This document shows, one piece after another, positions 1 to 64,000 of a stretch of 64,000 nt of DNA. Origin of the DNA: an uncultured Flavobacteriaceae bacterium (GTDB taxonomy: Bacteria; Bacteroidota; Bacteroidia; Flavobacteriales; Flavobacteriaceae); the NCBI GenBank assembly GCA_947493175.1, contig CANLQD010000002.1:620001-684000 (forward strand). Reading direction: 5' to 3'. Position 1 is the stretch's first letter, and each line of letters begins with the position of its first letter. The position numbers and the translations under genes were made by a program. The notes beneath the pieces are model-generated. The model was not told the DNA's origin. It was given only the letters and a program-made list of their open reading frames with translations, and did no database searches.

Positions 1-33
1 TTTCAATGTCACATCTAAACCTGTAATCGGCAT
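1..33 (-). CDS. Possible start of a gene running off the window
   Basis: On the minus strand an ATG at 33-31 opens a frame (MPITGLDVTLK) that continues without a stop to the window edge. It lies 43 bases downstream of the ybgC stop on the same strand, so it could be the next gene of that unit. Only 11 codons are visible and no family can be named. It could equally be chance. Confidence 0.25.
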   Translation of the reverse strand, partial: MPITGLDVTLK

Positions 34-76
34 ATTCTTGATTGTTGAAAAGAAATGTGCGTGCCGTTTCGGCCTG

Positions 77-490
77 TTAACCATCCTGGTATTCTTTTAG
101 AATCTTTTTCATGAGGTAATCCGGACATTTTATCGGGCGATCGGTCTTCATATCGATGAAGGCCAAGGTCGTGCTGGCCTCTATCAAAAGCTCCTTGTTT
201 TCGTTAAAAATTTTATAGTCGAAATCAATTTTGACCAAGGGTGCTTTTTTGAGTCTGGTACGAACTAGGAGCAGGTCGTCGTACTTTGCCGATTTTTTAA
301 AATCGATATGTAAGGATATTACCGGGAGCATCACTCCACTTTCCTCCATGTGCTTGTAAGAGATCCCTAGTTGACGCAACCATTCTACTCTTCCCATCTC
401 TAAATATTGCGCATAATTCCCATGATAGACAACTCCCATCTGGTCTGTTTCAGAATATCTTACCCGAAAAGAAATTTCGTTAAAAACCAT
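77..490 (-). CDS. YbgC/FadM-type acyl-CoA thioesterase
   Basis: A 137-residue hot-dog fold thioesterase, the usual length for the 4-hydroxybenzoyl-CoA thioesterase/YbgC family, which hydrolyses acyl-CoA thioesters in the cytoplasm. The N-terminal stretch with RYSETDQMGVVYHGNY (about residues 10-25) carries the family's catalytic Asp in the D-x-x-G-V-x-x-x-x-Y pattern. The start ATG at 490 faces dnaA across a 204-base divergent intergenic region. In gamma-proteobacteria YbgC sits with tol-pal; here it does not, so the physiological substrate cannot be read from the context. Confidence 0.9.
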   Translation of the reverse strand: MVFNEISFRVRYSETDQMGVVYHGNYAQYLEMGRVEWLRQLGISYKHMEESGVMLPVISLHIDFKKSAKYDDLLLVRTRLKKAPLVKIDFDYKIFNENKELLIEASTTLAFIDMKTDRPIKCPDYLMKKILKEYQDG

Positions 491-694
491 ATTTTTTGAG
501 TTAAAAAGTATATATTTAAAGAGGTTCGAAGATGCGGTTGAACATGATAAAAAAAAAGCGGAAATTCAATAGCTTTTGATTTTTTTTTTAGATTTTTTGT
601 TCACATATTTGTCCCACTTTGAAACCAAGGTTTGCTCCGACCTATTTTAGACCTACATACTAGATAACTAACCGACAAATAAGAAAACTTTAGA
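491..694. promoter_or_regulatory. Divergent ybgC/dnaA intergenic region, weak dnaA promoter
   Basis: These 204 bases are AT-rich. A TTG at 619-621 lies 21 bases before TATTTTAG at 643-650, a loose match to the Bacteroidota TTG / TAnnTTTG promoter pointing to dnaA. I found no TTATCCACA-type DnaA boxes, so the sequence gives no sign that this is the origin or that dnaA is strongly autoregulated here. Confidence 0.35.
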
Positions 695-2119
695 ATGAGT
701 GTTACTGCAAATTCCGTATGGAACAATTGTTTGGCCTTTATCCAAGATAATATCCAACCGCAGGCATTCAAGACATGGTTCGAACCTATTCAACCGGTCA
801 AGCTTTCAGACAATGCATTAAGCATTCAAGTTCCCAGCAAATTTTTTTATGAGTGGCTCGAAGAGCACTATGTTAAGTTACTGAAGGTAGCATTGACCAA
901 AGAATTGGGGGAGACCGCTAAATTGGTATATGTTATTAAAATGGAAAACACCTACGGTAACCGGGAACCTTTTACCGAAAAAATACCGAGTGTAAACAGA
1001 GGAAATATGACTCCGCAGGAAATGGATGTTCCAATCAAGTCTAAAAATCCGGAATTAAAGAATCCGTTCGTAATACCTGGTATTCGAAATATCAAGATCG
1101 AGTCACAGCTAAATCCGAATTATAATTTTGACAATTTTTTGGAAGGTGATTCGAACCGACTAGCAAGATCGGCAGGTATGGCGGTTGCCAATAAGCCAGG
1201 GGGGACCTCTTTTAATCCCTTATTGGTCTTTGGTGGTGTTGGTCTTGGGAAAACACATTTGGCACATGCCATCGGGGTAGAAATCAAAGACAAATATCCG
1301 GAACGCACGGTGCTTTATATCTCGGCCGAAAAATTCACGCAGCAGTATATTGAATCGGTCAAGAAGAACACGAGAAATGATTTTATTCATTTCTACCAAT
1401 TAATCGATATCCTGATTATTGATGATGTGCAGTTTTTATCCGGAAAATCAGGAACCCAAGATGTATTTTTCCATATTTTCAATCACCTACATCAAAATGG
1501 GAAACAGGTAATCCTTACTTCCGATAAGGCGCCCGTAGATATGCAGGATATTGAGCAACGTTTGTTGTCGCGATTCAAGTGGGGACTTTCTGCGGAACTG
1601 CAGAATCCCGATTACGAAACCCGTATTTCAATTTTAAAGAACAAATTGTACCGGGACGGTGTCGAAATGCCGGAAGCCATTGTCGAATATGTGGCCAAAC
1701 ATATTAAAACGAATATACGAGAACTAGAAGGGGCTATTATTTCCTTGATTGCCCAATCTTCCTTCAATAAAAAAGAAGTGACACTGGAATTGGCGCAACA
1801 GGTCGTTGAAAAATTTGTCAAGAACACCAAAAGGGAAGTTTCAATTGATTACATTCAGAAAGTAGTCTCCGATTATTTTGAAATGGATGTGGCTACCCTA
1901 CAGTCTAAAACACGAAAGAGACACATCGTACAAGCTCGACAACTCGCCATGTTCTTTGCCAAAAAATTCACGAAGGCCTCTCTAGCCAGCATCGGCTCCC
2001 AAATTGGAAAACGAGACCACGCTACCGTGCTACATGCCTGTAAAACCGTCGACAACCTCGCTGAGACCGATAAACAGTTTAGAAAATACATCGAGGACCT
2101 TACCAAAAAATTCTCTTAA
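695..2119 (+). CDS. dnaA: Chromosomal replication initiator DnaA
   Basis: A 474-residue DnaA of standard length. It binds DnaA boxes at the origin, opens the duplex and loads the DnaB helicase. Domain I is at about residues 1-85. The AAA+ module has Walker A GGVGLGKTH near residue 180 and Walker B ILIIDDVQFL near 240. The DNA-binding domain IV carries the signature GKRDHATVLHACKTV near 440. Unlike the classical dnaA-dnaN arrangement, it is followed at 7 bases by a low-molecular-weight phosphatase and a methylase gene, so dnaA probably heads a three-gene unit. Confidence 0.98.
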   Translation: MSVTANSVWNNCLAFIQDNIQPQAFKTWFEPIQPVKLSDNALSIQVPSKFFYEWLEEHYVKLLKVALTKELGETAKLVYVIKMENTYGNREPFTEKIPSVNRGNMTPQEMDVPIKSKNPELKNPFVIPGIRNIKIESQLNPNYNFDNFLEGDSNRLARSAGMAVANKPGGTSFNPLLVFGGVGLGKTHLAHAIGVEIKDKYPERTVLYISAEKFTQQYIESVKKNTRNDFIHFYQLIDILIIDDVQFLSGKSGTQDVFFHIFNHLHQNGKQVILTSDKAPVDMQDIEQRLLSRFKWGLSAELQNPDYETRISILKNKLYRDGVEMPEAIVEYVAKHIKTNIRELEGAIISLIAQSSFNKKEVTLELAQQVVEKFVKNTKREVSIDYIQKVVSDYFEMDVATLQSKTRKRHIVQARQLAMFFAKKFTKASLASIGSQIGKRDHATVLHACKTVDNLAETDKQFRKYIEDLTKKFS

Positions 2120-2125
2120 CTTTTT

Positions 2126-2587
2126 ATGGTTACCAAAATCTTGATGGTGTGCCTGGGCAATATTTGTAGGTCTCCATTGGCAGAGGGACTATTACAAAGC
2201 AAAATAGACCCCACTCGGTTTTTTGTGGATTCTGCGGGCACAGGAGGATACCACGTAGGGGAAAAACCTGATGAGCGAAGCATCATGGTGGCCGCCAAAT
2301 ACGGATTGGATATTAGTCAACAACGCTGTAGAAAGCTAACTTTCAACGACCTAAAAGAGTTCGATTACATCTATGCCATGGATCGGGACAATTATAGAAA
2401 CATACTCAGTTTGGCAGAAACAGCGTCTGAAGTGGCTAAAGTCCATTTGCTTTTAGATAGCATAGATGCGGGAAGCCTTGAAGTTCCAGACCCCTACTAT
2501 GGCGGTAAGGACGGTTTTGAACATGTTTACAAACTCATAGATGCCGCCTGCCAAAAAATTGCAGCGCAGCTACAAGACAACGACTAA
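2126..2587 (+). CDS. Low-molecular-weight protein-tyrosine phosphatase
   Basis: A 153-residue LMW-PTP. The P-loop C-x5-R is at residues 9-15 (CLGNICRSP) and the general-acid DP motif (VPDPYYGG) is near residue 122, so the catalytic residues of the family are present. These enzymes remove phosphate from protein tyrosine or, in some bacteria, arginine. It starts 7 bases after dnaA and abuts the next gene (2588) with no gap, indicating co-transcription and probable translational coupling. No kinase partner is in the neighbourhood, so the target is unknown. Confidence 0.92.
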   Translation: MVTKILMVCLGNICRSPLAEGLLQSKIDPTRFFVDSAGTGGYHVGEKPDERSIMVAAKYGLDISQQRCRKLTFNDLKEFDYIYAMDRDNYRNILSLAETASEVAKVHLLLDSIDAGSLEVPDPYYGGKDGFEHVYKLIDAACQKIAAQLQDND

Positions 2588-3310
2588 ATGACCCAAAATC
2601 GAGGAGAAAACGGGAAACTATACTTAATACCCACCACCCTTGGTGATAACGCGCCCTTGGAAGTGCTGCCTATTTCAGTAAAACAAGCCATTGAAAATAT
2701 AGATCATTACATCGTAGAAAACGAAAAATCGGCCAGACGTTTTATTAAGAAATTGAGTCCTCGAAAATCGCAGCCAAGCCTTCACCTCGCATTGTTGAAC
2801 AAGTATACCGAACCCGAAAGTATCCCGACCTTTTTGGAGCCCTGCTTCCAAGGCCACTCCATAGGTATTCTTTCGGAAGCCGGCGCCCCCGGGATTGCCG
2901 ATCCGGGAGCAGCGGTCGTCAAGGTCGCACATGAAAAAGGAATTCAAGTGATTCCCTTAGTTGGTCCGTCTTCCATACTTTTGGCATTGATGGCCAGCGG
3001 AATGAACGGTCAGAATTTTGCTTTTAACGGATATTTACCGATTGATTCGGGTGAACGCAAAAGTGCTATCAAACAACTAGAAAAACGATCAAGAGAACTG
3101 CAACAAAGTCAATTATTTATCGAAACACCCTATAGAAACGACAAATTGTTGGCAGAGCTTACTAAAACACTATCGATACACACCCGACTTTGTGTGGCAT
3201 GCGACATTACCTTGTCTACAGAGTTCATTGCCACCAAAACGGTTGAACAATGGCGAAAAACATCGATAGACCTTCATAAAAGACCGGCAATTTTTATTGT
3301 TCAAGGATAG
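2588..3310 (+). CDS. RsmI-like tetrapyrrole-methylase-fold SAM methyltransferase
   Basis: 240 residues of the SAM-dependent tetrapyrrole methylase superfamily, most like RsmI, which 2'-O-methylates C1402 of 16S rRNA. The glycine-rich SEAGAPGIADPGA motif (about 97-109) and the VGPSSILLALMASG segment (about 124-137) are the RsmI landmarks; IETPYRN is near residue 178. The N-terminal GTP-like loop of typical RsmI is altered (LIPTTLGDN), and the protein lacks the usual C-terminal extension, so it may be a paralogue with a different target. The ATG directly follows the stop of the phosphatase gene. Confidence 0.8.
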   Translation: MTQNRGENGKLYLIPTTLGDNAPLEVLPISVKQAIENIDHYIVENEKSARRFIKKLSPRKSQPSLHLALLNKYTEPESIPTFLEPCFQGHSIGILSEAGAPGIADPGAAVVKVAHEKGIQVIPLVGPSSILLALMASGMNGQNFAFNGYLPIDSGERKSAIKQLEKRSRELQQSQLFIETPYRNDKLLAELTKTLSIHTRLCVACDITLSTEFIATKTVEQWRKTSIDLHKRPAIFIVQG

Positions 3311-3328
3311 CTGGTCCAATCAAGAAAG

Positions 3329-3363
3329 ATTAAAAAACAAACCCCGACATCAAAATGTCGGGG
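3329..3363 (-). terminator. Rho-independent terminator of the lytic transglycosylase-like gene
   Basis: The stem CCCCGACAT / ATGTCGGGG (3342-3363, 4-base loop) is followed on the minus strand by TTTGTTTTTT. The T-run is on the minus side only, so it ends the minus-strand gene at 3440 rather than the plus-strand methylase. Confidence 0.8.
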
Positions 3364-3439
3364 ACTGCACCATTTTCATATATGGTTCCACCTGCGAGGG
3401 GGAACAATTTCGTGTTATGGGAACTGTTTAGGCAGCATT

Positions 3440-4069
3440 CTAAACTTTTGGATTTCTTTTGGGTGCTACATAAGACAAATCGTAACCTGAAAACTTTCGA
3501 ATGTACTTGGCAATGCTTGTACCATAACTATCGGTAACATCATAACTACCCCATGAACGTAAGTACTTTTTCACATTCCCAGGACCCGCTAAATGTGCAG
3601 CGGCCAATACACCCGATTCGGTGATTTCTACTCCACCAATGTACTTACCCACAAAGCGATCTATATCTTTTCGAAGTATCCACTTGTTACGGGCCATATT
3701 GGTATAAAAGGCCTTTTCCTGTAAGACCGGATCATTTAAAAATCGTGTCGCATTATACACGCCCATCAATTGCAAAGTTCCAATACCAAATTGATACTTT
3801 CCCAAATATCCCAATGTATTGATGGTAAAATAGTTCCCCTGCGACTCTTTAAAGGCAAGTGCCTCCTTAAAACCGATGTAGGAACTCCCCAAAAAAGGAG
3901 GCGCTACCATAAAAGTACTTACAACAGGTTGTCTTTTAGGATATATGGCCTCGGTAGGACATACCACTTTTAGGTTCTCTGGAACTTTCATTTCTGTTTT
4001 TACAAAATCAAAGCTCATTAAAAACAAAAGCAATAAAAGCGTGCAAAAAGAAATTACACATCTTCTCAT
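3440..4069 (-). CDS. Secreted lysozyme-fold (lytic transglycosylase-like) protein
   Basis: 209 residues with an N-terminal hydrophobic signal (about 1-22). The segment ALAFKESQGNY (about 80-90), followed by LGYLGKYQFG, resembles the catalytic ES...N/GxxGLMQ region of soluble lytic transglycosylases, with the Glu as candidate catalytic acid; GVLAAAHLAGPGNVKKYL near residue 165 fits the later A-Y/H-N-G-x-G region. Such enzymes cleave peptidoglycan in the periplasm. It lies downstream of mltG on the same strand but has its own promoter-like element and terminator, so it is probably a separate unit. The family assignment rests on motifs only. Confidence 0.65.
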   Translation of the reverse strand: MRRCVISFCTLLLLLFLMSFDFVKTEMKVPENLKVVCPTEAIYPKRQPVVSTFMVAPPFLGSSYIGFKEALAFKESQGNYFTINTLGYLGKYQFGIGTLQLMGVYNATRFLNDPVLQEKAFYTNMARNKWILRKDIDRFVGKYIGGVEITESGVLAAAHLAGPGNVKKYLRSWGSYDVTDSYGTSIAKYIRKFSGYDLSYVAPKRNPKV

Positions 4070-4133
4070 ATTCTCGTTTTCTTAAGACTCACAACACTCA
4101 AAAAGGAGTGCACGCTTAAATTTTTTCATTCAA

Positions 4134-4141
4134 CAAAGATA
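4134..4141 (-). promoter_or_regulatory. -7 element (TATCTTTG) for the 3440-4069 gene
   Basis: Read on the minus strand this is TATCTTTG, an exact TAnnTTTG match, 65 bases before the ATG at 4069. A TTG lies 24 bases upstream, which is longer than ideal. Confidence 0.45.
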
Positions 4142-4224
4142 CGTTTGGTAAGAGGCTACGGTTGGCAAGAATTCGTTAAAAAAAGCCAAATTTAGTTAAC
4201 ATGATCAAATTTTGGGATGAAAAG

Positions 4225-5268
4225 TTACCTGTTAATGTGTTGTGAATTGATCCATCCGATGTACTGTTCTTTATTTCGGTTGTGCTGCGCCAAAGACTTG
4301 GCAAACTTGTGATATCCGAAATTTTCCACATTGGCGACCATGTAGAAATAGTCGTGTTTTTCTGGATTTAAAACGGCTTCCACTGCCGAAATATCAGGCA
4401 TGGTAATCGGCCCGGGAGGGAGTCCGGCATACTTGTAGGTGTTATAGGGAGAGTCTATTTCAAGATCTTTGTATAATACTCTTTTTATGACCAGGTCAAA
4501 ATCGTCTCGGTGTTTTTTTAAAGCATAAATGACCGTAGGGTCGGCCTGTAGCGCGTTGTTTTTCTTTAAACGATTCAAATACAGACCAGCTACCCGCGGG
4601 CGTTCATCTATCTTAGCGGTTTCTTTATGTACAATAGAAGCCAAGGTAATAGCTTCATTGGGTGTAAGTCCTTGGGCCTTGGCCTTTCCAATACGCTCTT
4701 CCGTCCAAAAGCGGTGGTATTCTTTCAGCATACGCTCTCTAAATTCTTCCGCCGATGTATTCCAAAAAAACTCATAGCTATTAGGTATATATACGGCCAA
4801 TTGGGTAGCCTCCTCTAAACCATTGGCTTTCAAAAATTCAGTATCTCTCATAGCGTTCAGAAGTGAGAGGCTATCTGCTTCTATCTGTTCCGCAATACGC
4901 CCGGCCAAGTTTTCAACCCGCTCCTGATTGTTGAAGGAAACCTTTACGGGAATATTACCACTTCGTAGGGAATTAATAATCTCATTATTGTTCATCCCAT
5001 TTTTAATCGCATATCTTCCTGGTTTAATGTTCGAAGTGTACGCTTTTCTTTTTGCCAATTGTTCAAAAGTGACCATATCTTTTAGGTAAGGCGTCAAGGA
5101 ATCACGTACCGATCCAAAATCAGCGTCGGAAGCTACATAGATCAACTGTTGGCCGCCCTCAAAATTAGTATTGGGGGTGAATATGGCATCATACACTTTG
5201 TAGGCGAACAGACCTCCACCGATAAGTCCTATGAACACTACTGCCAATAAAATTTTTTTGATATACAT
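4225..5268 (-). CDS. mltG: Endolytic murein transglycosylase MltG
   Basis: 347 residues, the normal size of MltG (YceG family), an inner-membrane enzyme that cuts nascent glycan strands and so sets their length. One N-terminal membrane helix (about 5-25) anchors it, with the catalytic domain in the periplasm. The signature LASIVHKETAKIDERPRVAG (about 211-230) holds the catalytic Glu, and YNTYKYAGLPPGPI (about 275-288) is the second conserved block. It is the last gene of the dapF-GNAT-mltG set; its ATG directly follows the GNAT stop codon. Confidence 0.95.
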   Translation of the reverse strand: MYIKKILLAVVFIGLIGGGLFAYKVYDAIFTPNTNFEGGQQLIYVASDADFGSVRDSLTPYLKDMVTFEQLAKRKAYTSNIKPGRYAIKNGMNNNEIINSLRSGNIPVKVSFNNQERVENLAGRIAEQIEADSLSLLNAMRDTEFLKANGLEEATQLAVYIPNSYEFFWNTSAEEFRERMLKEYHRFWTEERIGKAKAQGLTPNEAITLASIVHKETAKIDERPRVAGLYLNRLKKNNALQADPTVIYALKKHRDDFDLVIKRVLYKDLEIDSPYNTYKYAGLPPGPITMPDISAVEAVLNPEKHDYFYMVANVENFGYHKFAKSLAQHNRNKEQYIGWINSQHINR

Positions 5269-5793
5269 TTAGTCGTTTATTTTTTGAAATAGTACTTCAT
5301 CTTTGTAGGTCCCGTTAGAAAAAAGCCAATCCTTTTTCACCCCTACTTCAACAAAACCCATTTTTTTGAACAAATGAAGACTTGCCGGATTATCGGAACC
5401 GACATTGGCGAAAAGTTGCCGCAGATCTAAGGTCGAAAACGCGTAATCCATCAACAAAGAAATCGCCTCCGATCCTATCCCATTATTGCGCTGCTCGGTT
5501 TCAAGCACCACTATACCAAGACCGGCGCGATGGTGTTTGGGATCAAAGTCGAAAAGGTCAATAAGCCCTAAAAGTGCTTTCTGATTTGAGCAAATAGCGA
5601 GCCTTAGCTGTTTCACATCATATATATCCCGATGTGCATTATCCAAGTAATCGCGCAGTACGTGTTTTGAATACGGAGTAACCGTTCCACTGATTTCCCA
5701 AATGGCAGGGTCGTTTTCGAGTAAATAAAGAAACGAAAGGTCATCTGGCTCCAATGCCCTCAAGTAGATATGCTTTCCCTTTAAAACTCGCAT
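5269..5793 (-). CDS. GNAT-family N-acetyltransferase (RimJ/RimL-like)
   Basis: 174 residues with the acetyl-CoA binding pattern of GNAT enzymes: EQRNNGIGSEAISLLMDYAF (about 101-120) is the R/Q-x-x-G-x-G/A loop, followed by the DNPASLHLFKKMGF segment (about 140-153) that is typical of RimJ/RimL-type members. The start overlaps the end of dapF by 13 bases, which implies translational coupling. The acceptor cannot be deduced; RimL relatives acetylate ribosomal proteins, but many homologues act on small molecules. Confidence 0.85.
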   Translation of the reverse strand: MRVLKGKHIYLRALEPDDLSFLYLLENDPAIWEISGTVTPYSKHVLRDYLDNAHRDIYDVKQLRLAICSNQKALLGLIDLFDFDPKHHRAGLGIVVLETEQRNNGIGSEAISLLMDYAFSTLDLRQLFANVGSDNPASLHLFKKMGFVEVGVKKDWLFSNGTYKDEVLFQKIND

Positions 5794-6572
5794 CTTATTT
5801 CCCCTTTAAAGACCATTTTCGCAGCACCGATAAGCTGAACGTTCTTGTAAACACTGTTTTCCGTGTCAAAGTCGAAAGTAACTTCGAGGTCTCCCCCTAC
5901 TGCCTGCAATTGCACCTTGTTGTCTTTATAGTTTCCCGTATGGTGCATGGCCAGCGCCACCGCGGTAACACCGGTACCACAGGACAAAGTTTCATCTTCC
6001 ACCCCTCTTTCATAAGTACGGATCATATAACCATCCGAGCCGTTAGACGCAACAAAATTGATATTGCTGCCACTTTGCCCGTACAATCCATATCGTAACT
6101 TGGCTCCTTCTTTTTTCACATCAAAAGCATCCAGCTCATCGACCATTTGTACATGGTGGGGCGAACCAGTATTTAAAAAAGTATAATTGTCTTTTTGCCT
6201 GATTTCGGAAACATCCTGCATCTGAAGGCTGACTTTATCATTTGAATCAATGGTCGCACGATGCTTGCCATCGACGGCATCAAACGTAGTCGTATCGGTT
6301 ATTATTCCTAAATGCTTGGCAAATGCCACCAAACAGCGACCACCATTACCACACATACTACTAGGGTTGCCATCCGAATTGTAATAAACCATTTTAAAAT
6401 CGGTTTGGCTATCGGATTCCAACAATATTAGACCATCGGCTCCGATACCAAAACGGCGATCGCACAAAAAGGAAACCAACTTGGTATTCTCTTTAGGGAA
6501 AAACAAGGTTCTATTATCGACCATTACGAAGTCGTTCCCGGTGCCCTGATATTTATAAAAAGGAAGTAACAT
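5781..6572 (-). CDS. dapF: Diaminopimelate epimerase
   Basis: 263 residues, full length. DapF converts LL- to meso-diaminopimelate, the last-but-one step of lysine synthesis and the source of the peptidoglycan cross-linking residue. Both catalytic cysteines are visible: MCGNGGRC (about 74-81) and LSCGTGVTA (about 200-208). The N-terminal YQGTGNDFVMVDN block is also typical. First gene of the operon with a GNAT gene and mltG, so two of the three products serve the cell wall. Confidence 0.97.
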   Translation of the reverse strand: MLLPFYKYQGTGNDFVMVDNRTLFFPKENTKLVSFLCDRRFGIGADGLILLESDSQTDFKMVYYNSDGNPSSMCGNGGRCLVAFAKHLGIITDTTTFDAVDGKHRATIDSNDKVSLQMQDVSEIRQKDNYTFLNTGSPHHVQMVDELDAFDVKKEGAKLRYGLYGQSGSNINFVASNGSDGYMIRTYERGVEDETLSCGTGVTAVALAMHHTGNYKDNKVQLQAVGGDLEVTFDFDTENSVYKNVQLIGAAKMVFKGEIRCEF

Positions 6573-6588
6573 GTTCTATTTTCAATTA

Positions 6589-6596
6589 CAAAGATA
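6589..6596 (-). promoter_or_regulatory. -7 element (TATCTTTG) of the dapF operon
   Basis: An exact TAnnTTTG element on the minus strand, 16 bases before the dapF ATG, predicting a leader of only about 10 bases. No clear TTG at -33. Confidence 0.5.
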
Positions 6597-6706
6597 GAAC
6601 TTTATTTAACGAAACATTAGCCGTTAAAAAGTCGTTAAACTCAAAATGAGGGTTTCAAAATTCTGTTAATTTTACATCAGAAACATTTTAAAATCAAAGA
6701 GTTCAT

Positions 6707-8098
6707 ATGAAAAGAATAGGTAGCTTACTATTGGTTTCCGTTTTTGCAGGAGCAATTACCTTGGGGGCCTATACGCTTTTTTTCGAGAAACCAAATTACA
6801 CATTTGTCAACGGTTCTGACCAGGCCACTACGTTCGATACGAGTTACACGCCCACATCGGCCAAAGGTGCGGGCATTAACGAAGTTGATTTCACTATTGC
6901 CGCTGAAAAAACCGTGAATGCGGTAGTCCACGTAAAGAATATGTCGGTCAGTTCTGGACCTACGAACCTTTTTGACTTCTTCTATGGATCAGGGGGAAAT
7001 GAAAGAACCGAAATAGGAACAGGTTCCGGGGTAATCATTACACCTGATGGCCATATCGTAACAAACCATCATGTCATTGCCAATGCTAGCAAGCTGCAGG
7101 TAACACTTAACAATAACAAAAGCTACGAAGCCGAAGTAATAGGTTCGGATGCCAATACTGATATCGCATTGTTAAAAATCGATCCAGAACGCGCCCTGCC
7201 TTATTTGGCATTTGGAGATTCGGATAATACCAAAATAGGGGAATGGGTACTCGCTGTTGGGAATCCGTTCAATCTGACATCTACCGTAACGGCCGGTATC
7301 GTTAGTGCCAAAGCTAGAAATCTGGGAAGAAACCAATCCTTTATTCAAACCGATGCTGCCGTAAATCCTGGAAATAGTGGTGGCGCCTTGGTGAACACCA
7401 ATGGTGATCTAGTAGGCATCAATACAGCTATAAGTTCACGTACTGGCTCCTATGTTGGATATTCCTTTGCGGTGCCAAGTAATATTGCGCGAAAAGTGGT
7501 CGACGATATTACCGAATTTGGTAGTGTAAGAAAAGGAATCTTAGGTATTAGTTCTGTATCGAACGACAGTCCATACGCAATTGAAAATGGTATCAATGAT
7601 ATCGATGGTGTATATGTTGAAAAAGTAGAGGAAGATTCCGGAGCCGAGGAGGCTAAACTACAAAAGGGGGATATCATCAAAAGGGTCGACAATATACGGG
7701 TACGGAAGTTTCCAGACCTTTCGGGCTATTTAACTACCAAAAGACCCGGAGATAAAGTAAAGGTTACCTTGGAACGGGATGGAGAAGAAATGGTAACAAC
7801 GGTGACCCTTAAGGAAGTGCAAACCGTTCTACTCCCTGTACTTGGATTAACGGTAAAAGATGTATCCAAAAAAGATCAAAAGAAATTCAAGATAAAAGAA
7901 GGTGTCAAAATTGTCGGAGTTCCCGAACGTCTATCGGGATATGGACTAATAGGTAAAATATTATTAGCTGTAGACGACGAAGCCATCGAAGACAAAGAAG
8001 ACGCAAAAGAACTGTTCAGTCAAATTTCGAAATACGGTAGAACCAGCCTTACTACCCTAAATGAAGATGGGGAACGGGAACGTATTATTTTCCAATAA
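6707..8098 (+). CDS. HtrA/Deg-family serine protease-chaperone
   Basis: 463 residues with an N-terminal signal or anchor (about 1-25), a trypsin-like protease domain and two PDZ domains, the DegP/DegQ architecture. The catalytic triad is intact: His in TNHHVIANA (about 117), Asp in NTDIALLKID (about 150) and Ser in NPGNSGGAL (about 224). PDZ1 spans about 275-370; PDZ2 follows to the C-terminus and is short. It degrades or refolds damaged envelope proteins in the periplasm. It is monocistronic: divergent from dapF and closed by a strong terminator. Confidence 0.95.
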   Translation: MKRIGSLLLVSVFAGAITLGAYTLFFEKPNYTFVNGSDQATTFDTSYTPTSAKGAGINEVDFTIAAEKTVNAVVHVKNMSVSSGPTNLFDFFYGSGGNERTEIGTGSGVIITPDGHIVTNHHVIANASKLQVTLNNNKSYEAEVIGSDANTDIALLKIDPERALPYLAFGDSDNTKIGEWVLAVGNPFNLTSTVTAGIVSAKARNLGRNQSFIQTDAAVNPGNSGGALVNTNGDLVGINTAISSRTGSYVGYSFAVPSNIARKVVDDITEFGSVRKGILGISSVSNDSPYAIENGINDIDGVYVEKVEEDSGAEEAKLQKGDIIKRVDNIRVRKFPDLSGYLTTKRPGDKVKVTLERDGEEMVTTVTLKEVQTVLLPVLGLTVKDVSKKDQKKFKIKEGVKIVGVPERLSGYGLIGKILLAVDDEAIEDKEDAKELFSQISKYGRTSLTTLNEDGERERIIFQ

Positions 8099-8115
8099 AC
8101 AAAGAAATACCATAA

Positions 8116-8148
8116 ACAAAAACGCTCTCTAAACGGGAGCGTTTTTTT
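8116..8148 (+). terminator. Terminator after the htrA gene
   Basis: AAAACGCTCTC pairs with GGGAGCGTTTT across a short loop and is followed by a T-run, 20 bases after the protease stop codon. Confidence 0.9.
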
Positions 8149-8183
8149 ATGCAAAAATCCTATACGAAAACGTTTGAAAAAGC

Positions 8184-8191
8184 TAGTTTTG
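8184..8191 (+). promoter_or_regulatory. -7 element (TAGTTTTG) of gapA
   Basis: Exact TAnnTTTG match 31 bases before the ATG at 8223; no TTG at the expected -33 position. Confidence 0.4.
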
Positions 8192-8222
8192 TACCGACAA
8201 TCAAAACAAGAATTCATTGATA

Positions 8223-9671
8223 ATGGAACAAATTAGTTCGTACGAAAAAGAATTGGCCTTTCAGGCAGACCGTAGAAAGGCAACTACAGAGTTTATAAAG
8301 CTTACGAGCGACCTATGGTATGACAAGGCCATTGAAGTAGTCTTATTCAAAAACCAGGTCATTGATAAAAATGTAAGTGATATTATCAATTTGCATGAAT
8401 ACGCGGGAGAATTTGTGCAAAAACCTATCTCTATATTCGATTCGGTAGAGATTTTAAGGGCCATCAACGATCTTCCCTATCCCCCCTCAAAATTGGACAT
8501 CGGCAAATTAACGTATGAATACCACTCCGATGATAACGGATTCGAAGAGGTGAAAGGATTTGTAATCGATAAGTTGAAAGGAGCCAACAAAGCAGAGGAA
8601 ATAAGGGCGAAAGATGTAGTTTTGTATGGTTTTGGACGTATCGGGAGGCTTGTTGCCAGGGAGTTGATGGCAAAAACGGGTAAGGGCAATCAACTTCGTT
8701 TACGGGCTGTCGTAATCCGAGGGGACGTTACAGAAGAGATTTTAGAGAAAAGGGCCAATCTTTTACGGGCCGATTCCATTCACGGTCAGTTTATGGGAAC
8801 GGTGAATATCGATATACAAAAGAAAGCCCTGGTTATTAACGGAACCACCGTATACCTTCTAAGTGCCCAAACTCCCGAAGAGCTCGATTATACCGAATAC
8901 GGCATTGAAGATGCACTCGTCATCGATAATACTGGAGTATATCGGGATAAGGTACAATTGTCAAGACATTTGAAATCGAAGGGGGTGTCCAAGGTGCTTC
9001 TAACCGCACCGGGTACATCGGTACCCAATATTGTTCATGGGGTCAACCATTTAAAATACAGCCCCGATAGCAACAAAATTTATTCCGCCGCTTCTTGCAC
9101 CACCAACGCCATTACCCCGATATTAAAGGTTATTGATGATTCCCTCGGGATTTCCAAAGGTCATTTGGAAACGATTCATGCGTATACCAATGACCAGAAT
9201 CTCATGGATAATATGCACGGCAAATACCGAAGAGGCCGCGCTGCCGCCCTCAACATGGTCATTACCGAAACAGGCGCTGGAAAGGCTGTTACGGCAGCGT
9301 TGCCCGGGTTAAAGGGAAAACTGACTTCCAATGCCATACGGGTACCGGTACCCAACGGGTCATTAGCTGTTCTGAATCTTGAGATAAAAAACAAGACCTC
9401 CAAAGATGGTATCAATACCATTATTAAAAAATATGCTTTGGAGGGTGATTTGGTGGAACAAATCAAATATTCCCTAAGCAAAGAGGTCGTATCTTCCGAT
9501 ATTGTGGGTACTTCGGCACCTTCTATTTATGATAGCACCGCAACGATCGTATCCGCTAACGGAAAGAACATTGTGCTCTACATTTGGTATGATAACGAAT
9601 ATGGATATTCACATCAGGTTATCCGTTTGGCAAAGTATATTGCCAAGGTACGTCGCTTTACTTATTATTAA
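8223..9671 (+). CDS. gapA: Long-form glyceraldehyde-3-phosphate dehydrogenase
   Basis: 482 residues. The NAD-binding GFGRIGR is only at about residue 137, so there is an N-terminal extension of some 128 residues absent from the ordinary 330-residue enzyme. The catalytic Cys lies in AASCTTNAI (about 292), the His-containing block is HAYTNDQNLMD, and the C-terminal WYDNEYGYSHQVIRL is standard. It oxidises glyceraldehyde 3-phosphate to 1,3-bisphosphoglycerate, or the reverse in gluconeogenesis. A TTG at 8217 gives two extra codons, but the ATG at 8223 is preferred. The role of the extension is unknown; regulation or oligomerisation is possible. Confidence 0.93.
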   Translation: MEQISSYEKELAFQADRRKATTEFIKLTSDLWYDKAIEVVLFKNQVIDKNVSDIINLHEYAGEFVQKPISIFDSVEILRAINDLPYPPSKLDIGKLTYEYHSDDNGFEEVKGFVIDKLKGANKAEEIRAKDVVLYGFGRIGRLVARELMAKTGKGNQLRLRAVVIRGDVTEEILEKRANLLRADSIHGQFMGTVNIDIQKKALVINGTTVYLLSAQTPEELDYTEYGIEDALVIDNTGVYRDKVQLSRHLKSKGVSKVLLTAPGTSVPNIVHGVNHLKYSPDSNKIYSAASCTTNAITPILKVIDDSLGISKGHLETIHAYTNDQNLMDNMHGKYRRGRAAALNMVITETGAGKAVTAALPGLKGKLTSNAIRVPVPNGSLAVLNLEIKNKTSKDGINTIIKKYALEGDLVEQIKYSLSKEVVSSDIVGTSAPSIYDSTATIVSANGKNIVLYIWYDNEYGYSHQVIRLAKYIAKVRRFTYY

Positions 9672-9880
9672 AAGGTAGCTCTGGAAAGAGAAAATGGATG
9701 GTTCCAAAATCTTTTCTTTGAAACTATCCGTACATATAGCATTTACACCAGAGCGCACGGTTTTTCGTTTTAATATGCAAAACGTAGCTTATGATCAATT
9801 TTTTTTCTTAATTGATATTATTGGATTACTTTAGTCCCCTCTAAATCACAAATTATTAATACCTAGCAACTACACAAGAC

Positions 9881-10498
9881 ATGAAGGGTTTTAGAATACT
9901 TATTATTTTGACCGCCTTGTTGACATTTAACCTGCAATTTGCACAAGAATCAGAAGAGCAAGAATTATCATTGGACAAAGGTCCTATTAGTAGCCAGTTT
10001 GACTATATCGCCAAGAAATCTGGAAATTATAGAGCAGACGGGGTGCGATACGAGGTGGTAAAGGAGGTAAACCTTTTTAAAATAAGAAAAAACGTTCTGG
10101 ATACGATCAATGCGATCAATAAAAAAACGGTAGAGTTAAAATCAACGATTACCGAGAACGAAAAAACCATTGCCGATTTAAATAACCAGTTGGAAGAGAC
10201 TACCGGCAACCTTACATCGGTTACCGAAGAAAAGGACAGCATGTCTTTTCTAGGGATTCAAGTATCAAAGGCAACTTACAATTTTATCTTATGGACGGTC
10301 ATCGGAGCTTTACTGATGACTTTATTATTTTTTATCTACAAATTCAGGAAAAGCAACATCCTCACCCAAGAAGCGCGCACCAATCTTTCCGAATTGGAAG
10401 TCGAATATGAAGACCACCGCCGCCGCGCGTTGGAGCGAGAACAAAAAATAAGTAGGCAACTGCAAGATGAAATTAATAAGTATAAAAAACAGAAGTAA
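9881..10498 (+). CDS. Coiled-coil single-pass membrane protein of unknown function
   Basis: 205 residues: a signal peptide (about 1-21), an acidic secreted N-terminal part, a Lys/Glu/Asn-rich predicted coiled coil (about 68-115), one membrane helix (about 135-157) and a charged cytoplasmic coiled-coil tail ending in many Lys/Arg. No enzymatic motif is visible. It sits two genes upstream of trmD, a position that invites the wrong name 'tRNA methyltransferase'; nothing in the protein supports that. It has its own terminator, so it is probably monocistronic. Function unknown; a scaffold across the inner membrane would fit the layout. Confidence 0.8.
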   Translation: MKGFRILIILTALLTFNLQFAQESEEQELSLDKGPISSQFDYIAKKSGNYRADGVRYEVVKEVNLFKIRKNVLDTINAINKKTVELKSTITENEKTIADLNNQLEETTGNLTSVTEEKDSMSFLGIQVSKATYNFILWTVIGALLMTLLFFIYKFRKSNILTQEARTNLSELEVEYEDHRRRALEREQKISRQLQDEINKYKKQK

Positions 10499-10503
10499 AG
10501 CAG

Positions 10504-10531
10504 AAAGCTCCGAAAAGGGAGCTTTTTTTTT
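10504..10531 (+). terminator. Terminator after the coiled-coil membrane protein
   Basis: AAAGCTCC / GGAGCTTT stem followed by eight or more T, just 10 bases before the next ATG at 10541. Confidence 0.85.
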
Positions 10532-10540
10532 CGAACTGCT

Positions 10541-10981
10541 ATGACCAAGATTGTTAAAGCCACTGCCGAAGACCTGGATAAAATTGCCCCACTTTTTGAT
10601 GGGTATAGAGTCTTTTATCAACAGGCTTCAGACCTGTCCGCAGCACGTAGTTTTCTATCGGACCGAATAAAAAATAACGAATCTGTACTCTTTTTGGCAC
10701 TAAATGAGGAAGAACCCATTGGTTTTGCGCAGTTATTCCCAAGCTTTTCCTCCGTTTCCATGATGCCCCTATTTATTTTGAACGATCTCTTTGTAATCCC
10801 TTCATACAGAAATAAAGGAATTGGCAAAGCACTCTTGCATAAAGCAAAGCAGTTTTGTAAGGAGAAAAATTACAAAGGATTGGCACTGGAAACCGCTATC
10901 GACAATCCTGCACAACAACTGTATGAGCAAATGGGCTGGGTAAAGGATGTACATTGTTTTCACTACTTTTGGACCGCCTAA
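10541..10981 (+). CDS. GNAT-family N-acetyltransferase
   Basis: 146 residues of the GNAT fold. The acetyl-CoA loop is [11 protein letters not shown] (about 88-98), preceded by the [11 protein letters not shown] strand, and the C-terminal [12 protein letters not shown] (about 122-133) is the standard alpha4 region. It ends 14 bases before trmD and probably shares its transcript. The start lies only 10 bases after a terminator T-run, so its promoter must overlap that terminator or it depends on readthrough. Substrate not predictable. Confidence 0.87.
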
Positions 10982-10995
10982 AACGCCTCTTCAAC

Positions 10996-11670
10996 ATGCG
11001 TATCGATATAATTACCGTTCTGCCAGAACTTTTACGAAGTCCGTTCGAAGCCTCTATCCTTAAAAGGGCCATCGAAAAGGGGTTGGTTGAAGTACATTTC
11101 CATAATTTAAGGGATTACACCGACCATAGTTATAATCAGGTAGATGACTACCAGTTTGGTGGTGGTGCCGGTATGGTGATGATGATCGAGCCAATTGATC
11201 GTTGTATTAGCCATCTTAAAAGCGAGCGTTCCTATGACGAGGTTATTTACATGACACCGGATGGAGCTACCTTAAATCAAAAAATGGCCAATACCCTTTC
11301 GCTTTTGGAAAACATCATCATTCTTTGTGGTCATTACAAAGGGGTCGATCAGCGGGTGAGAGATGCCTATATTACCAAAGAGATCTCGGTGGGCGATTAT
11401 GTGCTCTCCGGAGGAGAATTGGGAGCCGCAATTTTATGCGACACCATCATACGACTGATTCCTGGGGTATTGAACAATGAAACCTCTGCCCTGACCGATA
11501 GTTTTCAAGACGGTCTTTTGGCGCCCCCTGTATACACCCGTCCTTCGGAATACAAGGGCATGAAGGTCCCAGAAGTATTGTTAAGCGGTAATTTTCCAAA
11601 AATAGAGGAATGGCGTGAGGAGCAGGCGTTGGAACGTACTAAGAAGGTACGACCCGATTTGCTAAAGTAG
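10996..11670 (+). CDS. trmD: tRNA (guanine-37-N1)-methyltransferase TrmD
   Basis: 224 residues from the ATG at 10996 ([13 protein letters not shown]); an in-frame TTG at 10954 would overlap the upstream gene and adds an atypical N-terminus, so it is rejected. TrmD methylates G37 next to the anticodon and prevents frameshifting. The trefoil-knot SAM site is seen in [13 protein letters not shown] (about 114-126) and [14 protein letters not shown] (about 136-149); GGGAGMVM (about 55-62) is also characteristic. rplS follows, as in many bacteria, but with its own promoter and without rimM and rpsP. Confidence 0.97.
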
Positions 11671-11719
11671 CCAGCTACCGAATATAAAAGCCTCCTGTTC
11701 AAAAAAACATTGAAAACGC

Positions 11720-11749
11720 TTGCCGGTTATCAATTATAGCGTATTTTTG
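11720..11749 (+). promoter_or_regulatory. Bacteroidota-type promoter of rplS
   Basis: TTG at 11720-11722, a 19-base spacer, and TATTTTTG at 11742-11749: a full match to the -33/-7 consensus. Predicts a leader of about 60 bases before the rplS ATG. Confidence 0.75.
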
Positions 11750-11817
11750 CAACCTGTAAAATCAACCTCTGACGAAAATCGTGAATGTTGGTCTTCTTAT
11801 AACAGTAAAATTGAACC

Positions 11818-12168
11818 ATGGAATCATTAATCAATTTTGTAGAAAACGAGTTTGTAACCAAAAAAGAATTCCCAAAATTCTCCTCGGGAGATACCATTAC
11901 CGTTTACTACGAGATTAAGGAGGGCGAAAAAACACGTACCCAGTTCTTCAAGGGTGTTGTTATTCAGCGAAGAGGTAGCGGAGCTACCGAAACATTTACC
12001 ATTCGAAAAATGTCAGGAACCGTTGGGGTTGAACGTATTTTCCCAATCAATATGCCCGCATTACAAAAAATAGAAGTCAACAAGAGAGGTAAGGTTCGTA
12101 GAGCACGTATCTTCTACTTTAGAGGACTCACTGGGAAGAAAGCAAGAATCAAGGAAGTCAGATCCTAA
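11818..12168 (+). CDS. rplS: 50S ribosomal protein L19
   Basis: 116 residues, full length. L19 lies at the 30S-50S interface. The central segment with FKGVVIQRRGSG (about 44-55) and the C-terminal RAKIFYFRGLTGKKARI-like block (here RARIFYFRGLTGKKARIKE) are diagnostic. Strong promoter upstream and strong terminator downstream make it a single-gene unit next to trmD. Confidence 0.98.
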   Translation: MESLINFVENEFVTKKEFPKFSSGDTITVYYEIKEGEKTRTQFFKGVVIQRRGSGATETFTIRKMSGTVGVERIFPINMPALQKIEVNKRGKVRRARIFYFRGLTGKKARIKEVRS

Positions 12169-12188
12169 ATCTTCCTCGGAAGAGATTA

Positions 12189-12219
12189 AAAAGGCCCCAA
12201 ATTACTTTTGGGGCCTTTT
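12189..12219 (+). terminator. rplS terminator
   Basis: AAGGCCCCAAA pairs with TTTGGGGCCTT around a 4-5 base loop, followed by a T-run; 22 bases after the rplS stop. Confidence 0.93.
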
Positions 12220-12220
12220 T

Positions 12221-12238
12221 TATGAACAATTGTTCATA
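12221..12238. repeat. 18-bp perfect palindrome
   Basis: TATGAACAATTGTTCATA reads the same on both strands. A half-site GTTCATA recurs at 12245-12251. This looks like a dimeric repressor operator, placed just before the possible ncRNA promoter at 12257-12283. Confidence 0.55.
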
Positions 12239-12289
12239 TCTATAGTTCATAAGCTGTTGATTTTAAATCTGTTAAATATTTTGCGGTCT

Positions 12290-12718
12290 CCAAGATTACC
12301 AATACTTTTAAAACGTAGTTAAAATGAAAGCTGGAAATAGCAATCTGTTTTGGCTACTATAAAGTTCACGTAATTTATACTGTTGATTTAGTTTTTTCGG
12401 AAAGTTTGGAAACAAACGGTATGAAAGAATGAACAAAGAAGCAAGAACGTCGGTTTTTGCCAACTCTTTGTGAGCGAAACCGTGTCTTTTGTGAAATCTT
12501 GATTTTACAAGTGATGACAAAACGTTGGATCAGCGGGAAGAAATACAATTTACGACTTGATGATAAAATTAAGTGTAAAAGTATTTCAAACGTGGAGATA
12601 GTGATGTGGATGCAATCAATGGTTGCCGTTTTGCTTCAATGCAGAACAAATAGTCCAATAGCTATTTCAAAAAGCCATGTCAATGTACTCGTACGGTGAT
12701 ATGGCTTTTATTTTTTTT
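12290..12718 (+). ncRNA. Possible non-coding transcript with its own terminator
   Basis: The 676 bases between rplS and icd hold no convincing protein: the open frames (for example 12457-12699) have poor composition and no recognisable features. Yet there is a promoter-like pair, TTG at 12257-12259 and TATTTTG at 12277-12283, and a terminator at the far end, AAAAGCCAT / ATGGCTTTT (12670-12709) followed by ATTTTTTTT. Internal inverted repeats such as CGGTTT / AAACCG near 12450-12483 suggest folding. It does not resemble tmRNA, RNase P RNA or SRP RNA by their conserved motifs. It could also be a decayed gene. Confidence 0.35.
12669..12718 (+). terminator. Terminator without an upstream protein gene
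   Basis: AAAAGCCAT and ATGGCTTTT (12670-12709) pair around a loop that can itself fold, followed by ATTTTTTTT on the plus strand. Confidence 0.7.
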
Positions 12719-12807
12719 GGATAGTCATCAAACCCCTTCGTTTTCCACACACCTTTGTATACGCCTTTAAAGTTTGGTTTTCTGGCCGTTTTTTGGTGCA
12801 TTAAATG

Positions 12808-12815
12808 TATATTTG
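12808..12815 (+). promoter_or_regulatory. -7 element (TATATTTG) of icd
   Basis: Exact TAnnTTTG, 30 bases before the icd ATG; the -33 region is not clear. Confidence 0.5.
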
Positions 12816-12838
12816 CTCCGCTTAAATCAAAACTTTAG

Positions 12839-15064
<2,226 letters not shown>

Positions 15065-15081
15065 AGCCCCTGCAATCGAAT

Positions 15082-15116
15082 AAAAGCCCGGATCAAATTG
15101 TGAAGGGCTTTTTTTA
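15082..15116 (+). terminator. icd terminator
   Basis: AAAAGCCC / GGGCTTTT with a 15-base loop and a following T-run, 18 bases after the icd stop. Confidence 0.85.
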
Positions 15117-15292
15117 TGGGTATCCATGAGATTTTTACTTTCCACGCAACCCTTCTATATTTTGATTGTCTTTTAGGGGTGTGCAGTTTAGTCCCTAGGT
15201 AGGAGACCGATATTCCCTAGAATTTGCCAAATAATTGTTAAGCTTCCTTCCTATCCAATTTGCATACTTATTTTTATCCAAAATTGTGCTGA

Positions 15293-17692
15293 ATGACGCT
15301 ACCAAAAAAAATCCTACTACTTCTCGCATTAAATCTTGCCTTTTATTCTTTTTCGCAACAAAAATATACCCTCAGTGGTACCGTATCCGAAGCTGCCAGT
15401 AACGAAACCTTGATTGGCGTCACCATCGCCATTCCCGAGCTACGAACCGGTGTTACCACCAATGAATACGGATTCTATTCTATTACGTTGCCAAAAGGCA
15501 CGTACAAAGTCGTTGTTACCTATCTCGGTTTTAAAGACGTAGTCCGTGAAATTATCCTGGAGGAAAACAAAAAAATCAACTTTCAAATGTCTGAAGAGGC
15601 AGAACAATTGGAAGAAGTGGTCGTTACCGAAGATGTGGAGAAAATGGATATCAGGACCCCGCAAATGAGTGTAAATACCCTTTCGGTAGAAACCATAAAA
15701 AAAATACCGGTTATTCTAGGAGAAGCGGATGTCATCAAATCTATTTTGCTTTTGCCCGGGGTCACCAATGCCGGGGAAGGCGCCTCGGGTTTTAATGTAC
15801 GTGGAGGTGCCGTAGATCAAAATTTGATTTTATTAGACGAGGCGATCATCTTCAACTCATCGCACCTCTTTGGTTTTTTCTCTGTTTTTAATCCAGATGC
15901 GATCAAGGACATCAAACTCTATAAAGGCGGTATTCCCGCTAGGTACGGAGGACGTGTCTCTTCAGTGCTCGACATCTTCCAAAAAGAGGGAAATAGCAAG
16001 GAACTACATATGAACGGAGGTATTGGGGCCGTAGCGAGTCGCTTGCTGATCGAAGGGCCCCTGATCAAAGATAAAGCGGCCTTTTTGGTCGGTGGTAGAG
16101 GATCCTACGCCCATTTATTCCTTCCATTATTCGATCAAGACAATACCGCTTATTTCTATGATGTGAATACCAAGCTGAATTATAATATCAATGAGCGAAA
16201 TAGCATCTATTTGTCGGGTTATTTTGGCAGGGACGTTTTCGGTATCAGCGACAGTTTTGTAAACACGTATGGCAACTCGGTCGGTAATTTTCGCTGGAAC
16301 CATTTGTTTTCCGACAAGTTGTTCTCGAATCTATCATTGATCTATTCGGACTATTACTATGGTTTAAAACTAGATTTTGTTGGATTTGATTGGAACTCCG
16401 GGATACGAAATTTCAATCTCAAATACGACTTAAAACACTACTTGAGCGACAAGCTTCAAATCAACTACGGACTCAATAATGTATACTACACTTTCAATCC
16501 GGGTAAAATAGAGCCCAGCAATGCCGACTCAGGTATTCTCGAGGAGCAGCTTACAAAGAAATATGCCAATGAATCCGCTGTATACATTGATGTGGAACAT
16601 GATATTACCGACAACTTCAGTGTGCAATACGGTTTGCGGTTCAGTCACTTTATCAGATTGGGACAGGACGAAATTTTCACCTATGAGAACGATACCCCGG
16701 TAGACTTCGACCCCTTCCTTTTGGTGTATCAGGAAGCAGAACCCACAGGGGTTTTAAATTCGAGTCGTTCGGAAAGCTTGGCCACTTTCTCGAATTTTGA
16801 ACCAAGACTTTCGCTCTCCTACACCTTTGGCCCCAATAGTTCCGTGAAGGCCAGTTATACCCGATTGGCACAGTACCTACATCTGTTATCGAATACCAGT
16901 TCCCCTACTCCACTCGATGTATGGACCCCCAGTGGTCCGTATGTAGAGCCACAGTTGCTCGACCAATATGCGGTAGGATATTTTCAAAATATTAAAAACG
17001 GGGAATACAGTTTGGAGACCGAGGCATTCTACAAAGACATCCAGAACCGTATCGACTATATCGATGGGGCAAATCTCATCGCCAACGATGCCATTGAGCA
17101 AGTAATTCTTAACGGGGAGGCAAGGGCATATGGTCTGGAACTTTTGTTGCGCAAGAATGAAGGCAGGTTTCAAGGCTGGTTAGCGTATACCTTGTCTCGT
17201 TCAGAGCAACGCACGCCCGGTAGAACCCCTACGTTCGACAACGGTAGGTCCAATGTGGAAACTGGTATCAACTTTGGGGAATGGTATAGTACCCCGTTCG
17301 ATAAGACGCACGACATCTCTTTTTATGGGAACTACGAGCTGAACAAAAAATGGAACTTCAACGCCAATTTTGTATACCAGACAGGGCAGCCGACCAATTA
17401 CCCCATAGGGCAGTTTGAATTCCAAGGACTTACCGTTCCTTATTTTGGACTTCGAAATGAAGAACGACTTCCGGACTACCATCGAATCGATGTCGCTGCT
17501 ACCCTTACCCCAAAAAAGAACGAAGGACGAAAATGGAAGACTGAATGGGTATTTAGTGTTTACAATTTATACAACCGTAGAAATGCGGCATCTATCAATT
17601 TTAGAAGAAACCAAGATACCGGTGCCAATGAGGCCATCAGAACATCCATTTTTGGAGTTGTACCGGCCGTAACCTACAATTTTAAATTTTAA
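15293..17692 (+). CDS. TonB-dependent receptor with carboxypeptidase-D regulatory domain
   Basis: 799 residues. A signal peptide (about 1-21, ending FYSFSQQ) is followed by a CarboxypepD_reg-like domain (about 24-108), then the plug with GASGFNVRGGAVDQNLILLD (about 163-182) and an outer-membrane beta barrel ending in the aromatic terminus YNFKF. It imports or senses an unknown ligand using the TonB-ExbBD energy. A DUF4249 lipoprotein gene follows directly, so the two probably act as a SusC/SusD-like surface pair. No glycoside hydrolase or transport genes adjoin, leaving the substrate open. Confidence 0.93.
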   Translation: MTLPKKILLLLALNLAFYSFSQQKYTLSGTVSEAASNETLIGVTIAIPELRTGVTTNEYGFYSITLPKGTYKVVVTYLGFKDVVREIILEENKKINFQMSEEAEQLEEVVVTEDVEKMDIRTPQMSVNTLSVETIKKIPVILGEADVIKSILLLPGVTNAGEGASGFNVRGGAVDQNLILLDEAIIFNSSHLFGFFSVFNPDAIKDIKLYKGGIPARYGGRVSSVLDIFQKEGNSKELHMNGGIGAVASRLLIEGPLIKDKAAFLVGGRGSYAHLFLPLFDQDNTAYFYDVNTKLNYNINERNSIYLSGYFGRDVFGISDSFVNTYGNSVGNFRWNHLFSDKLFSNLSLIYSDYYYGLKLDFVGFDWNSGIRNFNLKYDLKHYLSDKLQINYGLNNVYYTFNPGKIEPSNADSGILEEQLTKKYANESAVYIDVEHDITDNFSVQYGLRFSHFIRLGQDEIFTYENDTPVDFDPFLLVYQEAEPTGVLNSSRSESLATFSNFEPRLSLSYTFGPNSSVKASYTRLAQYLHLLSNTSSPTPLDVWTPSGPYVEPQLLDQYAVGYFQNIKNGEYSLETEAFYKDIQNRIDYIDGANLIANDAIEQVILNGEARAYGLELLLRKNEGRFQGWLAYTLSRSEQRTPGRTPTFDNGRSNVETGINFGEWYSTPFDKTHDISFYGNYELNKKWNFNANFVYQTGQPTNYPIGQFEFQGLTVPYFGLRNEERLPDYHRIDVAATLTPKKNEGRKWKTEWVFSVYNLYNRRNAASINFRRNQDTGANEAIRTSIFGVVPAVTYNFKF

Positions 17693-17695
17693 GTG

Positions 17696-18559
17696 ATGAA
17701 GATAGCGTCTATATTTTTCGGCTTCATTTTATTGTTGACATCCTGTGAAGATGTTGTGGAAATAGACACTCCTAGCGAGCCCCCTAGATTGTCTATTGAT
17801 GCCTTGATGCGGATTACCGATACAACGGCGTCTTCCCAAACCTTACGGGTCAATGCTACCTTGACCAGTTCGTTCTTTGGTGAGGTGGTCCCTGCGACTT
17901 TGGAATCGATTTCCATCGCTAATTTGGACTATGTACCTTCAGGGCCTTTGGATTCTGGCATTGTACAGTTACAGGAAGTAGCGCCAGGTATTTATGAAGG
18001 AAGTAAAGTTACCCGTTTCTTCACAGAGGGAGAAGTAAGTTTGTCCATAACACATGAGGGCCAACGCTACCTTGCCACCACAGCGTTCGCTTCCGCTTCT
18101 CCGATTGATGAAATAAGTCAGGGTGATGGAAATCTCTTTGGTGATGACGAGACAGAAATTATTATCTCGTTTACCGACAACCCAGATAGGGACAACTTTT
18201 ATTTATTCGACTTTGATTTTAATGAATATCTAGTAACTGAAGATGAATTCTATCAAGGGCAGTCTTTCGAATTCTCCTATTTCTATGATGATGGCGTTGA
18301 GCCCGGCATGGAAATAGAGGTTGAAATCTTGGGAGTAGATGCATCCTTTTACAACTATATGGATCAGGTTATCGTACAGGCAGATGGGGGCGCCCAAGGT
18401 CCATTTCAAACCCCTTCGGCTACCGTAAGGGGAAACATTATCAATGTGACCAACATTGACAATATCGATACCGCAGACAATGTGGAAGATGCCAATAACT
18501 TTGCCCTCGGCTACTTTGCAATCAGCCAAAGCTTTAGCCAAAGCTTGACAGTTGAGTAG
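17696..18559 (+). CDS. DUF4249-type surface lipoprotein
   Basis: 287 residues from the ATG at 17696; a GTG three bases earlier would add one Met and is not needed. A lipoprotein signal with lipobox LLLTSC (Cys near residue 16) predicts attachment to the outer membrane. The rest is beta-rich and acidic, as in DUF4249 proteins, which are regularly encoded after TonB receptors in Bacteroidota. It starts 4 bases after the receptor stop, so it is co-translated with it. The function is not established; a ligand-capturing partner of the receptor is the simplest inference. Confidence 0.85.
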   Translation: MKIASIFFGFILLLTSCEDVVEIDTPSEPPRLSIDALMRITDTTASSQTLRVNATLTSSFFGEVVPATLESISIANLDYVPSGPLDSGIVQLQEVAPGIYEGSKVTRFFTEGEVSLSITHEGQRYLATTAFASASPIDEISQGDGNLFGDDETEIIISFTDNPDRDNFYLFDFDFNEYLVTEDEFYQGQSFEFSYFYDDGVEPGMEIEVEILGVDASFYNYMDQVIVQADGGAQGPFQTPSATVRGNIINVTNIDNIDTADNVEDANNFALGYFAISQSFSQSLTVE

Positions 18560-18794
18560 TTTTTTAGGACTTCATTGGAGTGCAAAATGGGAAATTCACA
18601 AGTAAAAGCACCATTCAAGACGGGTTCATTGGTCACAATCATTAGTTGAAACTATATGCCTTAGTCCGAGTCTTTCAGTTGCTACAAATTTTCAACAAGT
18701 AGGCAGTGGCACTCGGCAACTCTATAGCGGGCAAGCTGCTTACTGCCAACTGCTACGTTGGCGCAATGTTCAAAAAGAATTCCGTTCTTTTCTC

Positions 18795-18826
18795 AAAACC
18801 CATGCATTTAAAATGCATCGTGGTTT
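18795..18826. terminator. Hairpin between convergent genes, possible terminator
   Basis: ATGCATTT / AAATGCAT (18802-18818), extended by AAACC / GGTTT, lies between the convergent DUF4249 and glycerate kinase genes. T-runs on either side are weak, so function as a terminator is uncertain. The rest of 18560-18794 shows only a possible GGCAGT...ACTGCC hairpin near 18701-18750. Confidence 0.4.
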
Positions 18827-18830
18827 AGTT

Positions 18831-19970
18831 TTATGAACCTAAATAGTTTTTGATAGTTTCCTCAAGTAATTTTGCTGCATGCCGCATACTATATTCATTC
18901 GTTACTGCAGGGGTCTTTATTTGCAGTACCTGTTGTAATCCCATCGCTTTCCAATCAGTTATCTTCAAATCGGATACCCCACATACCGCTATCACGGGTA
19001 CATCAAACTGTTGACCAAGTTCTACCACTCCTTTGATCCATTTTCCGCGCAAGGTCTGCGCATCGAACTTCCCTTCCCCAGTAATGATATAATCAAAGGA
19101 TTGCTCTTTCAACAAAGCCTTTGCTCCAGTCAATTGAAGTACAAATTGAGTCCCAGATATCGACCGGGCATTCAAAAACGTCCGAAGACCATAGGCGGTG
19201 CCACCTGCAGCTCCAGAGCCAGGACTGTGAGAGAAATCGATGTTCATTCGGTGTTTCACCAGTGCACTAAAGTGCCGCAAGCCCTCATCTAACGATTGAA
19301 TCGCTTTATCGTCCGCTCCTTTTTGTTTGGCGTAGGTATACGCAGCCCCACTTTCCCCGTACAGAGGATTATCAACATCGTTTACTGAAAATACCTGAAC
19401 CTCTGACAAAATAGAGCTCGCTTTTGGCGCTTCTATCTTGGCGACTCGACTTAGGTTACCGCCGATCGGTGCCAGTTCTTGTCCGTTCGATTGTAAAAAG
19501 CGATAGCCAAAACAATGCGCAATTCCCATTCCCGCATCATTCGTAGCACTACCACCCAGTCCGATATATACTTTTTTTGCACCCTTATCAATCGCATCTC
19601 GAATTTGTATCCCAGTACCAACGGTCGAAGTTCGAACAGCACTTCGCTCGCTCCTCTTTAAAAGTTCTAAGCCCGAGGCCTTGGCCATTTCTATATATGC
19701 GGTCTCATTGACCCTATCAAGAAGATAAGGTGCCGACATAGGCCTTTGCAACGGGTCTTGTGTTTCCACACTTATCTCTTCGCAAATAAGCTGTGTGGAA
19801 ATGGCCGATAGAAATCCGTCTCCCCCGTCCGAAGCACTAATACAATGGGTCAAGGCATCTGGGTAAACAGCTTTTATTCCTCTTTGCAGGGCGGATACGA
19901 CACCATCTGCAGAAATTGAACCTTTGAATTTATCAGGGGCCAACAAGATACGCAAGGGCGAATTTTTCAT
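18831..19970 (-). CDS. Glycerate kinase (GarK/GlxK family)
   Basis: 379 residues, the usual length of the GK-I family. It phosphorylates D-glycerate to 2- or 3-phosphoglycerate and so links glyoxylate or serine breakdown to glycolysis. Visible blocks are ILLAPDKFKGS (about 8-18), KKVYIGLGGSATNDAGMGIAH-type glycine motif (about 134-152), SPGSGAAGGTAYGLRTFL (about 248-265) and ITGEGKFDAQTLRGK (about 295-309). Single gene; no other glycerate pathway genes adjoin. Confidence 0.93.
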   Translation of the reverse strand: MKNSPLRILLAPDKFKGSISADGVVSALQRGIKAVYPDALTHCISASDGGDGFLSAISTQLICEEISVETQDPLQRPMSAPYLLDRVNETAYIEMAKASGLELLKRSERSAVRTSTVGTGIQIRDAIDKGAKKVYIGLGGSATNDAGMGIAHCFGYRFLQSNGQELAPIGGNLSRVAKIEAPKASSILSEVQVFSVNDVDNPLYGESGAAYTYAKQKGADDKAIQSLDEGLRHFSALVKHRMNIDFSHSPGSGAAGGTAYGLRTFLNARSISGTQFVLQLTGAKALLKEQSFDYIITGEGKFDAQTLRGKWIKGVVELGQQFDVPVIAVCGVSDLKITDWKAMGLQQVLQIKTPAVTNEYSMRHAAKLLEETIKNYLGS

Positions 19971-20009
19971 TTGTTCAAAATACTTTGAAGAAATATAGGG
20001 CTTAATAGC

Positions 20010-20017
20010 TACTTTTG
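20010..20017 (+). promoter_or_regulatory. -7 element (TACTTTTG) deciding the start at 20039
   Basis: An exact TAnnTTTG overlaps the alternative TTG codon at 20015, which therefore should not be translated. A TTG at 19985 lies 22 bases upstream. Confidence 0.5.
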
Positions 20018-20038
20018 AAAAAATACGGGATAGATTCG

Positions 20039-20269
20039 ATGAAGACCAATAGGGAGTTACTGCTGAAAGGAATTAAATTTTTGGGATACACTGTGGCCTT
20101 GATGTTCACCGCACCATTTGCTATCTACCAAGCCTTTAAGAACGAGGGACATCCGCTGTATTATCCAGTATTGATTCTAGGATTTATCTTGGCCATCGCT
20201 GCCGTGGCAATGGGATTTCGTGGAATCAAGACCATTGTCGATGCTTTTTTCGGAAAAAAATCGGCGTAA
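20039..20269 (+). CDS. Small two-helix membrane protein (DUF6095-like)
   Basis: 76 residues from the ATG at 20039. Two hydrophobic segments (about 12-30 and 42-62) separated by a short loop with NEGHPLYYP, and a Lys-rich C-terminus. I associate it with DUF6095, a small family of flavobacterial membrane proteins, from memory and with moderate certainty. No function can be assigned. It stands alone between divergently and convergently oriented neighbours. Confidence 0.7.
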   Translation: MKTNRELLLKGIKFLGYTVALMFTAPFAIYQAFKNEGHPLYYPVLILGFILAIAAVAMGFRGIKTIVDAFFGKKSA

Positions 20270-20352
20270 TTCGTCAAATACGCTTTCCATACAAGCTCAT
20301 ATGTACAAGAAACCGGTTTTTTTGCGAATAGGATACCTTATACTATAATCTG

Positions 20353-21036
20353 TTATTGCTTTTTACTCTTTTTACCCCATTTATCCGTTAGCGTCGCATA
20401 GTCATAATCCAATACGGTCTCCTGCCGTTCAAGTCTATCGGCAGCAAACGCACGTTGTAGAATATCTTCGATCAAATAATCTTCATGTACCTGATCGGGA
20501 TGAAACTCTTCTTTAATACTGATGTTGAACATTTTGGCCGTGGTATTGTACCAAAAGGCTCTCCAACCACTTCGTAGCTCTTTCACTAAATCAAAAGCGG
20601 TGCTCCCCGTTTGTCTATGAATCAATTTCACTAGAATTTGTCCCTCTGTTCGGGTCAACTTCTTAAGTTCCGCAGAGAACTCCTCTTCGATATATTTTTG
20701 GATTTTTTTGGTGTATTTCTTGCGGTGCCGCTTTTTTGTAATCTTTTCGATGCTATCGTTCAATTCCACGAGGCGTTCAGCAGCCATCTTCGCATATGGG
20801 TACACTTTCAATGTCTTTCTCCTTAAAACATAATAGCGAAGTTTAGACTTATAATCGTCAAACTTCAGTTTTCCAAAAACGTATACTTCACCAATATCTA
20901 TGGCGCTTCGCAGAATAGAATCCCCCTCGATTATGATCATTTTCTCGGCAATAGAGTCCATCGGTTCTTCCTTTACCTGTGACCATCCAACCAAAGTGAC
21001 CAAAAAGGTCATCCAAAAAACAAGTTGTTTTTTCAT
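20353..21036 (-). CDS. DUF4294 exported protein
   Basis: 227 residues: signal peptide (about 1-19), then a Lys/Arg- and Tyr-rich body typical of DUF4294, with KLRYYVLRRKTLKVYPYAKMA (about 65-85, split here by description) and a basic stretch KKRHRKKYTKK (about 100-110). DUF4294 proteins are common in Flavobacteriia and uncharacterised. A minus-strand -7 element CAAAAGTA (read TACTTTTG) at 21063-21070 lies 27 bases before the ATG. Likely periplasmic; function unknown. Confidence 0.75.
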   Translation of the reverse strand: MKKQLVFWMTFLVTLVGWSQVKEEPMDSIAEKMIIIEGDSILRSAIDIGEVYVFGKLKFDDYKSKLRYYVLRRKTLKVYPYAKMAAERLVELNDSIEKITKKRHRKKYTKKIQKYIEEEFSAELKKLTRTEGQILVKLIHRQTGSTAFDLVKELRSGWRAFWYNTTAKMFNISIKEEFHPDQVHEDYLIEDILQRAFAADRLERQETVLDYDYATLTDKWGKKSKKQ

Positions 21037-21114
21037 CCTATTTTAAAAAGCAAAAGCCTTGCCAAAAGTAACGATTAATACCACGGCTTATTATTAAAGA
21101 AGCGTGAATATTAG

Positions 21115-21122
21115 TAAGTTTG
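21115..21122 (+). promoter_or_regulatory. -7 element (TAAGTTTG) of the M42 peptidase gene
   Basis: Exact TAnnTTTG lying inside the longer open frame that begins at GTG 21104; it argues for translation from ATG 21140. Confidence 0.45.
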
Positions 21123-21139
21123 TGACAAAACTTTATTCA

Positions 21140-22228
21140 ATGGCAGAGAAGCAACTACTCACCAAAAAATCAATGGATTTTTTCGAAAAATACCTCAATA
21201 ATGCTGCGCCCACAGGTTACGAATGGGAAGGTCAGAAATTGTGGATGGATTATCTTACCCCTTATGTAGATACCTTTATAACCGATACTTATGGTACGGC
21301 CGTTGGGGTCATTAATCCCGAAGCGGAGTATAAAGTAGTTATTGAAGGACATTCAGATGAGATTTCTTGGTATGTAAATTACATTACCGATAACGGATTG
21401 CTGTATGTGATAAGAAATGGCGGTAGCGACCATCAAATAGCGCCTTCGAAATGGGTGAATATTCATACGAAAAACGGCCTTGTTAAAGGTGTATTTGGTT
21501 GGCCTGCCATTCACACTCGAAAAAGTGGCAAGGAAGAGCCCCCCAAGTTAGATAATATATTTATCGATGTCGGAGCCAAGGATAAGGAAGAAGTTGAAAA
21601 GATGGGTGTACACGTCGGTTGTGTCATTACATACCCCGATGAATTTCAAGTCTTGAACAATGACAAGTTCGTTTGTCGTGCCATTGACAATCGCGCAGGC
21701 GGTTTCATGGTCGCAGAAGTGGCCAGATTGCTTCACGAGCATAAGAAGAAATTACCTTTTGGTCTCTATATTACCAATTCGGTACAAGAGGAAATAGGCC
21801 TTAGGGGTGCAGAAATGATTACAGAGCGCATTCGACCCAATGTTGCCATAGTGACCGATGTGTGCCACGACACCACGACCCCGATGATCGATAAAAAGGT
21901 ACAAGGCCATACCGAAATTGGTACGGGCCCTGTAATCTCGTACGCCCCTGCCGTACAAAACAAGTTAAGGGAACGTATCATTGAAACGGCAGAAGCAAAA
22001 AAGATTCCTTTTCAACGTATGGCCGCTTCAAGATCTACCGGTACCGATACCGATGCCTTTGCCTATAGCAATGGTGGGGTCGCATCGGCCTTGATATCTC
22101 TGCCGTTGCGTTATATGCATACGACCGTTGAGATGGTACATAAAAGTGATGTAGAGAACGTAATTCGTTTGATTTATGAGACTTTGTTGACCATCGAATC
22201 GGGTGAAACGTTTAGTTACTTTGATTAG
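21140..22228 (+). CDS. M42-family metallo-aminopeptidase
   Basis: 362 residues from ATG 21140. The M42 family (FrvX, PepA-like tetrahedral aminopeptidases, endoglucanase M relatives) uses two metal ions. Ligand motifs are visible: IEGHSDEISW (about 77-86, His ligand), CRAIDNRAGG (about 183-192, bridging Asp) and NSVQEEIGLRGAE (about 213-225, catalytic Glu pair); the late His is in RYMHTTVEMVHKSD (about 326-339). It trims peptides from the N-terminus in the cytoplasm. Stand-alone gene. Confidence 0.93.
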   Translation: MAEKQLLTKKSMDFFEKYLNNAAPTGYEWEGQKLWMDYLTPYVDTFITDTYGTAVGVINPEAEYKVVIEGHSDEISWYVNYITDNGLLYVIRNGGSDHQIAPSKWVNIHTKNGLVKGVFGWPAIHTRKSGKEEPPKLDNIFIDVGAKDKEEVEKMGVHVGCVITYPDEFQVLNNDKFVCRAIDNRAGGFMVAEVARLLHEHKKKLPFGLYITNSVQEEIGLRGAEMITERIRPNVAIVTDVCHDTTTPMIDKKVQGHTEIGTGPVISYAPAVQNKLRERIIETAEAKKIPFQRMAASRSTGTDTDAFAYSNGGVASALISLPLRYMHTTVEMVHKSDVENVIRLIYETLLTIESGETFSYFD

Positions 22229-22406
22229 GTTCTATCTGAATAGATATCAGTAGGAGACGTAGTACCCAGCATGGTTCGGCTTTAATTTGGTAGTATGACC
22301 TGTTAGAAACAAGCATAATAATGCCGAGCTCCGCATTGGGCAAAGTCGAGGTGTCGAAGCTTATGCTAACGGGATTGTAGTCGGTTTTCCTTTCTATGTT
22401 GTTTTT

Positions 22407-22955
22407 ATGGATGAATTAATCGACATTCTGGACGAAAATGGACAGGCTACCGGGAGAACGGCCATGAAGTCCGTGGCACACCAAGAAGGCCTGTTTCACC
22501 CTACTGTGCACGTTTGGTTCTATACAAAAAACGGAAAAGTACTTTTACAACAAAGAGGAAAGGACAAAGACACGCATCCCTTACTGTGGGATGTATCGGT
22601 TGCTGGACATATAGGTGCCAGAGAAGATATTGCCCTTGCGGCGACCAGGGAGGTGGCCGAGGAAATAGGGCTAACTATTACAGTTAACGAACTTGAAAAA
22701 ATCGGGGTCTTTAAATCAGTTCAACACCATCACGCGCAGCTGATAGACCGTGAATTTCATCATACCTTCCTTTGCGAGCTGAAAGTGCCACTAACAAACC
22801 TGCAAAAGCAAGAAAGCGAAGTCGCTGCTTTGGCGTTGGTTCCATTAACCCTGTTTTCAGAGGAAACATGGGGCATGGCCAACCCTTCGAAGTATGTGCC
22901 CCATGATTTGGACTATTACAAAACGATTATCAAAGAAATAAAGCAGCGAATTTAG
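22407..22955 (+). CDS. Nudix hydrolase, isopentenyl-diphosphate isomerase-like subgroup
   Basis: 182 residues with a complete Nudix box, G-x5-E-x7-REVAEEIGL (about 72-94), which binds the metal for pyrophosphate hydrolysis. Overall layout (WFYTKNGKVLLQQRGKDKDTHPLLWD before the box in separate strands) matches the YfcD/IDI-like subgroup, whose substrates are mostly unknown. The isomerase-specific Cys and Tyr-Glu motifs are not evident, so hydrolysis is more likely than isomerisation. The 178-base upstream gap contains nested inverted repeats (22312-22367). Confidence 0.88.
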   Translation: MDELIDILDENGQATGRTAMKSVAHQEGLFHPTVHVWFYTKNGKVLLQQRGKDKDTHPLLWDVSVAGHIGAREDIALAATREVAEEIGLTITVNELEKIGVFKSVQHHHAQLIDREFHHTFLCELKVPLTNLQKQESEVAALALVPLTLFSEETWGMANPSKYVPHDLDYYKTIIKEIKQRI

Positions 22956-22970
22956 GGGTGCAAACATCGC

Positions 22971-23702
22971 TTATTCGATTACCCCTATAATGACTCCAAA
23001 AGTACCGTCCATTTGAATCCAATCTTGTTCCGGTAAATAAGTTCTGGATACAAAACCATCGAGATAAAGAGCGTTTTTACAACCTCGTTCCTTAAAAAAT
23101 GAGGCAAAGTCATAGAAGCTCACCTTTTCTTTGGATTGCACAAAGAGCAGTTTTCCATTTGGTAAAACTCCTACTCCATTACGAATGTTAAGGTTCTTGG
23201 AACCCTTCGTGAACACCGGATGGATTTTTTCATCGATAACCAACATCGGGCCAGATTGGGTGGCATAGGCAATAGCCGTATCCTGTGCGAATTCTGTTGT
23301 CTGTCGAATGATCGGTGTCCCATCCTTTAAAAGATAAAAAACACCATTGGGCTGTAAATAAAAATTCCCAAATGCCTTTGTAATAGTGTCCAGGGGGTTC
23401 TTCACCAAGCCTTCCTCTATATACAACCCCTGTGGAGAGAAGTCCTTTTTGAACATACCACCATTCACGGCAAAAACCAGTTTATGCCCCTCTTTTTCCA
23501 CCGCTTCTTTTACCGCAGGAAAGTTGTAAAACTGCTTGCCGTCCCCATCTTTCCAGAAAAAATAGACAGATTGCGCCTTGGTATCTACCGTATATGTTAA
23601 AAATCGACTGTCGGTTTGGGGAGATTTCGCACGAAAGGCGGTATGCAGCACAATGGATGTGAACAGTAGCAATAGAAAAAATATTCCATATGCCCGTTTC
23701 AT
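22971..23702 (-). CDS. Phosphodiester glycosidase family (DUF2233/NAGPA) protein
   Basis: 243 residues with an N-terminal membrane or signal segment (about 3-22). Landmarks of the NAGPA fold are LVFAVNGGMF (about 74-83) with Asn-Gly-Gly-Met-Phe, ATQSGPMLV (about 147-155) and NALYLDGFVSRTYLP (about 215-229), the Asp-Gly block near the active site. Human NAGPA uncovers mannose 6-phosphate; bacterial members act on envelope glycans such as GlcNAc phosphodiesters, with targets mostly unknown. It begins one base after hisS ends, so it is expressed with that gene. Confidence 0.85.
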   Translation of the reverse strand: MKRAYGIFFLLLLFTSIVLHTAFRAKSPQTDSRFLTYTVDTKAQSVYFFWKDGDGKQFYNFPAVKEAVEKEGHKLVFAVNGGMFKKDFSPQGLYIEEGLVKNPLDTITKAFGNFYLQPNGVFYLLKDGTPIIRQTTEFAQDTAIAYATQSGPMLVIDEKIHPVFTKGSKNLNIRNGVGVLPNGKLLFVQSKEKVSFYDFASFFKERGCKNALYLDGFVSRTYLPEQDWIQMDGTFGVIIGVIE

Positions 23703-23703
23703 G

Positions 23704-25089
23704 CTAAGCAGATGTTATCTCTTGAACAATGACATCCGCCTTGCTCAACTTTATCATTTTTTGATCTCCGTTGGCCATGTTCTTCAGTACACAACTACCG
23801 TCGGCAAGTTCTTTTTCCCCTAAGAGAATTACAAAGGGCACATTTCGGTTGTTGGCATATTTCATCTGCTTTTGCATTTTGGCAGCTGAAGGATACAGAT
23901 CTGCCTTGATACCGGCAGCACGAAGTGAAGTAACCAACTTAAGTGCCGCCATGGCCTCCGTTTCCCCAAAGTTGATACAAAGCACTTCCAAAGAACGGTC
24001 GATAGCCTCGGGAAAGAGCCCTAATTCCTCCATTACCAGATAGATGCGGTCCAGCCCGAAAGAGATACCAACACCACTAACGTCTTTCAGGCCAAAGATA
24101 CCGGTTAAATCATCGTACCGACCGCCGCCGCCAATAGAACCCATACGAACTCCCTCAGGTGCAGATACCTCAAAAATAGCACCGGTATAGTAATTAAGCC
24201 CCCTGGCCAAGGTAACATCAATTGCCAATCGGGCCGATTGCAAACCTAGTGCTTCGATACTCTTGACGATAAAGCTCAGCTCCTCAACTCCCTTGGTACC
24301 CGTTTCGGAAGCAGACAACATGTGCTGCAATGCCCGTAATTGTTCGGCATTGCTTCCGGAAAGCGAAAATAACGGACTTGCTTTCTCAATTGCGGCCTCG
24401 GAAATACCTTTTGCCATCATTTCCTGTTTCACCTTTTCTTCCCCGATTTTATCAAGCTTGTCCAACGCGACCGTAAAATCGACCAAACGGTCTCCCGCCC
24501 CGATTACTTCGGCAATACCCGCCAATACTTTTCTATTGTTCAGTTTAATGGTCGAACCGGTCAATCCCAAACTGGTGAACACCACATCATAGAGCTGTAC
24601 CAGTTCCACTTCCTGTAAAAGTGATTGGGAGCCCACCACGTCGGCATCACACTGGTAAAACTCCCTAAAACGACCTTTTTGGGGGCGATCGGCCCTCCAG
24701 ACCGGCTGTATTTGATAGCGCTTAAACGGGAAATCGATGTCGTTTTGGTGCATGACCACATAGCGGGCAAAAGGCACCGTTAAATCGTAGCGGAGCGCTT
24801 TTTCAGAAATCTTTGGTGTAAGCAAGGATGCGTTTTTGGTCGTATAGGTCGCATCGTCAACTTTATTAAGAAAATCACCCGAATTCAATATCTTAAAAAT
24901 CAAGCGATCGCCTTCGTCCCCGTACTTTCCCATCAAAGTTTCCGAATTTTCGAAGGAAGGCGTCTCAATAGGCTGGAAACCGAACGTTTGAAAATGTTTT
25001 TTAACGATATCGAAAATATAGGTACGCTTCTGTACTTCGGAAGGGGAAAAATCCCGGGTGCCTTTGGGAATGCTCGGTTTCTGTGCCAT
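23704..25089 (-). CDS. hisS: Histidyl-tRNA synthetase
   Basis: 461 residues, class II synthetase. Motif 1 around GTRDFSPSEVQKR (about 10-22), motif 2 RYQIQPVWRADRPQKGRFREF-type region with WRADRPQKG (about 129-137), the histidine-A motif LARGLNYYTGAIFE (about 308-321) and motif 3 GVGISFGLDRI (about 350-360) are all present, as is the C-terminal anticodon domain. It charges tRNA-His. No second hisS is visible. Followed with one base gap by the phosphodiester glycosidase gene. Confidence 0.97.
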   Translation of the reverse strand: MAQKPSIPKGTRDFSPSEVQKRTYIFDIVKKHFQTFGFQPIETPSFENSETLMGKYGDEGDRLIFKILNSGDFLNKVDDATYTTKNASLLTPKISEKALRYDLTVPFARYVVMHQNDIDFPFKRYQIQPVWRADRPQKGRFREFYQCDADVVGSQSLLQEVELVQLYDVVFTSLGLTGSTIKLNNRKVLAGIAEVIGAGDRLVDFTVALDKLDKIGEEKVKQEMMAKGISEAAIEKASPLFSLSGSNAEQLRALQHMLSASETGTKGVEELSFIVKSIEALGLQSARLAIDVTLARGLNYYTGAIFEVSAPEGVRMGSIGGGGRYDDLTGIFGLKDVSGVGISFGLDRIYLVMEELGLFPEAIDRSLEVLCINFGETEAMAALKLVTSLRAAGIKADLYPSAAKMQKQMKYANNRNVPFVILLGEKELADGSCVLKNMANGDQKMIKLSKADVIVQEITSA

Positions 25090-25112
25090 TTGATATGCTT
25101 ATGGTGAAAATA

Positions 25113-25139
25113 GTCCTTCGACTCCGCTCAGGATGACAT
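25113..25139. repeat. Dispersed-repeat-type element between hisS and DUF6495
   Basis: The core TTCGACTCCGCTCAGGATGA, flanked by GTCC, forms a small imperfect hairpin (TCCT / AGGA arms). It resembles a short element that I recall as scattered many times in intergenic DNA of flavobacteria and other bacteria. One copy is seen in this window. Confidence 0.55.
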
Positions 25140-25184
25140 TTAGATGTTATTTTGATTTTTTAATCACTGTTTGCAAATATCGAC

Positions 25185-25655
25185 TTATCCAATCACATTT
25201 TCAAACCATTGGTACAACTCCCCTTTGGTGATAACGGCACCTTGTTGTATCAATTGAAACTTATCCAAACTTACATCTTCGGAATAGGCTTTTGAGGCAG
25301 TCAAATACTCAACAAAATCGGATTGCCAGTTTTTCTTGAACCAGTCGAAACCTATTTTGGTGGTAAGGTCTATATCGGGGTTCATAACCTTCACTGAAAT
25401 TAGTTTCATTTCCTTTTCCGCACAGTCAAAAAGATGCATATGTTGGGCAGATACGTTTTCGAGATAGCCGACCTTTCCTAAAACACCTTCCCAAATTAAA
25501 TCGCTAAAGACATCCAATTCCTGTTCGGCCACTTCGGGTTTTTCTTTTTTGATTGTATCCCACTCATCTGCTGTTATCGACTGGGTCGCCAGAAAGTTGA
25601 TAAATTCAGGATGTAGCTCTTCTAATTGTTGTTTGGTAAGCCGTGTATATTTCAT
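25185..25655 (-). CDS. DUF6495-like cytoplasmic protein
   Basis: 156 residues, no signal or membrane helix. Begins MKYTRLTKQQLEELHPEFI and is rich in Glu and Trp; the segment DEWDTIKKEKPEVAEQELD (about 31-49) and HLFDCAEKEMKL are helical. I associate it with DUF6495, a flavobacterial family of unknown function, from memory. A -7 element ends 5 bases before the ATG, so the mRNA may be almost leaderless. No functional clue comes from the neighbours. Confidence 0.7.
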   Translation of the reverse strand: MKYTRLTKQQLEELHPEFINFLATQSITADEWDTIKKEKPEVAEQELDVFSDLIWEGVLGKVGYLENVSAQHMHLFDCAEKEMKLISVKVMNPDIDLTTKIGFDWFKKNWQSDFVEYLTASKAYSEDVSLDKFQLIQQGAVITKGELYQWFENVIG

Positions 25656-25659
25656 ATCG

Positions 25660-25688
25660 CAAAATTAAAAAAGGCCTTGCGATCACAA
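25660..25688 (-). promoter_or_regulatory. Promoter of the DUF6495 gene, overlapping a terminator
   Basis: On the minus strand: TTG (25688-25686), an 18-base spacer and TAATTTTG (25667-25660). The -7 element ends 5 bases before the ATG at 25655. The spacer is occupied by the terminator hairpin of the upstream receptor gene. Confidence 0.5.
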
Positions 25689-25696
25689 GGCCTTTT
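25665..25696 (-). terminator. Terminator of the Oar-like receptor gene
   Basis: AAAAGGCCTTG / CAAGGCCTTTT with a 6-base loop, followed on the minus strand by TTTTTTAATTTT; 22 bases after the receptor stop at 25718. Confidence 0.88.
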
Positions 25697-25717
25697 AGAT
25701 GATAATTTAAACCCTTA

Positions 25718-28700
25718 TCAGTTGAAAATATATCGCACCCCTACCTGGGCCGTCCATCGAGACAAAGCACTGGTATTAAAGGCGAAAGTCTCTCTTCGGT
25801 TTTCATCAAAGGTATAGGTCGGTGTATTGGTATCATCGACTGTTACTCCAAGTACCTGATCAAACGCAGGCTCCTGTACCAAGCCCCACTTTGAACTGAT
25901 TAAATTGCCTATGTTCAAAACATCCAAACTTAACTGAAACTTGTTCTTATCGTTCAGCTTGATATCTTGCAACACCTTTACATCCCATCTTCCCCTCCAG
26001 GGTGCCAAAGCGCCGTATCGCTCGGCATACTCTCCCCTACGATCACTGAGGTAGTCATCTTGTTGAATAAAGGCCTCAAAAGCTTCGGCCTGTCCCGCCC
26101 CACTAAAGTTCATTTGCTGTACTTCGCTCTGGGTCGGTATGTAGAGTAAATCATTGATCCTAGAGCCGTCATTATTGATATCACCACCATAGACATAGTT
26201 ATAGCGTCCGCCTTGGGCGTATTCAAAAAAAGTAGAAATTGTTGTTCCCGTTTTTTGGAAAACTTTTGAAAGCACCCCGATGAACCGGTGCGTATCCCCG
26301 TATCTTGAAAAGGCCAGTACATCTTCATTGGCATTGCCGACCACGGCGTTGGCGGCAAATGCGTCTCCTGTAATCTCGGCATCTACCGAGTTCACTTCCT
26401 TGGCATTTAGGTAGCTATACGCCAACTGGGCATACAGCCCGTTATCCCATGTTTTTTGTGCCTTCACAGACGCGTTGAAAATACGTCCTTGATCGGAATT
26501 CGTAAACACATAGGCATTTGTAGGTCCTCCAAAAATCTGTGATTTATCATCATTGGTATAGACCGCTCGATTATCGACTCCGTTCAGGGTGGCCGAAGGG
26601 GAATTCAAGCCCCAGTTCTGTACATGCGCTGCATTGAGGTCTTTGGTATAGGAGATATCGCCGGTCAAAATTAGACCGTTGTCAAACTTCTTGTCTAGCC
26701 CTAAGTTGGTCCGCCATACCTGCGGCCATTGAAAATCGGGATCGACCAGTTGGTAAAAGAAGAAATCAACACCCTGTACTTGGTTCCCCAACCACACAAA
26801 CGGAAAACGACCTGTAAACAATCCGGAACCACCACGTAACTGCAAGGTTTTATCCCCTTTGATATCCCAGTTAAAGCCAAGCCTTGGAGAAACCAACCAC
26901 TTCGTGGAAGGGAGTCGCTCGGAATCCAAGAGAATTGGTTCGTCCGTTTCCGGGTCGAAATATTCTATAGAAGGAATATAGGTGCCAGAATCCCCTCCCT
27001 TTCGGGCAATATTCTCTGCGATCTTTTCCCGGGTATCGAAATACAACGGGCGGTCTACACGAACCCCATAGGTCAACTTAAAGTTTTCGGTAGCATCCCA
27101 TTCATCTTGAACATAAAAAGACAATTGACCAACGTTGGTTTCAGCCAACGCCCAACCACCGGGATTCCCGGTTCCGTTTGCTTCAAGGGAATTGCTAGCC
27201 GCAATGGCATCATCAAAAGCCGTTTGAAGTTGCCCAGAACTGGCAAATTCCGGAAAGTCGGTAATTGTTGTTGTTGGAAAGAATACCCCTTGCGCACCAT
27301 ATGCCCCAAGATTAAAGGAGTTATCAAATTGGAATTTCTCAAAAGAGAAGCCAATCGTGTAGGTATGGTTACCTTTAAAGATATTCAGGTTATCCGTAAT
27401 TTGAAATACCTTTTGGTCTAAACGGTTATTGATGGAAAACGGTTCATGCCCTGCGATAATATAGTTAGAAGAGCCCGTTTCATCCAATATGACGATACTG
27501 GGGGCTGGAGTAGAAAATGGATTTCTAAAATCATCGAAATGGGTATAACCCACTTGAAGCTTGTTGGTTGCCTCGGGCGACAAAGTAGAGTTCAGTTCTA
27601 ACTGTACGGAATTGATATTGTTATTGATCTCATAACCCGCGTTTTCAAATTGCAATGTCTGCGTATTGGGCCCTCTAAAAGCAAGTGCGTTTCGGTTGGC
27701 AGGTTTTCCTTTGGATGCTCTTAGGAAATTATAGATGAGTGCCAAACGGTTGTTATCATTAATATTCCAATCGAGCTTAAAGATACCTTTGGTAGATTCT
27801 TGGTCGAAATTGAAGTTCTCGAACCTTCCGGGATTATAGAAAATATCATTTCCTTGTGCATCCTGTCCGATTACGACTTGGCGCAGCAGGTTATCGACCA
27901 ATTCAAAATCAGAAGCAGAGACCCTTGATTCATTGATAGTACCTGTACCTCGATTGGGAATAAAACCATCTGTTCCCAGCTCGGTGAGCTCATCACGCTC
28001 AAAATTCATAAAGAAGAACAGCTTATCCTTAACAATCGGGCCTCCAATACTTACACCGTATTGGGTCTGTTCCAATCCCGTTTTAAAAACATCATCACCA
28101 TCGATTTTACCACCTGTTAAATCGTCATTTCTAAAGAATCCGTAAACGGTACCATAAAATTCATTGGTACCACTTTTGGTCACTGCATTGACCGAAGCCC
28201 CGGTAAAACCCGCTTGGGTAACATCATAGGGTGCCGTACTTACTTGAATTTGGTCAATGGCATCAATAGAAATAGGAGTGGCGTTCGTCTGCCCCCCCGG
28301 TTGTGCCGCATCTAGACCAAAAGGGTTGTTGAAAATAGCACCATCCAACGAAAAGTTATTGTATTGGTCGTTTCTACCCCCGAACGAACCGGCACTTGCC
28401 GTTGGTTCTAATCTGGTAAAATCGTTGGTAGATCTTGAAATGGTGGGTAAGCGTGTAAGCTCCCTTCGTCCAACACTGGTTTCGGCCCCAGTTCGGTCCC
28501 CTCCAAAAGTACCGCCCTGATCTGAGACCACCACTACTTCGTCAAGGGCTTGACTTTCTGCCACCAGTTGGGCGTTCAAGTTAAAAGTCTGCCCGAGGTT
28601 TAAGAAAATATCATTTCGGGTCAAGGTCTGAAATCCGATATAGGAAATAGTGACTTCGTAAGGACCTCCTACCCGAAGATTTAAAAGATTAAAACGACCA

Positions 28701-28885
28701 TCCTCATTGGCGATAGCCCCATATTTAGTGCCCGTCGGCGTATGTATCGCCACAATGTTAGCACCTAATAGTGGTTGTGATTGGTCGTCCAATACACTTC
28801 CTTTGATATTGGAAGTAGTGTTTTGCGCATGGGTCCCGATAACCCCCATAACTACTGTGATAATAAGCAGTATTCGTTTTTTCAT
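25718..28885 (-). CDS. Oar-like TonB-dependent outer-membrane receptor
   Basis: 1055 residues. Signal peptide (about 1-20), CarboxypepD_reg domain (about 24-110), plug with SFGGRNDQYNNFSLDGAIFNN (about 167-187, described in part) and ATPISIDAIDQIQVSTAPYDV-type plug end, then a large beta barrel ending VGVRYIFN. The Oar group was named from Myxococcus and is widespread in Bacteroidota; some members handle peptides or signals, but most ligands are unknown. No SusD- or DUF4249-type partner adjoins. It is monocistronic, with terminators on both sides. Confidence 0.92.
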   Translation of the reverse strand: MKKRILLIITVVMGVIGTHAQNTTSNIKGSVLDDQSQPLLGANIVAIHTPTGTKYGAIANEDGRFNLLNLRVGGPYEVTISYIGFQTLTRNDIFLNLGQTFNLNAQLVAESQALDEVVVVSDQGGTFGGDRTGAETSVGRRELTRLPTISRSTNDFTRLEPTASAGSFGGRNDQYNNFSLDGAIFNNPFGLDAAQPGGQTNATPISIDAIDQIQVSTAPYDVTQAGFTGASVNAVTKSGTNEFYGTVYGFFRNDDLTGGKIDGDDVFKTGLEQTQYGVSIGGPIVKDKLFFFMNFERDELTELGTDGFIPNRGTGTINESRVSASDFELVDNLLRQVVIGQDAQGNDIFYNPGRFENFNFDQESTKGIFKLDWNINDNNRLALIYNFLRASKGKPANRNALAFRGPNTQTLQFENAGYEINNNINSVQLELNSTLSPEATNKLQVGYTHFDDFRNPFSTPAPSIVILDETGSSNYIIAGHEPFSINNRLDQKVFQITDNLNIFKGNHTYTIGFSFEKFQFDNSFNLGAYGAQGVFFPTTTITDFPEFASSGQLQTAFDDAIAASNSLEANGTGNPGGWALAETNVGQLSFYVQDEWDATENFKLTYGVRVDRPLYFDTREKIAENIARKGGDSGTYIPSIEYFDPETDEPILLDSERLPSTKWLVSPRLGFNWDIKGDKTLQLRGGSGLFTGRFPFVWLGNQVQGVDFFFYQLVDPDFQWPQVWRTNLGLDKKFDNGLILTGDISYTKDLNAAHVQNWGLNSPSATLNGVDNRAVYTNDDKSQIFGGPTNAYVFTNSDQGRIFNASVKAQKTWDNGLYAQLAYSYLNAKEVNSVDAEITGDAFAANAVVGNANEDVLAFSRYGDTHRFIGVLSKVFQKTGTTISTFFEYAQGGRYNYVYGGDINNDGSRINDLLYIPTQSEVQQMNFSGAGQAEAFEAFIQQDDYLSDRRGEYAERYGALAPWRGRWDVKVLQDIKLNDKNKFQLSLDVLNIGNLISSKWGLVQEPAFDQVLGVTVDDTNTPTYTFDENRRETFAFNTSALSRWTAQVGVRYIFN

Positions 28886-28927
28886 AATGTTCCCTTTAAA
28901 TTGATTGTAAAGTTGCGCAATGTAGCC

Positions 28928-28959
28928 ATAAAAAAAGAGCTATGCACGCATAGCTCTTT
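28928..28959 (-). terminator. Terminator of the rpsF-rpsR-rplI operon
   Basis: Perfect 12-bp stem AAAGAGCTATGC / GCATAGCTCTTT (28934-28959) with a 2-base centre, followed on the minus strand by a T-run of seven. Confidence 0.95.
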
Positions 28960-28989
28960 ACAATTTATCCACAATTGGAGTCGTATTGT

Positions 28990-29439
28990 TTACTTCTCGG
29001 CAACCACCTCAAAAGCAATATCAAATACCACGTCTCTGTGTAATCTTATTTTAGCATTATAAGGGCCTACCCTTTTAACGCTGCCACCTTGAATGGTGAT
29101 GAATTTTTTATCGATTTCGTGGCCCTCTTTCCCTAGTGCTGTCGCCAAATCAGTGGAGGTCACCGAACCGAACAACTTGTCACCCGCTCCCGCTTTGGAA
29201 GCAATCTTAATTTCAAGTGTTTTGATAGCCTCCGCTGTTTTCGTCGCGGCATCTACTACTTTCTTTTCCTTGTGGGCACGTTGCCTTAGGTTCTCTTCCA
29301 ATACTTTTTTCGCTGAAGGAGTAGCCATGGTAGCCATTCCGTTAGGAATCAGGTAATTTCTTCCGTATCCGTTCTTAACCGTTACGACGTCGTCCTTAAA
29401 TCCTAGATGCTCTACGTCTTGTTTTAATATTAATTCCAT
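28990..29439 (-). CDS. rplI: 50S ribosomal protein L9
   Basis: 149 residues. The N-terminal domain with GFKDDVVTVKNGYGRNYLIP (about 13-32) is the L9 signature; a long central helix rich in Lys and Ala (about 42-75) joins it to the C-terminal rRNA-binding domain. L9 binds 23S rRNA domain V and limits frameshifting. Last gene of the S6-S18-L9 operon; the terminator lies 31 bases downstream. Confidence 0.98.
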   Translation of the reverse strand: MELILKQDVEHLGFKDDVVTVKNGYGRNYLIPNGMATMATPSAKKVLEENLRQRAHKEKKVVDAATKTAEAIKTLEIKIASKAGAGDKLFGSVTSTDLATALGKEGHEIDKKFITIQGGSVKRVGPYNAKIRLHRDVVFDIAFEVVAEK

Positions 29440-29452
29440 TGGATTTCTTTCT

Positions 29453-29749
29453 TTATTTTAATAAATCACCAACATAGGGCATTAATGCGATGTGACGGGC
29501 TCTTTTTACAGCCTGAGCCACTTTCCTTTGGTATTTTAAAGAGGTACCGGTAAGTCTTCTTGGAAGAAGCTTCCCTTGCTCGTTGACCAATTTCATTAAG
29601 AAATCCGCATCCTTATAATCAATGTATTTAATACCTGATTTTTTAAAGCGGCAATACTTCTTTTTGGTATTGGTTTCGATATTCAATGGGGTCAAATACC
29701 TGATTTCCCCATCTTTTTTTCCTTTTGCTTGTTGCTCTATAGATGCCAT
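29453..29749 (-). CDS. rpsR: 30S ribosomal protein S18
   Basis: 98 residues. [18 protein letters not shown] (about 30-47) and [20 protein letters not shown] (about 57-76) are the S18 signature; [10 protein letters not shown] follows. S18 pairs with S6 on the 30S platform. An N-terminal Lys-rich extension of about 25 residues precedes the core. Middle gene of the operon: 4 bases after rpsF and 13 bases before rplI. Confidence 0.98.
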
Positions 29750-29753
29750 ATCC

Positions 29754-30092
29754 TTATGCTTTTGATTTTAACCTTGTTCTTCTTTTCTCTGCCCACTCGA
29801 TAGCGTGCTTATCTAACTTTACCGTTAAGAAACGCATAACGCGCTCATCCCTTCTAAATTCTTGCTCATAAGGACCAACAACTTCGCCGGGACCGGCAAA
29901 TTCGAACAAGTGGTAAAAGCCACTTTTTTTGTGCTGAATAGGATAGGCCAACTTTTTTAGGCCCCAATTCTCTTTGGAGACCATTTTGGCTCCATTCTTA
30001 ATTAAGAAATCTTCAAATTTCTTAACTGTTTCCTCTATCTGAACATCAGATAGAACGGGATTCAAAATGAAAACAGTTTCGTAATGGTTCAT
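29754..30092 (-). CDS. rpsF: 30S ribosomal protein S6
   Basis: 112 residues from the ATG at 30092 ([12 protein letters not shown]); the open frame extends 16 codons further upstream, but that part lies over the promoter spacer and is not S6-like. The [20 protein letters not shown] block (about 50-69) is typical. S6 binds the S18/16S rRNA platform. It heads the operon; the predicted leader is only about 20 bases, so the S6:S18 autoregulatory leader known from other phyla is not apparent here. Confidence 0.97.
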
Positions 30093-30115
30093 ATTATATT
30101 TATTTTTTAGGAGTG

Positions 30116-30146
30116 CAAAAATAGGAATATTTACCAGCATTCACAA
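30116..30146 (-). promoter_or_regulatory. Promoter of the rpsF operon
   Basis: Minus strand: TTG (30146-30144), a 20-base spacer and TATTTTTG (30123-30116), a full Bacteroidota promoter. It decides the rpsF start in favour of ATG 30092. Confidence 0.75.
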
Positions 30147-30327
30147 GAAAACGAGATTTTCTTCGTTATACCTTCAATAGAATCATAAAATCGAACTTAA
30201 CCAAATCTTAACCTATGGTCAACGGTTATGTACGGAAGAATAAGTGTATTGTCAACAACTTAAGTTGCAGTTCACCGTGTTTTTTTAGTACTTTACCGAT
30301 GATTTAACCCCACAAATCAACCCATTT

Positions 30328-31020
30328 ATGAAATTAAGAAGTATTATCGTAGACGATTCGTCGATGCAGCGGATGGCAGTCGCGAAGCTGGTGAACAATC
30401 ACCCGAACTTAGCTATGGTGGCAGAGTACAGCAACGCGATAGAGGCCAAAAATGGTATCAGAAATAATGAAATCGACCTAATTTTTCTTGATGTAGAAAT
30501 GCCCATCATCAGCGGATTTGACCTACTCGAATCGCTTGAAAACAGTCCACAGGTCATTTTAATTACGGGGAAACCCGATTACGCTCTTAAAGCTTTTGAT
30601 TATGATGTTACCGATTATCTGCACAAACCCATTACGATGGCTCGGTTTGATGCTTCGGTGAGACGGGCAATCGCCAAGTACGAGCAAATGAACAAGGTGA
30701 ACGAGGACGAAGAACATATCTTCGTAAAAAGCAACTTGAAAAAGAGAAAGGTCATTTTAAACGATATAAAATGGATCGAAGCTCTTGGAGACTATATTAA
30801 ATTGGTGACCGATGAGGCCAATATCGTTATCTTATCGACCATGAAATCCTTTGAAAAGCAATTACCGGAGGAAAAGTTCTTACGAATTCACAAATCTTAT
30901 ATTGTTAATTTGGAGAAAATAGAAAAGTTCAACAGCAAGAACGTTGAAGTAAGCGGACGCTCGATTCCATTAAGTAGAAATAAAAAGACCGAATTGGCCG
31001 AAGCTTTGAGCAACGTCTAA
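30328..31020 (+). CDS. LytTR-family response regulator
   Basis: 230 residues: a receiver domain (about 1-120) with the phospho-acceptor Asp in DLIFLDVEMP (about 55) and the switch Lys in DYLHKPI (about 104), followed by a LytTR DNA-binding domain (about 135-228; IKWIEALGDYIKLVT and FLRIHKSYIVN are its landmarks). It would bind direct-repeat operators when phosphorylated. No histidine kinase lies next to it, so it is an orphan in this window. A terminator follows 22 bases after the stop. Confidence 0.93.
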   Translation: MKLRSIIVDDSSMQRMAVAKLVNNHPNLAMVAEYSNAIEAKNGIRNNEIDLIFLDVEMPIISGFDLLESLENSPQVILITGKPDYALKAFDYDVTDYLHKPITMARFDASVRRAIAKYEQMNKVNEDEEHIFVKSNLKKRKVILNDIKWIEALGDYIKLVTDEANIVILSTMKSFEKQLPEEKFLRIHKSYIVNLEKIEKFNSKNVEVSGRSIPLSRNKKTELAEALSNV

Positions 31021-31041
31021 AGAGGTATTGCAAATAATAAG

Positions 31042-31082
31042 AAGCCGTTATAGCCCTATTAAGGACCGTAACGGTTTTTTTG
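31042..31082 (+). terminator. Terminator of the LytTR regulator gene
   Basis: CCGTTA / TAACGG stem with an 18-base loop, followed by TTTTTTTT. Confidence 0.75.
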
Positions 31083-31120
31083 TGCCAATTATTTGTCGAT
31101 ACCGAACTACCAGATATATG

Positions 31121-33574
31121 TCAGATATGATCCACATTGTAGATGACCCTTACACTGCGGTATTGAGATATGGCATGAAAGGATTTTTCGATACGCTTGA
31201 TACCGACCTTGGTCTTGGGCAAGGATTGATTGGGTGGGATTTTAACCAACACATGTTTTAGGTACTGATTGCGAATACGTGCGACGGGTGGAAACTCGGG
31301 CCCTAAAACACCACTACCAAAAAGGTTTCGCATTGCTTGGGCAAACCATTCAGAGGCTTCGTTTACACGGTTGTATTCCTTGTGTTTAAAGGTGATGCGA
31401 ACTATTCGGTTGGCTGGTGGATAATGATACTGCTCCCGTTCGTACAGCTGTTCCTTGAACATGCCCAGATAGTCGTTCGTAGAGACCTGCTTTAATATTT
31501 GATGATACGGGTTATACGTTTGTATGATGACCTTACCTCGTTTTTTGGTGCGTCCTGCCCTACCCGCTACTTGGGTCAATAATTGAAAACAACGTTCATG
31601 TGCCCGGTAATCCGGAAAATTCAAAAGTGAGTCGGCATTCATGATACCCACCAAGCTTACGTTTCTAAAGTCAAGCCCTTTTGTGAGCATTTGGGTACCG
31701 ACCAAAACATCCATCTCTTGCTGCTCAAAGGCCGTGATGATTTTTTCATAGGCATGTTTTCCCCTAGTGGTATCCAAATCCATACGGCTTACCTTTATTT
31801 CCGGGAACAGGCTGCGCAGTTCCAACTCTACCTGTTCGGTCCCAAAACCTTTTGTATCTAAAGTTGCACTTCCACAGGCCTCACAACTTTCCGGCAAGGC
31901 AATATGGTGTCCGCAATAATGACATCGTAATTGCTTCTTATATTGATGATAGGTAAGACTTACATCACAATTGGGACATTGAGGGGAATGTCCGCAAGTA
32001 GTACATTCCAAAATCGGGGCGTATCCACGTCTATTTTGAAAAAGGATAATTTGTTCCTCGGCATCGAGCGCTTCCTGCATCTCTTCTAAAAGACGTTCCG
32101 AAAAATGCCCTTTCATTCGTCGTTTCCGAGTCTGTTCCTTTAAATCGACCAATTCTATATCAGGCATTAAGACGTTCCCGAAACGACGGTCGATACGGGC
32201 ATATCCGTATTTGCCCGTCTGCACATTTTGGAAGGTTTCGATACTAGGCGTGGCCGAACCCAACAAAATTTGTGACTTGTGAAAGTGTCCCAACACAATG
32301 GCGGCGTCTCTTGCGTGGTATCTAGGCGCGGGGTCATATTGTTTAAAGGATCCCTCGTGTTCCTCATCGACGATAATGAGCCCCAAGTCCGAAAAAGGAA
32401 GAAACAGAGAAGATCTGGCCCCAATGACCACACGTGCCTTTGTTTTACCATGAAGCACATTATTCCATACCTCTACACGTTCCTGTACGCTGTATTTGGA
32501 ATGGTAGACCGCGACCTTTTCTCCAAAATAGTTCTGTAAACGCACGATCAATTGTGTGGTCAGCGCGATTTCCGGTAATAAATACAGCGCCTGCCTACCA
32601 TCATTCAGACACTTTTCGATAAGTGATACGTATACTTCGGTCTTCCCGGAAGCCGTCACCCCGTGTAATAGACACACTTTCTTCGCATTAAAGTGCTGTT
32701 GAATTTCATCGAGGGCAAGTTGTTGATGGCTATTCAGTGTCTTTAAATCATCATTGGGCGCACCATCGTAGGTAACACGATCGGTCTGAATAAAATACAC
32801 CTCAAAGATAGCCTTGTCGATCAGTGATTTAATAACCGACGTTGACGCGCCACTTTCTCGTTCCAGATCAGCTACTTTAATCGGTTTTTTAACAACCGCC
32901 TGTAATTGAAACAATGAAAGCACCACTTGACTTTGTTTGGGTGCACGGGTAAGGGATTGTAGCAAGGCTTCCAACTTTTCCTCCGAACGATATTGCTGCC
33001 CCAACTGAACGTATCGAACTAATTTTGGTTTGTACTGCTCGTAGAGTTCCTCCTTTAAAACGATGATGTTCTTATCTAACAAACGATTGAGGACAGGAAG
33101 GATATTCTTTCGATCAATGATGTCGCTTACCTCCTGTACTTTCAGGATTTCTTGATGTCGTAAAGCCTCGAATACAAGAAATTCATCATCTTTCAAGCCA
33201 CTTTCATCTACCGTTGCTTCTTTGTTCCTAAGAATCAAGGTCTCGCTCTCTAATAAGAAAGCACTGGGAAGAGCGCTGCGCATTACTTCCCCTATCGTGC
33301 ACATGTAGTAATCGGCAATCCATTGCCAATGCCTCATCTGTATGTGGTTGATAATGGGCCGTTCGTCCAGTATTTGGTGAAGGTCTTTGGCTTCGTATAC
33401 AGTAGGCGGGGCCGTATGTACTTCATGTACCAGTCCGGTATAAATTTTGGATTTTCCAAAAGGGACCGCAACCCGCATTCCGGGCTGTAAAAAAGAAGCT
33501 TCGTCAGCAGATACGGAATACGTAAACAGCTTTTCTAATGGAATGGGTAAGATTACATTGATGAAATACTGCAT
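31121..33574 (-). CDS. priA: Primosomal protein N' (replication restart helicase PriA)
   Basis: 817 residues from the ATG at 33574 (MQYFINVILPIPL); the extra upstream codons are not PriA-like. PriA rebuilds replisomes at stalled forks. The N-terminal 3'-end binding domain is followed by superfamily 2 helicase motifs: Walker A LLHGVTASGKTE (about 300), DEEH (about 395), and QRxGRxGR-type VAGRAGRTKKRGKV near 690. The zinc-binding insert has paired cysteines CTTCGH, CPNCD, CHYCG and CEACGS (about 520-570). Last gene of the nadC-yihY-DUF2147-priA series. Confidence 0.97.
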   Translation of the reverse strand: MQYFINVILPIPLEKLFTYSVSADEASFLQPGMRVAVPFGKSKIYTGLVHEVHTAPPTVYEAKDLHQILDERPIINHIQMRHWQWIADYYMCTIGEVMRSALPSAFLLESETLILRNKEATVDESGLKDDEFLVFEALRHQEILKVQEVSDIIDRKNILPVLNRLLDKNIIVLKEELYEQYKPKLVRYVQLGQQYRSEEKLEALLQSLTRAPKQSQVVLSLFQLQAVVKKPIKVADLERESGASTSVIKSLIDKAIFEVYFIQTDRVTYDGAPNDDLKTLNSHQQLALDEIQQHFNAKKVCLLHGVTASGKTEVYVSLIEKCLNDGRQALYLLPEIALTTQLIVRLQNYFGEKVAVYHSKYSVQERVEVWNNVLHGKTKARVVIGARSSLFLPFSDLGLIIVDEEHEGSFKQYDPAPRYHARDAAIVLGHFHKSQILLGSATPSIETFQNVQTGKYGYARIDRRFGNVLMPDIELVDLKEQTRKRRMKGHFSERLLEEMQEALDAEEQIILFQNRRGYAPILECTTCGHSPQCPNCDVSLTYHQYKKQLRCHYCGHHIALPESCEACGSATLDTKGFGTEQVELELRSLFPEIKVSRMDLDTTRGKHAYEKIITAFEQQEMDVLVGTQMLTKGLDFRNVSLVGIMNADSLLNFPDYRAHERCFQLLTQVAGRAGRTKKRGKVIIQTYNPYHQILKQVSTNDYLGMFKEQLYEREQYHYPPANRIVRITFKHKEYNRVNEASEWFAQAMRNLFGSGVLGPEFPPVARIRNQYLKHVLVKIPPNQSLPKTKVGIKRIEKSFHAISQYRSVRVIYNVDHI

Positions 33575-33591
33575 AAGCCTTCTGTTCTGTG

Positions 33592-34038
33592 CTAACCCTC
33601 GACGCGAAGCCAAGTCTGGGTACGGTAGATAAAGGCGAGGTATCCTCGCACCTTTAGTTCATCGGGGTTGTCGGGGTTCAACCAAATCTTACAACGAAAA
33701 GTCATCGCCTGTTCGGGATCAAATAGCGTATCGCCCTTGTATACCCCATTTTCTTTTTCTTTGGCCGCGTCGATAATGGTCATGCCCACGACGGGTTTAT
33801 CTTTTTGATCCCCATCACATTTGGTGCAAAGAGAGTTTTCTTTCCCCTTTTCCAAAATCTCCACGACATGACCGTACATGAGACCGTCTTTTTCGTAGAT
33901 GTCTATAATGGCCTTCGGTTTTCCGGTACGGTCATCAATGGTTTTCCATTTACCAAAGACACTCTGACCATACCCCATTGAACCAAACAAAAAAAGGATC
34001 AATAAGAGAAGTACATTATTTAGTTTCATCTTTTCCAT
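33592..34038 (-). CDS. DUF2147 exported protein
   Basis: 148 residues with a signal peptide (about 1-25, ending GYGQS). The core begins VFGKWKTIDDRTGKPKAIIDIY and holds a short Cys pair (SLCTKCDGD, about 70-78). DUF2147 proteins are small beta-barrel, lipocalin-like periplasmic proteins of unknown function. The start overlaps the yihY gene by 23 bases; a second ATG at 34029 is possible. Spaced 17 bases before priA. No functional link with either neighbour is evident. Confidence 0.85.
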   Translation of the reverse strand: MEKMKLNNVLLLLILFLFGSMGYGQSVFGKWKTIDDRTGKPKAIIDIYEKDGLMYGHVVEILEKGKENSLCTKCDGDQKDKPVVGMTIIDAAKEKENGVYKGDTLFDPEQAMTFRCKIWLNPDNPDELKVRGYLAFIYRTQTWLRVEG

Positions 34039-34993
34039 AGTTTTTTCGCAGCCAGTTCAGCGAAGCGTTCAGTTCAAAGCCAAGCAGCAATATATTGGAA
34101 TTTAACCATATATAGACCATTAATATTAACAAACCGCCCAATGCACCGTAGAGTTCGTTGTATCGCGCAAATTTCTCTACATATACCCCAAAAAGGTACG
34201 AGGTCAACAAAAACAATATGGTGGTCATCAAAGCACCGGCTGAAAAGAAACGGGCCTGTTTGCCCTCTGCCGTTCCAAAATAGTAGAGTGTTGCGGTAGT
34301 TAAATATGATAAAACGATAAAAAACAAAAATTTGGCTATTTGAACACCAATAACATCTTCCTCGCCCAATACGCCACCGCTATTACGTTCGGCAAACTCT
34401 TTCAAATATCCCAATACATACACCTCAAAATAAACAAATGCCACAAAACCGACAATAATTAAGATAGATAGGATGAGTCCCACCATAAGAGCGTATAAGT
34501 ATTGCCTAAAAAAATTACGGGTCAGATTTACGTGGTACGATGTTTCAAAACCTCCAAAAATGGCATTGACGCCATTTGCCATCAGAAATATGGATATTAA
34601 AAAGGAAGAAGATAAAAGGCCGCCTCTTTTTTGATCTTTGATCTGCTGGTAAATCTCCCCAAAATATTCACCGGTGGCCGTCGGGAGAAAAGATTCTAGG
34701 AAAGTAAGGAACTCAGCATCAAAATTCGCATTTTCAAAGCTGATGTACGAAACCAGAAAGGGGACCAAGGTTACCATAAATATCAAAAGCGGAAACAGGG
34801 CCATAAAAAGACTGAACGCGATAGAACTTGCTCGTGTCGACAAAGCGCCCTGCACAATACCCCGAATATACATTTCGGAAAGATCGTAAATAGACAACCC
34901 TTCAAAACCAGGCAATCGAATGCGCTTCAATAGGGCAACGAGCCAATTGATCACTGGAATTTTTTCAAGCCTTTTTTCTATTTGGACCGACAT
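34016..34993 (-). CDS. YihY/BrkB-family inner-membrane protein
   Basis: 325 residues with about six membrane helices and the family landmarks SIAFSLFMALFPLLIFMV (about 61-78), NGVNAIFGGFETSYHV (about 138-153) and YGALGGLLILMVYIWL (about 280-295). The family was once called RNase BN by mistake; its members are membrane proteins of uncertain, perhaps transport, function. Its ATG directly follows the nadC stop codon, and its 3' end overlaps DUF2147, so it is tightly coupled within the operon. Confidence 0.9.
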   Translation of the reverse strand: MSVQIEKRLEKIPVINWLVALLKRIRLPGFEGLSIYDLSEMYIRGIVQGALSTRASSIAFSLFMALFPLLIFMVTLVPFLVSYISFENANFDAEFLTFLESFLPTATGEYFGEIYQQIKDQKRGGLLSSSFLISIFLMANGVNAIFGGFETSYHVNLTRNFFRQYLYALMVGLILSILIIVGFVAFVYFEVYVLGYLKEFAERNSGGVLGEEDVIGVQIAKFLFFIVLSYLTTATLYYFGTAEGKQARFFSAGALMTTILFLLTSYLFGVYVEKFARYNELYGALGGLLILMVYIWLNSNILLLGFELNASLNWLRKNYGKDETK

Positions 34994-35851
34994 CTAAACG
35001 GCTTTAAGGCTCAGGTCCATGTTATAGACAGAATGGGTCAATGCGCCCGAAGAGATATAGTCTACCCCACAATCGGCATACTTTCTTATCGTTTTTTCAT
35101 TGATGTTGCCAGAAGACTCCGTTAGGCATTGGTCTCCTATCATTTTAACCGCAGTGCGGGTGTCTTCATAATTAAAATTATCCAACAAAATGCGATACAC
35201 ACCATTCGATTTCAGAATTTCGGAAACTTCCTCAAGATTTCTTGCTTCCACAATAATTTTCAATTCTCTTCCGGTCTCCTTTAAATACCGTTCCGTTTTA
35301 GAAATAGCCCTTGAAATGCCCCCCGCAAAATCGATATGATTGTCTTTGAGCATGATCATGTCATATAAGGCAAATCTATGGTTCTCCCCTCCTCCTATTT
35401 TTACGGCCCATTTTTCCAAAGCCCTTAAACCTGGTGTTGTCTTACGTGTATCCAGAATTTTGGTGTCGGTACCCTCTAAAAGCTTTACAAAAGACCTCGT
35501 CTTGGTAGCAATAGCACTCATACGTTGCATAGCGTTCAATACCAAACGTTCTGCCTTTAATATGCTCTGAGAACGACCTCTTACATAAAAAGCGATGTCG
35601 CCATATTTGACCGAAGCTCCCTCATTAATAAGGGTCTCGACCGAGATGTCCGAATCTACGAAGTTAAAAACCTGTTTTGCAAATTCGATTCCCGCGATGA
35701 CACCTTCATCTTTGACCAAGAGTTTTGCCTTCCCATGCGCGTTGGGAGGAATACATGCCAAAGAACTATGGTCTCCATCACCGACGTCTTCCCTAATGGC
35801 ATTTTTTATGATTAAATCTATTTCTTCTTGAAATTGCTCCTTCGAAATCAT
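34994..35851 (-). CDS. nadC: Nicotinate-nucleotide pyrophosphorylase (carboxylating)
   Basis: 285 residues from the ATG at 35851 (MISKEQFQEEI), the usual family length; the open frame upstream of that adds 26 atypical codons. NadC makes nicotinate mononucleotide from quinolinate and PRPP in de novo NAD synthesis. Visible motifs are EDVGDGDHSS (about 20-29), RLVLNAMQRMSAIAT (about 103-117), LDTRKTTPGLRALEKWAV (about 132-149) and GGGENHRFAL. nadA and nadB are not in the window. Confidence 0.95.
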   Translation of the reverse strand: MISKEQFQEEIDLIIKNAIREDVGDGDHSSLACIPPNAHGKAKLLVKDEGVIAGIEFAKQVFNFVDSDISVETLINEGASVKYGDIAFYVRGRSQSILKAERLVLNAMQRMSAIATKTRSFVKLLEGTDTKILDTRKTTPGLRALEKWAVKIGGGENHRFALYDMIMLKDNHIDFAGGISRAISKTERYLKETGRELKIIVEARNLEEVSEILKSNGVYRILLDNFNYEDTRTAVKMIGDQCLTESSGNINEKTIRKYADCGVDYISSGALTHSVYNMDLSLKAV

Positions 35852-35987
35852 TTCCTGGCTTTTGAGGGTTGCTAAAATACTAAAATGTTCGGGCTTCTTT
35901 TCTTGATCAAGGATAAACATTAAAACCAAATTCCTCTTTTTATCAGGGAATACTTGTGGTTTTAAATTTGCAAATTACATTTGTGAT

Positions 35988-36461
35988 ATGACTATCAAGC
36001 TCCTAGCCATCGGCAAAACGGATAACAAGCAATTGCAACACCTGATATTGGAGTACCAACAAAGGCTAAAACACTATGTGAAGTTTGACTTTGAAATTAT
36101 CCCGGATATTAAAAATGCCAAAAACTTATCCGAGACACAGCAGAAAGAAAAAGAAGGCTCCCTTATTCTAAAAAGTTTGAGCAATACCGACATTCTGATT
36201 TTGTTGGATGAAAATGGAAAACAATACGATTCCGTTGCTTTTTCGGCTCATATACAAAAGAAAATGAACGCAGGGCACAAGCGATTGGTGTTCGCTATTG
36301 GCGGTCCTTACGGGTTCAGCGATGTCGTTTATGAAAAGTCTCTGGAAACGATAAGCCTGTCTAAAATGACATTTTCACATCAGATGGTGCGCCTTTTTGT
36401 GGTAGAGCAGTTATACCGCGCATTTACCATTTTAAGAAATGAGCCCTATCATCATCGGTAG
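35988..36461 (+). CDS. rlmH: 23S rRNA (pseudouridine-1915-N3)-methyltransferase RlmH
   Basis: 157 residues, standard SPOUT-fold RlmH. The SAM knot is seen in FAIGGPYGFSDVVYEK (about 103-118) and the C-terminal LSKMTFSHQMVRLFVVEQLYRA (in two halves, about 125-146), with the terminal HHR. It methylates pseudouridine 1915 in helix 69 of 23S rRNA on assembled ribosomes. Single gene, divergent from nadC. Confidence 0.97.
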   Translation: MTIKLLAIGKTDNKQLQHLILEYQQRLKHYVKFDFEIIPDIKNAKNLSETQQKEKEGSLILKSLSNTDILILLDENGKQYDSVAFSAHIQKKMNAGHKRLVFAIGGPYGFSDVVYEKSLETISLSKMTFSHQMVRLFVVEQLYRAFTILRNEPYHHR

Positions 36462-36519
36462 ATTCAACTGTTATCGGTTGTGCCAATAGTTTATTTTGAA
36501 AATCGAAAGCGCCCCTCTT

Positions 36520-38415
36520 TTAATAAAGCACCCTGAACTTTATGGTATGCTCAATCTTCTTCAAGGCTTTCACCACTTCTTTATTGTACTCTTTATCCAT
36601 ATCACTTATCACATACCCTACTTCACTGTCGGTTGAAAGATACTGTCCTATAATATTCATTTCGTAGGTTGCCAATACCTCATTAATATGTGCCATTACA
36701 CCCGGAACATTCTTATGAATGTGTAAAAATCGGTGTGCGTTCGATTGTTTTGGCAATCGAATATTGGGAAAGTTAACGGCATCTACCGTATCACCAGAAT
36801 TAATGTATCCCATAATCTTGTTTGGGACAAAGTCTGCTATATCGCGTTGGGCTTCCTCGGTACTTCCGCCAATATGGGGTGTGAGAATAACGTTCTGTAA
36901 CCCTTGTAGTTTTGTATAAAATTCACCGTTCGCCCTCGGTTCCTCCGGGTACACATCTATGGCCGCGCCAGCCAATTTACCTGATTTCAAGGCCGTCGCC
37001 AAGGCATCGATATCGACTACAAAACCTCTGGAAAGGTTTACCAGAAAGGCACCGTTCTTCATTTGGTTGATTTCGCGTTCCCCGATAAAATTCTTGTTCG
37101 CCTTATTATCATCGATATGCAGGGTTACCACATCGGATACATTTAACAAGTCTTCCAACGTACTACACTTGGTAGCATTTCCCAAGGCCAATTTATCATT
37201 GACATCGTAGTAGTAAACCCGCATTCCGATAGATTCTGCCAAAACGGATAGCTGTTTTCCTATATTCCCATACCCAACGATGCCAATATTCTTACCGCGT
37301 ACTTCCCGTGAACCTGCAGCCGTCTTTTGCCATTGTCCTTCATGTATTTCGGTACTACGGGGAAATATGCTCCGCATGAGCATAATAATCTCGCCAATAG
37401 CCAATTCTACTACAGAACGGGTGTTGCTATAAGGGGCATTAAACACAACGACCCCTTTTTGCTTACAATAGTCCAAATCTATTTGAGTCGTTCCGATACA
37501 AAAAGCACCGACTACCAATAACTTGTTGGCAGCATCCAACACTTTTTGGGTCACTTGCGTCTTTGAACGGATACCCAATACGTGTACACCTTTTATTTTT
37601 TTTATCAATTCGTCTTCCGTCAAACTATGGGTTACCAACTCTACCGAGAAACCATCTTCGGACAAATTATCAAAGGCCACCGGATGCACATTCTCGAGCA
37701 ATAAAATCTTGATTCGATTCTTTGGATAGGAAATATTTCTAGGAAGATCGTTCACAAATAAGAATTCATCCAAATTTGGGGCGACGTGATCTGCATTATT
37801 GGCTGCTTTTTCACGATGCACATTTTCGGTATAAGCGAAGAACTTATCAGCAATACCGGCCTCTCTCATGACGTAATCACTATAACCATCCCCTATTACC
37901 TGTACTTCTCCATTGAGGTCTAGCTGCTTTAAGCACTCTATTTTACCATTGTGGGATGCCAACGGATTTTTCTCGTCAAAACCGATAATGTTTCCGGCAT
38001 CATCAAATTCGAAGGTATTGGCGTATACCCTGTCCGAGGGAATATTATATTCTTCCACGATCGGGTCTATAAACTCCTTGAATCCACAGGAGATTACATA
38101 GATATCATCTGAATACTTTTCGAAAAACTCTTTGTTCGATTCGATGGATTTTGAAATCTTTTGGCGAAGTTCGGCAACCAATGTCGTTAAATCCGATTTA
38201 TGTGCATTCAACAATTGAATGCGTTTCTCCAAGGATTCGGTAAACGAAATATCCCCGTCGATTCCAAGATTCGTAATTCGTTGGATCTCTTGAACAACTT
38301 CTTCCCTGTTGGATCTTCCCTGTAGGGTCATTTCCGCCAATACATCCAAGGCCTCTACCCTAGTAAGCGTACTATCAAAATCGAAAACATATTTTCGTGC
38401 CACTTCGCTTATCAT
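36520..38415 (-). CDS. serA: SerB-SerA fusion: phosphoserine phosphatase domain plus phosphoglycerate dehydrogenase
   Basis: 631 residues. Residues about 1-225 form a HAD phosphatase of SerB type: DFDST at 12-16, VISCGF near 107, and GDGYSD near 177. Residues about 235-631 form 3-phosphoglycerate dehydrogenase: Rossmann GIVGYGNIGKQ near 383, catalytic Arg in NLSRGF, Glu in DVYPEEP, His in LTPHIGGST, and a C-terminal ACT domain (NVPGVMAHINEV). The protein thus carries steps one and three of serine synthesis; SerC is not in the window. All key motifs of both halves look intact. Single gene. Confidence 0.93.
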   Translation of the reverse strand: MISEVARKYVFDFDSTLTRVEALDVLAEMTLQGRSNREEVVQEIQRITNLGIDGDISFTESLEKRIQLLNAHKSDLTTLVAELRQKISKSIESNKEFFEKYSDDIYVISCGFKEFIDPIVEEYNIPSDRVYANTFEFDDAGNIIGFDEKNPLASHNGKIECLKQLDLNGEVQVIGDGYSDYVMREAGIADKFFAYTENVHREKAANNADHVAPNLDEFLFVNDLPRNISYPKNRIKILLLENVHPVAFDNLSEDGFSVELVTHSLTEDELIKKIKGVHVLGIRSKTQVTQKVLDAANKLLVVGAFCIGTTQIDLDYCKQKGVVVFNAPYSNTRSVVELAIGEIIMLMRSIFPRSTEIHEGQWQKTAAGSREVRGKNIGIVGYGNIGKQLSVLAESIGMRVYYYDVNDKLALGNATKCSTLEDLLNVSDVVTLHIDDNKANKNFIGEREINQMKNGAFLVNLSRGFVVDIDALATALKSGKLAGAAIDVYPEEPRANGEFYTKLQGLQNVILTPHIGGSTEEAQRDIADFVPNKIMGYINSGDTVDAVNFPNIRLPKQSNAHRFLHIHKNVPGVMAHINEVLATYEMNIIGQYLSTDSEVGYVISDMDKEYNKEVVKALKKIEHTIKFRVLY

Positions 38416-38665
38416 TTTATAAAATTGATTCCTAAACGGATTTTTTAAGGTTATCTGGTTTTAAATCAGTGCAAAACATTTTTGTTCCAGTAGATGAATT
38501 GCCCCCGATTACATCGGATAAATGTAAAAATTAATTCCTAGGGATTCGGAGGAATGTTATGAAAAGTTATCCCTATCACCAATGGACTCCCATTTGATAA
38601 GAATTTCACTTTTTTTGGAGCTAAAATTGAGAATTCCTCAATGACTTCGAATGAAGAATAGTAGT
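38416..38665. other. Intergenic region upstream of serBA
   Basis: These 250 bases separate two minus-strand genes. I see no open frame, no clear terminator for the hydrolase operon's far side and no exact TAnnTTTG element for serBA; a partial match (CAAAACAT, read ATGTTTTG) lies near 38471-38478. No riboswitch-like motif was recognised. Confidence 0.4.
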
Positions 38666-39454
38666 TTATTTGTTTTTCAAGAACAATAGAATGGCCTTAG
38701 AGAAGGCTTTGGTCTTGTACGTTCCGTTATGATCTCCTTGCACTATTTGAAGGCTCGCGTTCGGAAATACACTTTGTAATTCGGAAGGGGTACCGTTCTC
38801 GAGATCTTCGTCACCGGCGATCACCAGCACCTCTTTCTCCACTAGAGCGAGTTCCTCCATGGCCGTAACAGGTTGATGTTTTTGTTGTAGATGTAGGGAA
38901 CGTAGGTCAGCATTCACCGATTCTGCATAGTCGACCGCACCTTGTGTCAGCTCGTTCGGGTTTCCTGCAAAGGCTTCGGCAAACAGTAAACGTCTTTCCC
39001 AATTCGGGTTTGTAAAATCGATGCCCATACCGCCTAAAACGGTTTTTCCGATCCGCTCGTCCTTGGTCAATAATTTTGCCAACACAATCGTTCCTCGCGA
39101 ATACCCGACAGCGTGGTATTCCTTTATCGTCAAATAATCCATTAGCGCTATCACATCGGCCACTTCGGCGTCGTTGGCATAGGCATCATCGGTTTGCGGC
39201 TTATCAGAATCACCATTGCCCCTCAAGTCAGGAACAATTACGCGATAGCCCTTAGCGATGAGGTCTTTTTTTAATTCGGTCCTATCCCAGTTTTTTCGCG
39301 TATTGATAAAACCATGTAAAAGCAACACCGGTACCCCATCACCTTCGTCGGTAAAAGCAATTTTGGTATTGTCGAAAGAGGTAAAATAGGAAAGGATGGC
39401 TTCGGTATCCTGGGCCAGCATCAAAATCGATATGAGTGCTAATAGGCTTTTCAT
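38666..39454 (-). CDS. Exported alpha/beta hydrolase
   Basis: 262 residues with an N-terminal signal (about 1-19). Alpha/beta-hydrolase landmarks: oxyanion HG in VLLLHGFINT (about 43-52), nucleophile elbow VGYSRGT (about 116-122, Ser), Asp in VIAGDEDL (about 215) and His in QGDHNGTY (about 240), so the triad is complete. The GYSRG elbow and cap-less size fit esterase or proline-iminopeptidase-like enzymes; the substrate is unknown. It starts 3 bases after the DUF3307 gene and is therefore the third gene of the satD operon, an unexplored association. Confidence 0.87.
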   Translation of the reverse strand: MKSLLALISILMLAQDTEAILSYFTSFDNTKIAFTDEGDGVPVLLLHGFINTRKNWDRTELKKDLIAKGYRVIVPDLRGNGDSDKPQTDDAYANDAEVADVIALMDYLTIKEYHAVGYSRGTIVLAKLLTKDERIGKTVLGGMGIDFTNPNWERRLLFAEAFAGNPNELTQGAVDYAESVNADLRSLHLQQKHQPVTAMEELALVEKEVLVIAGDEDLENGTPSELQSVFPNASLQIVQGDHNGTYKTKAFSKAILLFLKNK

Positions 39455-39457
39455 TTT

Positions 39458-40156
39458 CTATAAACCAGTACAGACCAAACCTGTTAGTATCGCAATACCA
39501 AAACTAGTGAGGGTTCCTATGAGGATGTATTCCGTTAGCTTTCGATTGTTGCTCTCTTTTAAATCGTTGAAACGAAAAACAGATTTAGCGGTTATCAATA
39601 GCCCTATGGCCTCCCATTTTCCAAGAAGTATAAAAAGAAAGACAAAAAGACGCTCGATGATACCGATGTACTTTCCCGCATTTGGTAATGATTCATGATC
39701 TAATTCAATTTGGGCCGACATCCGTTCCAAAAGCTTTCCCATAATAATCGCTGTAGGAAAACTCACGAAAACTGCTCCAGCGACCAACTGCCAATCAATA
39801 CGTTCTGATAGCGTTATGGTATGCTCCCAAAAATTACCGTAATAAGCACAGATATACAGCACCAAAACATGTAATAGTTGATCAATGAAAAACGGAATAT
39901 TCCCGTGTTTGAAAAGAGGAGACGTATAGAGTTTCAACAGGTCGATTACATAGTGCGACACTGCAATCAATAAGGCAACTCCCCAATACGACAAATCCCA
40001 TAACAATAAAAGAATAAGTAAAAAATGAATCAGCACATGCAGGTATACATATTTTGACTTTATTTTATGCTTTTCTTTATGAAGTACCCACAAATTGGGC
40101 TGTAGTAAAAAGTCTCCGACAAGATGGGCGAGAAATAGTTTTACAAATAGGGTCAT
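39458..40156 (-). CDS. DUF3307 polytopic membrane protein
   Basis: 232 residues with about five or six hydrophobic segments. Polar residues recur inside the membrane: H11-x3-D15 (HLVGDFLLQ), H40 and H44, H68-x3-D72 (SHYVID) and D92-x3-H96 (DQLLH). This His/Asp spacing resembles the YdjM/DUF457 family of presumed membrane metal-dependent hydrolases, which suggests, but does not prove, a metal site. Its ATG overlaps the satD stop (ATGA), so translation is coupled. DUF3307 is, from memory, a recurrent neighbour of SatD in bacteria; the role is unknown. Confidence 0.85.
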   Translation of the reverse strand: MTLFVKLFLAHLVGDFLLQPNLWVLHKEKHKIKSKYVYLHVLIHFLLILLLLWDLSYWGVALLIAVSHYVIDLLKLYTSPLFKHGNIPFFIDQLLHVLVLYICAYYGNFWEHTITLSERIDWQLVAGAVFVSFPTAIIMGKLLERMSAQIELDHESLPNAGKYIGIIERLFVFLFILLGKWEAIGLLITAKSVFRFNDLKESNNRKLTEYILIGTLTSFGIAILTGLVCTGL

Positions 40157-40764
40157 GGGGTCATTTCTTTAATAATAATGTTATAGTAGTCTAGAAGTTC
40201 CAACACCAAGTCTAAACGTGCTCTTTTTTGTCGCTGGCTCACAGCTGATTGTTGAATGCCCAATTGTTGGGCGATTTCTTGTTGTGAAGTTCGGGGGTTT
40301 TCCAATACGAGTACTACGATTTCTGCAGAAACAATACTCCAGTCATCCATAAAATCGAGGGCGAGCTTCAAAGGTAAATTGAGTGTGCGGTCATAGAAAT
40401 CATTGCCCGTTGCCACGATGAGGTTAATCTTATCTTCTTTTAACGATTCAAAGGTACGTCCGGAACGCTGATAGGCCGAACCATTCGACTCGCTTACCCC
40501 TACCCCTACAAAGGTTTCCTCACCAATACCGATACCCATACGAACATCGAGTCCTTTTATGGTCTTTATCAAAGCTTTGATCCGTATTGCTACCTTCAAA
40601 GCCTGATCTATGGGTACTCTTAGTTGAAATTCATCGCCTCGGTAAATCTCCCAGTCTTCTGGGGAATCGCCTAATTCAGAAAAATATTTCTTCAAAATTC
40701 CCAACCATTCAGTAGAAGAATAGTTTTCAGAGTTTATAATATCTCCTGTAATAACTGCTATCAT
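40153..40764 (-). CDS. SatD-family protein: palm-like domain plus helix-turn-helix
   Basis: 203 residues from ATG 40764; a TTG at 40776 lies inside the operator and is rejected. The N-terminal part has TGDII (Asp 8), then IYRGDEF (42-46), then VRMGIGIG (74-81) and AYQRSGRTFE (97-106). The order and spacing resemble GGDEF/class III cyclase palm domains: first metal Asp, GDE/F hairpin about 36 residues later, SIGIA-like strand, and the final GR turn. Residues about 159-183 (TSQQEIAQQLG, then SAVSQRQKRA) form a helix-turn-helix. SatD is annotated as a family, named from Streptococcus mutans, without known biochemistry. Autoregulation is suggested by the operator upstream. Confidence 0.85.
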   Translation of the reverse strand: MIAVITGDIINSENYSSTEWLGILKKYFSELGDSPEDWEIYRGDEFQLRVPIDQALKVAIRIKALIKTIKGLDVRMGIGIGEETFVGVGVSESNGSAYQRSGRTFESLKEDKINLIVATGNDFYDRTLNLPLKLALDFMDDWSIVSAEIVVLVLENPRTSQQEIAQQLGIQQSAVSQRQKRARLDLVLELLDYYNIIIKEMTP

Positions 40765-40765
40765 T

Positions 40766-40844
40766 TTATAAGTCAAAATGCTAATATAGAAAATTATAAG
40801 CTATTTAGCTAATATTTTAATATTATAAGTTAATATGCTTATAA
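40766..40844. promoter_or_regulatory. Three tandem imperfect palindromes, likely SatD operator
   Basis: Three copies of TTATAAG, 7 bases, GCTnATA(A/T): 40766-40787, 40794-40815 and 40823-40844, spaced 28 and 29 bases. The third copy is nearly a perfect palindrome (TTATAAG...GCTTATAA). The first ends 2 bases before the satD ATG. Regular spacing and dyad symmetry mark a cooperative binding site for a dimeric helix-turn-helix protein; SatD itself is the obvious candidate. Confidence 0.7.
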
Positions 40845-40874
40845 CTAAGCTATAGAAGCGAAACAGCTTATTTT

Positions 40875-41327
40875 TTAAAACCATCTTCTGACCTGCACAC
40901 AATACTGCTGATATTCCTTGCCGAACAATGTGGTAAGCGCCTTTTCTTCCGGAAGTATTTGAAACTTATTCATATACCCTACAAAACCCGCCGCCGCAAG
41001 TGTATTAAAGGCGTTGCCCAACCATAATCCCCAAGCCAATAAAACCAGTAACAAAGCCAAATACATAGGGTTTCGGGTATAGCTGTAAAGTCCGGTGGTA
41101 ACGAGAGAGGAGGCTTTGGAAGGCAGTGTGGGGTCTACCGTAGTCTTGGCCCTGTAAAAGTGAAGCAAAGCAATGGCACCGATCAAAAAGGCCAATCCCG
41201 ATAACCCGACCATCAAGTAACGTCGCCCAAAAAAGTCGAAATATCCAAAGGGTAAAAACGTTGCGAGCAAGTACATCAATCCAAAAAAAATAAGGAAGAT
41301 GAGTATTGGAGGTATTTTTAACTTCAT
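40875..41327 (-). CDS. Isoprenylcysteine carboxyl methyltransferase (ICMT)-like membrane protein
   Basis: 150 residues with four hydrophobic segments. The C-terminal half carries the ICMT/PEMT SAM motif: LVTTGLYSYTRNPMYLALLL (about 83-102) and the EEKAL...FGKEYQQYC block (about 128-143). Members methylate lipid or small-molecule acceptors in the membrane; the acceptor here is unknown. It is divergent from rdgB with only 26 bases between start codons, so the rdgB promoter overlaps its 5' end. Confidence 0.88.
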   Translation of the reverse strand: MKLKIPPILIFLIFFGLMYLLATFLPFGYFDFFGRRYLMVGLSGLAFLIGAIALLHFYRAKTTVDPTLPSKASSLVTTGLYSYTRNPMYLALLLVLLAWGLWLGNAFNTLAAAGFVGYMNKFQILPEEKALTTLFGKEYQQYCVQVRRWF

Positions 41328-41340
41328 TGCATAAAATTAG

Positions 41341-41348
41341 TATTTTTG
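41341..41348 (+). promoter_or_regulatory. -7 element (TATTTTTG) placed directly before the rdgB start
   Basis: An exact TAnnTTTG ends 5 bases before the ATG at 41354. Since initiation normally falls about 5-7 bases downstream, the rdgB transcript would begin at or next to its start codon. Confidence 0.55.
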
Positions 41349-41353
41349 ACCGT

Positions 41354-41944
41354 ATGCAACTTGTTTTCGCCACCCACAATCAAAATAAATTCGAGGAGGT
41401 ACGAAAAATACTCCCATCACACATTCAATTACGATCGCTTACCGATATTGGCTGTGCTACAGAAATTCCCGAAACAGGAAAAACGCTCGAAGAGAACGCA
41501 AAACTCAAAGCAGATTACGTTACCAAAAAATATGCCCTACCCTGCTTTTCTGATGATAGCGGACTCCTTGTCGATGCGCTCAACGGTGCCCCGGGTGTTT
41601 ACTCAGCGCGTTATGCCGGGCCTCAAAAAAACGCCAATGACAATATGAACCTGTTGCTAACGGAGTTGAAAGGGGTTGCCAACAGGGCTGCCCGATTTAA
41701 AACCATCATTGTACTGAACCTAGGTGCTGCCTCCCATATGTTTATGGGAACCGTGGAAGGAACGATAACGACCGAAAAAAGTGGTTCGGAAGGGTTTGGC
41801 TACGATCCCATATTTAAACCAAAAGGATATGACCAAACCTTTGCAGCGCTTCCCCTAGAAGTAAAAAATACTATTGGCCACCGTGGACAGGCCATTAAAG
41901 AACTTCTTGCCTTTTTAAAAAACGCCCAGAATGAACAACGTTAA
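41354..41944 (+). CDS. rdgB: Non-canonical purine NTP pyrophosphatase RdgB/HAM1
   Basis: 196 residues from ATG 41354 (MQLVFATHNQNKFEEV); the open frame upstream crosses the divergent gene and the promoter. The enzyme removes dITP, XTP and similar bases from the nucleotide pool. Family motifs: FATHNQNK (about 5-12), FSDDSGLLVDALNGAPGVYSARYAG in two parts (about 66-90), and SEGFGYDPIF (about 147-156). Its 3' end overlaps the next gene by 14 bases. Confidence 0.96.
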   Translation: MQLVFATHNQNKFEEVRKILPSHIQLRSLTDIGCATEIPETGKTLEENAKLKADYVTKKYALPCFSDDSGLLVDALNGAPGVYSARYAGPQKNANDNMNLLLTELKGVANRAARFKTIIVLNLGAASHMFMGTVEGTITTEKSGSEGFGYDPIFKPKGYDQTFAALPLEVKNTIGHRGQAIKELLAFLKNAQNEQR

Positions 41945-42575
41945 AAAAAATCAAGAAATGGTGGAAGTCTCCGTCGCATCGGAAAGAGCCGAAGCGATAG
42001 GAGGTGTACTCATCGCCGTTTTTGCCGCCTTGATGGCTATCTCACAATTGGTCAATGGTGAATTGGAGGAAGAGATGATGATCGCCCATAACAAGGTGGT
42101 GAACTATTCTAATTGGTATCAGTCTAAAAGCATCAAGGAAAGTTTAAAAGAAAGCGAACTCGACTACCTACAAACCCTAGTCGAAACTGGAATGATTCCA
42201 GAGGACCGGCGGGCCATTGTTGCCGCAAAAATTGAAAATACAAAGGCCAAGATTAAAAAATACAATGCCGAAAAGACCGAGTTGCTAATAGGTTCTTCAA
42301 ACATTCCCAAAACCCAATGGATCCAAGATTTAGATGGGGAAATAGGAAAAATAATAGGTGTCAAAGAATGGGAGCAATTGGCAGAGGCATACGATATCGC
42401 TACAAAAAAATTCGACTTGGGGCTCTTATTTTTTCAAGTAAGTATTGTATTGGGCGCTGTCTGTATTATCATATATGACAATCCCTTTTTACAGAAACTC
42501 TTTATCATACTCATGATTCTATTTGGTATCATTGGGGCATGCCTTTCTCTATATGGGTACCTTTTAGCTCCCTAG
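41931..42575 (+). CDS. DUF4337-like membrane protein
   Basis: 214 residues: one hydrophobic segment near residues 22-42, a long charged helical region (about 45-130) and two closely spaced helices at the C-terminus (about 163-185 and 188-210). This layout fits DUF4337, a family of unknown function. The start lies inside the rdgB 3' end (14-base overlap), so translation is coupled. No catalytic motif is visible. Confidence 0.7.
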   Translation: MNNVKKNQEMVEVSVASERAEAIGGVLIAVFAALMAISQLVNGELEEEMMIAHNKVVNYSNWYQSKSIKESLKESELDYLQTLVETGMIPEDRRAIVAAKIENTKAKIKKYNAEKTELLIGSSNIPKTQWIQDLDGEIGKIIGVKEWEQLAEAYDIATKKFDLGLLFFQVSIVLGAVCIIIYDNPFLQKLFIILMILFGIIGACLSLYGYLLAP

Positions 42576-42621
42576 AATGTCCCATTCAGTGGACTTTCAC
42601 CGCCATGTAAATAATTAGCAG

Positions 42622-42739
42622 TACCTTTGCCGCTTGAAATGAAGCCGCCGGTATGGCAGGTGTTGCGCTGAGTCCAATGGGTTATATACGATAATCGCTC
42701 TATGCAACACACCTATTAGCGATTAACGTAAAACACATT
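42622..42739 (+). promoter_or_regulatory. Promoter -7 element and structured leader of the DEAD-box helicase gene
   Basis: TACCTTTG at 42622-42629 is an exact -7 match, giving a leader of about 105 bases. The leader can form AGGTGTTGC (42658-42666) with GCAACACACCT (42704-42714), or AATCGCT (42693-42699) with AGCGATT (42718-42724). The second helix encloses the 3' arm of the first, so both together would be a pseudoknot; otherwise they are alternatives. The second arm ends 15 bases before the ATG. Confidence 0.5.
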
Positions 42740-44506
42740 ATGACAAAATTTGAAGCATTAGGACTTCAGCAATCCCTATTGGATGCTGTTAGCGATATGG
42801 GGTTCGAAACCCCTTCCGAAGTACAGGAAAAAGCAATCCCACTTTTATTGGAAGACGAGACCGATTTGGTCGCCCTAGCCCAAACGGGTACTGGAAAGAC
42901 AGCAGCGTTCGGTTTTCCGCTTATCCAAAAAATAGATGCTGCCAGCAGAACCACCCAAGGGCTGATTCTATCCCCCACCCGGGAGCTCTGCCTGCAAATC
43001 ACCAATGAACTGCAATCGTACGCCAAATACGAAAAGAATATTAATGTTGTGGCCATCTACGGAGGAGCTAGTATCACCGAACAGGCCAGGCAAATCAAAA
43101 GAGGGGCCCAAATAGTAGTCGCAACCCCGGGCCGTATGAAAGATATGATCGGGCGTGGTTTGGTCAACATTTCCAAAATCGACTATTGTATTCTCGATGA
43201 GGCCGATGAAATGTTGAACATGGGCTTTTATGAAGATATCAAGGACATTCTTTCGAACACCCCACAAGAAAAATCTACTTGGCTATTTTCAGCGACGATG
43301 CCAAAAGAGGTATCCATCATCGCCAAAAAGTTTATGCACAGTCCGCAAGAAATTACCGTAGGATCTAAGAATTCAGGAGCCTCCACGGTACAGCATGAAT
43401 ACTATGTGGTAGGCGGTAGAGATCGTTATCCCGCCCTTAAAAGATTGGCCGATGCGCATCCCGATATTTTCTCGGTCGTTTTCTGTAGAACAAAAAGGGA
43501 TACCCAAAAAGTAGCTGAAAACTTAATCGAAGACGGTTACAACGCCGGTGCGTTACATGGCGATTTAAGCCAAAACCAACGCGATCTAGTGATGAATTCG
43601 TTTCGCAAAAAACAAATTCAGATGTTGGTGGCTACGGACGTTGCGGCCCGTGGTATTGATGTTGACGACATTACCCACGTAATCAACTATCAATTGCCCG
43701 ATGAAATAGAAACGTATACCCACCGTAGCGGTCGTACGGGAAGAGCTGGGAAATCAGGTATTTCAATGGTCATTGTCACACGAAGTGAAATGCGCAAGAT
43801 TCAGGCAATTGAAAGGAAAATTCAGCAGAAATTCGTTCATAACAAAATACCTACTGGGCCAGAAATCTGTGAAATACAGTTATATCATTTGGCAAGTAAA
43901 ATAAAGGACACCCAAATCGACAAGGATGTTGAGAACTATCTGCCTGCCATCTATGATGTTCTCCAAGGTATAGACCGGGATGAGCTCATCAAAAAAATGG
44001 TATCCGTAGAATTTACGCGTTTTTCCAATTATTACAATAAGGCAAAAGATTTAAATTCTTCAGTTTCCAAAGATGGAAATAGGGACCGTAGCGGACAAAG
44101 AGGTCCCAACGATAACGGGTCCGTTCGCTATTTCATCAATGTTGGGGAGAAGGACGGTTATGACTGGATGTCGTTGAAAGATTTTATCAGAGATACCGTT
44201 GGACTTGGCAGGGACGATCTTTTCAAAGTAGATGTAAAGGATAGTTTTTCGTTTTTCAATACAGAGGCCGCAGTTACCGATCAGATATTGCAAACCTTTA
44301 CTGATTTTAAAGTAAAGGGTAGATTCGTAAATGTAGAGGTTTCCAAAAGCCCTGGTGGCGGAAGGCGCGGTGGAAGCGGAAGAGACCGTGGCCGACGAAA
44401 GGATAAAGGAGGATATGGCAAAAAGCGCCATGACAAAAAGGGGCATAGAGGCAGTGCCTCCCATTCCGGAAAGCGCAGAAGCACTAAAAGAAGTGATTTT
44501 TTCTAA
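42740..44506 (+). CDS. DEAD-box ATP-dependent RNA helicase (DeaD/CsdA-like)
   Basis: 588 residues. Helicase motifs in order: Q motif near residues 1-28, ALAQTGTGKTAAF (about 46-58), PTRELCLQ, TPGRMKD, LDEADEML (about 153-160), FSATMP (about 185), and the C-terminal HRSGRTGRAG (about 331-340). A DbpA/CsdA-type RNA-binding domain follows (about 455-535; RYFINVGEKDGYDW), then a Gly/Arg/Lys-rich tail. Such helicases unwind structured RNA during ribosome assembly and in the cold. The long structured leader fits post-transcriptional control. A perfect terminator follows. Confidence 0.95.
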   Translation: MTKFEALGLQQSLLDAVSDMGFETPSEVQEKAIPLLLEDETDLVALAQTGTGKTAAFGFPLIQKIDAASRTTQGLILSPTRELCLQITNELQSYAKYEKNINVVAIYGGASITEQARQIKRGAQIVVATPGRMKDMIGRGLVNISKIDYCILDEADEMLNMGFYEDIKDILSNTPQEKSTWLFSATMPKEVSIIAKKFMHSPQEITVGSKNSGASTVQHEYYVVGGRDRYPALKRLADAHPDIFSVVFCRTKRDTQKVAENLIEDGYNAGALHGDLSQNQRDLVMNSFRKKQIQMLVATDVAARGIDVDDITHVINYQLPDEIETYTHRSGRTGRAGKSGISMVIVTRSEMRKIQAIERKIQQKFVHNKIPTGPEICEIQLYHLASKIKDTQIDKDVENYLPAIYDVLQGIDRDELIKKMVSVEFTRFSNYYNKAKDLNSSVSKDGNRDRSGQRGPNDNGSVRYFINVGEKDGYDWMSLKDFIRDTVGLGRDDLFKVDVKDSFSFFNTEAAVTDQILQTFTDFKVKGRFVNVEVSKSPGGGRRGGSGRDRGRRKDKGGYGKKRHDKKGHRGSASHSGKRRSTKRSDFF

Positions 44507-44567
44507 TTACGCCTTGTTTGCTCCAGACCTTCACTAAATAAACAAAACGCAGTGTTAATTCTTCACT

Positions 44568-44596
44568 AAAAAATACGCTCAGGCGTATTTTTTGGT
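44568..44596 (+). terminator. Terminator of the DEAD-box helicase gene
   Basis: Perfect 11-bp stem AAAAAATACGC / GCGTATTTTTT with a TCAG tetraloop (44568-44593). Confidence 0.93.
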
Positions 44597-44630
44597 TTTG
44601 TTTAGTATTTTTAACATCGATATACAACGA

Positions 44631-45410
44631 ATGGTAAAACGTATTAAATGGTTCCTTCTGTTTCTTCCCTTTGCAGTTTATTGCCAGGAATCACAGGAAA
44701 CAACGGAAGTTAAAGAAATTAAGGCCCTGGTAATCAATGCCCAGACCGATGAACCTTTGGAAAGCGTTCATGTAATCAACCTAAATGAAGTGGTGGGTAC
44801 CATCACGAACGAAGAAGGAGAATTCACTATCTCTGCAGCGGTCAACGACACACTTTATTTCTCTTATTTGGGTTTTAAATCCCAAAAAATTCGAGTGACC
44901 AACGATATGTTCAAATTCAAGGATACCAAAATATCCCTTACCGAATTGGCCTACGCACTTGAGGAAGTCATCGTAACCCCGTACCAATTAACCGGTTATC
45001 TCGAAATAGATGTGAAAAACCTGCCATTGAACGATTCCTACCAATACAGTATTTCTGGACTCTCGGTGGGCTATGAGGCGGGAAGTAAAAGTCCTAGCGC
45101 GGTTACCAAGGTTCTGGGGGCCATTCTAAACCCGGCAGATTTACTTCGAAACCTTTTTGGAAAACAACCGAACCAGATGCGAAAACTTCGTAAAATAAAA
45201 GAAGAAGACGAGATTCGGGATTTACTGGCCACCAAGTTTGATAGAGAGGTACTTATGGAACTACTTCAAATCGAAAAAATAGATATTCAAGACATTCTTA
45301 CCAATTGTAACTATTCCAAATCGTTTATCACTACGGCGAACGACCTGCAAATATTAGACGCCATCAGCAGCTGTTACGAGGAATTCAAAGTATTGAACCG
45401 AAAAAAATAA
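44631..45410 (+). CDS. Exported CarboxypepD_reg-domain protein
   Basis: 259 residues from ATG 44631; the open frame begins at 44592 inside the terminator tail, which is unlikely to be coding. Signal peptide (about 1-19, ending VYCQE), then a carboxypeptidase-D regulatory-like beta domain (about 30-115; ALVINAQTDEPLESVHV and FSYLGFKSQKI are its marks). The C-terminal 140 residues have no recognised domain. In Bacteroidota such domains usually precede TonB receptors, but here there is no barrel. Periplasmic or surface location is likely; function unknown. Confidence 0.8.
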   Translation: MVKRIKWFLLFLPFAVYCQESQETTEVKEIKALVINAQTDEPLESVHVINLNEVVGTITNEEGEFTISAAVNDTLYFSYLGFKSQKIRVTNDMFKFKDTKISLTELAYALEEVIVTPYQLTGYLEIDVKNLPLNDSYQYSISGLSVGYEAGSKSPSAVTKVLGAILNPADLLRNLFGKQPNQMRKLRKIKEEDEIRDLLATKFDREVLMELLQIEKIDIQDILTNCNYSKSFITTANDLQILDAISSCYEEFKVLNRKK

Positions 45411-45503
45411 ATTTTCTATTTAAGCAAGCATTTTATAGCTTTAGGCAAAATAATAACGCATGCCCATTGCATGTTCCCCCTATACCTGAACAAAGCTGCA
45501 CCC

Positions 45504-47195
45504 ATGACGAAGACCCTTACTGCGATTTTCCTTCTTTTTCTTTTCATAGCTTGCAAAGAACAAAAAAAAGCGCCCCTTGAACCTACGGTAACCGCTATTG
45601 ATAGCACAAAAACTTCTAAGAAAGAAGTACCTTTTGTTTGGGACGCGGCCACTATTTATTTTCTACTTACCGATCGTTTTTACAATGGAAATGCGGAGAA
45701 CGACCTAAATTTTGAAAGAAAGGATAGCACGGGAACCTTACGAGGGTTTATGGGCGGCGATATTGCGGGAATTACGAAAAAATTGAACGACGGTTATTTT
45801 ACCGAACTTGGAATCAATGCCATCTGGTTTACACCAGTCGTGGAACAAATTCATGGTGCTACAAATGAAGGCACCGGAAATACATATGGTTATCACGGTT
45901 ATTGGACAAAGGACTGGACTGCCCTAGATCCCAATTTTGGCACAAAAAAAGAGCTGGAAACCCTTGTCAAAACTGCTCATAAAAAAGGCATTAGGGTGCT
46001 AATGGACGTCGTTTTGAACCATACCGGACCTGTAACCGAGATGGATCCCGTATGGCCAAAAGAATGGGTTCGCACCAAACCTACTTGTGGATTCACCACC
46101 TATGAAAATACGACGGCCTGCACACTAGTAGATAACCTACCCGATATTCTAACAGAATCGGATGCAGCGGTAGAACTACCCGATCCATTACTTGCGAAAT
46201 GGAAGGAAGAAGGCAGACTAAGCAACGAGCTCGACGAACTACAGTTATTTTTCGAGCGTACAGGCTATCCAAGGGCACCAAGATTCTATATTATCAAATG
46301 GCTGGCCGACTACGTGAACGATTTGGGAATTGATGGCTTTCGGGTCGATACCGTAAAGCATGCCGATGAAGGTGCTTGGGCCGAATTGTATAAGGAAGCG
46401 GCACATGCATTCGAAACCTGGAAAAAAAGAAATCCGAAAAGTGTATTGGACGACAATGATTTCTATATGGTTGGCGAAGTCTATAATTATGGGGTATCGG
46501 CTGGTCGTGAATTTGATTTTGGGGATAAAAAAGTAGATTTCTACGACCATGGTTTTCACAGCTTGATCAACTTTGAACTAAAGTACGATGCAGTGAAACC
46601 CTATGATGATATTTTTAGTAAATACAACACCTTACTTCATACAAAGCTCCAGGGCAAAAGTATATTGAATTATCTCAGTTCCCATGACGATGGTGCTCCT
46701 TATGACAAGGAACGAAAGAATCCTATAAAAGCGGCAAACGTATTGTTACTAACCCCAGGCGCATCACAAATCTATTATGGGGATGAAACCGCTAGGAGTT
46801 TGGTCATCGAAGGTGCGGAGGGTGATGCAACGCTTCGATCTTTCATGAATTGGGAGGCACTTGACAGTCTACCACATATTCAAAAAATTAATGCCCACTG
46901 GAAAAAGTTAGGCCAATTTCGGAATAATCATCCGGCTATTGGGGCGGGCAAACACAAACGTTTGGCGAAAAAGCCATATGTCTTTAGTCGCACTTATGTA
47001 AACGGTGATTTTAAGGACAAGGTGGTCGTTGGGCTTGATCTGCCAAAAGGAAAAAAATCTCTTTGGGTAAAAGGTTTTTTTGGTGATGGCACCAAATTAT
47101 ACGACACATATTCCGAAACAGAAGTTATGGTACAAAGCGGTAAAGTTTTGCTGGATAACGAATTTGATATTGCCCTCTTGGAACTAGTGGAGTAA
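45504..47195 (+). CDS. GH13 alpha-amylase-family lipoprotein
   Basis: 563 residues from ATG 45504, which gives a lipoprotein signal with Cys at 17 (LFIAC). An upstream ATG at 45471 would bury that signal and is rejected. GH13 regions are present: DVVLNHTG (about 167), GFRVDTVKH with the nucleophile Asp (about 277), GEVYNYG with the acid/base Glu (about 322) and SSHDDGAPY (about 391, the Asp stabiliser). It hydrolyses or rearranges alpha-glucans at the cell envelope. No SusC/SusD pair adjoins, so it is not in an evident starch locus. Confidence 0.93.
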   Translation: MTKTLTAIFLLFLFIACKEQKKAPLEPTVTAIDSTKTSKKEVPFVWDAATIYFLLTDRFYNGNAENDLNFERKDSTGTLRGFMGGDIAGITKKLNDGYFTELGINAIWFTPVVEQIHGATNEGTGNTYGYHGYWTKDWTALDPNFGTKKELETLVKTAHKKGIRVLMDVVLNHTGPVTEMDPVWPKEWVRTKPTCGFTTYENTTACTLVDNLPDILTESDAAVELPDPLLAKWKEEGRLSNELDELQLFFERTGYPRAPRFYIIKWLADYVNDLGIDGFRVDTVKHADEGAWAELYKEAAHAFETWKKRNPKSVLDDNDFYMVGEVYNYGVSAGREFDFGDKKVDFYDHGFHSLINFELKYDAVKPYDDIFSKYNTLLHTKLQGKSILNYLSSHDDGAPYDKERKNPIKAANVLLLTPGASQIYYGDETARSLVIEGAEGDATLRSFMNWEALDSLPHIQKINAHWKKLGQFRNNHPAIGAGKHKRLAKKPYVFSRTYVNGDFKDKVVVGLDLPKGKKSLWVKGFFGDGTKLYDTYSETEVMVQSGKVLLDNEFDIALLELVE

Positions 47196-47199
47196 TATA

Positions 47200-47580
47200 T
47201 TATTGGTTAGAATGCAACGCGATACGATTACCTTCGGTATCCTTTATTAGAGCCATAAATCCATGACCGTCCCCGATTTGACTCTTTTCTTTCATAATGG
47301 TGCCACCGGCTGCCGTTACCCGACTAAGTTCATTGGCCACATCCGAGCATGAAAAATAGACCACCGCTCCGTGCGTATCACTGGGAATATAGGATTCGTG
47401 CTGTACCAAAGAGCCCGTCGCGCCCGGTTTGTTAGGTTGCATAGGGAACCAGCCCATTTTAAAACCATCTACATGGTGTATGGTTATGGTTAGTTCAAAG
47501 ACCGCATCATAGAATTTTTTGGCACGATCCATATTGATAACCGGTATTTCGAACCATCCGACTATATTATTACTTTCCAT
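47200..47580 (-). CDS. VOC-family (glyoxalase/dioxygenase fold) protein
   Basis: 126 residues, a single vicinal-oxygen-chelate module pair: VGWFEIPVINMDRAKKFYDAVF (first repeat start, about 6-27, given in part) and GHGFMALIKDTEGNRIALHS (about 104-123, second half). Members bind a metal through His and Glu residues and catalyse varied reactions; many close homologues have no known activity. It is convergent with the amylase gene, with 4 bases between stop codons. No operon partner. Confidence 0.87.
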   Translation of the reverse strand: MESNNIVGWFEIPVINMDRAKKFYDAVFELTITIHHVDGFKMGWFPMQPNKPGATGSLVQHESYIPSDTHGAVVYFSCSDVANELSRVTAAGGTIMKEKSQIGDGHGFMALIKDTEGNRIALHSNQ

Positions 47581-47714
47581 GTTTCTTTTTTTGAAAATAA
47601 TACTCGACTATTTATTGACCATCTTCATAGTGCCTATCCTTATTTAAGAAGGAAGCAGTATCATCATTACTATAATCTACTTCTCTTCCTTATGAATTTA
47701 AAAGGGGGCTTGGG

Positions 47715-48242
47715 TCAAGCTTCCATTAGTGTCTTCAAGCTTGCCATTCCCTCCTCGAAATCTTTTCCAACCATTTTGTCCATAGACACAAAAAGCCCAA
47801 AAAGACTCATTGGAAACTTGTTTTTTCCAGAAAAACCCCAAGTCACTTGGGTCTTTCCATTGCCCATATCCTTGATATCAAAATAGCAGTCCGAGGTTGA
47901 TTTCCAAGGTTTGAAAAACCGTAGTTCGGACTCAATACGTTCTCCATCAACAATCTTGGTTATTTCTTGTTCCCCTTCCCCCACATCTTTGTTACCGTTC
48001 CAGTAGCTTATGGCACCGACTTCCCCGTCGTTTCCGGTAAACTTTTTATTCATATTGGGGTCTTTTTTGGCCCATGGGGACCAATTGTCCATTTTTTTGA
48101 GGGAACGCACGTATTCGAAAACCTCCGAAGGTGGCTTGGAAATTTCTGTGCTACGAGATACGTGATACGATTTTGGGGCGATGAGAGCCAGAAGCAAAAT
48201 TAACCCGACGATTCCCACAAGAATGTAGATAAGTGTAGTCAT
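47715..48242 (-). CDS. SRPBCC-family membrane-anchored protein
   Basis: 175 residues: an N-terminal membrane helix (about 3-22) and a START/Bet v 1-type domain. VSRSTEISKPPSEVFEYVRSL (first strand and helix, about 28-48, in part) and NGKTQVTWGFSGKN (about 126-139) are typical of the polyketide-cyclase-like branch. These domains bind hydrophobic ligands; the ligand here is unknown. Located between the VOC gene and trmH on the same strand, but with gaps of 134 and 44 bases. Confidence 0.85.
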   Translation of the reverse strand: MTTLIYILVGIVGLILLLALIAPKSYHVSRSTEISKPPSEVFEYVRSLKKMDNWSPWAKKDPNMNKKFTGNDGEVGAISYWNGNKDVGEGEQEITKIVDGERIESELRFFKPWKSTSDCYFDIKDMGNGKTQVTWGFSGKNKFPMSLFGLFVSMDKMVGKDFEEGMASLKTLMEA

Positions 48243-48286
48243 TTGTTTATCAATTAGTTAGTTGTATTTACAATATAACTAAAAAA

Positions 48287-48943
48287 TCAATTCATGGGAT
48301 CATATCGGGCCAAAATATCTTCGATGCTTTTAATTGACTTTTTAGTCCAATCTAGCTGCTTTTCAGCCTTTTCGGGTGTTGATAGTTCCCACGGTAGATC
48401 GGTTAACCGAAGTCTGGACGTCAAGCGCTCAAGAATGATCGCAGCCGATACGGAGATATTAAGACTTTCCGTAAAGCCTGCCATCGGTATTTTCAAAAAT
48501 CCATCGGCCCGTTCCATAACTTCCGGACTCAATCCCTCTTTTTCGGTACCAAAAAAAAGTGCTGTTTTTTCATTTATTTCAAAATCATCTAAAAAACAGG
48601 AATTATTATGAGGAGTAGTGGCAACAATTCTATAGCCCGATTTTTTTAGGCTTTCAATACAGCTTGGAGCATCCTCATGTCGATGCACATCGACCCATTG
48701 TTGAGCACCCATGGCGATATTCTTGTCTAAGCGCTTTCCAAACCTATTTTCGATAACATGTGCTTCTTGAACACCGAATACCTCACAACTACGCACCACA
48801 GCACTGGTATTGTGCATTTGATACACGTCTTCGATCGCCACCGTGACGAATTTGGTGCGGCGTTTCAATACATCTTCAAAGCGCTGTTTTCGTTCTGGAG
48901 TGATAAAACGCTCTAAATACCTTAAAAGCTTGGCATCTTCCAT
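48287..48943 (-). CDS. trmH: TrmH-type tRNA/rRNA 2'-O-ribose methyltransferase
   Basis: 218 residues from ATG 48943. SpoU/TrmH SPOUT fold: motif 1 NTSAVVRSCEVFGV (about 45-58, catalytic Arg), motif 2 ALFFGTEKEGLSPEVM (about 129-144) and motif 3 IPMAGFTESLNISVSAAI (about 153-170). Length and layout match TrmH, which methylates G18 of tRNA, better than RlmB. Divergent from the sirtuin gene with 46 bases between the two starts. Confidence 0.9.
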   Translation of the reverse strand: MEDAKLLRYLERFITPERKQRFEDVLKRRTKFVTVAIEDVYQMHNTSAVVRSCEVFGVQEAHVIENRFGKRLDKNIAMGAQQWVDVHRHEDAPSCIESLKKSGYRIVATTPHNNSCFLDDFEINEKTALFFGTEKEGLSPEVMERADGFLKIPMAGFTESLNISVSAAIILERLTSRLRLTDLPWELSTPEKAEKQLDWTKKSIKSIEDILARYDPMN

Positions 48944-48989
48944 AGGCCTAAAATACAAAAAACGCTATTTTTAGATTTTATTTACAGGA

Positions 48990-49685
48990 ATGCGAAAAAA
49001 AGTAGTCGTACTTACGGGCGCGGGAATAAGTGCGGAAAGTGGCATCAGCACGTTTCGTGATGCGGGTGGTCTTTGGGAAGGTCATGATGTTATGGAGGTA
49101 GCTTCACCACAGGGTTTTGCCCAAAATCCAGAATTGGTGCTTGATTTTTATAATCAACGAAGAAGACAGCTCCTTACGGTCGCACCTAATGAGGCCCATA
49201 AGGCCTTGGTAAATTTAGAGGACTTTTACGATGTACACATTGTAACACAAAATGTAGATAATCTGCACGAACGTGCAGGGAGTACGAACGTTGTTCACCT
49301 ACACGGCGAACTCTTAAAGGTACGTAGTACTCAAAATGAAAAGACAATCATCGAATGGAAAACCGACCTTATACTTGGCAACCTTTGCCCGCAAGGATAT
49401 CAACTTCGACCTCATATTGTTTGGTTTGGCGAAATGGTGCCCCTATTAGGACATGCTGCGGCATTGGTTCAAAATTCCGATGTCGTAATCATTATCGGGA
49501 CATCTATGCAGGTATACCCCGCGGCAGGTTTGGTCGATTATGCTCCCAATAATATTCCCATTTATTTTGTGGATCCCAAACCAAGTGTATCCAAACAGGA
49601 CTATGCTAATTTGACCGTTATCGATAAAACCGCTGTAGGCGGTGTTCCGACATTGGTGTCCGAATTGATCGGTCATGCGACCTAA
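48990..49685 (+). CDS. cobB: NAD-dependent protein deacylase, CobB/SIRT5 type
   Basis: 231 residues. Sirtuin motifs: GAGISAESGISTFRD (about 10-24), TQNVDNLHERAG (about 86-97) and catalytic His 105 in HLHGE. Tyr 54 and Arg 57 form the Y-x-x-R pair (FYNQRRRQL) that in E. coli CobB and human SIRT5 binds the acidic acyl chain, so desuccinylation or demalonylation is likely in addition to deacetylation. The four zinc cysteines found in many sirtuins are absent (one Cys remains near residue 132). Single gene, divergent from trmH. Confidence 0.93.
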   Translation: MRKKVVVLTGAGISAESGISTFRDAGGLWEGHDVMEVASPQGFAQNPELVLDFYNQRRRQLLTVAPNEAHKALVNLEDFYDVHIVTQNVDNLHERAGSTNVVHLHGELLKVRSTQNEKTIIEWKTDLILGNLCPQGYQLRPHIVWFGEMVPLLGHAAALVQNSDVVIIIGTSMQVYPAAGLVDYAPNNIPIYFVDPKPSVSKQDYANLTVIDKTAVGGVPTLVSELIGHAT

Positions 49686-49812
49686 TTCAAATATCTTAGC
49701 TAACGACCTTCGCTATTCGAAATTTAGTACATATGACCCTCGACCTGCCTCGTTAGATAGTGCAGACTGTTTTTAATTTCGTATTTCGATAAAACATCAT
49801 ATTTTGGGTAGT

Positions 49813-49863
49813 ATGGAGAAGGTATTTTACTATCTCAAGTATTTGGAAACCAAAATAGTGTGA
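49813..49863 (+). CDS. Possible 16-codon leader peptide
   Basis: ATG at 49813 opens MEKVFYYLKYLETKIV and its TGA (49861-49863) overlaps the GTG start of the next gene (49860). Such an overlap allows re-initiation. The sequence is too short for statistical support. Confidence 0.25.
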   Translation: MEKVFYYLKYLETKIV

Positions 49864-50426
49864 ACAAAAGCGAGTTATACAAGTCTCTTAACTACGTTGA
49901 CCATTCCAGAGAAAAACGAATGGAAATGGCACAGTTAGTACAACAAAACCCAAGTTGGGTCAGTTTATTATTGGACATCGCTTTTGATGTGGACGACCCC
50001 ATTTCAAGCCGAGCGTGCTGGGTCCTAGAGTTTATGGTCAAAGAGCATCTTCCATTTATTTTTCCGTATGTAGACCGGTTTGTAGAAAAACTGGGCCTAG
50101 TACATCTAGACCCTTCGGTAAGACCTATGGCCAAGATCTGTGAATATCTTATTACCTCCTACTTTTTAAAATCGTCGACCCATACAAGAAACGTATTAAC
50201 ATCATCACATCTGGAGAAAATAGCAGCGGCCTGTTTCGATTGGCTTATCACCGATCAAAAAGTAGCGGCAAAAGCCTACTCGATGACCTGCCTTTCTTTG
50301 CTAGGTCAAAAATTTGAATGGATACATCCGGAACTCAAAATGGTCCTAGAACAAAATTATGCCTTAGGCAGTGCAGCCTACAAAGCCAGGGCCAGAATGG
50401 TCTTGGCAAAATTAAAGTCCCTTTAA
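49860..50426 (+). CDS. Alpha-helical HEAT-like protein upstream of purB
   Basis: 188 residues starting at GTG 49860 (MNKSELYKSLNYV). It is all-helical in appearance, with repeated patterns such as WVSLLLDIAFDVDDPISSRACWVLEFM (given as landmarks near 33-59) and KVAAKAYSMTCLSLLG, which look like HEAT/armadillo units. No signal and no catalytic motif. It lies 145 bases before purB on the same strand, but purB has its own -7 element. Function unknown; a protein-binding role is an inference from the fold type. Confidence 0.75.
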   Translation: MNKSELYKSLNYVDHSREKRMEMAQLVQQNPSWVSLLLDIAFDVDDPISSRACWVLEFMVKEHLPFIFPYVDRFVEKLGLVHLDPSVRPMAKICEYLITSYFLKSSTHTRNVLTSSHLEKIAAACFDWLITDQKVAAKAYSMTCLSLLGQKFEWIHPELKMVLEQNYALGSAAYKARARMVLAKLKSL

Positions 50427-50531
50427 CCGTGCATTGTGGATAATCGTTACCCTGTTGTACCCGATATCAGTGTAAGTTTTCCAACAGGAAACAATCGGTA
50501 CCTTAAACTTTTAAACTATCTGGCATATAAG

Positions 50532-50539
50532 TATCTTTG
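50532..50539 (+). promoter_or_regulatory. -7 element (TATCTTTG) of purB
   Basis: Exact TAnnTTTG, 33 bases before the purB ATG; TTT at 50510-50512 sits at the -33 position. Confidence 0.5.
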
Positions 50540-50571
50540 GCACTTTCAAAAAACCCACCAATCATAATCGT

Positions 50572-51915
50572 ATGTCCTTGACCCCTTTGAATGCTATTTC
50601 CCCCATCGACGGAAGATACCGAAGTAAATCTGAACAATTGGCACTTTATTTTTCGGAAGAGGCCCTGATAAAATATAGGGTACGAGTCGAAATTGAGTAC
50701 TTCATTGCGCTTTGTGAAATTCCATTGCCCCAGCTGGCATCTTTGAATACAACCAAATTCAATGATCTACGTGCTATTTACTTAGAGTTTAATGCAAGTG
50801 ATGCCCAAGCTATCAAGGAAATAGAAAAGACAACAAATCACGATGTAAAAGCTGTTGAATACTTTATAAAGGAACGGTTTGATACCTTAGGACTGCAGGA
50901 ATACAAGGAATTTATCCACTTTGGACTCACTTCCCAGGACATCAACAATACGGCAATTCCCCTTTCTATTAAAGAGGCCATGAACGACATATATGTGCCC
51001 GGTTATATGGAGGTCCTAAACACCTTGGAGGAGCTTGCAGTTGAATGGGCCGATATTCCAATGCTGGCGCGTACCCATGGCCAACCCGCTTCTCCTACGC
51101 GTTTAGGGAAAGAAATAGCCGTGTTCGTGGAACGCCTAAAAGAGCAGTTCAATCTTTTAAACGACGTTCCCAGTGCCGCCAAGTTCGGAGGTGCCACAGG
51201 TAACTACAATGCCCACAAGGTTGCCTATCCCAACATTGACTGGAAAGCTTTTGGACAACAGTTCGTACAAGGAAAACTTGGGCTACACCATTCGTTCCCG
51301 ACCACACAAATTGAGCATTACGATCACATGGCCGCATTGTTCGACACCCTAAAACGAATCAACACTATTTTATTGGATTTAGATAGGGATTTTTGGACCT
51401 ATGTCTCCATGGATTATTTCAAACAAAAGATTAAAAAAGGAGAAGTTGGTTCCTCCGCCATGCCCCATAAGGTAAATCCCATCGATTTCGAGAATTCGGA
51501 AGGCAATTTGGGGATAGCCAATGCCTTGTTCGAGCATTTATCTTCTAAACTACCGGTATCTAGGTTACAAAGAGATTTAACCGATAGTACCGTACTGCGG
51601 AATGTGGGAGTACCGTTCGCCCATACCATGATCGCCTTTCAGTCGACCCTCAAAGGCTTGAACAAGCTATTGCTTCACAGAGAAAAGTTTGAACAAGATT
51701 TGGAGGATAATTGGGCCGTGGTAGCGGAAGCGATCCAGACGATATTACGCCGCGAAGGATATCCGAATCCCTACGAAGCTCTAAAAGGGTTGACCCGTAC
51801 CAACGAAAAAATCAACCGAAATTCCATCGCCAATTTTATCGATACTTTGGAAGTAACCGATGCCATCAAGGAAGAATTGAAACAGATTACCCCTGGAAGT
51901 TATACGGGTATCTAA
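50572..51915 (+). CDS. purB: Adenylosuccinate lyase
   Basis: 447 residues, full length. PurB acts twice in purine synthesis, splitting SAICAR and adenylosuccinate with release of fumarate. Superfamily signatures: TNHDVKAVEYFI (about 86-97), LARTHGQPASPTRLGKE (about 165-181, with the His) and the flexible loop SSAMPHKVNPIDFEN (about 296-310) with the catalytic Ser. It is of the E. coli-like PurB subgroup by its TSQDINNTA block (about 124-132). Bidirectional terminator downstream, shared with mscS. Confidence 0.97.
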   Translation: MSLTPLNAISPIDGRYRSKSEQLALYFSEEALIKYRVRVEIEYFIALCEIPLPQLASLNTTKFNDLRAIYLEFNASDAQAIKEIEKTTNHDVKAVEYFIKERFDTLGLQEYKEFIHFGLTSQDINNTAIPLSIKEAMNDIYVPGYMEVLNTLEELAVEWADIPMLARTHGQPASPTRLGKEIAVFVERLKEQFNLLNDVPSAAKFGGATGNYNAHKVAYPNIDWKAFGQQFVQGKLGLHHSFPTTQIEHYDHMAALFDTLKRINTILLDLDRDFWTYVSMDYFKQKIKKGEVGSSAMPHKVNPIDFENSEGNLGIANALFEHLSSKLPVSRLQRDLTDSTVLRNVGVPFAHTMIAFQSTLKGLNKLLLHREKFEQDLEDNWAVVAEAIQTILRREGYPNPYEALKGLTRTNEKINRNSIANFIDTLEVTDAIKEELKQITPGSYTGI

Positions 51916-51945
51916 AACTGTACGATTTCGTTAGAAGTAAATAAT

Positions 51946-52034
51946 CCCCGGGGCAAGCCCCGAGGCATTCCTAACAGGAATTACCGTTTTTAAACTTTAT
52001 CGTTTACGGACGAGGCAAGCCTCGAGGTATTAAC
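51946..52034. repeat. Two related hairpin elements with compensatory base changes
   Basis: Element A, CGGGGCAAGCCCCGAGGCAT (from 51949), and element B, CGAGGCAAGCCTCGAGGTAT (from 52011), share loop AA and the same tail. The second stem position is G-C in A and A-T in B, so both pair. They lie 62 bases apart between purB and its terminator, inside the purB transcript. Confidence 0.6.
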
Positions 52035-52048
52035 CCTATATAGAGAAT

Positions 52049-52078
52049 AAAAAAAGACCGTTTCCACGGTCTTTTTAT
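52049..52078. terminator. Bidirectional terminator between purB and mscS
   Basis: AAAAAGACCGT / ACGGTCTTTTT with loop TTCC, giving a T-run on either strand for the two convergent genes. Confidence 0.9.
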
Positions 52079-52098
52079 CGTTATAGCCTGTGCTACAA

Positions 52099-52914
52099 TT
52101 ATCCTTTCTTTTGGATCTCCACTTGATGTGGGTAAGGAATCTCAATGCCCGCCCTATCCAATGCCAGTTTGCATCCTTCGAGCGTTCCAAAATAAACGTC
52201 CCAATAATCTTCGGGTGTACAGAAAGGGCGTACGGCAAAGTTGACCGAACTATCTGCCAATTCGGAAACGTTCACAGAAGGTGCAGGATCTTGAAGCACC
52301 TTGGGATTTGAGGTAAGGACTTCGAGCAAGACCTCTTTGGCTTTTTTAATATCTTCGCCATAACCTATGCCAATAGTGGTATCGACCCGCATCTTTCCTT
52401 CAGCGGTATAATTAATGATGTTTCCGTTCGCCATTGCTCCATTGGGTATAATGGCTAGTTTGTTCTCAGGAGTAGTCAGTTTCGTAGTAAAAATTTCAAT
52501 CTCCTTTACTGCACCTAAAACGCCTTGTGCTTCGATTAAATCCCCAATTTTATATGGCTTGAAAATAATAATCAATACACCTCCCGCAAAATTGGACAGC
52601 GAACCCTGCAAAGCAAGACCGATTGCCAAACCGGCTGCAGCTATTACCGCGGCCAAACTGGTAGTCTCGACACCAAGTGTAGAGATGACCGTTATAATCA
52701 GAAATATCTTAAGAGCCCACAAAACTAGATTTAAGAGAAATTTTTGCAAGGACTCGTCGTAATGTCTGGCCAACATTACCTTTTTAAGCACCCCTACGAT
52801 CTTTTTAATAATCCATGAACCAATAATGTAAATCAGAATGGCTCCCAAAACCTTTGGGCCAAATTCAACGGCAAAATCAATGCCCTTGCTTATCCAAACT
52901 TGTGCGTCTTCCAT
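52099..52914 (-). CDS. Small-conductance mechanosensitive channel (MscS family)
   Basis: 271 residues, close to E. coli MscS. Three membrane helices lie in the first 130 residues; the third, pore-lining one has the Gly/Ala packing pattern AAAGLAIGLALQGSLSNFAGG (about 90-110, in part), followed by the beta domain start FKPYKIGDLIEAQG (about 117-130). It opens under membrane tension and protects against osmotic downshock. Monocistronic; convergent with purB. Confidence 0.94.
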   Translation of the reverse strand: MEDAQVWISKGIDFAVEFGPKVLGAILIYIIGSWIIKKIVGVLKKVMLARHYDESLQKFLLNLVLWALKIFLIITVISTLGVETTSLAAVIAAAGLAIGLALQGSLSNFAGGVLIIIFKPYKIGDLIEAQGVLGAVKEIEIFTTKLTTPENKLAIIPNGAMANGNIINYTAEGKMRVDTTIGIGYGEDIKKAKEVLLEVLTSNPKVLQDPAPSVNVSELADSSVNFAVRPFCTPEDYWDVYFGTLEGCKLALDRAGIEIPYPHQVEIQKKG

Positions 52915-53032
52915 ACGTGTAATCTTTAAGGTTAGTAATTATGTTTATAGAACGACCCAAGATAAGAATAAGAAACTAAAAATGTAGGCAAAAGTTAGGA
53001 TATGCGCATACTTTTAATACTTTCACAAAACT

Positions 53033-53067
53033 AAAATCCCGTTTCGGATTTTCCGAAACGGGATTCA
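53033..53067 (-). terminator. Terminator of the ECF sigma/DUF4252 cluster
   Basis: 14-bp stem AATCCCGTTTCGGA / TCCGAAACGGGATT (53035-53065), followed on the minus strand by TTAGTTTTG; it closes the five-gene minus-strand unit. Confidence 0.88.
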
Positions 53068-53091
53068 ACATAATACAATCTTGTGGGTTTA

Positions 53092-53631
53092 TTACCCTCG
53101 GATGAACTCTCCTAGCTCTCCTAGGCCTTCTCCCTTATAGTCTGACTTTTGTACGGCCTTAATAAACTGCATTAGATGAGCAGGGTTCATATCATCTCCC
53201 AATACGCGAACCAGTAAAAAGCCTTTTTCCGCATTATCTCCGTAAATAACTACCTCATCTACAGCATCGTCTTCCCCCATATATTTTATAGTAGCTTTTC
53301 CGTATTCGGTATTCATCCGCATCAATTCGTTGAATTTATCGCTTTTTAAAATGGTCTTCACCTTGGTTTTCTCCGCCTTGTATTCAGCCTCATTAGTGCC
53401 ATTTTTCTTAAAAGCAAGCACATTTAGTTTACTTAATGACTGTAGTGCCTCTTTTTCTTCTGCGGTTAAATTGGCCTCTTCTATATTCAGCAAACTTACC
53501 GGAAGATCTACTGATAAGAAATTGGGGTTTTCTGAATTATCCACATAATACTCCTGCAGACTTTGCGTGGAAGAACAGGCGGACAGACTCATCAAAAGTA
53601 AGATGACCCCCATAGATTTTAATTTTCCCAT
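53092..53631 (-). CDS. DUF4252 lipoprotein
   Basis: 179 residues with a lipoprotein signal (lipobox SLSAC, Cys at about 19). The DUF4252 core includes KTILKSDKFNELMRMNTEYG (about 91-110) and the later ADNAEKGFLLVRVLGDDMNP-type strand region. It shares the ELMR(M/V) plus K(F/Y)...D pattern with the two upstream paralogues, but is more divergent and is the only one with a lipobox. DUF4252 has no known function. Last gene of the cluster. Confidence 0.82.
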   Translation of the reverse strand: MGKLKSMGVILLLMSLSACSSTQSLQEYYVDNSENPNFLSVDLPVSLLNIEEANLTAEEKEALQSLSKLNVLAFKKNGTNEAEYKAEKTKVKTILKSDKFNELMRMNTEYGKATIKYMGEDDAVDEVVIYGDNAEKGFLLVRVLGDDMNPAHLMQFIKAVQKSDYKGEGLGELGEFIRG

Positions 53632-53665
53632 ATCCTTATTTTAAATGGTATCTCATCGACACCGA

Positions 53666-54208
53666 TTATTTTCCTTTCCTTGCTTTGCTTAATTCTTCAG
53701 GCAAATCCATTTTTTCGGTCAACGAACCGATCTTCCTTAAATCGATATTTCCTGTTAGGGTAACTAAAATCGTTTCCAACTTTCGCCCGTTGATGTCCAA
53801 ATCAGTATTCTTGATTCCTGACACGAACATAAGCAATTCAGTTACATGATTATCATCTTTTCCTTCCTTTACATAGAATTTCACATTCACATCGCCATCT
53901 TTGACCCGCATCAATTCTTCTAACCTTGATGACTTCAAATACTTTTTTACTGTAGATCTCATATCAGCGGAAACGTCTTTGTCCTCAGTAACGAAAACCT
54001 TGATTCCGTTTAGGCCTTTTGCCATTTCCACAAAATCCTTGGCATCCTGATCCCCTTCGATATCCACAGAACTAAGCATATTAATAAGTCCTTTGTTAAT
54101 CGTAACGGCCGCAACATGGTCCATGTCCTCGAATTTATCGAACATAGATTGTGAGGTACCCCATAAGGGAATAAGAGCGATTAAAAATAATGCAATACAT
54201 TTTTTCAT
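53666..54208 (-). CDS. DUF4252 exported protein (second copy)
   Basis: 180 residues from ATG 54208; the upstream extension of the frame has no signal peptide and is rejected. Signal peptide at about 1-19 (ending GTSQS). Core blocks FDKFEDMDHVAAVTI, SRLEELMRVKDGDVNVKFYV (about 98-117) and LDINGRKLETILVTLTGNID closely match the paralogue at 54354-54911, showing recent duplication. Probably periplasmic. Function unknown. Confidence 0.83.
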   Translation of the reverse strand: MKKCIALFLIALIPLWGTSQSMFDKFEDMDHVAAVTINKGLINMLSSVDIEGDQDAKDFVEMAKGLNGIKVFVTEDKDVSADMRSTVKKYLKSSRLEELMRVKDGDVNVKFYVKEGKDDNHVTELLMFVSGIKNTDLDINGRKLETILVTLTGNIDLRKIGSLTEKMDLPEELSKARKGK

Positions 54209-54353
54209 GACTGTTGTTTTTGTATTGAACGAAAACCCATTGGACTCCCGAAACAATGATTGATGATTAAAATTATAATTGATGAATATTGATGATGATA
54301 CTTAGAGGTCGTAGAACAGGTTTTCCATTAAAGGTCCTGCTACGACCGGTCTT

Positions 54354-54911
54354 CTATTTTTCTCCTTTATCACCCGCTTTTTCAAGTTGATCTCCCCCTG
54401 GCAGATCCATTTTTTGGGTTAATTTGGAAATACTTCTAAGGTCTATGTCACCGGTAAGGGATAATAGAACCGTTTCAAGTTTTCTCCCGTTTACTTCGAT
54501 GTTCTGGTCTTTCATACCAGTCACAAACATCAACAGTTCTTTTACATGATCGTCATCTTTTCCTTCCTTCACATAGAACTTTACATTAGAATCCCCATCG
54601 CGCACCCGCATCAACTCTTCGAAAGTTGAACTCTTTAAACGGGTGTTCACCCAACTCCCTACGTCTTTTGAAATGGTCGCGTCTTCCGTTGTTATTACTT
54701 TAAAGCTAGTGATAGAGTTTACTAGCTGAAAGAATTCCTTCGCTTCGGGGTCATCGGAGCTAACGCTCATTTTACCTAGCATTTGGAACATCTTAGGTTG
54801 CATCGCCACAAAAGTGACTTTGTCGTTATCTTCGTATTTATCGAAAATATCTTGACCATAAGAAAGTATTGGGGAAACGGCCAAAATAAGAATGATTACT
54901 ATTTTTTTCAT
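54354..54911 (-). CDS. DUF4252 exported protein (first copy)
   Basis: 185 residues with a signal peptide (about 1-19, ending SYGQD). Blocks FDKYEDNDKVTFVAM, STFEELMRVRDGDSNVKFYV (about 98-117) and RKLETVLLSLTGDIDLRSIS align with the next gene along nearly the full length. It lies 6 bases after the anti-sigma-like gene, so it belongs to the sigma factor operon. Function unknown; co-expression with an ECF sigma factor suggests an envelope response. Confidence 0.83.
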   Translation of the reverse strand: MKKIVIILILAVSPILSYGQDIFDKYEDNDKVTFVAMQPKMFQMLGKMSVSSDDPEAKEFFQLVNSITSFKVITTEDATISKDVGSWVNTRLKSSTFEELMRVRDGDSNVKFYVKEGKDDDHVKELLMFVTGMKDQNIEVNGRKLETVLLSLTGDIDLRSISKLTQKMDLPGGDQLEKAGDKGEK

Positions 54912-54917
54912 GACTTT

Positions 54918-55358
54918 TTATTCTTTGATTAAAAATTTATTTGTGGTTTTTTGGAACTCTTCCAAGTGGTACAGTTGTTCGGTACCTTTTTGGAAATTCA
55001 TTCCGAGCATGGCCAAGGCTTCTTTGGCAGATTCAATTTCCGCCTCTGTATATTGGCCTTCCCAAGGATCGCTGGAATCGACCATAGGCGGTCTGTTTAT
55101 ATAAAGCCCTACCAAAAGAACTGCCACTGCTGCTACGGAAGCCCACTTGAAATAGTTTCTTTTAGGTTTTAGTGGGACCTGTTTGGTAAACCGTTCTTTT
55201 TTTGCATTGGAAAAATATTGAAACATGGGGGCATATTGCTCCAGATGTGTTGCGACACTTTCTTGTGAGAAATACGTTCGTAAGGTTTCTTCCTCGGCGA
55301 CCGTTGCGGTCGCCTCAAAATACTTTTCCAATAATTTTTCGATTTTATCCGATTCCAT
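54918..55358 (-). CDS. Probable anti-sigma factor (single-pass membrane protein)
   Basis: 146 residues. The N-terminal half is cytoplasmic in character and has KLLEKYFEATATVAEEETLR (about 8-27), like the helical part of anti-sigma domains, but without the His-x3-Cys-x2-Cys zinc motif. One membrane helix (about 74-90, WASVAAVAVLLVGLYI) follows, then an acidic exterior part of about 55 residues. It overlaps the sigma factor gene by 14 bases. Topology and position argue for an anti-sigma role; sequence evidence alone is weak. Confidence 0.7.
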   Translation of the reverse strand: MESDKIEKLLEKYFEATATVAEEETLRTYFSQESVATHLEQYAPMFQYFSNAKKERFTKQVPLKPKRNYFKWASVAAVAVLLVGLYINRPPMVDSSDPWEGQYTEAEIESAKEALAMLGMNFQKGTEQLYHLEEFQKTTNKFLIKE

Positions 55359-55854
55359 ATCGATGTTTTTGTACTAATTTTTCTCTAACTGTTTTTCTTG
55401 CCCTCGATAGGGCTACACGAACCGCCGTAGGTTGCATGTCAAGCATTTGTGCGATTTCATCATAATCGTATTCTTCTACATCTCGCAACTGTAATACCAA
55501 TTTTTGCTGCTCTGGCAACTCCTCCATGATCTTTTGAACCCAGTCAACACTATCTTTGGCTTCCAATTGCTTCTGAAGCCCTGAGTTATCCTCGGCATAG
55601 TTACTGTGTACCAACTTTAAATTACCGGCTTGTTTGGACTTCAATCGGTCTAAACAAAAATTCTTTGTCATGGTCATGGCGAACGCCTCTACATTGTTAT
55701 AAGACTCCATTAACTTTTTCTTCGACCACAACTTCAGCAGTATTTCCTGAGTGGCATCCTCTGCCTCTTCTGTTGAGACCAGCAGCCGTTTCGCCAATCG
55801 GTACAACTTGTCCTTGAACGGCATTACCACATTTAAAAATTCAGACTGTTGCAT
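55345..55854 (-). CDS. ECF-type RNA polymerase sigma factor
   Basis: 169 residues with the two ECF domains. Region 2 is at about 10-80, with AEDATQEILLKLW (about 35-47) and VEAFAMTMTKNFCLDRLKSK. Region 4 is at about 115-160, with LPEQQKLVLQLRDVEEYDYDEIA in parts and the recognition helix MQPTAVRVALSRARKTVREK (about 139-158). It directs RNA polymerase to its own promoter class and presumably its own operon. It heads the cluster with a membrane anti-sigma-like protein and DUF4252 genes. Confidence 0.93.
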   Translation of the reverse strand: MQQSEFLNVVMPFKDKLYRLAKRLLVSTEEAEDATQEILLKLWSKKKLMESYNNVEAFAMTMTKNFCLDRLKSKQAGNLKLVHSNYAEDNSGLQKQLEAKDSVDWVQKIMEELPEQQKLVLQLRDVEEYDYDEIAQMLDMQPTAVRVALSRARKTVREKLVQKHRYGIG

Positions 55855-56155
55855 TTTGGTTGGGTTGTTTGAAAACCAGTTTTAAGTGGTTTACATAAGC
55901 AAGACGACGTACATCGATTTTTGTTACAAAAAATTTTTTATTCCTGTTGAAGTAAGTAATTTAGGCCTTTTACCACTAAAACCTCAACCCTAAATGACTT
56001 AAAAATCAATTGCCCAATACAAATCCTTTAAAATGGTAGGGTTTTTGACCAATAGGTTGTTATCCAAAGAAGGTCCTGTAGTCCAGATGATTCAAAATCA
56101 CGTATGTAGAGCTATAGTGGACTCTCGACATGAACAAAAAATTAAATTGTATTAA
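55855..56155. other. Divergent region between the sigma factor operon and the S41 peptidase
   Basis: These 301 bases hold no convincing gene and no exact TAnnTTTG element on either strand. A dedicated ECF promoter would be expected before 55854, but its consensus cannot be read from one example. A 9-codon frame at 56130-56159 overlaps the peptidase start and is probably chance. Confidence 0.4.
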
Positions 56156-57652
56156 ATGAAAAAGTACGTAGCGTTTCTCCTGGCAGCAGGATTTTTATTA
56201 ACAAGTTGTAGCAATGATGATGACAACGGTTTAGACCCTAGCGGCCCAGATCCAGATCCGGATGGCACGGTCGATGTAACTGCCCAAGATTTTATTTGGA
56301 AAGCGACCAACTTATGGTATTTCTGGCAACAAGATGTTCCGAATTTGGCAGATGATCGATTCACCACCTCTGAAGATTATACGGCATTCTTGGCATCGGA
56401 AAGTGATCCGGGGGCTTTTTTCGACAATCAGCTGCGATTTGGCGAAGATCGTTTTACTTTTTATGCCAGCAATTACAAAGAATTGACACAAAGTTTATCG
56501 GGAATCTCAAGTAGTAACGGACTCGAATTTGGTTTGGTTCGTTTTAGTGGAAGTAATGATCTTTTTGGGTATGTACAATATGTTGAGCCCAACTCAGATG
56601 CAGCTACGAAGGAAATAGAGCGTGGTGACCTTTTTACAGGAGTAGACGGACAAACGTTGACCATTGATAATTACATTGATCTATTGTTCGGCGAAAACGC
56701 GACCTATACCCTAAATTTGGCTGAGATAACCGACAGCACGGTATCTCCTACCGGGGAAGAAGTAACGTTGACCAAACAAGCAGGCTTTCAATCACAGCCC
56801 ATTCTATTGGAAAAAATCATTGAACAAAATGGTCGTAAAATCGGCTATTTGGTGTACAACCAATTCTTAGATGAATTCGATGATGACTTAAATGCGGTCT
56901 TTGGTCGTTTTAAAAGCGAGGGGGTAACCGACCTTGTTCTTGACTTGCGCTACAATCCCGGTGGAAGCGTACTTACTTCCCAACGCCTTTCAAGTATGGT
57001 TTACGATGCGGATCCCGAAAAGGTATTTTCTAGCTCTATTTATAACGACAAGTACAATGCATTTCTTGCTTCTGAAAATGTAGATGTGAACCGTTATTTT
57101 CAAAATACCGTTAACAATCAACCATTGAACTCATTGAATCTTGGTCAAGTCTATGTCATTGCCTTGCGAAGCTCCGCTTCTGCCAGCGAATTGGTCATCA
57201 ATAGTTTGGCCCCATATATGGATGTAATTCACGTAGGTGATACTACCAGGGGAAAAAACGAGTTTTCTACGACTATGGTCGACGATCCAGAAAGTAATTT
57301 TGGGCCATATATTTATAATCCGGAACGCGAAAACCAAATTAATCCCGACAATCAGTGGGCGATTCAGCCATTAATCGGTAGAAGTGCCAACGCTGACGGA
57401 TTTTTTGATTACACCAATGGTTTGATTCCCGATGTCGTCATAGAGGAAGAGCTAGATGACCTAGGCATTTTGGGCGACGAGAATGAACCGCTCTTAAAGG
57501 CAGCACTAGACGCTATTAATGGCGTTTCTGCAAAGGCTAGCTACGAGAACGACATGCCTATTAATGATTTTAGTACTTCTAAACTTAATGCTCCTTTGAA
57601 AGATAACATGTTTATCACCACGTTACCAAAAGCAATGATGGGCAACGAATAG
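56156..57652 (+). CDS. S41-family C-terminal processing peptidase-like lipoprotein
   Basis: 498 residues with a lipoprotein signal (lipobox LLTSC, Cys at about 19) followed by an acidic Asp/Pro-rich linker (about 22-40). A helical N-domain and a PDZ-like segment (about 120-185) precede the protease domain. Catalytic Ser is in LRSSASASEL (about 338) and the Lys in TTRGKNEF (about 365), the Ser-Lys dyad of S41 peptidases. DLRYNPGGSV (about 262-271) is also typical. It likely faces the periplasm or surface and cleaves unknown proteins. Single gene with a strong terminator. Confidence 0.93.
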   Translation: MKKYVAFLLAAGFLLTSCSNDDDNGLDPSGPDPDPDGTVDVTAQDFIWKATNLWYFWQQDVPNLADDRFTTSEDYTAFLASESDPGAFFDNQLRFGEDRFTFYASNYKELTQSLSGISSSNGLEFGLVRFSGSNDLFGYVQYVEPNSDAATKEIERGDLFTGVDGQTLTIDNYIDLLFGENATYTLNLAEITDSTVSPTGEEVTLTKQAGFQSQPILLEKIIEQNGRKIGYLVYNQFLDEFDDDLNAVFGRFKSEGVTDLVLDLRYNPGGSVLTSQRLSSMVYDADPEKVFSSSIYNDKYNAFLASENVDVNRYFQNTVNNQPLNSLNLGQVYVIALRSSASASELVINSLAPYMDVIHVGDTTRGKNEFSTTMVDDPESNFGPYIYNPERENQINPDNQWAIQPLIGRSANADGFFDYTNGLIPDVVIEEELDDLGILGDENEPLLKAALDAINGVSAKASYENDMPINDFSTSKLNAPLKDNMFITTLPKAMMGNE

Positions 57653-57672
57653 GTTTTACGCCTAAAAAAATG

Positions 57673-57718
57673 CAAAAGGCTGAATCCACCTTTGTAAAGG
57701 TGGATTCAGCCTTTTTGT
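57673..57718 (+). terminator. Long-stem terminator after the S41 peptidase gene
   Basis: AAAAGGCTGAATCCACCTT pairs with its complement across a TGTA loop, followed by a T-run. Confidence 0.95.
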
Positions 57719-57873
57719 TGAAATCGGAGCTTGTTCACTTAATAATGTCTTTAAAGCTTCAAGAGCCTACTATTCAATTTAACGGTGAATACAAGAAACA
57801 GTGATAGTATAATGTCGCTCAATTGATATTATATAAGTACTCTAAAGACATGTCATTGCGAGATATAAAGTTT

Positions 57874-58818
57874 CTATACTTTCGATAAGGATGAATTTAC
57901 AGAAAAGCGATGTACTCTTGACCGCAATCGCTTAGGCAACTTCATGATGCTCGAATGAAAAAGGGCTGCCAATACTTCAATACCATCTACCAATGTGCTA
58001 GCCGAAGATTGGGTAAACAGGTCAAAATCAACAATAAAAACGGTATTGAACCGAACGGCGGAAAGCTGTCCCCAATCTTCTTTGGTTGTCAATTGATACA
58101 TCTCTTCCAAGGATCGATCAATGCTAAAACCGCATGGGGCGATTATCAAAACTTCAGGGTCATATGCAACTACCTTTTCCCACGATAGTACTGAGCTATC
58201 TCCTGCAGGGTTTGACAACATATCCATTCCGCCAGCAATTGCTATCTGATTTGGAATCCAGTGTCCACAATTGAATAGTGGAGAAATCCACTCTAGCAAC
58301 GATACACGTCTTGTGGATGCTTTTTTACGCTGTAACAAACTACTTACTCTTGCCATACGGGTACTCAGCATAGTAATATATACATGCCCTACTTCTTCTT
58401 TTCCCATGGCTTTCGCTATGGTAAGCGCATTTTCAAAAACATCTTCCAAGGTATTGGGAGTAATCGATATCAATTGGGGCTTTTTTTCAAGCTGGGATAC
58501 AGCGGCCGCCGCACAAGCAGTATCTATTTGACATACATCACATACATCTTGTGTAAATATGATATCAGGGGCTATTTCCCGTAAAAGAGGCTCCTCTACA
58601 TAGTAAAGGCTTTTTCCCGAACGTTTGCTTTCAGAGAAAATAGCATTGATCTCAAGGCTACTATAGTTTTTCTCTTCCAGAATACAACGTACGACTACTT
58701 TTTTTTCTTTGAGGGCCAGCTCAGGGCATTCAAAGGTAATCCCTTCTAGATGGGCCTGTAACCCCATGTCATAGATCATTTGGGTCACTGCCGGCATAAA
58801 AGAACAAACCTTGATCAT
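57874..58818 (-). CDS. BtuF-like cobalamin/solute-binding protein without a signal peptide
   Basis: 314 residues of the periplasmic-binding-protein class III type used for B12 and siderophores. SFMPAVTQMIYDMGLQAHLEGIT (N-terminal block, about 6-28, in part) is the usual S-x-x-P-x-x-T pattern, and DIIFTQDVCDVC (about 90-101) plus ADPEVLIIAPCGF-like (DPEVLIIAPCGF, about 220) follow. There is no signal peptide or lipobox: the fold begins at residue 3. Thus it is either cytoplasmic or its start is elsewhere; no better upstream start is evident. It shares strand and locus with the BtuB genes, 55 bases downstream of the propeller gene. Confidence 0.83.
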   Translation of the reverse strand: MIKVCSFMPAVTQMIYDMGLQAHLEGITFECPELALKEKKVVVRCILEEKNYSSLEINAIFSESKRSGKSLYYVEEPLLREIAPDIIFTQDVCDVCQIDTACAAAAVSQLEKKPQLISITPNTLEDVFENALTIAKAMGKEEVGHVYITMLSTRMARVSSLLQRKKASTRRVSLLEWISPLFNCGHWIPNQIAIAGGMDMLSNPAGDSSVLSWEKVVAYDPEVLIIAPCGFSIDRSLEEMYQLTTKEDWGQLSAVRFNTVFIVDFDLFTQSSASTLVDGIEVLAALFHSSIMKLPKRLRSRVHRFSVNSSLSKV

Positions 58819-58873
58819 AAGAATCAGTACTTACTTGAACATATTTTAAATGTTGATAACATACTATTCCTAA

Positions 58874-59935
58874 CTATTCATTAAAGTAAATACCCCCGGG
58901 TATAATACCTACTTCCAAAGACTGTAGTTCGGTTTTTGTACTTAATGAAAATACATTCAGATCACCATTACTAGCAAAATCTTTTGCATCGGTGGTATAT
59001 AATACACCATCTTTAGTCGTCATCTCATAAACACTCAAACCCGAAAAATCGCTCTCCGAAGGCAACTCTGAAGCGGTAACATCCAATCCAAAGATAGCAC
59101 CGTCCAGACTATAGTAAAGTGTAGTGCCATCAAGGCTCAAGAAATTGGGATGCTCGGTCAGTTCAAAATCAAACCTAGTGGTTACCGAATTGGTTTCCAG
59201 ATCTACTTTTTGTAAGGTTCCTGCCGTTTCCTCTCCTGAGAAAGCAGGTCTACCAGCAGAAAGTACCCAAAGGTCACCAGCAGCATCGAACTGCATTGAA
59301 TTGGGAACCAAACCAACCTCTATGGTATCCGAGACGGTATCGGTATCGGCATCGATTACCGAGATCTTGTTGTTGTACCCAAAAGCTCCTTGATGTGCCA
59401 CGTAAACCGTACTTCCCTGAGCTAGGATATCCTCTGGACCAAAATCTACAAAAATAGTTGCATCGATACTATTGATCTCCAAGTTGATCACTGCTACAAA
59501 ATCATCGGAATCATCTCCCGAATCGCCCCAATTGGTAACATATCCCTTACCGTTCGCTTCTACAAAATAGCGAGGGTTGCTCAGACCGCTTTCTATCGTG
59601 GCCAATTCTTCGAAGGTGTTTCTATTTACCACGGTAATCTTATTGGAAACATTGGCGATGATATATGCCCTATTCCCCACAAATGCCATTGATTGCACAA
59701 TGTTTCCCAAATCTGCATTGTTCACTTTATTGTAGATACTATTTTCAGATGAAGAAAAATCCTCTGATACAAAAGAAACCGTTCCGGTTCCATTATTAAA
59801 AGGGCCTTCATTGGTAACGAATATTCCATTCTCATAATCCCCCGATGGTAAGAGTACCTCAACATTATCATCACTTTCACAAGCTATGAAAAAAAATCCC
59901 GTAGCCATGGCCACTATTACATTCTTAATGTTCAT
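58874..59935 (-). CDS. btuG: BtuG-like beta-propeller surface lipoprotein (DUF5074/YncE type)
   Basis: 353 residues with a lipoprotein signal (lipobox FFIAC, Cys at about 19) and a series of about 40-residue propeller blades with the YncE pattern (IYVANxGSxTVSVID-like), for example NKISVIDADTDTVSDTIEVG and NKITVVNRNTFEELATIESG. In Bacteroides, BtuG is a seven-bladed propeller lipoprotein that captures cobalamin for BtuB; this gene lies 3 bases after btuB under a cobalamin riboswitch, so the same role is a strong inference. It would sit on the cell surface over the receptor. Confidence 0.85.
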   Translation of the reverse strand: MNIKNVIVAMATGFFFIACESDDNVEVLLPSGDYENGIFVTNEGPFNNGTGTVSFVSEDFSSSENSIYNKVNNADLGNIVQSMAFVGNRAYIIANVSNKITVVNRNTFEELATIESGLSNPRYFVEANGKGYVTNWGDSGDDSDDFVAVINLEINSIDATIFVDFGPEDILAQGSTVYVAHQGAFGYNNKISVIDADTDTVSDTIEVGLVPNSMQFDAAGDLWVLSAGRPAFSGEETAGTLQKVDLETNSVTTRFDFELTEHPNFLSLDGTTLYYSLDGAIFGLDVTASELPSESDFSGLSVYEMTTKDGVLYTTDAKDFASNGDLNVFSLSTKTELQSLEVGIIPGGIYFNE

Positions 59936-59938
59936 TTA

Positions 59939-61777
59939 TTAAAATTTAAAGTTAAGTTGAAAGTTTACGTGCCTATTGGGCATGGGTCTAAATGCTATAG
60001 TCTGGTAATTCGTATTTCCTAAATTACGTACGTTCACCGCGGCGGTCGTATCCATTCCGAAGAACTTTGGAAATAGGTACTCAAGTCCGAAGTTGGCAAC
60101 AAAGTAACCTGGTAGGTCCTGGGTATTATCTGTTGTAGTGTAGAGCTCCCCATTATAAAGAGATTGCACATAGGCCCGCCAATTACCCCTAGCGTAAGCA
60201 ATGTTGGCACGCATGGTATGGAACGGTACGTACAACAGCTGCTTACTCGTCTCTACATCGGTAGACTTCGTATAGCTATAGACCGCATTCAATGAAATAT
60301 GATGTGGTCCTATCTCCTTTTTCCATCGGGCATCTGCCTCAAATCCTAGTTGCATGGCATCCTTTACGTTTATTGGAGACCAAACTCCTGTGATATCAGG
60401 CCGCCATTGAATCAAATCACTAGAGGCGATGTAGTACCCATTTAGTTGTACTTGAACGTTTTTAAAGGAGAATCGCTGGCCGATTTCCCCCTGTAAAGCA
60501 GTCTCTGGTTGCAAACTATTGTTTCCTGCGGCTCCTGCACCTTCCCAATACAAATCGTTAAAAGTGGGGGCCCTAAAGTTCTTAGATCCAAGAACACTTA
60601 TCGTATGGAAGTCCGTAACGTTATATTCGCCGTTTACCGAAAAAACAAAGGGACTCTCATAACTACTGATCCAGTCTTTTCTGATGTTAGCACCATACCG
60701 TATTTGTTCAGAGGGGGCATGGGAGATTAAAAGTATTCCCGTAAAGAGCTGTCGATTTTCGGAGAGAATAGAAGAACCATCGGCATCAATATTCTGAAAC
60801 TCCGTAATTCCATTGATCAAAAAATTCTTAAACTGGTATTTGTAATCATAATTAAGGAAAAGCGTGCCCGATGTGCCGAAGCTAAATTCATCTGCTGACA
60901 GATTGGGATAATAGCGATAGCGTTCGTACAAGTAAGCTGCCTTCACACGTTGTACCCTTTTGCCTTTAAAATTGGCCCATTCGATCAAAGAACGGGAATT
61001 TGCATCTCGATAATTATCGTTCGAAGGGGCCGTTAAGGTGCCCGAGAAATTACGATCACCAAAAAACGTTTGATTATAGACCTTGATAATATTCGACTTA
61101 CCCAATACGAGGCCATAGGACACATCCAAACCTAAATTTTCAAAAGCCCCGTTCTCATTTCTCCTATCGGTACCTAAATATTTAAAATCGTTCTCCGAAG
61201 CGTAGTACCCCACTCCTATTTTAAGGGCATTTTGTTTTTTGCCGATTGCACCGGTATAAAACAAGGAACGTGAATCGAACGCCCCATAACCCAAGCTTAA
61301 CTCGTGCGTTGTATGTTCATTAAATTCAAGAATGGTATTCAAATGTATGCTACCCCCAATGGCCCCCGTTCCATATTGGGTGCTTCCACCACCACTTCGA
61401 ATGGTGACCTCGTTTGAGGTTTGCGATAACAGGGTATTAAAATCGGTCTGCCCACTCATTGGGGAGTTGATATTGATACCATTCCAGACAACGGCAGTCT
61501 GCGAAGCACTGGTACCGCGAAAAGAAACGGTAGAAGTCATACCATAGCCATATTCCTTGAAAAAAAGTGGAGCATTGTATCGTAAGTTATCGGTGAGCGT
61601 ACCTTGATTTCTTCGTGCAACAGAATCGTTCAAAACAGTGGTTTTCACACCATCAGAAAACTGACGCAATTTCACATCTGTCAAAACCACTTCTTCCAAC
61701 ACAATGGTAGAATCACTTTGAGCCATAAGAAATGGCGTGCCAACTAGCAGTACCCAAATGGAGAGTATTATTTTCAT
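59939..61777 (-). CDS. btuB: TonB-dependent vitamin B12 receptor (BtuB-like)
   Basis: 612 residues, close to E. coli BtuB. Signal peptide (about 1-19), a short plug with TVSFRGTSASQTAVVWNGI (about 82-100) and GSTQYGTGAIGGSI (about 134-147), then a 22-strand barrel ending NFQLNFKF. It imports cobalamin across the outer membrane. Identification rests on size, the absence of a CarboxypepD_reg domain, the cobalamin riboswitch 8 bases upstream of its start and the adjoining BtuF, BtuC and BtuG-like genes. Confidence 0.92.
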   Translation of the reverse strand: MKIILSIWVLLVGTPFLMAQSDSTIVLEEVVLTDVKLRQFSDGVKTTVLNDSVARRNQGTLTDNLRYNAPLFFKEYGYGMTSTVSFRGTSASQTAVVWNGININSPMSGQTDFNTLLSQTSNEVTIRSGGGSTQYGTGAIGGSIHLNTILEFNEHTTHELSLGYGAFDSRSLFYTGAIGKKQNALKIGVGYYASENDFKYLGTDRRNENGAFENLGLDVSYGLVLGKSNIIKVYNQTFFGDRNFSGTLTAPSNDNYRDANSRSLIEWANFKGKRVQRVKAAYLYERYRYYPNLSADEFSFGTSGTLFLNYDYKYQFKNFLINGITEFQNIDADGSSILSENRQLFTGILLISHAPSEQIRYGANIRKDWISSYESPFVFSVNGEYNVTDFHTISVLGSKNFRAPTFNDLYWEGAGAAGNNSLQPETALQGEIGQRFSFKNVQVQLNGYYIASSDLIQWRPDITGVWSPINVKDAMQLGFEADARWKKEIGPHHISLNAVYSYTKSTDVETSKQLLYVPFHTMRANIAYARGNWRAYVQSLYNGELYTTTDNTQDLPGYFVANFGLEYLFPKFFGMDTTAAVNVRNLGNTNYQTIAFRPMPNRHVNFQLNFKF

Positions 61778-61784
61778 ACACCTT

Positions 61785-62010
61785 AGACCTTTTACCCGAA
61801 GGTCTACCGATTTTAGTTATGAATCTGGCAGGTCTCCTGACTCGCGTCTTGTTACGTACCTTCCCATCTATTGAAAAAGACAGTGGTTCTGTAGCTGGTA
61901 ACAAGCATTCGACCAAAGTCGAACTAAGCTTACAGTTGCGGGAACAGCTTCGGATTTGCACCGAATTCCCTTTTAATTCCATCACAAAAAACAGATGGAA
62001 ACCAACATTC
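61785..62010 (-). promoter_or_regulatory. Cobalamin riboswitch
   Basis: On the minus strand the conserved core is complete: AAAAGGGAA, then GGTGCAAATCC (61962-61952), CTGTTCCCGCAACTGTAA, ACCACTG, and the 3' closing GTCAGGAGACCTGCC (61841-61827). A hairpin AGACCT / AGGTCT (61805-61785) sits 8 bases before the btuB ATG; its loop GGTAA (61796-61792) is complementary to TTACC in the aptamer (61901-61897), the expected kissing-loop contact. No T-run follows, so control is probably translational. A near-consensus -7 TACTTTCG (62023-62016) gives a start near 62010. Confidence 0.93.
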
Positions 62011-62064
62011 AGGTACGAAAGTAAACATTTTGTTTAATCTTTCGAACCTAAGATGAAATAATAC

Positions 62065-62072
62065 TACTTTTG
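62065..62072 (+). promoter_or_regulatory. -7 element (TACTTTTG) of the btuF-btuC unit
   Basis: Exact TAnnTTTG, 22 bases before the TTG start of btuF. It predicts a short leader with no room for a second riboswitch on this strand. Confidence 0.5.
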
Positions 62073-62093
62073 ATATGTTTTAAATAGAATGGC

Positions 62094-63239
62094 TTGAAAA
62101 ACCTGCTTCTTATTGCTGTTTTTACATCTTTTTTGTCCTGTAAGCAAGTACAAAATGATGAAAAATTGAATCAACCTGTTTCCAAAACACAAGAACTTAC
62201 CCATGCCAGAGGTTTTTTAATAAAAAAAAACAAGGCTGGAATCACTACTATTGAGGTAAACAATCCCTGGCCCAATGCCAAAAGTGCCTTTACCTACGCT
62301 TTGGTTCCAAAGGATAAAATGCATCGGCTTACCATACCGGCAGAGAAGTATGATGCAGTCATTCCTACCCCAATTGAAAAAATAGTAGTTACTTCAACCA
62401 CCCACATCCCGGCTTTGGAAGCTTTAGGGGTTTTAAATAGTTTGGTAGGTTTTCCCAATACCTCCTTCGTTTCTTCGACAAAAGCACGTGAACGAATCGA
62501 TAGCGGGTCAATCCAAGATCTAGGAAACAATGAGGCCATAAATACTGAAATGACCATTGCTCTGAAGCCCGATGTAGTCATTGGGTTTGGAATCAACAAC
62601 CAAAACAAAGCGTACGAAACCTTGGTTCGTTCCAAAATACCGGTCGCTTACAACGGGGACTGGACAGAAGAGACTCCTTTGGGCAAGGCAGAATGGATTA
62701 AATTTTTCGCTCCTTTCTTTGGTTTGGAAAAAAAGGCAGATCGTATTTTTCAAGACATTAGCAAAAACTACAACCAAGCAAAACTACTGGCCGCAAAGGC
62801 GCAGCACAAACCCACGGTACTCACTGGCGGACTTTATAAAGACATCTGGTATGTAGCGGGTGGAAAAAGCTGGATGGCCCAATTCCTGAAAGACTCCCAG
62901 ACCGATTACCTATGGCAACATACCAACGATACCGGTAGTCTTTCCCTGAGCTTGGAAAGTGTTCTGGATAAAGGAAGAGATGCCGAATTTTGGTTGAATC
63001 CTTCTATGCACACCACCTATGAAGCTATGATAAAGACCAATGAACATTACCGACAGTTCAATGCCTTTACCCAAAGGAACGTATTTTCAAATTCAATCAA
63101 CAAAGGGCCTACTGGTGGTTTGTTGTTTTATGAACTGGCCCCACAACGTCCTGATTTGGTCTTAAAAGATTTGATTCACATTTTTCATCCTGCTTTATTA
63201 CCGGGGCACGAACTTTATTTCTTTAAACCATTGAAGTAG
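62094..63239 (+). CDS. btuF: BtuF-like ABC-transporter substrate-binding lipoprotein
   Basis: 381 residues starting at TTG 62094. That start is required for the lipoprotein signal (MKNLLLIAVFTSFLSC, Cys 16); no ATG gives one. The binding fold shows VVTSTTHIPALEALG (about 99-113), LKPDVVIGFGIN (about 157-168) and GGLYKDIWYVAGGKSWMAQFL in parts (about 245-265). It captures cobalamin in the periplasm and delivers it to BtuC. Divergent from btuB; btuC begins at the base after its stop. A siderophore substrate is possible, but the riboswitch favours B12. Confidence 0.88.
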   Translation: MKNLLLIAVFTSFLSCKQVQNDEKLNQPVSKTQELTHARGFLIKKNKAGITTIEVNNPWPNAKSAFTYALVPKDKMHRLTIPAEKYDAVIPTPIEKIVVTSTTHIPALEALGVLNSLVGFPNTSFVSSTKARERIDSGSIQDLGNNEAINTEMTIALKPDVVIGFGINNQNKAYETLVRSKIPVAYNGDWTEETPLGKAEWIKFFAPFFGLEKKADRIFQDISKNYNQAKLLAAKAQHKPTVLTGGLYKDIWYVAGGKSWMAQFLKDSQTDYLWQHTNDTGSLSLSLESVLDKGRDAEFWLNPSMHTTYEAMIKTNEHYRQFNAFTQRNVFSNSINKGPTGGLLFYELAPQRPDLVLKDLIHIFHPALLPGHELYFFKPLK

Positions 63240-64000
63240 TTGGGCAGTTTAAAAACATATCGTCTTACTTTTTTGCTCCTACTATTGGTATTGTTTCTAA
63301 GTCTACTTTTAAATATAAGCTTGGGATCGGTAACCATCCCCTTTAAAGATACCCTTGGTATTCTTTCAGGGAATCTTGCAAATGAATCCTGGTCGTATAT
63401 TATTTGGAATTATCGTCTCCCCAAAGCTTTAACGGCTATACTTGTAGGCAGTGGTTTGGCAATGAGTGGGCTTCTGATGCAGACCTTGTTCCGCAATCCC
63501 TTGGCAGGCCCTTTTGTCTTGGGTATTAGCTCCGGGGCCAGTTTAGGTGCCGCACTGTTGATCATGGGGAGCTCTTTTTTTGCAGGCATTACTGGTTTTG
63601 CGCTAGTAAATGATGTTACGATTACCCTAGCGGCAAGCTTGGGAAGCTTTTCGGTATTATTGGCGGTGATGGCCATAGCCATTCGAATAAAGGACACCAT
63701 GGCACTGTTGATCATCGGGCTGATGTTCGGTAGTATTACTGGGGCCGTTGTAAGCATACTGTCTTACTTCTCCGACGCTGAAAAACTGCAACAATTCGTT
63801 TTTTGGTCTTTTGGCAGTGTCGGCAACTTATCTTGGCTGCAACTATCGCTTTTGACGGTAATCGTCTTTATAGGGACATCTTTGAGCGTGCTATCGATCA
63901 AAGCATTGAACGCACTTCTTTTAGGGGAAAGCTATGCCCAAAGTTTGGGGGTAAACCTTAAGAAAGCACGCTATCTTGTAATTATTGCCACTGGTGCACT
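63240..64000 (+). CDS. btuC: FecCD/BtuC-type ABC-transporter permease (truncated by the window)
   Basis: At least 253 codons from a TTG at 63240, directly after the btuF TAG; the frame is open to the window end. Translation gives a membrane helix after residue 8, then YRLPKALTAILVGSGLAMSG (about 60-79) and LMQTLFRNPLAGPFVLGISS in parts (about 81-100), the hallmark of BtuC/FecD permeases, and further helices. It forms the inner-membrane channel for cobalamin with an ATPase (BtuD) that should lie beyond the window. The absence of an intergenic gap implies translational coupling. Confidence 0.9.
   Translation, partial: MGSLKTYRLTFLLLLLVLFLSLLLNISLGSVTIPFKDTLGILSGNLANESWSYIIWNYRLPKALTAILVGSGLAMSGLLMQTLFRNPLAGPFVLGISSGASLGAALLIMGSSFFAGITGFALVNDVTITLAASLGSFSVLLAVMAIAIRIKDTMALLIIGLMFGSITGAVVSILSYFSDAEKLQQFVFWSFGSVGNLSWLQLSLLTVIVFIGTSLSVLSIKALNALLLGESYAQSLGVNLKKARYLVIIATGA

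What the first reader, a model, noticed from the sequence alone, without database searches (positions are those of the whole stretch)
40153..40764. SatD looks like a GGDEF/cyclase-type palm domain fused to a helix-turn-helix
Seen: Asp in TGDII (D8), RGDEF (42-46), a VRMGIGIG strand (74-81), AYQRSGRTFE (97-106) and a C-terminal helix-turn-helix. Known: GGDEF and class III cyclase palms carry a metal Asp, a GG(D/E)EF hairpin about 40 residues later, a SIGIA-like strand and a terminal AK..GR turn, in this order. Inference: SatD may make or bind a nucleotide signal and couple it directly to DNA binding. I know of no description of such activity for this family.
Basis: partly seen in the sequence, partly recalled or inferred. 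Interest (0 to 1): 0.75.

Follow-up and report, generated by a model that had tools for sequence, protein, structure and literature searches.

The report
SatD: cyclase-like fold on spaced operators
The little-studied protein SatD keeps two aspartates that line up with the metal-binding pair of nucleotide-signal enzymes, in a predicted enzyme-like fold joined to a predicted DNA-binding end, and it likely controls its own gene and an almost always neighbouring membrane-protein gene through palindromic DNA repeats that recur every 28-29 bases in front of satD genes in many bacterial groups.

Summary
Structure prediction gives a palm fold (pLDDT 95) whose best solved-structure matches are GTP cyclohydrolase III, Cas10, class III adenylyl cyclases and GGDEF domains. 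Profile comparison supports homology to cyclases and GGDEF. D8 and D44 are invariant in 61 of 61 aligned relatives found without a motif bias, as are S12, G43, Q47 and G95; E45 is not (49 of 62). So the motif is D...S / GDxxQ, not GGDEF. Two things were not foreseen. First, satD is almost always beside a membrane gene whose constant part is a C-terminal 'GxxIGxLER / AKSxxRF / EYxLxGTLxS' module without a Pfam match in the partners tested; DUF3307 is only one of its optional front halves. Second, satD promoters carry tandem palindromes with a fixed 28-29 bp pitch (31 of 92 non-redundant loci; 3 of 661 other promoters), whose sequence differs between SatD lineages; two SatD paralogues in one genome have different ones. 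Best reading: a nucleotide-handling autorepressor coupled to a membrane effector. Nucleotide binding, catalysis and DNA binding are untested. A Panoptes-like guard system is the boldest reading.

The parts
40153..40764 (-). satD gene, 203 aa, predicted palm domain + helix-turn-helix
   Evidence: ORF and Pfam SatD/Sigma70_r4; AlphaFold2 model pLDDT 95.1, pTM 0.92
40405..40764 (-). predicted palm domain (residues 1-120): E2-10 H18-31 E38-41 E45-50 H52-67 E73-81 H96-111 E115-118
40741..40743 (-). codon of D8, invariant, end of strand 1; predicted metal ligand
   Evidence: 61 of 61 aligned; aligns with the Asp of FxDI in class III cyclases
40624..40638 (-). GDxxQ motif (residues 43-47, G D E F Q) in the strand 2-3 hairpin; D44 predicted metal ligand
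   Evidence: G43, D44, Q47 each 61 of 61 aligned; D44 aligns with the second metal Asp of class III cyclases
40162..40341 (-). C-terminal helical part with sigma70-r4-like helix-turn-helix (residues 142-201)
39458..40156 (-). partner membrane protein gene, 232 aa, start overlapping the end of satD by 4 bases
   Evidence: Pfam DUF3307 on residues 3-106 only; AlphaFold2 pLDDT 82, all helical
39497..39679 (-). constant C-terminal module of the partner (about residues 160-220: GKYIGIIER...TAKSVFRF...EYILIGTLTS)
   Evidence: G161 I164 G165 E168 R169 K191 R195 E209 L212 G214 T215 S218 invariant in 63 aligned partners; in a wider set of 142 stretches G165 136 of 136, E168 135 of 135, R169 135 of 135, K191 133 of 134, R195 132 of 133; seen in the four plasmid loci translated, one of them archaeal
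40766..40787 (.). operator-like copy 1 (TTATAAG..GCTAATA); the least palindromic of the three (under 14 of 22)
40794..40815 (.). palindromic operator-like copy 2, 28 bp from copy 1; 16 of 22 positions self-complementary
40823..40844 (.). palindromic operator-like copy 3, 29 bp from copy 2; 16 of 22 self-complementary
40853..40878 (.). possible decayed fourth copy (73% to copy 2)
   Evidence: weak

Best explanation
SatD has two invariant aspartates that line up with the metal pair of class III cyclases in a predicted palm fold, and it is likely a nucleotide-binding autorepressor that would sit on the palindromes repeated every 28-29 bp in front of its own gene and thereby set the dose of its membrane partner. 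Shown by calls: the invariant residues, the operon pairing, the repeats and their fixed pitch. Predicted: the palm fold and the helix-turn-helix. Inferred: each palindrome binds a SatD dimer through the C-terminal helix-turn-helix; palms of neighbouring DNA-bound dimers meet, as palms do in class III cyclase and GGDEF dimers, and a metal-nucleotide held at D8/D44 stabilises that contact. This would explain why the pitch is fixed while the operator sequence is free to drift, and why the active-site residues do not change. A shift in the nucleotide pool (or turnover by SatD itself) would loosen the array and raise expression of SatD and the membrane module. The module's invariant charged residues (E168, R169, K191, R195, E209) lie near ends of predicted helices and could form one cluster at the cytosolic face, so SatD or its nucleotide may also act on the module directly.
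Against: No Foldseek PDB hit reaches E 0.001 (best 1.3e-3), and hhalign probabilities are 63-71%. No ligand, activity or DNA binding has been measured. Operator and recognition-helix similarity correlate (r 0.51; partial r 0.23 given palm identity, 0 of 2000 permutations; 38 of the 56 loci with an array score), but palm identity does as well (partial 0.24), so this does not separate cognate recognition from common descent. 61 of 92 representatives show no lag-28/29 repeat at the strict threshold, although 56 of 92 exceed 99% of shuffled controls in a looser palindrome-array score in which the pitch was imposed. The Arthrobacter plasmid locus has a palindrome but no array. Six of the 140 searched SatD loci have no recognised partner although the contig continues. 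Helix-turn-helix residues vary much more than the palm's. The module's orientation in the membrane was not tested.
Confidence: 0.5

Rival explanations
1. SatD is an active nucleotidyl cyclase or polymerase whose product holds the membrane module in an inactive state; the pair is a guard or toxin-antidote system that works like Panoptes (mCpol palm enzyme plus membrane effector).
For: Both acidic positions invariant. Two-gene palm + membrane operon, seldom split: 45 of 48 DUF3307 genes in the window's phylum have an adjacent satD. Patchy spread: 38 of 198 genomes of that phylum by the Pfam profile, at least 61 of 198 once the satD genes that Pfam missed beside DUF3307 are added; 46 of 249 in the phylum of G198 by Pfam. 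In S. pyogenes satD is the only accessory gene (178 of 249 genomes) in the top quarter of the essentiality range (PMC11323703, passages), as expected if losing SatD frees a toxic partner. One genome carries only a truncated partner with no satD beside it (L245).
Against: The surroundings looked at most closely are housekeeping (window; a tsf-pyrH-like neighbourhood in L202, gene names by eye), not defence islands; an Agrobacterium plasmid locus is near toxin-antitoxin genes. PADLOC gave only weak matches, E 0.0017 or worse (5 proteins scanned). The partner is predicted all-helical, without the beta-barrel of OptE. Two apparently intact DUF3307-module genes stand without an adjacent satD (L242, L252; the genome of L252 has a satD elsewhere). 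Recalled, not read (paper not held): non-polar satD mutants of S. mutans were viable. Polar effects were not discussed in the S. pyogenes paper ('polar' 0 occurrences).
Confidence: 0.2
2. The palm is only a dimerisation scaffold; SatD is an ordinary autorepressor that responds to contact with the membrane module rather than to a nucleotide.
For: Often tight translational coupling: the two genes overlap by 4 or 1 bases in 10 of 29 gaps (one search set) and 33 of 77 (one search set), but only 1 of 23 (one search set); the constant module with charged invariant residues could be a docking site.
Against: A scaffold would not need D8, D44, S12 and Q47 to be invariant in both profile-found sets.
Confidence: 0.13
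3. The arrays are bound by another transcription factor, and SatD is not a DNA-binding protein in vivo.
For: DNA binding by SatD has not been shown; the helix-turn-helix is much less conserved than the palm.
Against: The arrays track satD across organisms and contexts in which satD and the membrane partner are the shared genes seen; paralogues in one genome have their own operators. In the 1.04 Mb of the loci the strongest palindromic 28/29 arrays (at least 13 of 14, palindrome at least 0.8) were 6, each within 150 bp upstream of a satD ORF; one run of N was discarded.
Confidence: 0.07
4. SatD is a housekeeping metabolic palm enzyme, for example with a GTP-cyclohydrolase-III-like activity, with autogenous control.
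Against: Rows within one Z unit include Cas10 and a class III cyclase, so the subfamily is undetermined; patchy occurrence does not suit core metabolism.
Confidence: 0.1

Closest known systems
Pfam SatD family (PF16264), named after Streptococcus mutans SatD
   Same: The window protein is a member (30.2 bits, cut-off 29).
   Different: Four papers read in passages give it an acid-tolerance or DNA-binding label, one also an essentiality score; no fold, metal site, operator or partner module turned up in the searches named in the report.
Class III nucleotidyl cyclase domain (Guanylate_cyc, PF00211)
   Same: Predicted fold; D8 and D44 align with the two metal aspartates; highest profile score (34.0).
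   Different: No purine-recognition lysine four residues before the second Asp (I/V/F/L there); fused to a helix-turn-helix.
GGDEF diguanylate cyclase domain (PF00990)
   Same: Predicted fold, hairpin acid, profile score 31.6.
   Different: No GG; E and F of the motif not conserved.
Panoptes: mCpol/OptS with OptE/2TMbeta
   Same: Small palm protein with two acids (OptS Asp6, Asp57) in a two-gene operon with a membrane protein (PMC12657218, PMC12657230, passages).
   Different: SatD has a helix-turn-helix and an operator array; its partner is predicted all-helical; GDxxQ signature; I found no report of SatD as a defence system in the searches named.
Cas10/Cmr2 palm and GTP cyclohydrolase III
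   Different: Sequence signatures differ; SatD is a single palm with a helix-turn-helix. CRISPR genes nearby were not searched for.

Membership tests
Pfam SatD (PF16264) | profile score above the curated cut-off | tested here: met
   30.2 bits against 29
Palm-domain nucleotidyl cyclase/polymerase superfamily | palm fold | tested here: met
Palm-domain nucleotidyl cyclase/polymerase superfamily | two acidic metal ligands, at the end of strand 1 and in the strand 2-3 hairpin | tested here: met
   D8 and D44, 61 of 61 aligned; metal binding itself not tested
Class III nucleotidyl cyclase | purine-recognition Lys in strand 2, four residues before the second metal Asp (role recalled; position as in the cyclases) | tested here: not met
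   position 40 is I 38, V 10, F 7, L 5, G 1, gap 1 of 62
Class III nucleotidyl cyclase | Asn and Arg of the transition state (recalled) | tested here: inconclusive
   an A-R pair in helix 3 of many members (position 102 R 42 of 62) is near but out of register
GGDEF | GG(D/E)EF | tested here: not met
   position 42 is L/R/H/A/E, E45 49 of 62, F46 variable
Panoptes | mCpol with a 2TM-beta-barrel partner | tested here: not met
   partner of the window predicted all-helical; no Pfam match above cut-off other than DUF3307 in the partners scanned
Panoptes | catalytic product that restrains a toxic effector | not testable with these tools
   needs enzyme and toxicity assays
Autoregulating one-component transcription factor | DNA-binding domain in the same chain | tested here: met
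   Sigma70_r4 27.6 bits (cut-off 24.1), HTH_24 27.0 (21.9)
Autoregulating one-component transcription factor | operator-like palindromes at its own promoter | tested here: met
Autoregulating one-component transcription factor | DNA binding and ligand response | not testable with these tools
   needs binding assays

The most novel reading that the evidence does not exclude
SatD is a nucleotide-making palm enzyme that is at the same time the DNA-bound repressor of its own operon, polymerising along a 28-29 bp operator ladder through nucleotide-bridged palm contacts; its cyclic nucleotide keeps the ER/AKSxxR/EYxLxGT membrane module shut, so loss or depletion of SatD's product opens a membrane-active effector: a Panoptes-like guard present in bacteria and haloarchaea.
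Probability: 0.15. Interest if true: 0.92.

Novelty: new variant of a known kind. Interest (0 to 1): 0.76.

Why it matters
The fixed operator pitch makes the mechanism directly testable with a purified protein and a short DNA. It also offers an explanation for a published puzzle: satD scores as essential in the S. pyogenes strains tested, yet is absent from about 29% of genomes (PMC11323703, passages).

Tried and rejected

Caveats on counts: searches list 41 and 53 matches; only the best 30 loci of each were read. Pfam misses many SatD genes: at least 23 genomes without a Pfam SatD match have a satD beside DUF3307 by my own profile or by reading, so the Pfam tallies are lower bounds. The one search set was fetched with the motif T[IV]TLGDEF, so it says nothing about conservation of the GDEF positions and was left out of those counts. 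Of the 25 class III cyclase loci fetched, 2 (L195, L196) were not used and 5 of the other 23 failed length or stop filters; 1 of 25 GGDEF loci failed. Of the nine plasmid records with SatD, four were read.

Full report
1. Observation. The stated coordinates are right but the gene is on the minus strand: 40764..40153, 203 aa. D8, RGDEF 42-46, VRMGIGIG 74-81 and AYQRSGRTFE 97-106 are as written. Pfam assigns SatD (30.2 bits, cut-off 29) and, above cut-off, Sigma70_r4 and HTH_24 in the C-terminal part. Its nearest named relatives are marine Flavobacteriaceae, so I take the window's phylum to be Bacteroidota.

3. Homology. Class III cyclase and GGDEF sequences were taken from other genomes; 18 cyclase and 24 GGDEF extracts passed length and stop filters. 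hhalign of the SatD palm (149 rows) scored 34.0 against cyclases and 31.6 against GGDEF; 60 column-shuffled controls each reached at most 21.1 and 24.4; reversed alignments 14.0 and 13.9; GGDEF against cyclases scored 30.6. So SatD scores about as close to each as they do to one another. In the cyclase alignment D8 falls on the Asp of FxDI and D44 on the Asp of GD. Probabilities were 71% and 63%.

4. Conservation. In 62 SatD ORFs from 60 loci found by profile in two phyla (best 30 loci each), D8, S12, G43, D44, Q47 and G95 are 61 of 62, with one fragment gapped; G81 60; E45 49; W142 54. Position 42 is never G. The signature is D...S / GDxxQ, with glycines after strand 4 and before helix 3. These sit at strand ends and in the hairpin where palms bind metal and nucleotide (superfamily knowledge; the model's coordinates themselves were not available to me).

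5. Partner. The window gene 39458-40156 overlaps satD by 4 bases. Pfam DUF3307 covers only its first 106 residues. A partner of the same family lies directly downstream of satD in 29 of 30 loci (one search set; 1 contig edge), 74 of 80 (one search set; 2 edges, 4 without) and 23 of 30, with 5 more upstream and 2 without (one search set). In reverse, 45 of the 48 genomes of the window's phylum with DUF3307 have satD beside it: 22 by coordinates, 22 of the 25 regions read; the 3 others are two DUF3307-module genes without an adjacent satD (L242, L252) and one truncated partner (L245). What is constant is the C-terminal module: 12 positions are invariant in 63 aligned partners, and in 142 stretches G165, E168, R169, K191 and R195 hold in all or all but one. 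Partners of 104-113 aa are little more than the module (L005-L019); others carry a different membrane front half. Pfam gives nothing above cut-off over the module in the ten partners scanned. Of nine plasmid records with SatD I read four: a haloarchaeon, Sphingomonas, Agrobacterium and Arthrobacter; all four have a partner with the module. The partner model is all-helical, pLDDT 82, without an informative fold match.

6. Operator arrays. Reading the bases before satD in relatives showed palindromes repeated two or more times, of different sequence in different lineages. Tested on 148 upstream regions, with lags 18-45 scanned, repeats of at least 12 of 14 occur at lag 28 in 30 and lag 29 in 27 regions, 0-2 at each other lag, 0.1 expected at 28 and at 29 from shuffles. 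After reduction to 92 loci below 60% protein identity, 31 keep it; 1 has it at lag 24/25; of 661 other promoters from the loci and the window 7 have it, and 4 of these are the same satD intergenic region seen from the divergent gene. The 148 include 7 loci fetched through DUF3307, which are also satD loci. Perfect 8+8 palindromes: 39% against 3.4% in shuffles. A looser array score, which imposes the pitch, puts 56 of 92 above 99% of 276 base-shuffled controls. Two plasmid loci fetched later (Sphingomonas, Agrobacterium) reach 12 of 14 at lag 28 in 200 bp; the haloarchaeal one reaches 11 at lag 29, below the threshold, with palindromes visible by eye; Arthrobacter has no array. In the window the copies start at 40766, 40794 and 40823; copies 2 and 3 are 16 of 22 self-complementary, copy 1 less.

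7. Who binds them. SatD's is the recognised DNA-binding domain of the operon. Operators differ with SatD: recognition segments of the type SE.AVYKN go with TTcAACC..GGTTgAA, QSNVSEA with TATCTGC..GCAGATA, NRDQIWKRR with TGTTTCA..TGAAACA. Two genomes each hold two SatD paralogues: L010/L013 (NRDQIWKRR) with TGTTTCA sites at 29 bp and L111/L112 (SQSNVSEALKR) with TATCTGC sites at 28 bp. Statistically the link cannot be told apart from common descent (partial r 0.23 against 0.24, 38 loci). In four genomes scanned, exact pattern matches occur only at satD; within the mismatch limits G080 has a second pair, also 28 bp apart, in a region that looks phage-like by eye.

8. Mechanism. The fixed pitch with free sequence points to protein-protein contact between neighbouring DNA-bound SatD dimers; palms in cyclases and GGDEF proteins meet around nucleotides (established for those families; recalled). 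I infer that a metal-nucleotide at D8/D44 bridges neighbours and tunes repression of satD and its partner. Fold and helix-turn-helix are predicted; the invariants, pairing and arrays are shown; nucleotide, DNA binding and effect on the partner are inferred.

9. The guard reading. Panoptes joins a small palm enzyme (OptS, Asp6 and Asp57) to a membrane effector that kills when the signal is lost (PMC12657218, PMC12657230; passages read). In S. pyogenes satD is the single accessory gene in the top quarter of the essentiality range, present in 178 of 249 genomes (PMC11323703; passages). That is what an antidote would show. Against it: a recalled report of viable S. mutans satD mutants, housekeeping surroundings in the loci looked at most closely, and two partner genes without an adjacent satD. 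I give it 0.2 as a rival.

10. Literature. Full-text searches for SatD with GGDEF (0 papers), SatD alone (318 papers, 30 listed, mostly unrelated uses of the abbreviation), DUF3307 (1), sat genes (19, 15 listed), SatD family/PF16264/domain (1), satD with streptococcal transposon work (5 listed, none with the word satD) and SatD with cyclase (5, 4 listed, chemistry) gave no description of a palm fold, operator array or partner module in what I saw. I read passages of PMC11323703, PMC10326533, PMC12005413 and PMC5786311; PMC10783072 had no occurrence of the terms asked. Only openly licensed papers are held, so this is not proof of absence.

Noticed in passing
L227:3539-3586 (G080:C1:418038-418085): A pair of SatD-type palindromes (1 and 2 mismatches) exactly 28 bp apart, the only ones found outside satD in that genome at up to 2 mismatches, lies in a region with DnaC-like and DnaA-like genes that looks by eye like a prophage replication module, before a short lipoprotein-like reading frame; a mobile element may have borrowed the host operator.
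   Followed up: partly
L010/L111 (G054) and L013/L112 (G163): Two SatD systems in one genome: one with a module-only partner and TGTTTCA operators, one with a DUF3307 partner and TATCTGC operators.
   Followed up: yes
L245:1922-2392: A truncated DUF3307 partner with no satD beside it, between unrelated genes, suggesting joint decay of the pair.
   Followed up: no
L242:1869-2639 and L252:1537-2223: Two DUF3307-module genes (genus g40) without adjacent satD, beside a ThiF/MoeB-like gene (by eye); the genome of L252 has a satD with a module-only partner elsewhere (L018).
   Followed up: no
L200:4013-8459 (Agrobacterium plasmid pAt): satD and a module-only partner lie near HipA-domain, HEPN-nucleotidyltransferase and antitoxin genes as annotated.
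   Followed up: no
L198:3974-5391: satD and DUF3307 with a 4-base overlap on a haloarchaeal plasmid, with palindromes about 29 bp apart in front by eye (lag score 11, below the threshold).
   Followed up: partly
window 41306-41944: A HAM1/RdgB-like NTP pyrophosphatase gene (family recalled, not scanned) lies two genes upstream of satD on the other strand; no link to SatD was tested.
   Followed up: no
SatD residue 32: Asn at the end of helix 1 is 45 of 62 (G in the window protein), 24 residues after D8; KpOptS has its base-selecting Ser30 24 residues after Asp6 (PMC12657218 passage). Possibly a base-recognition position.
   Followed up: no
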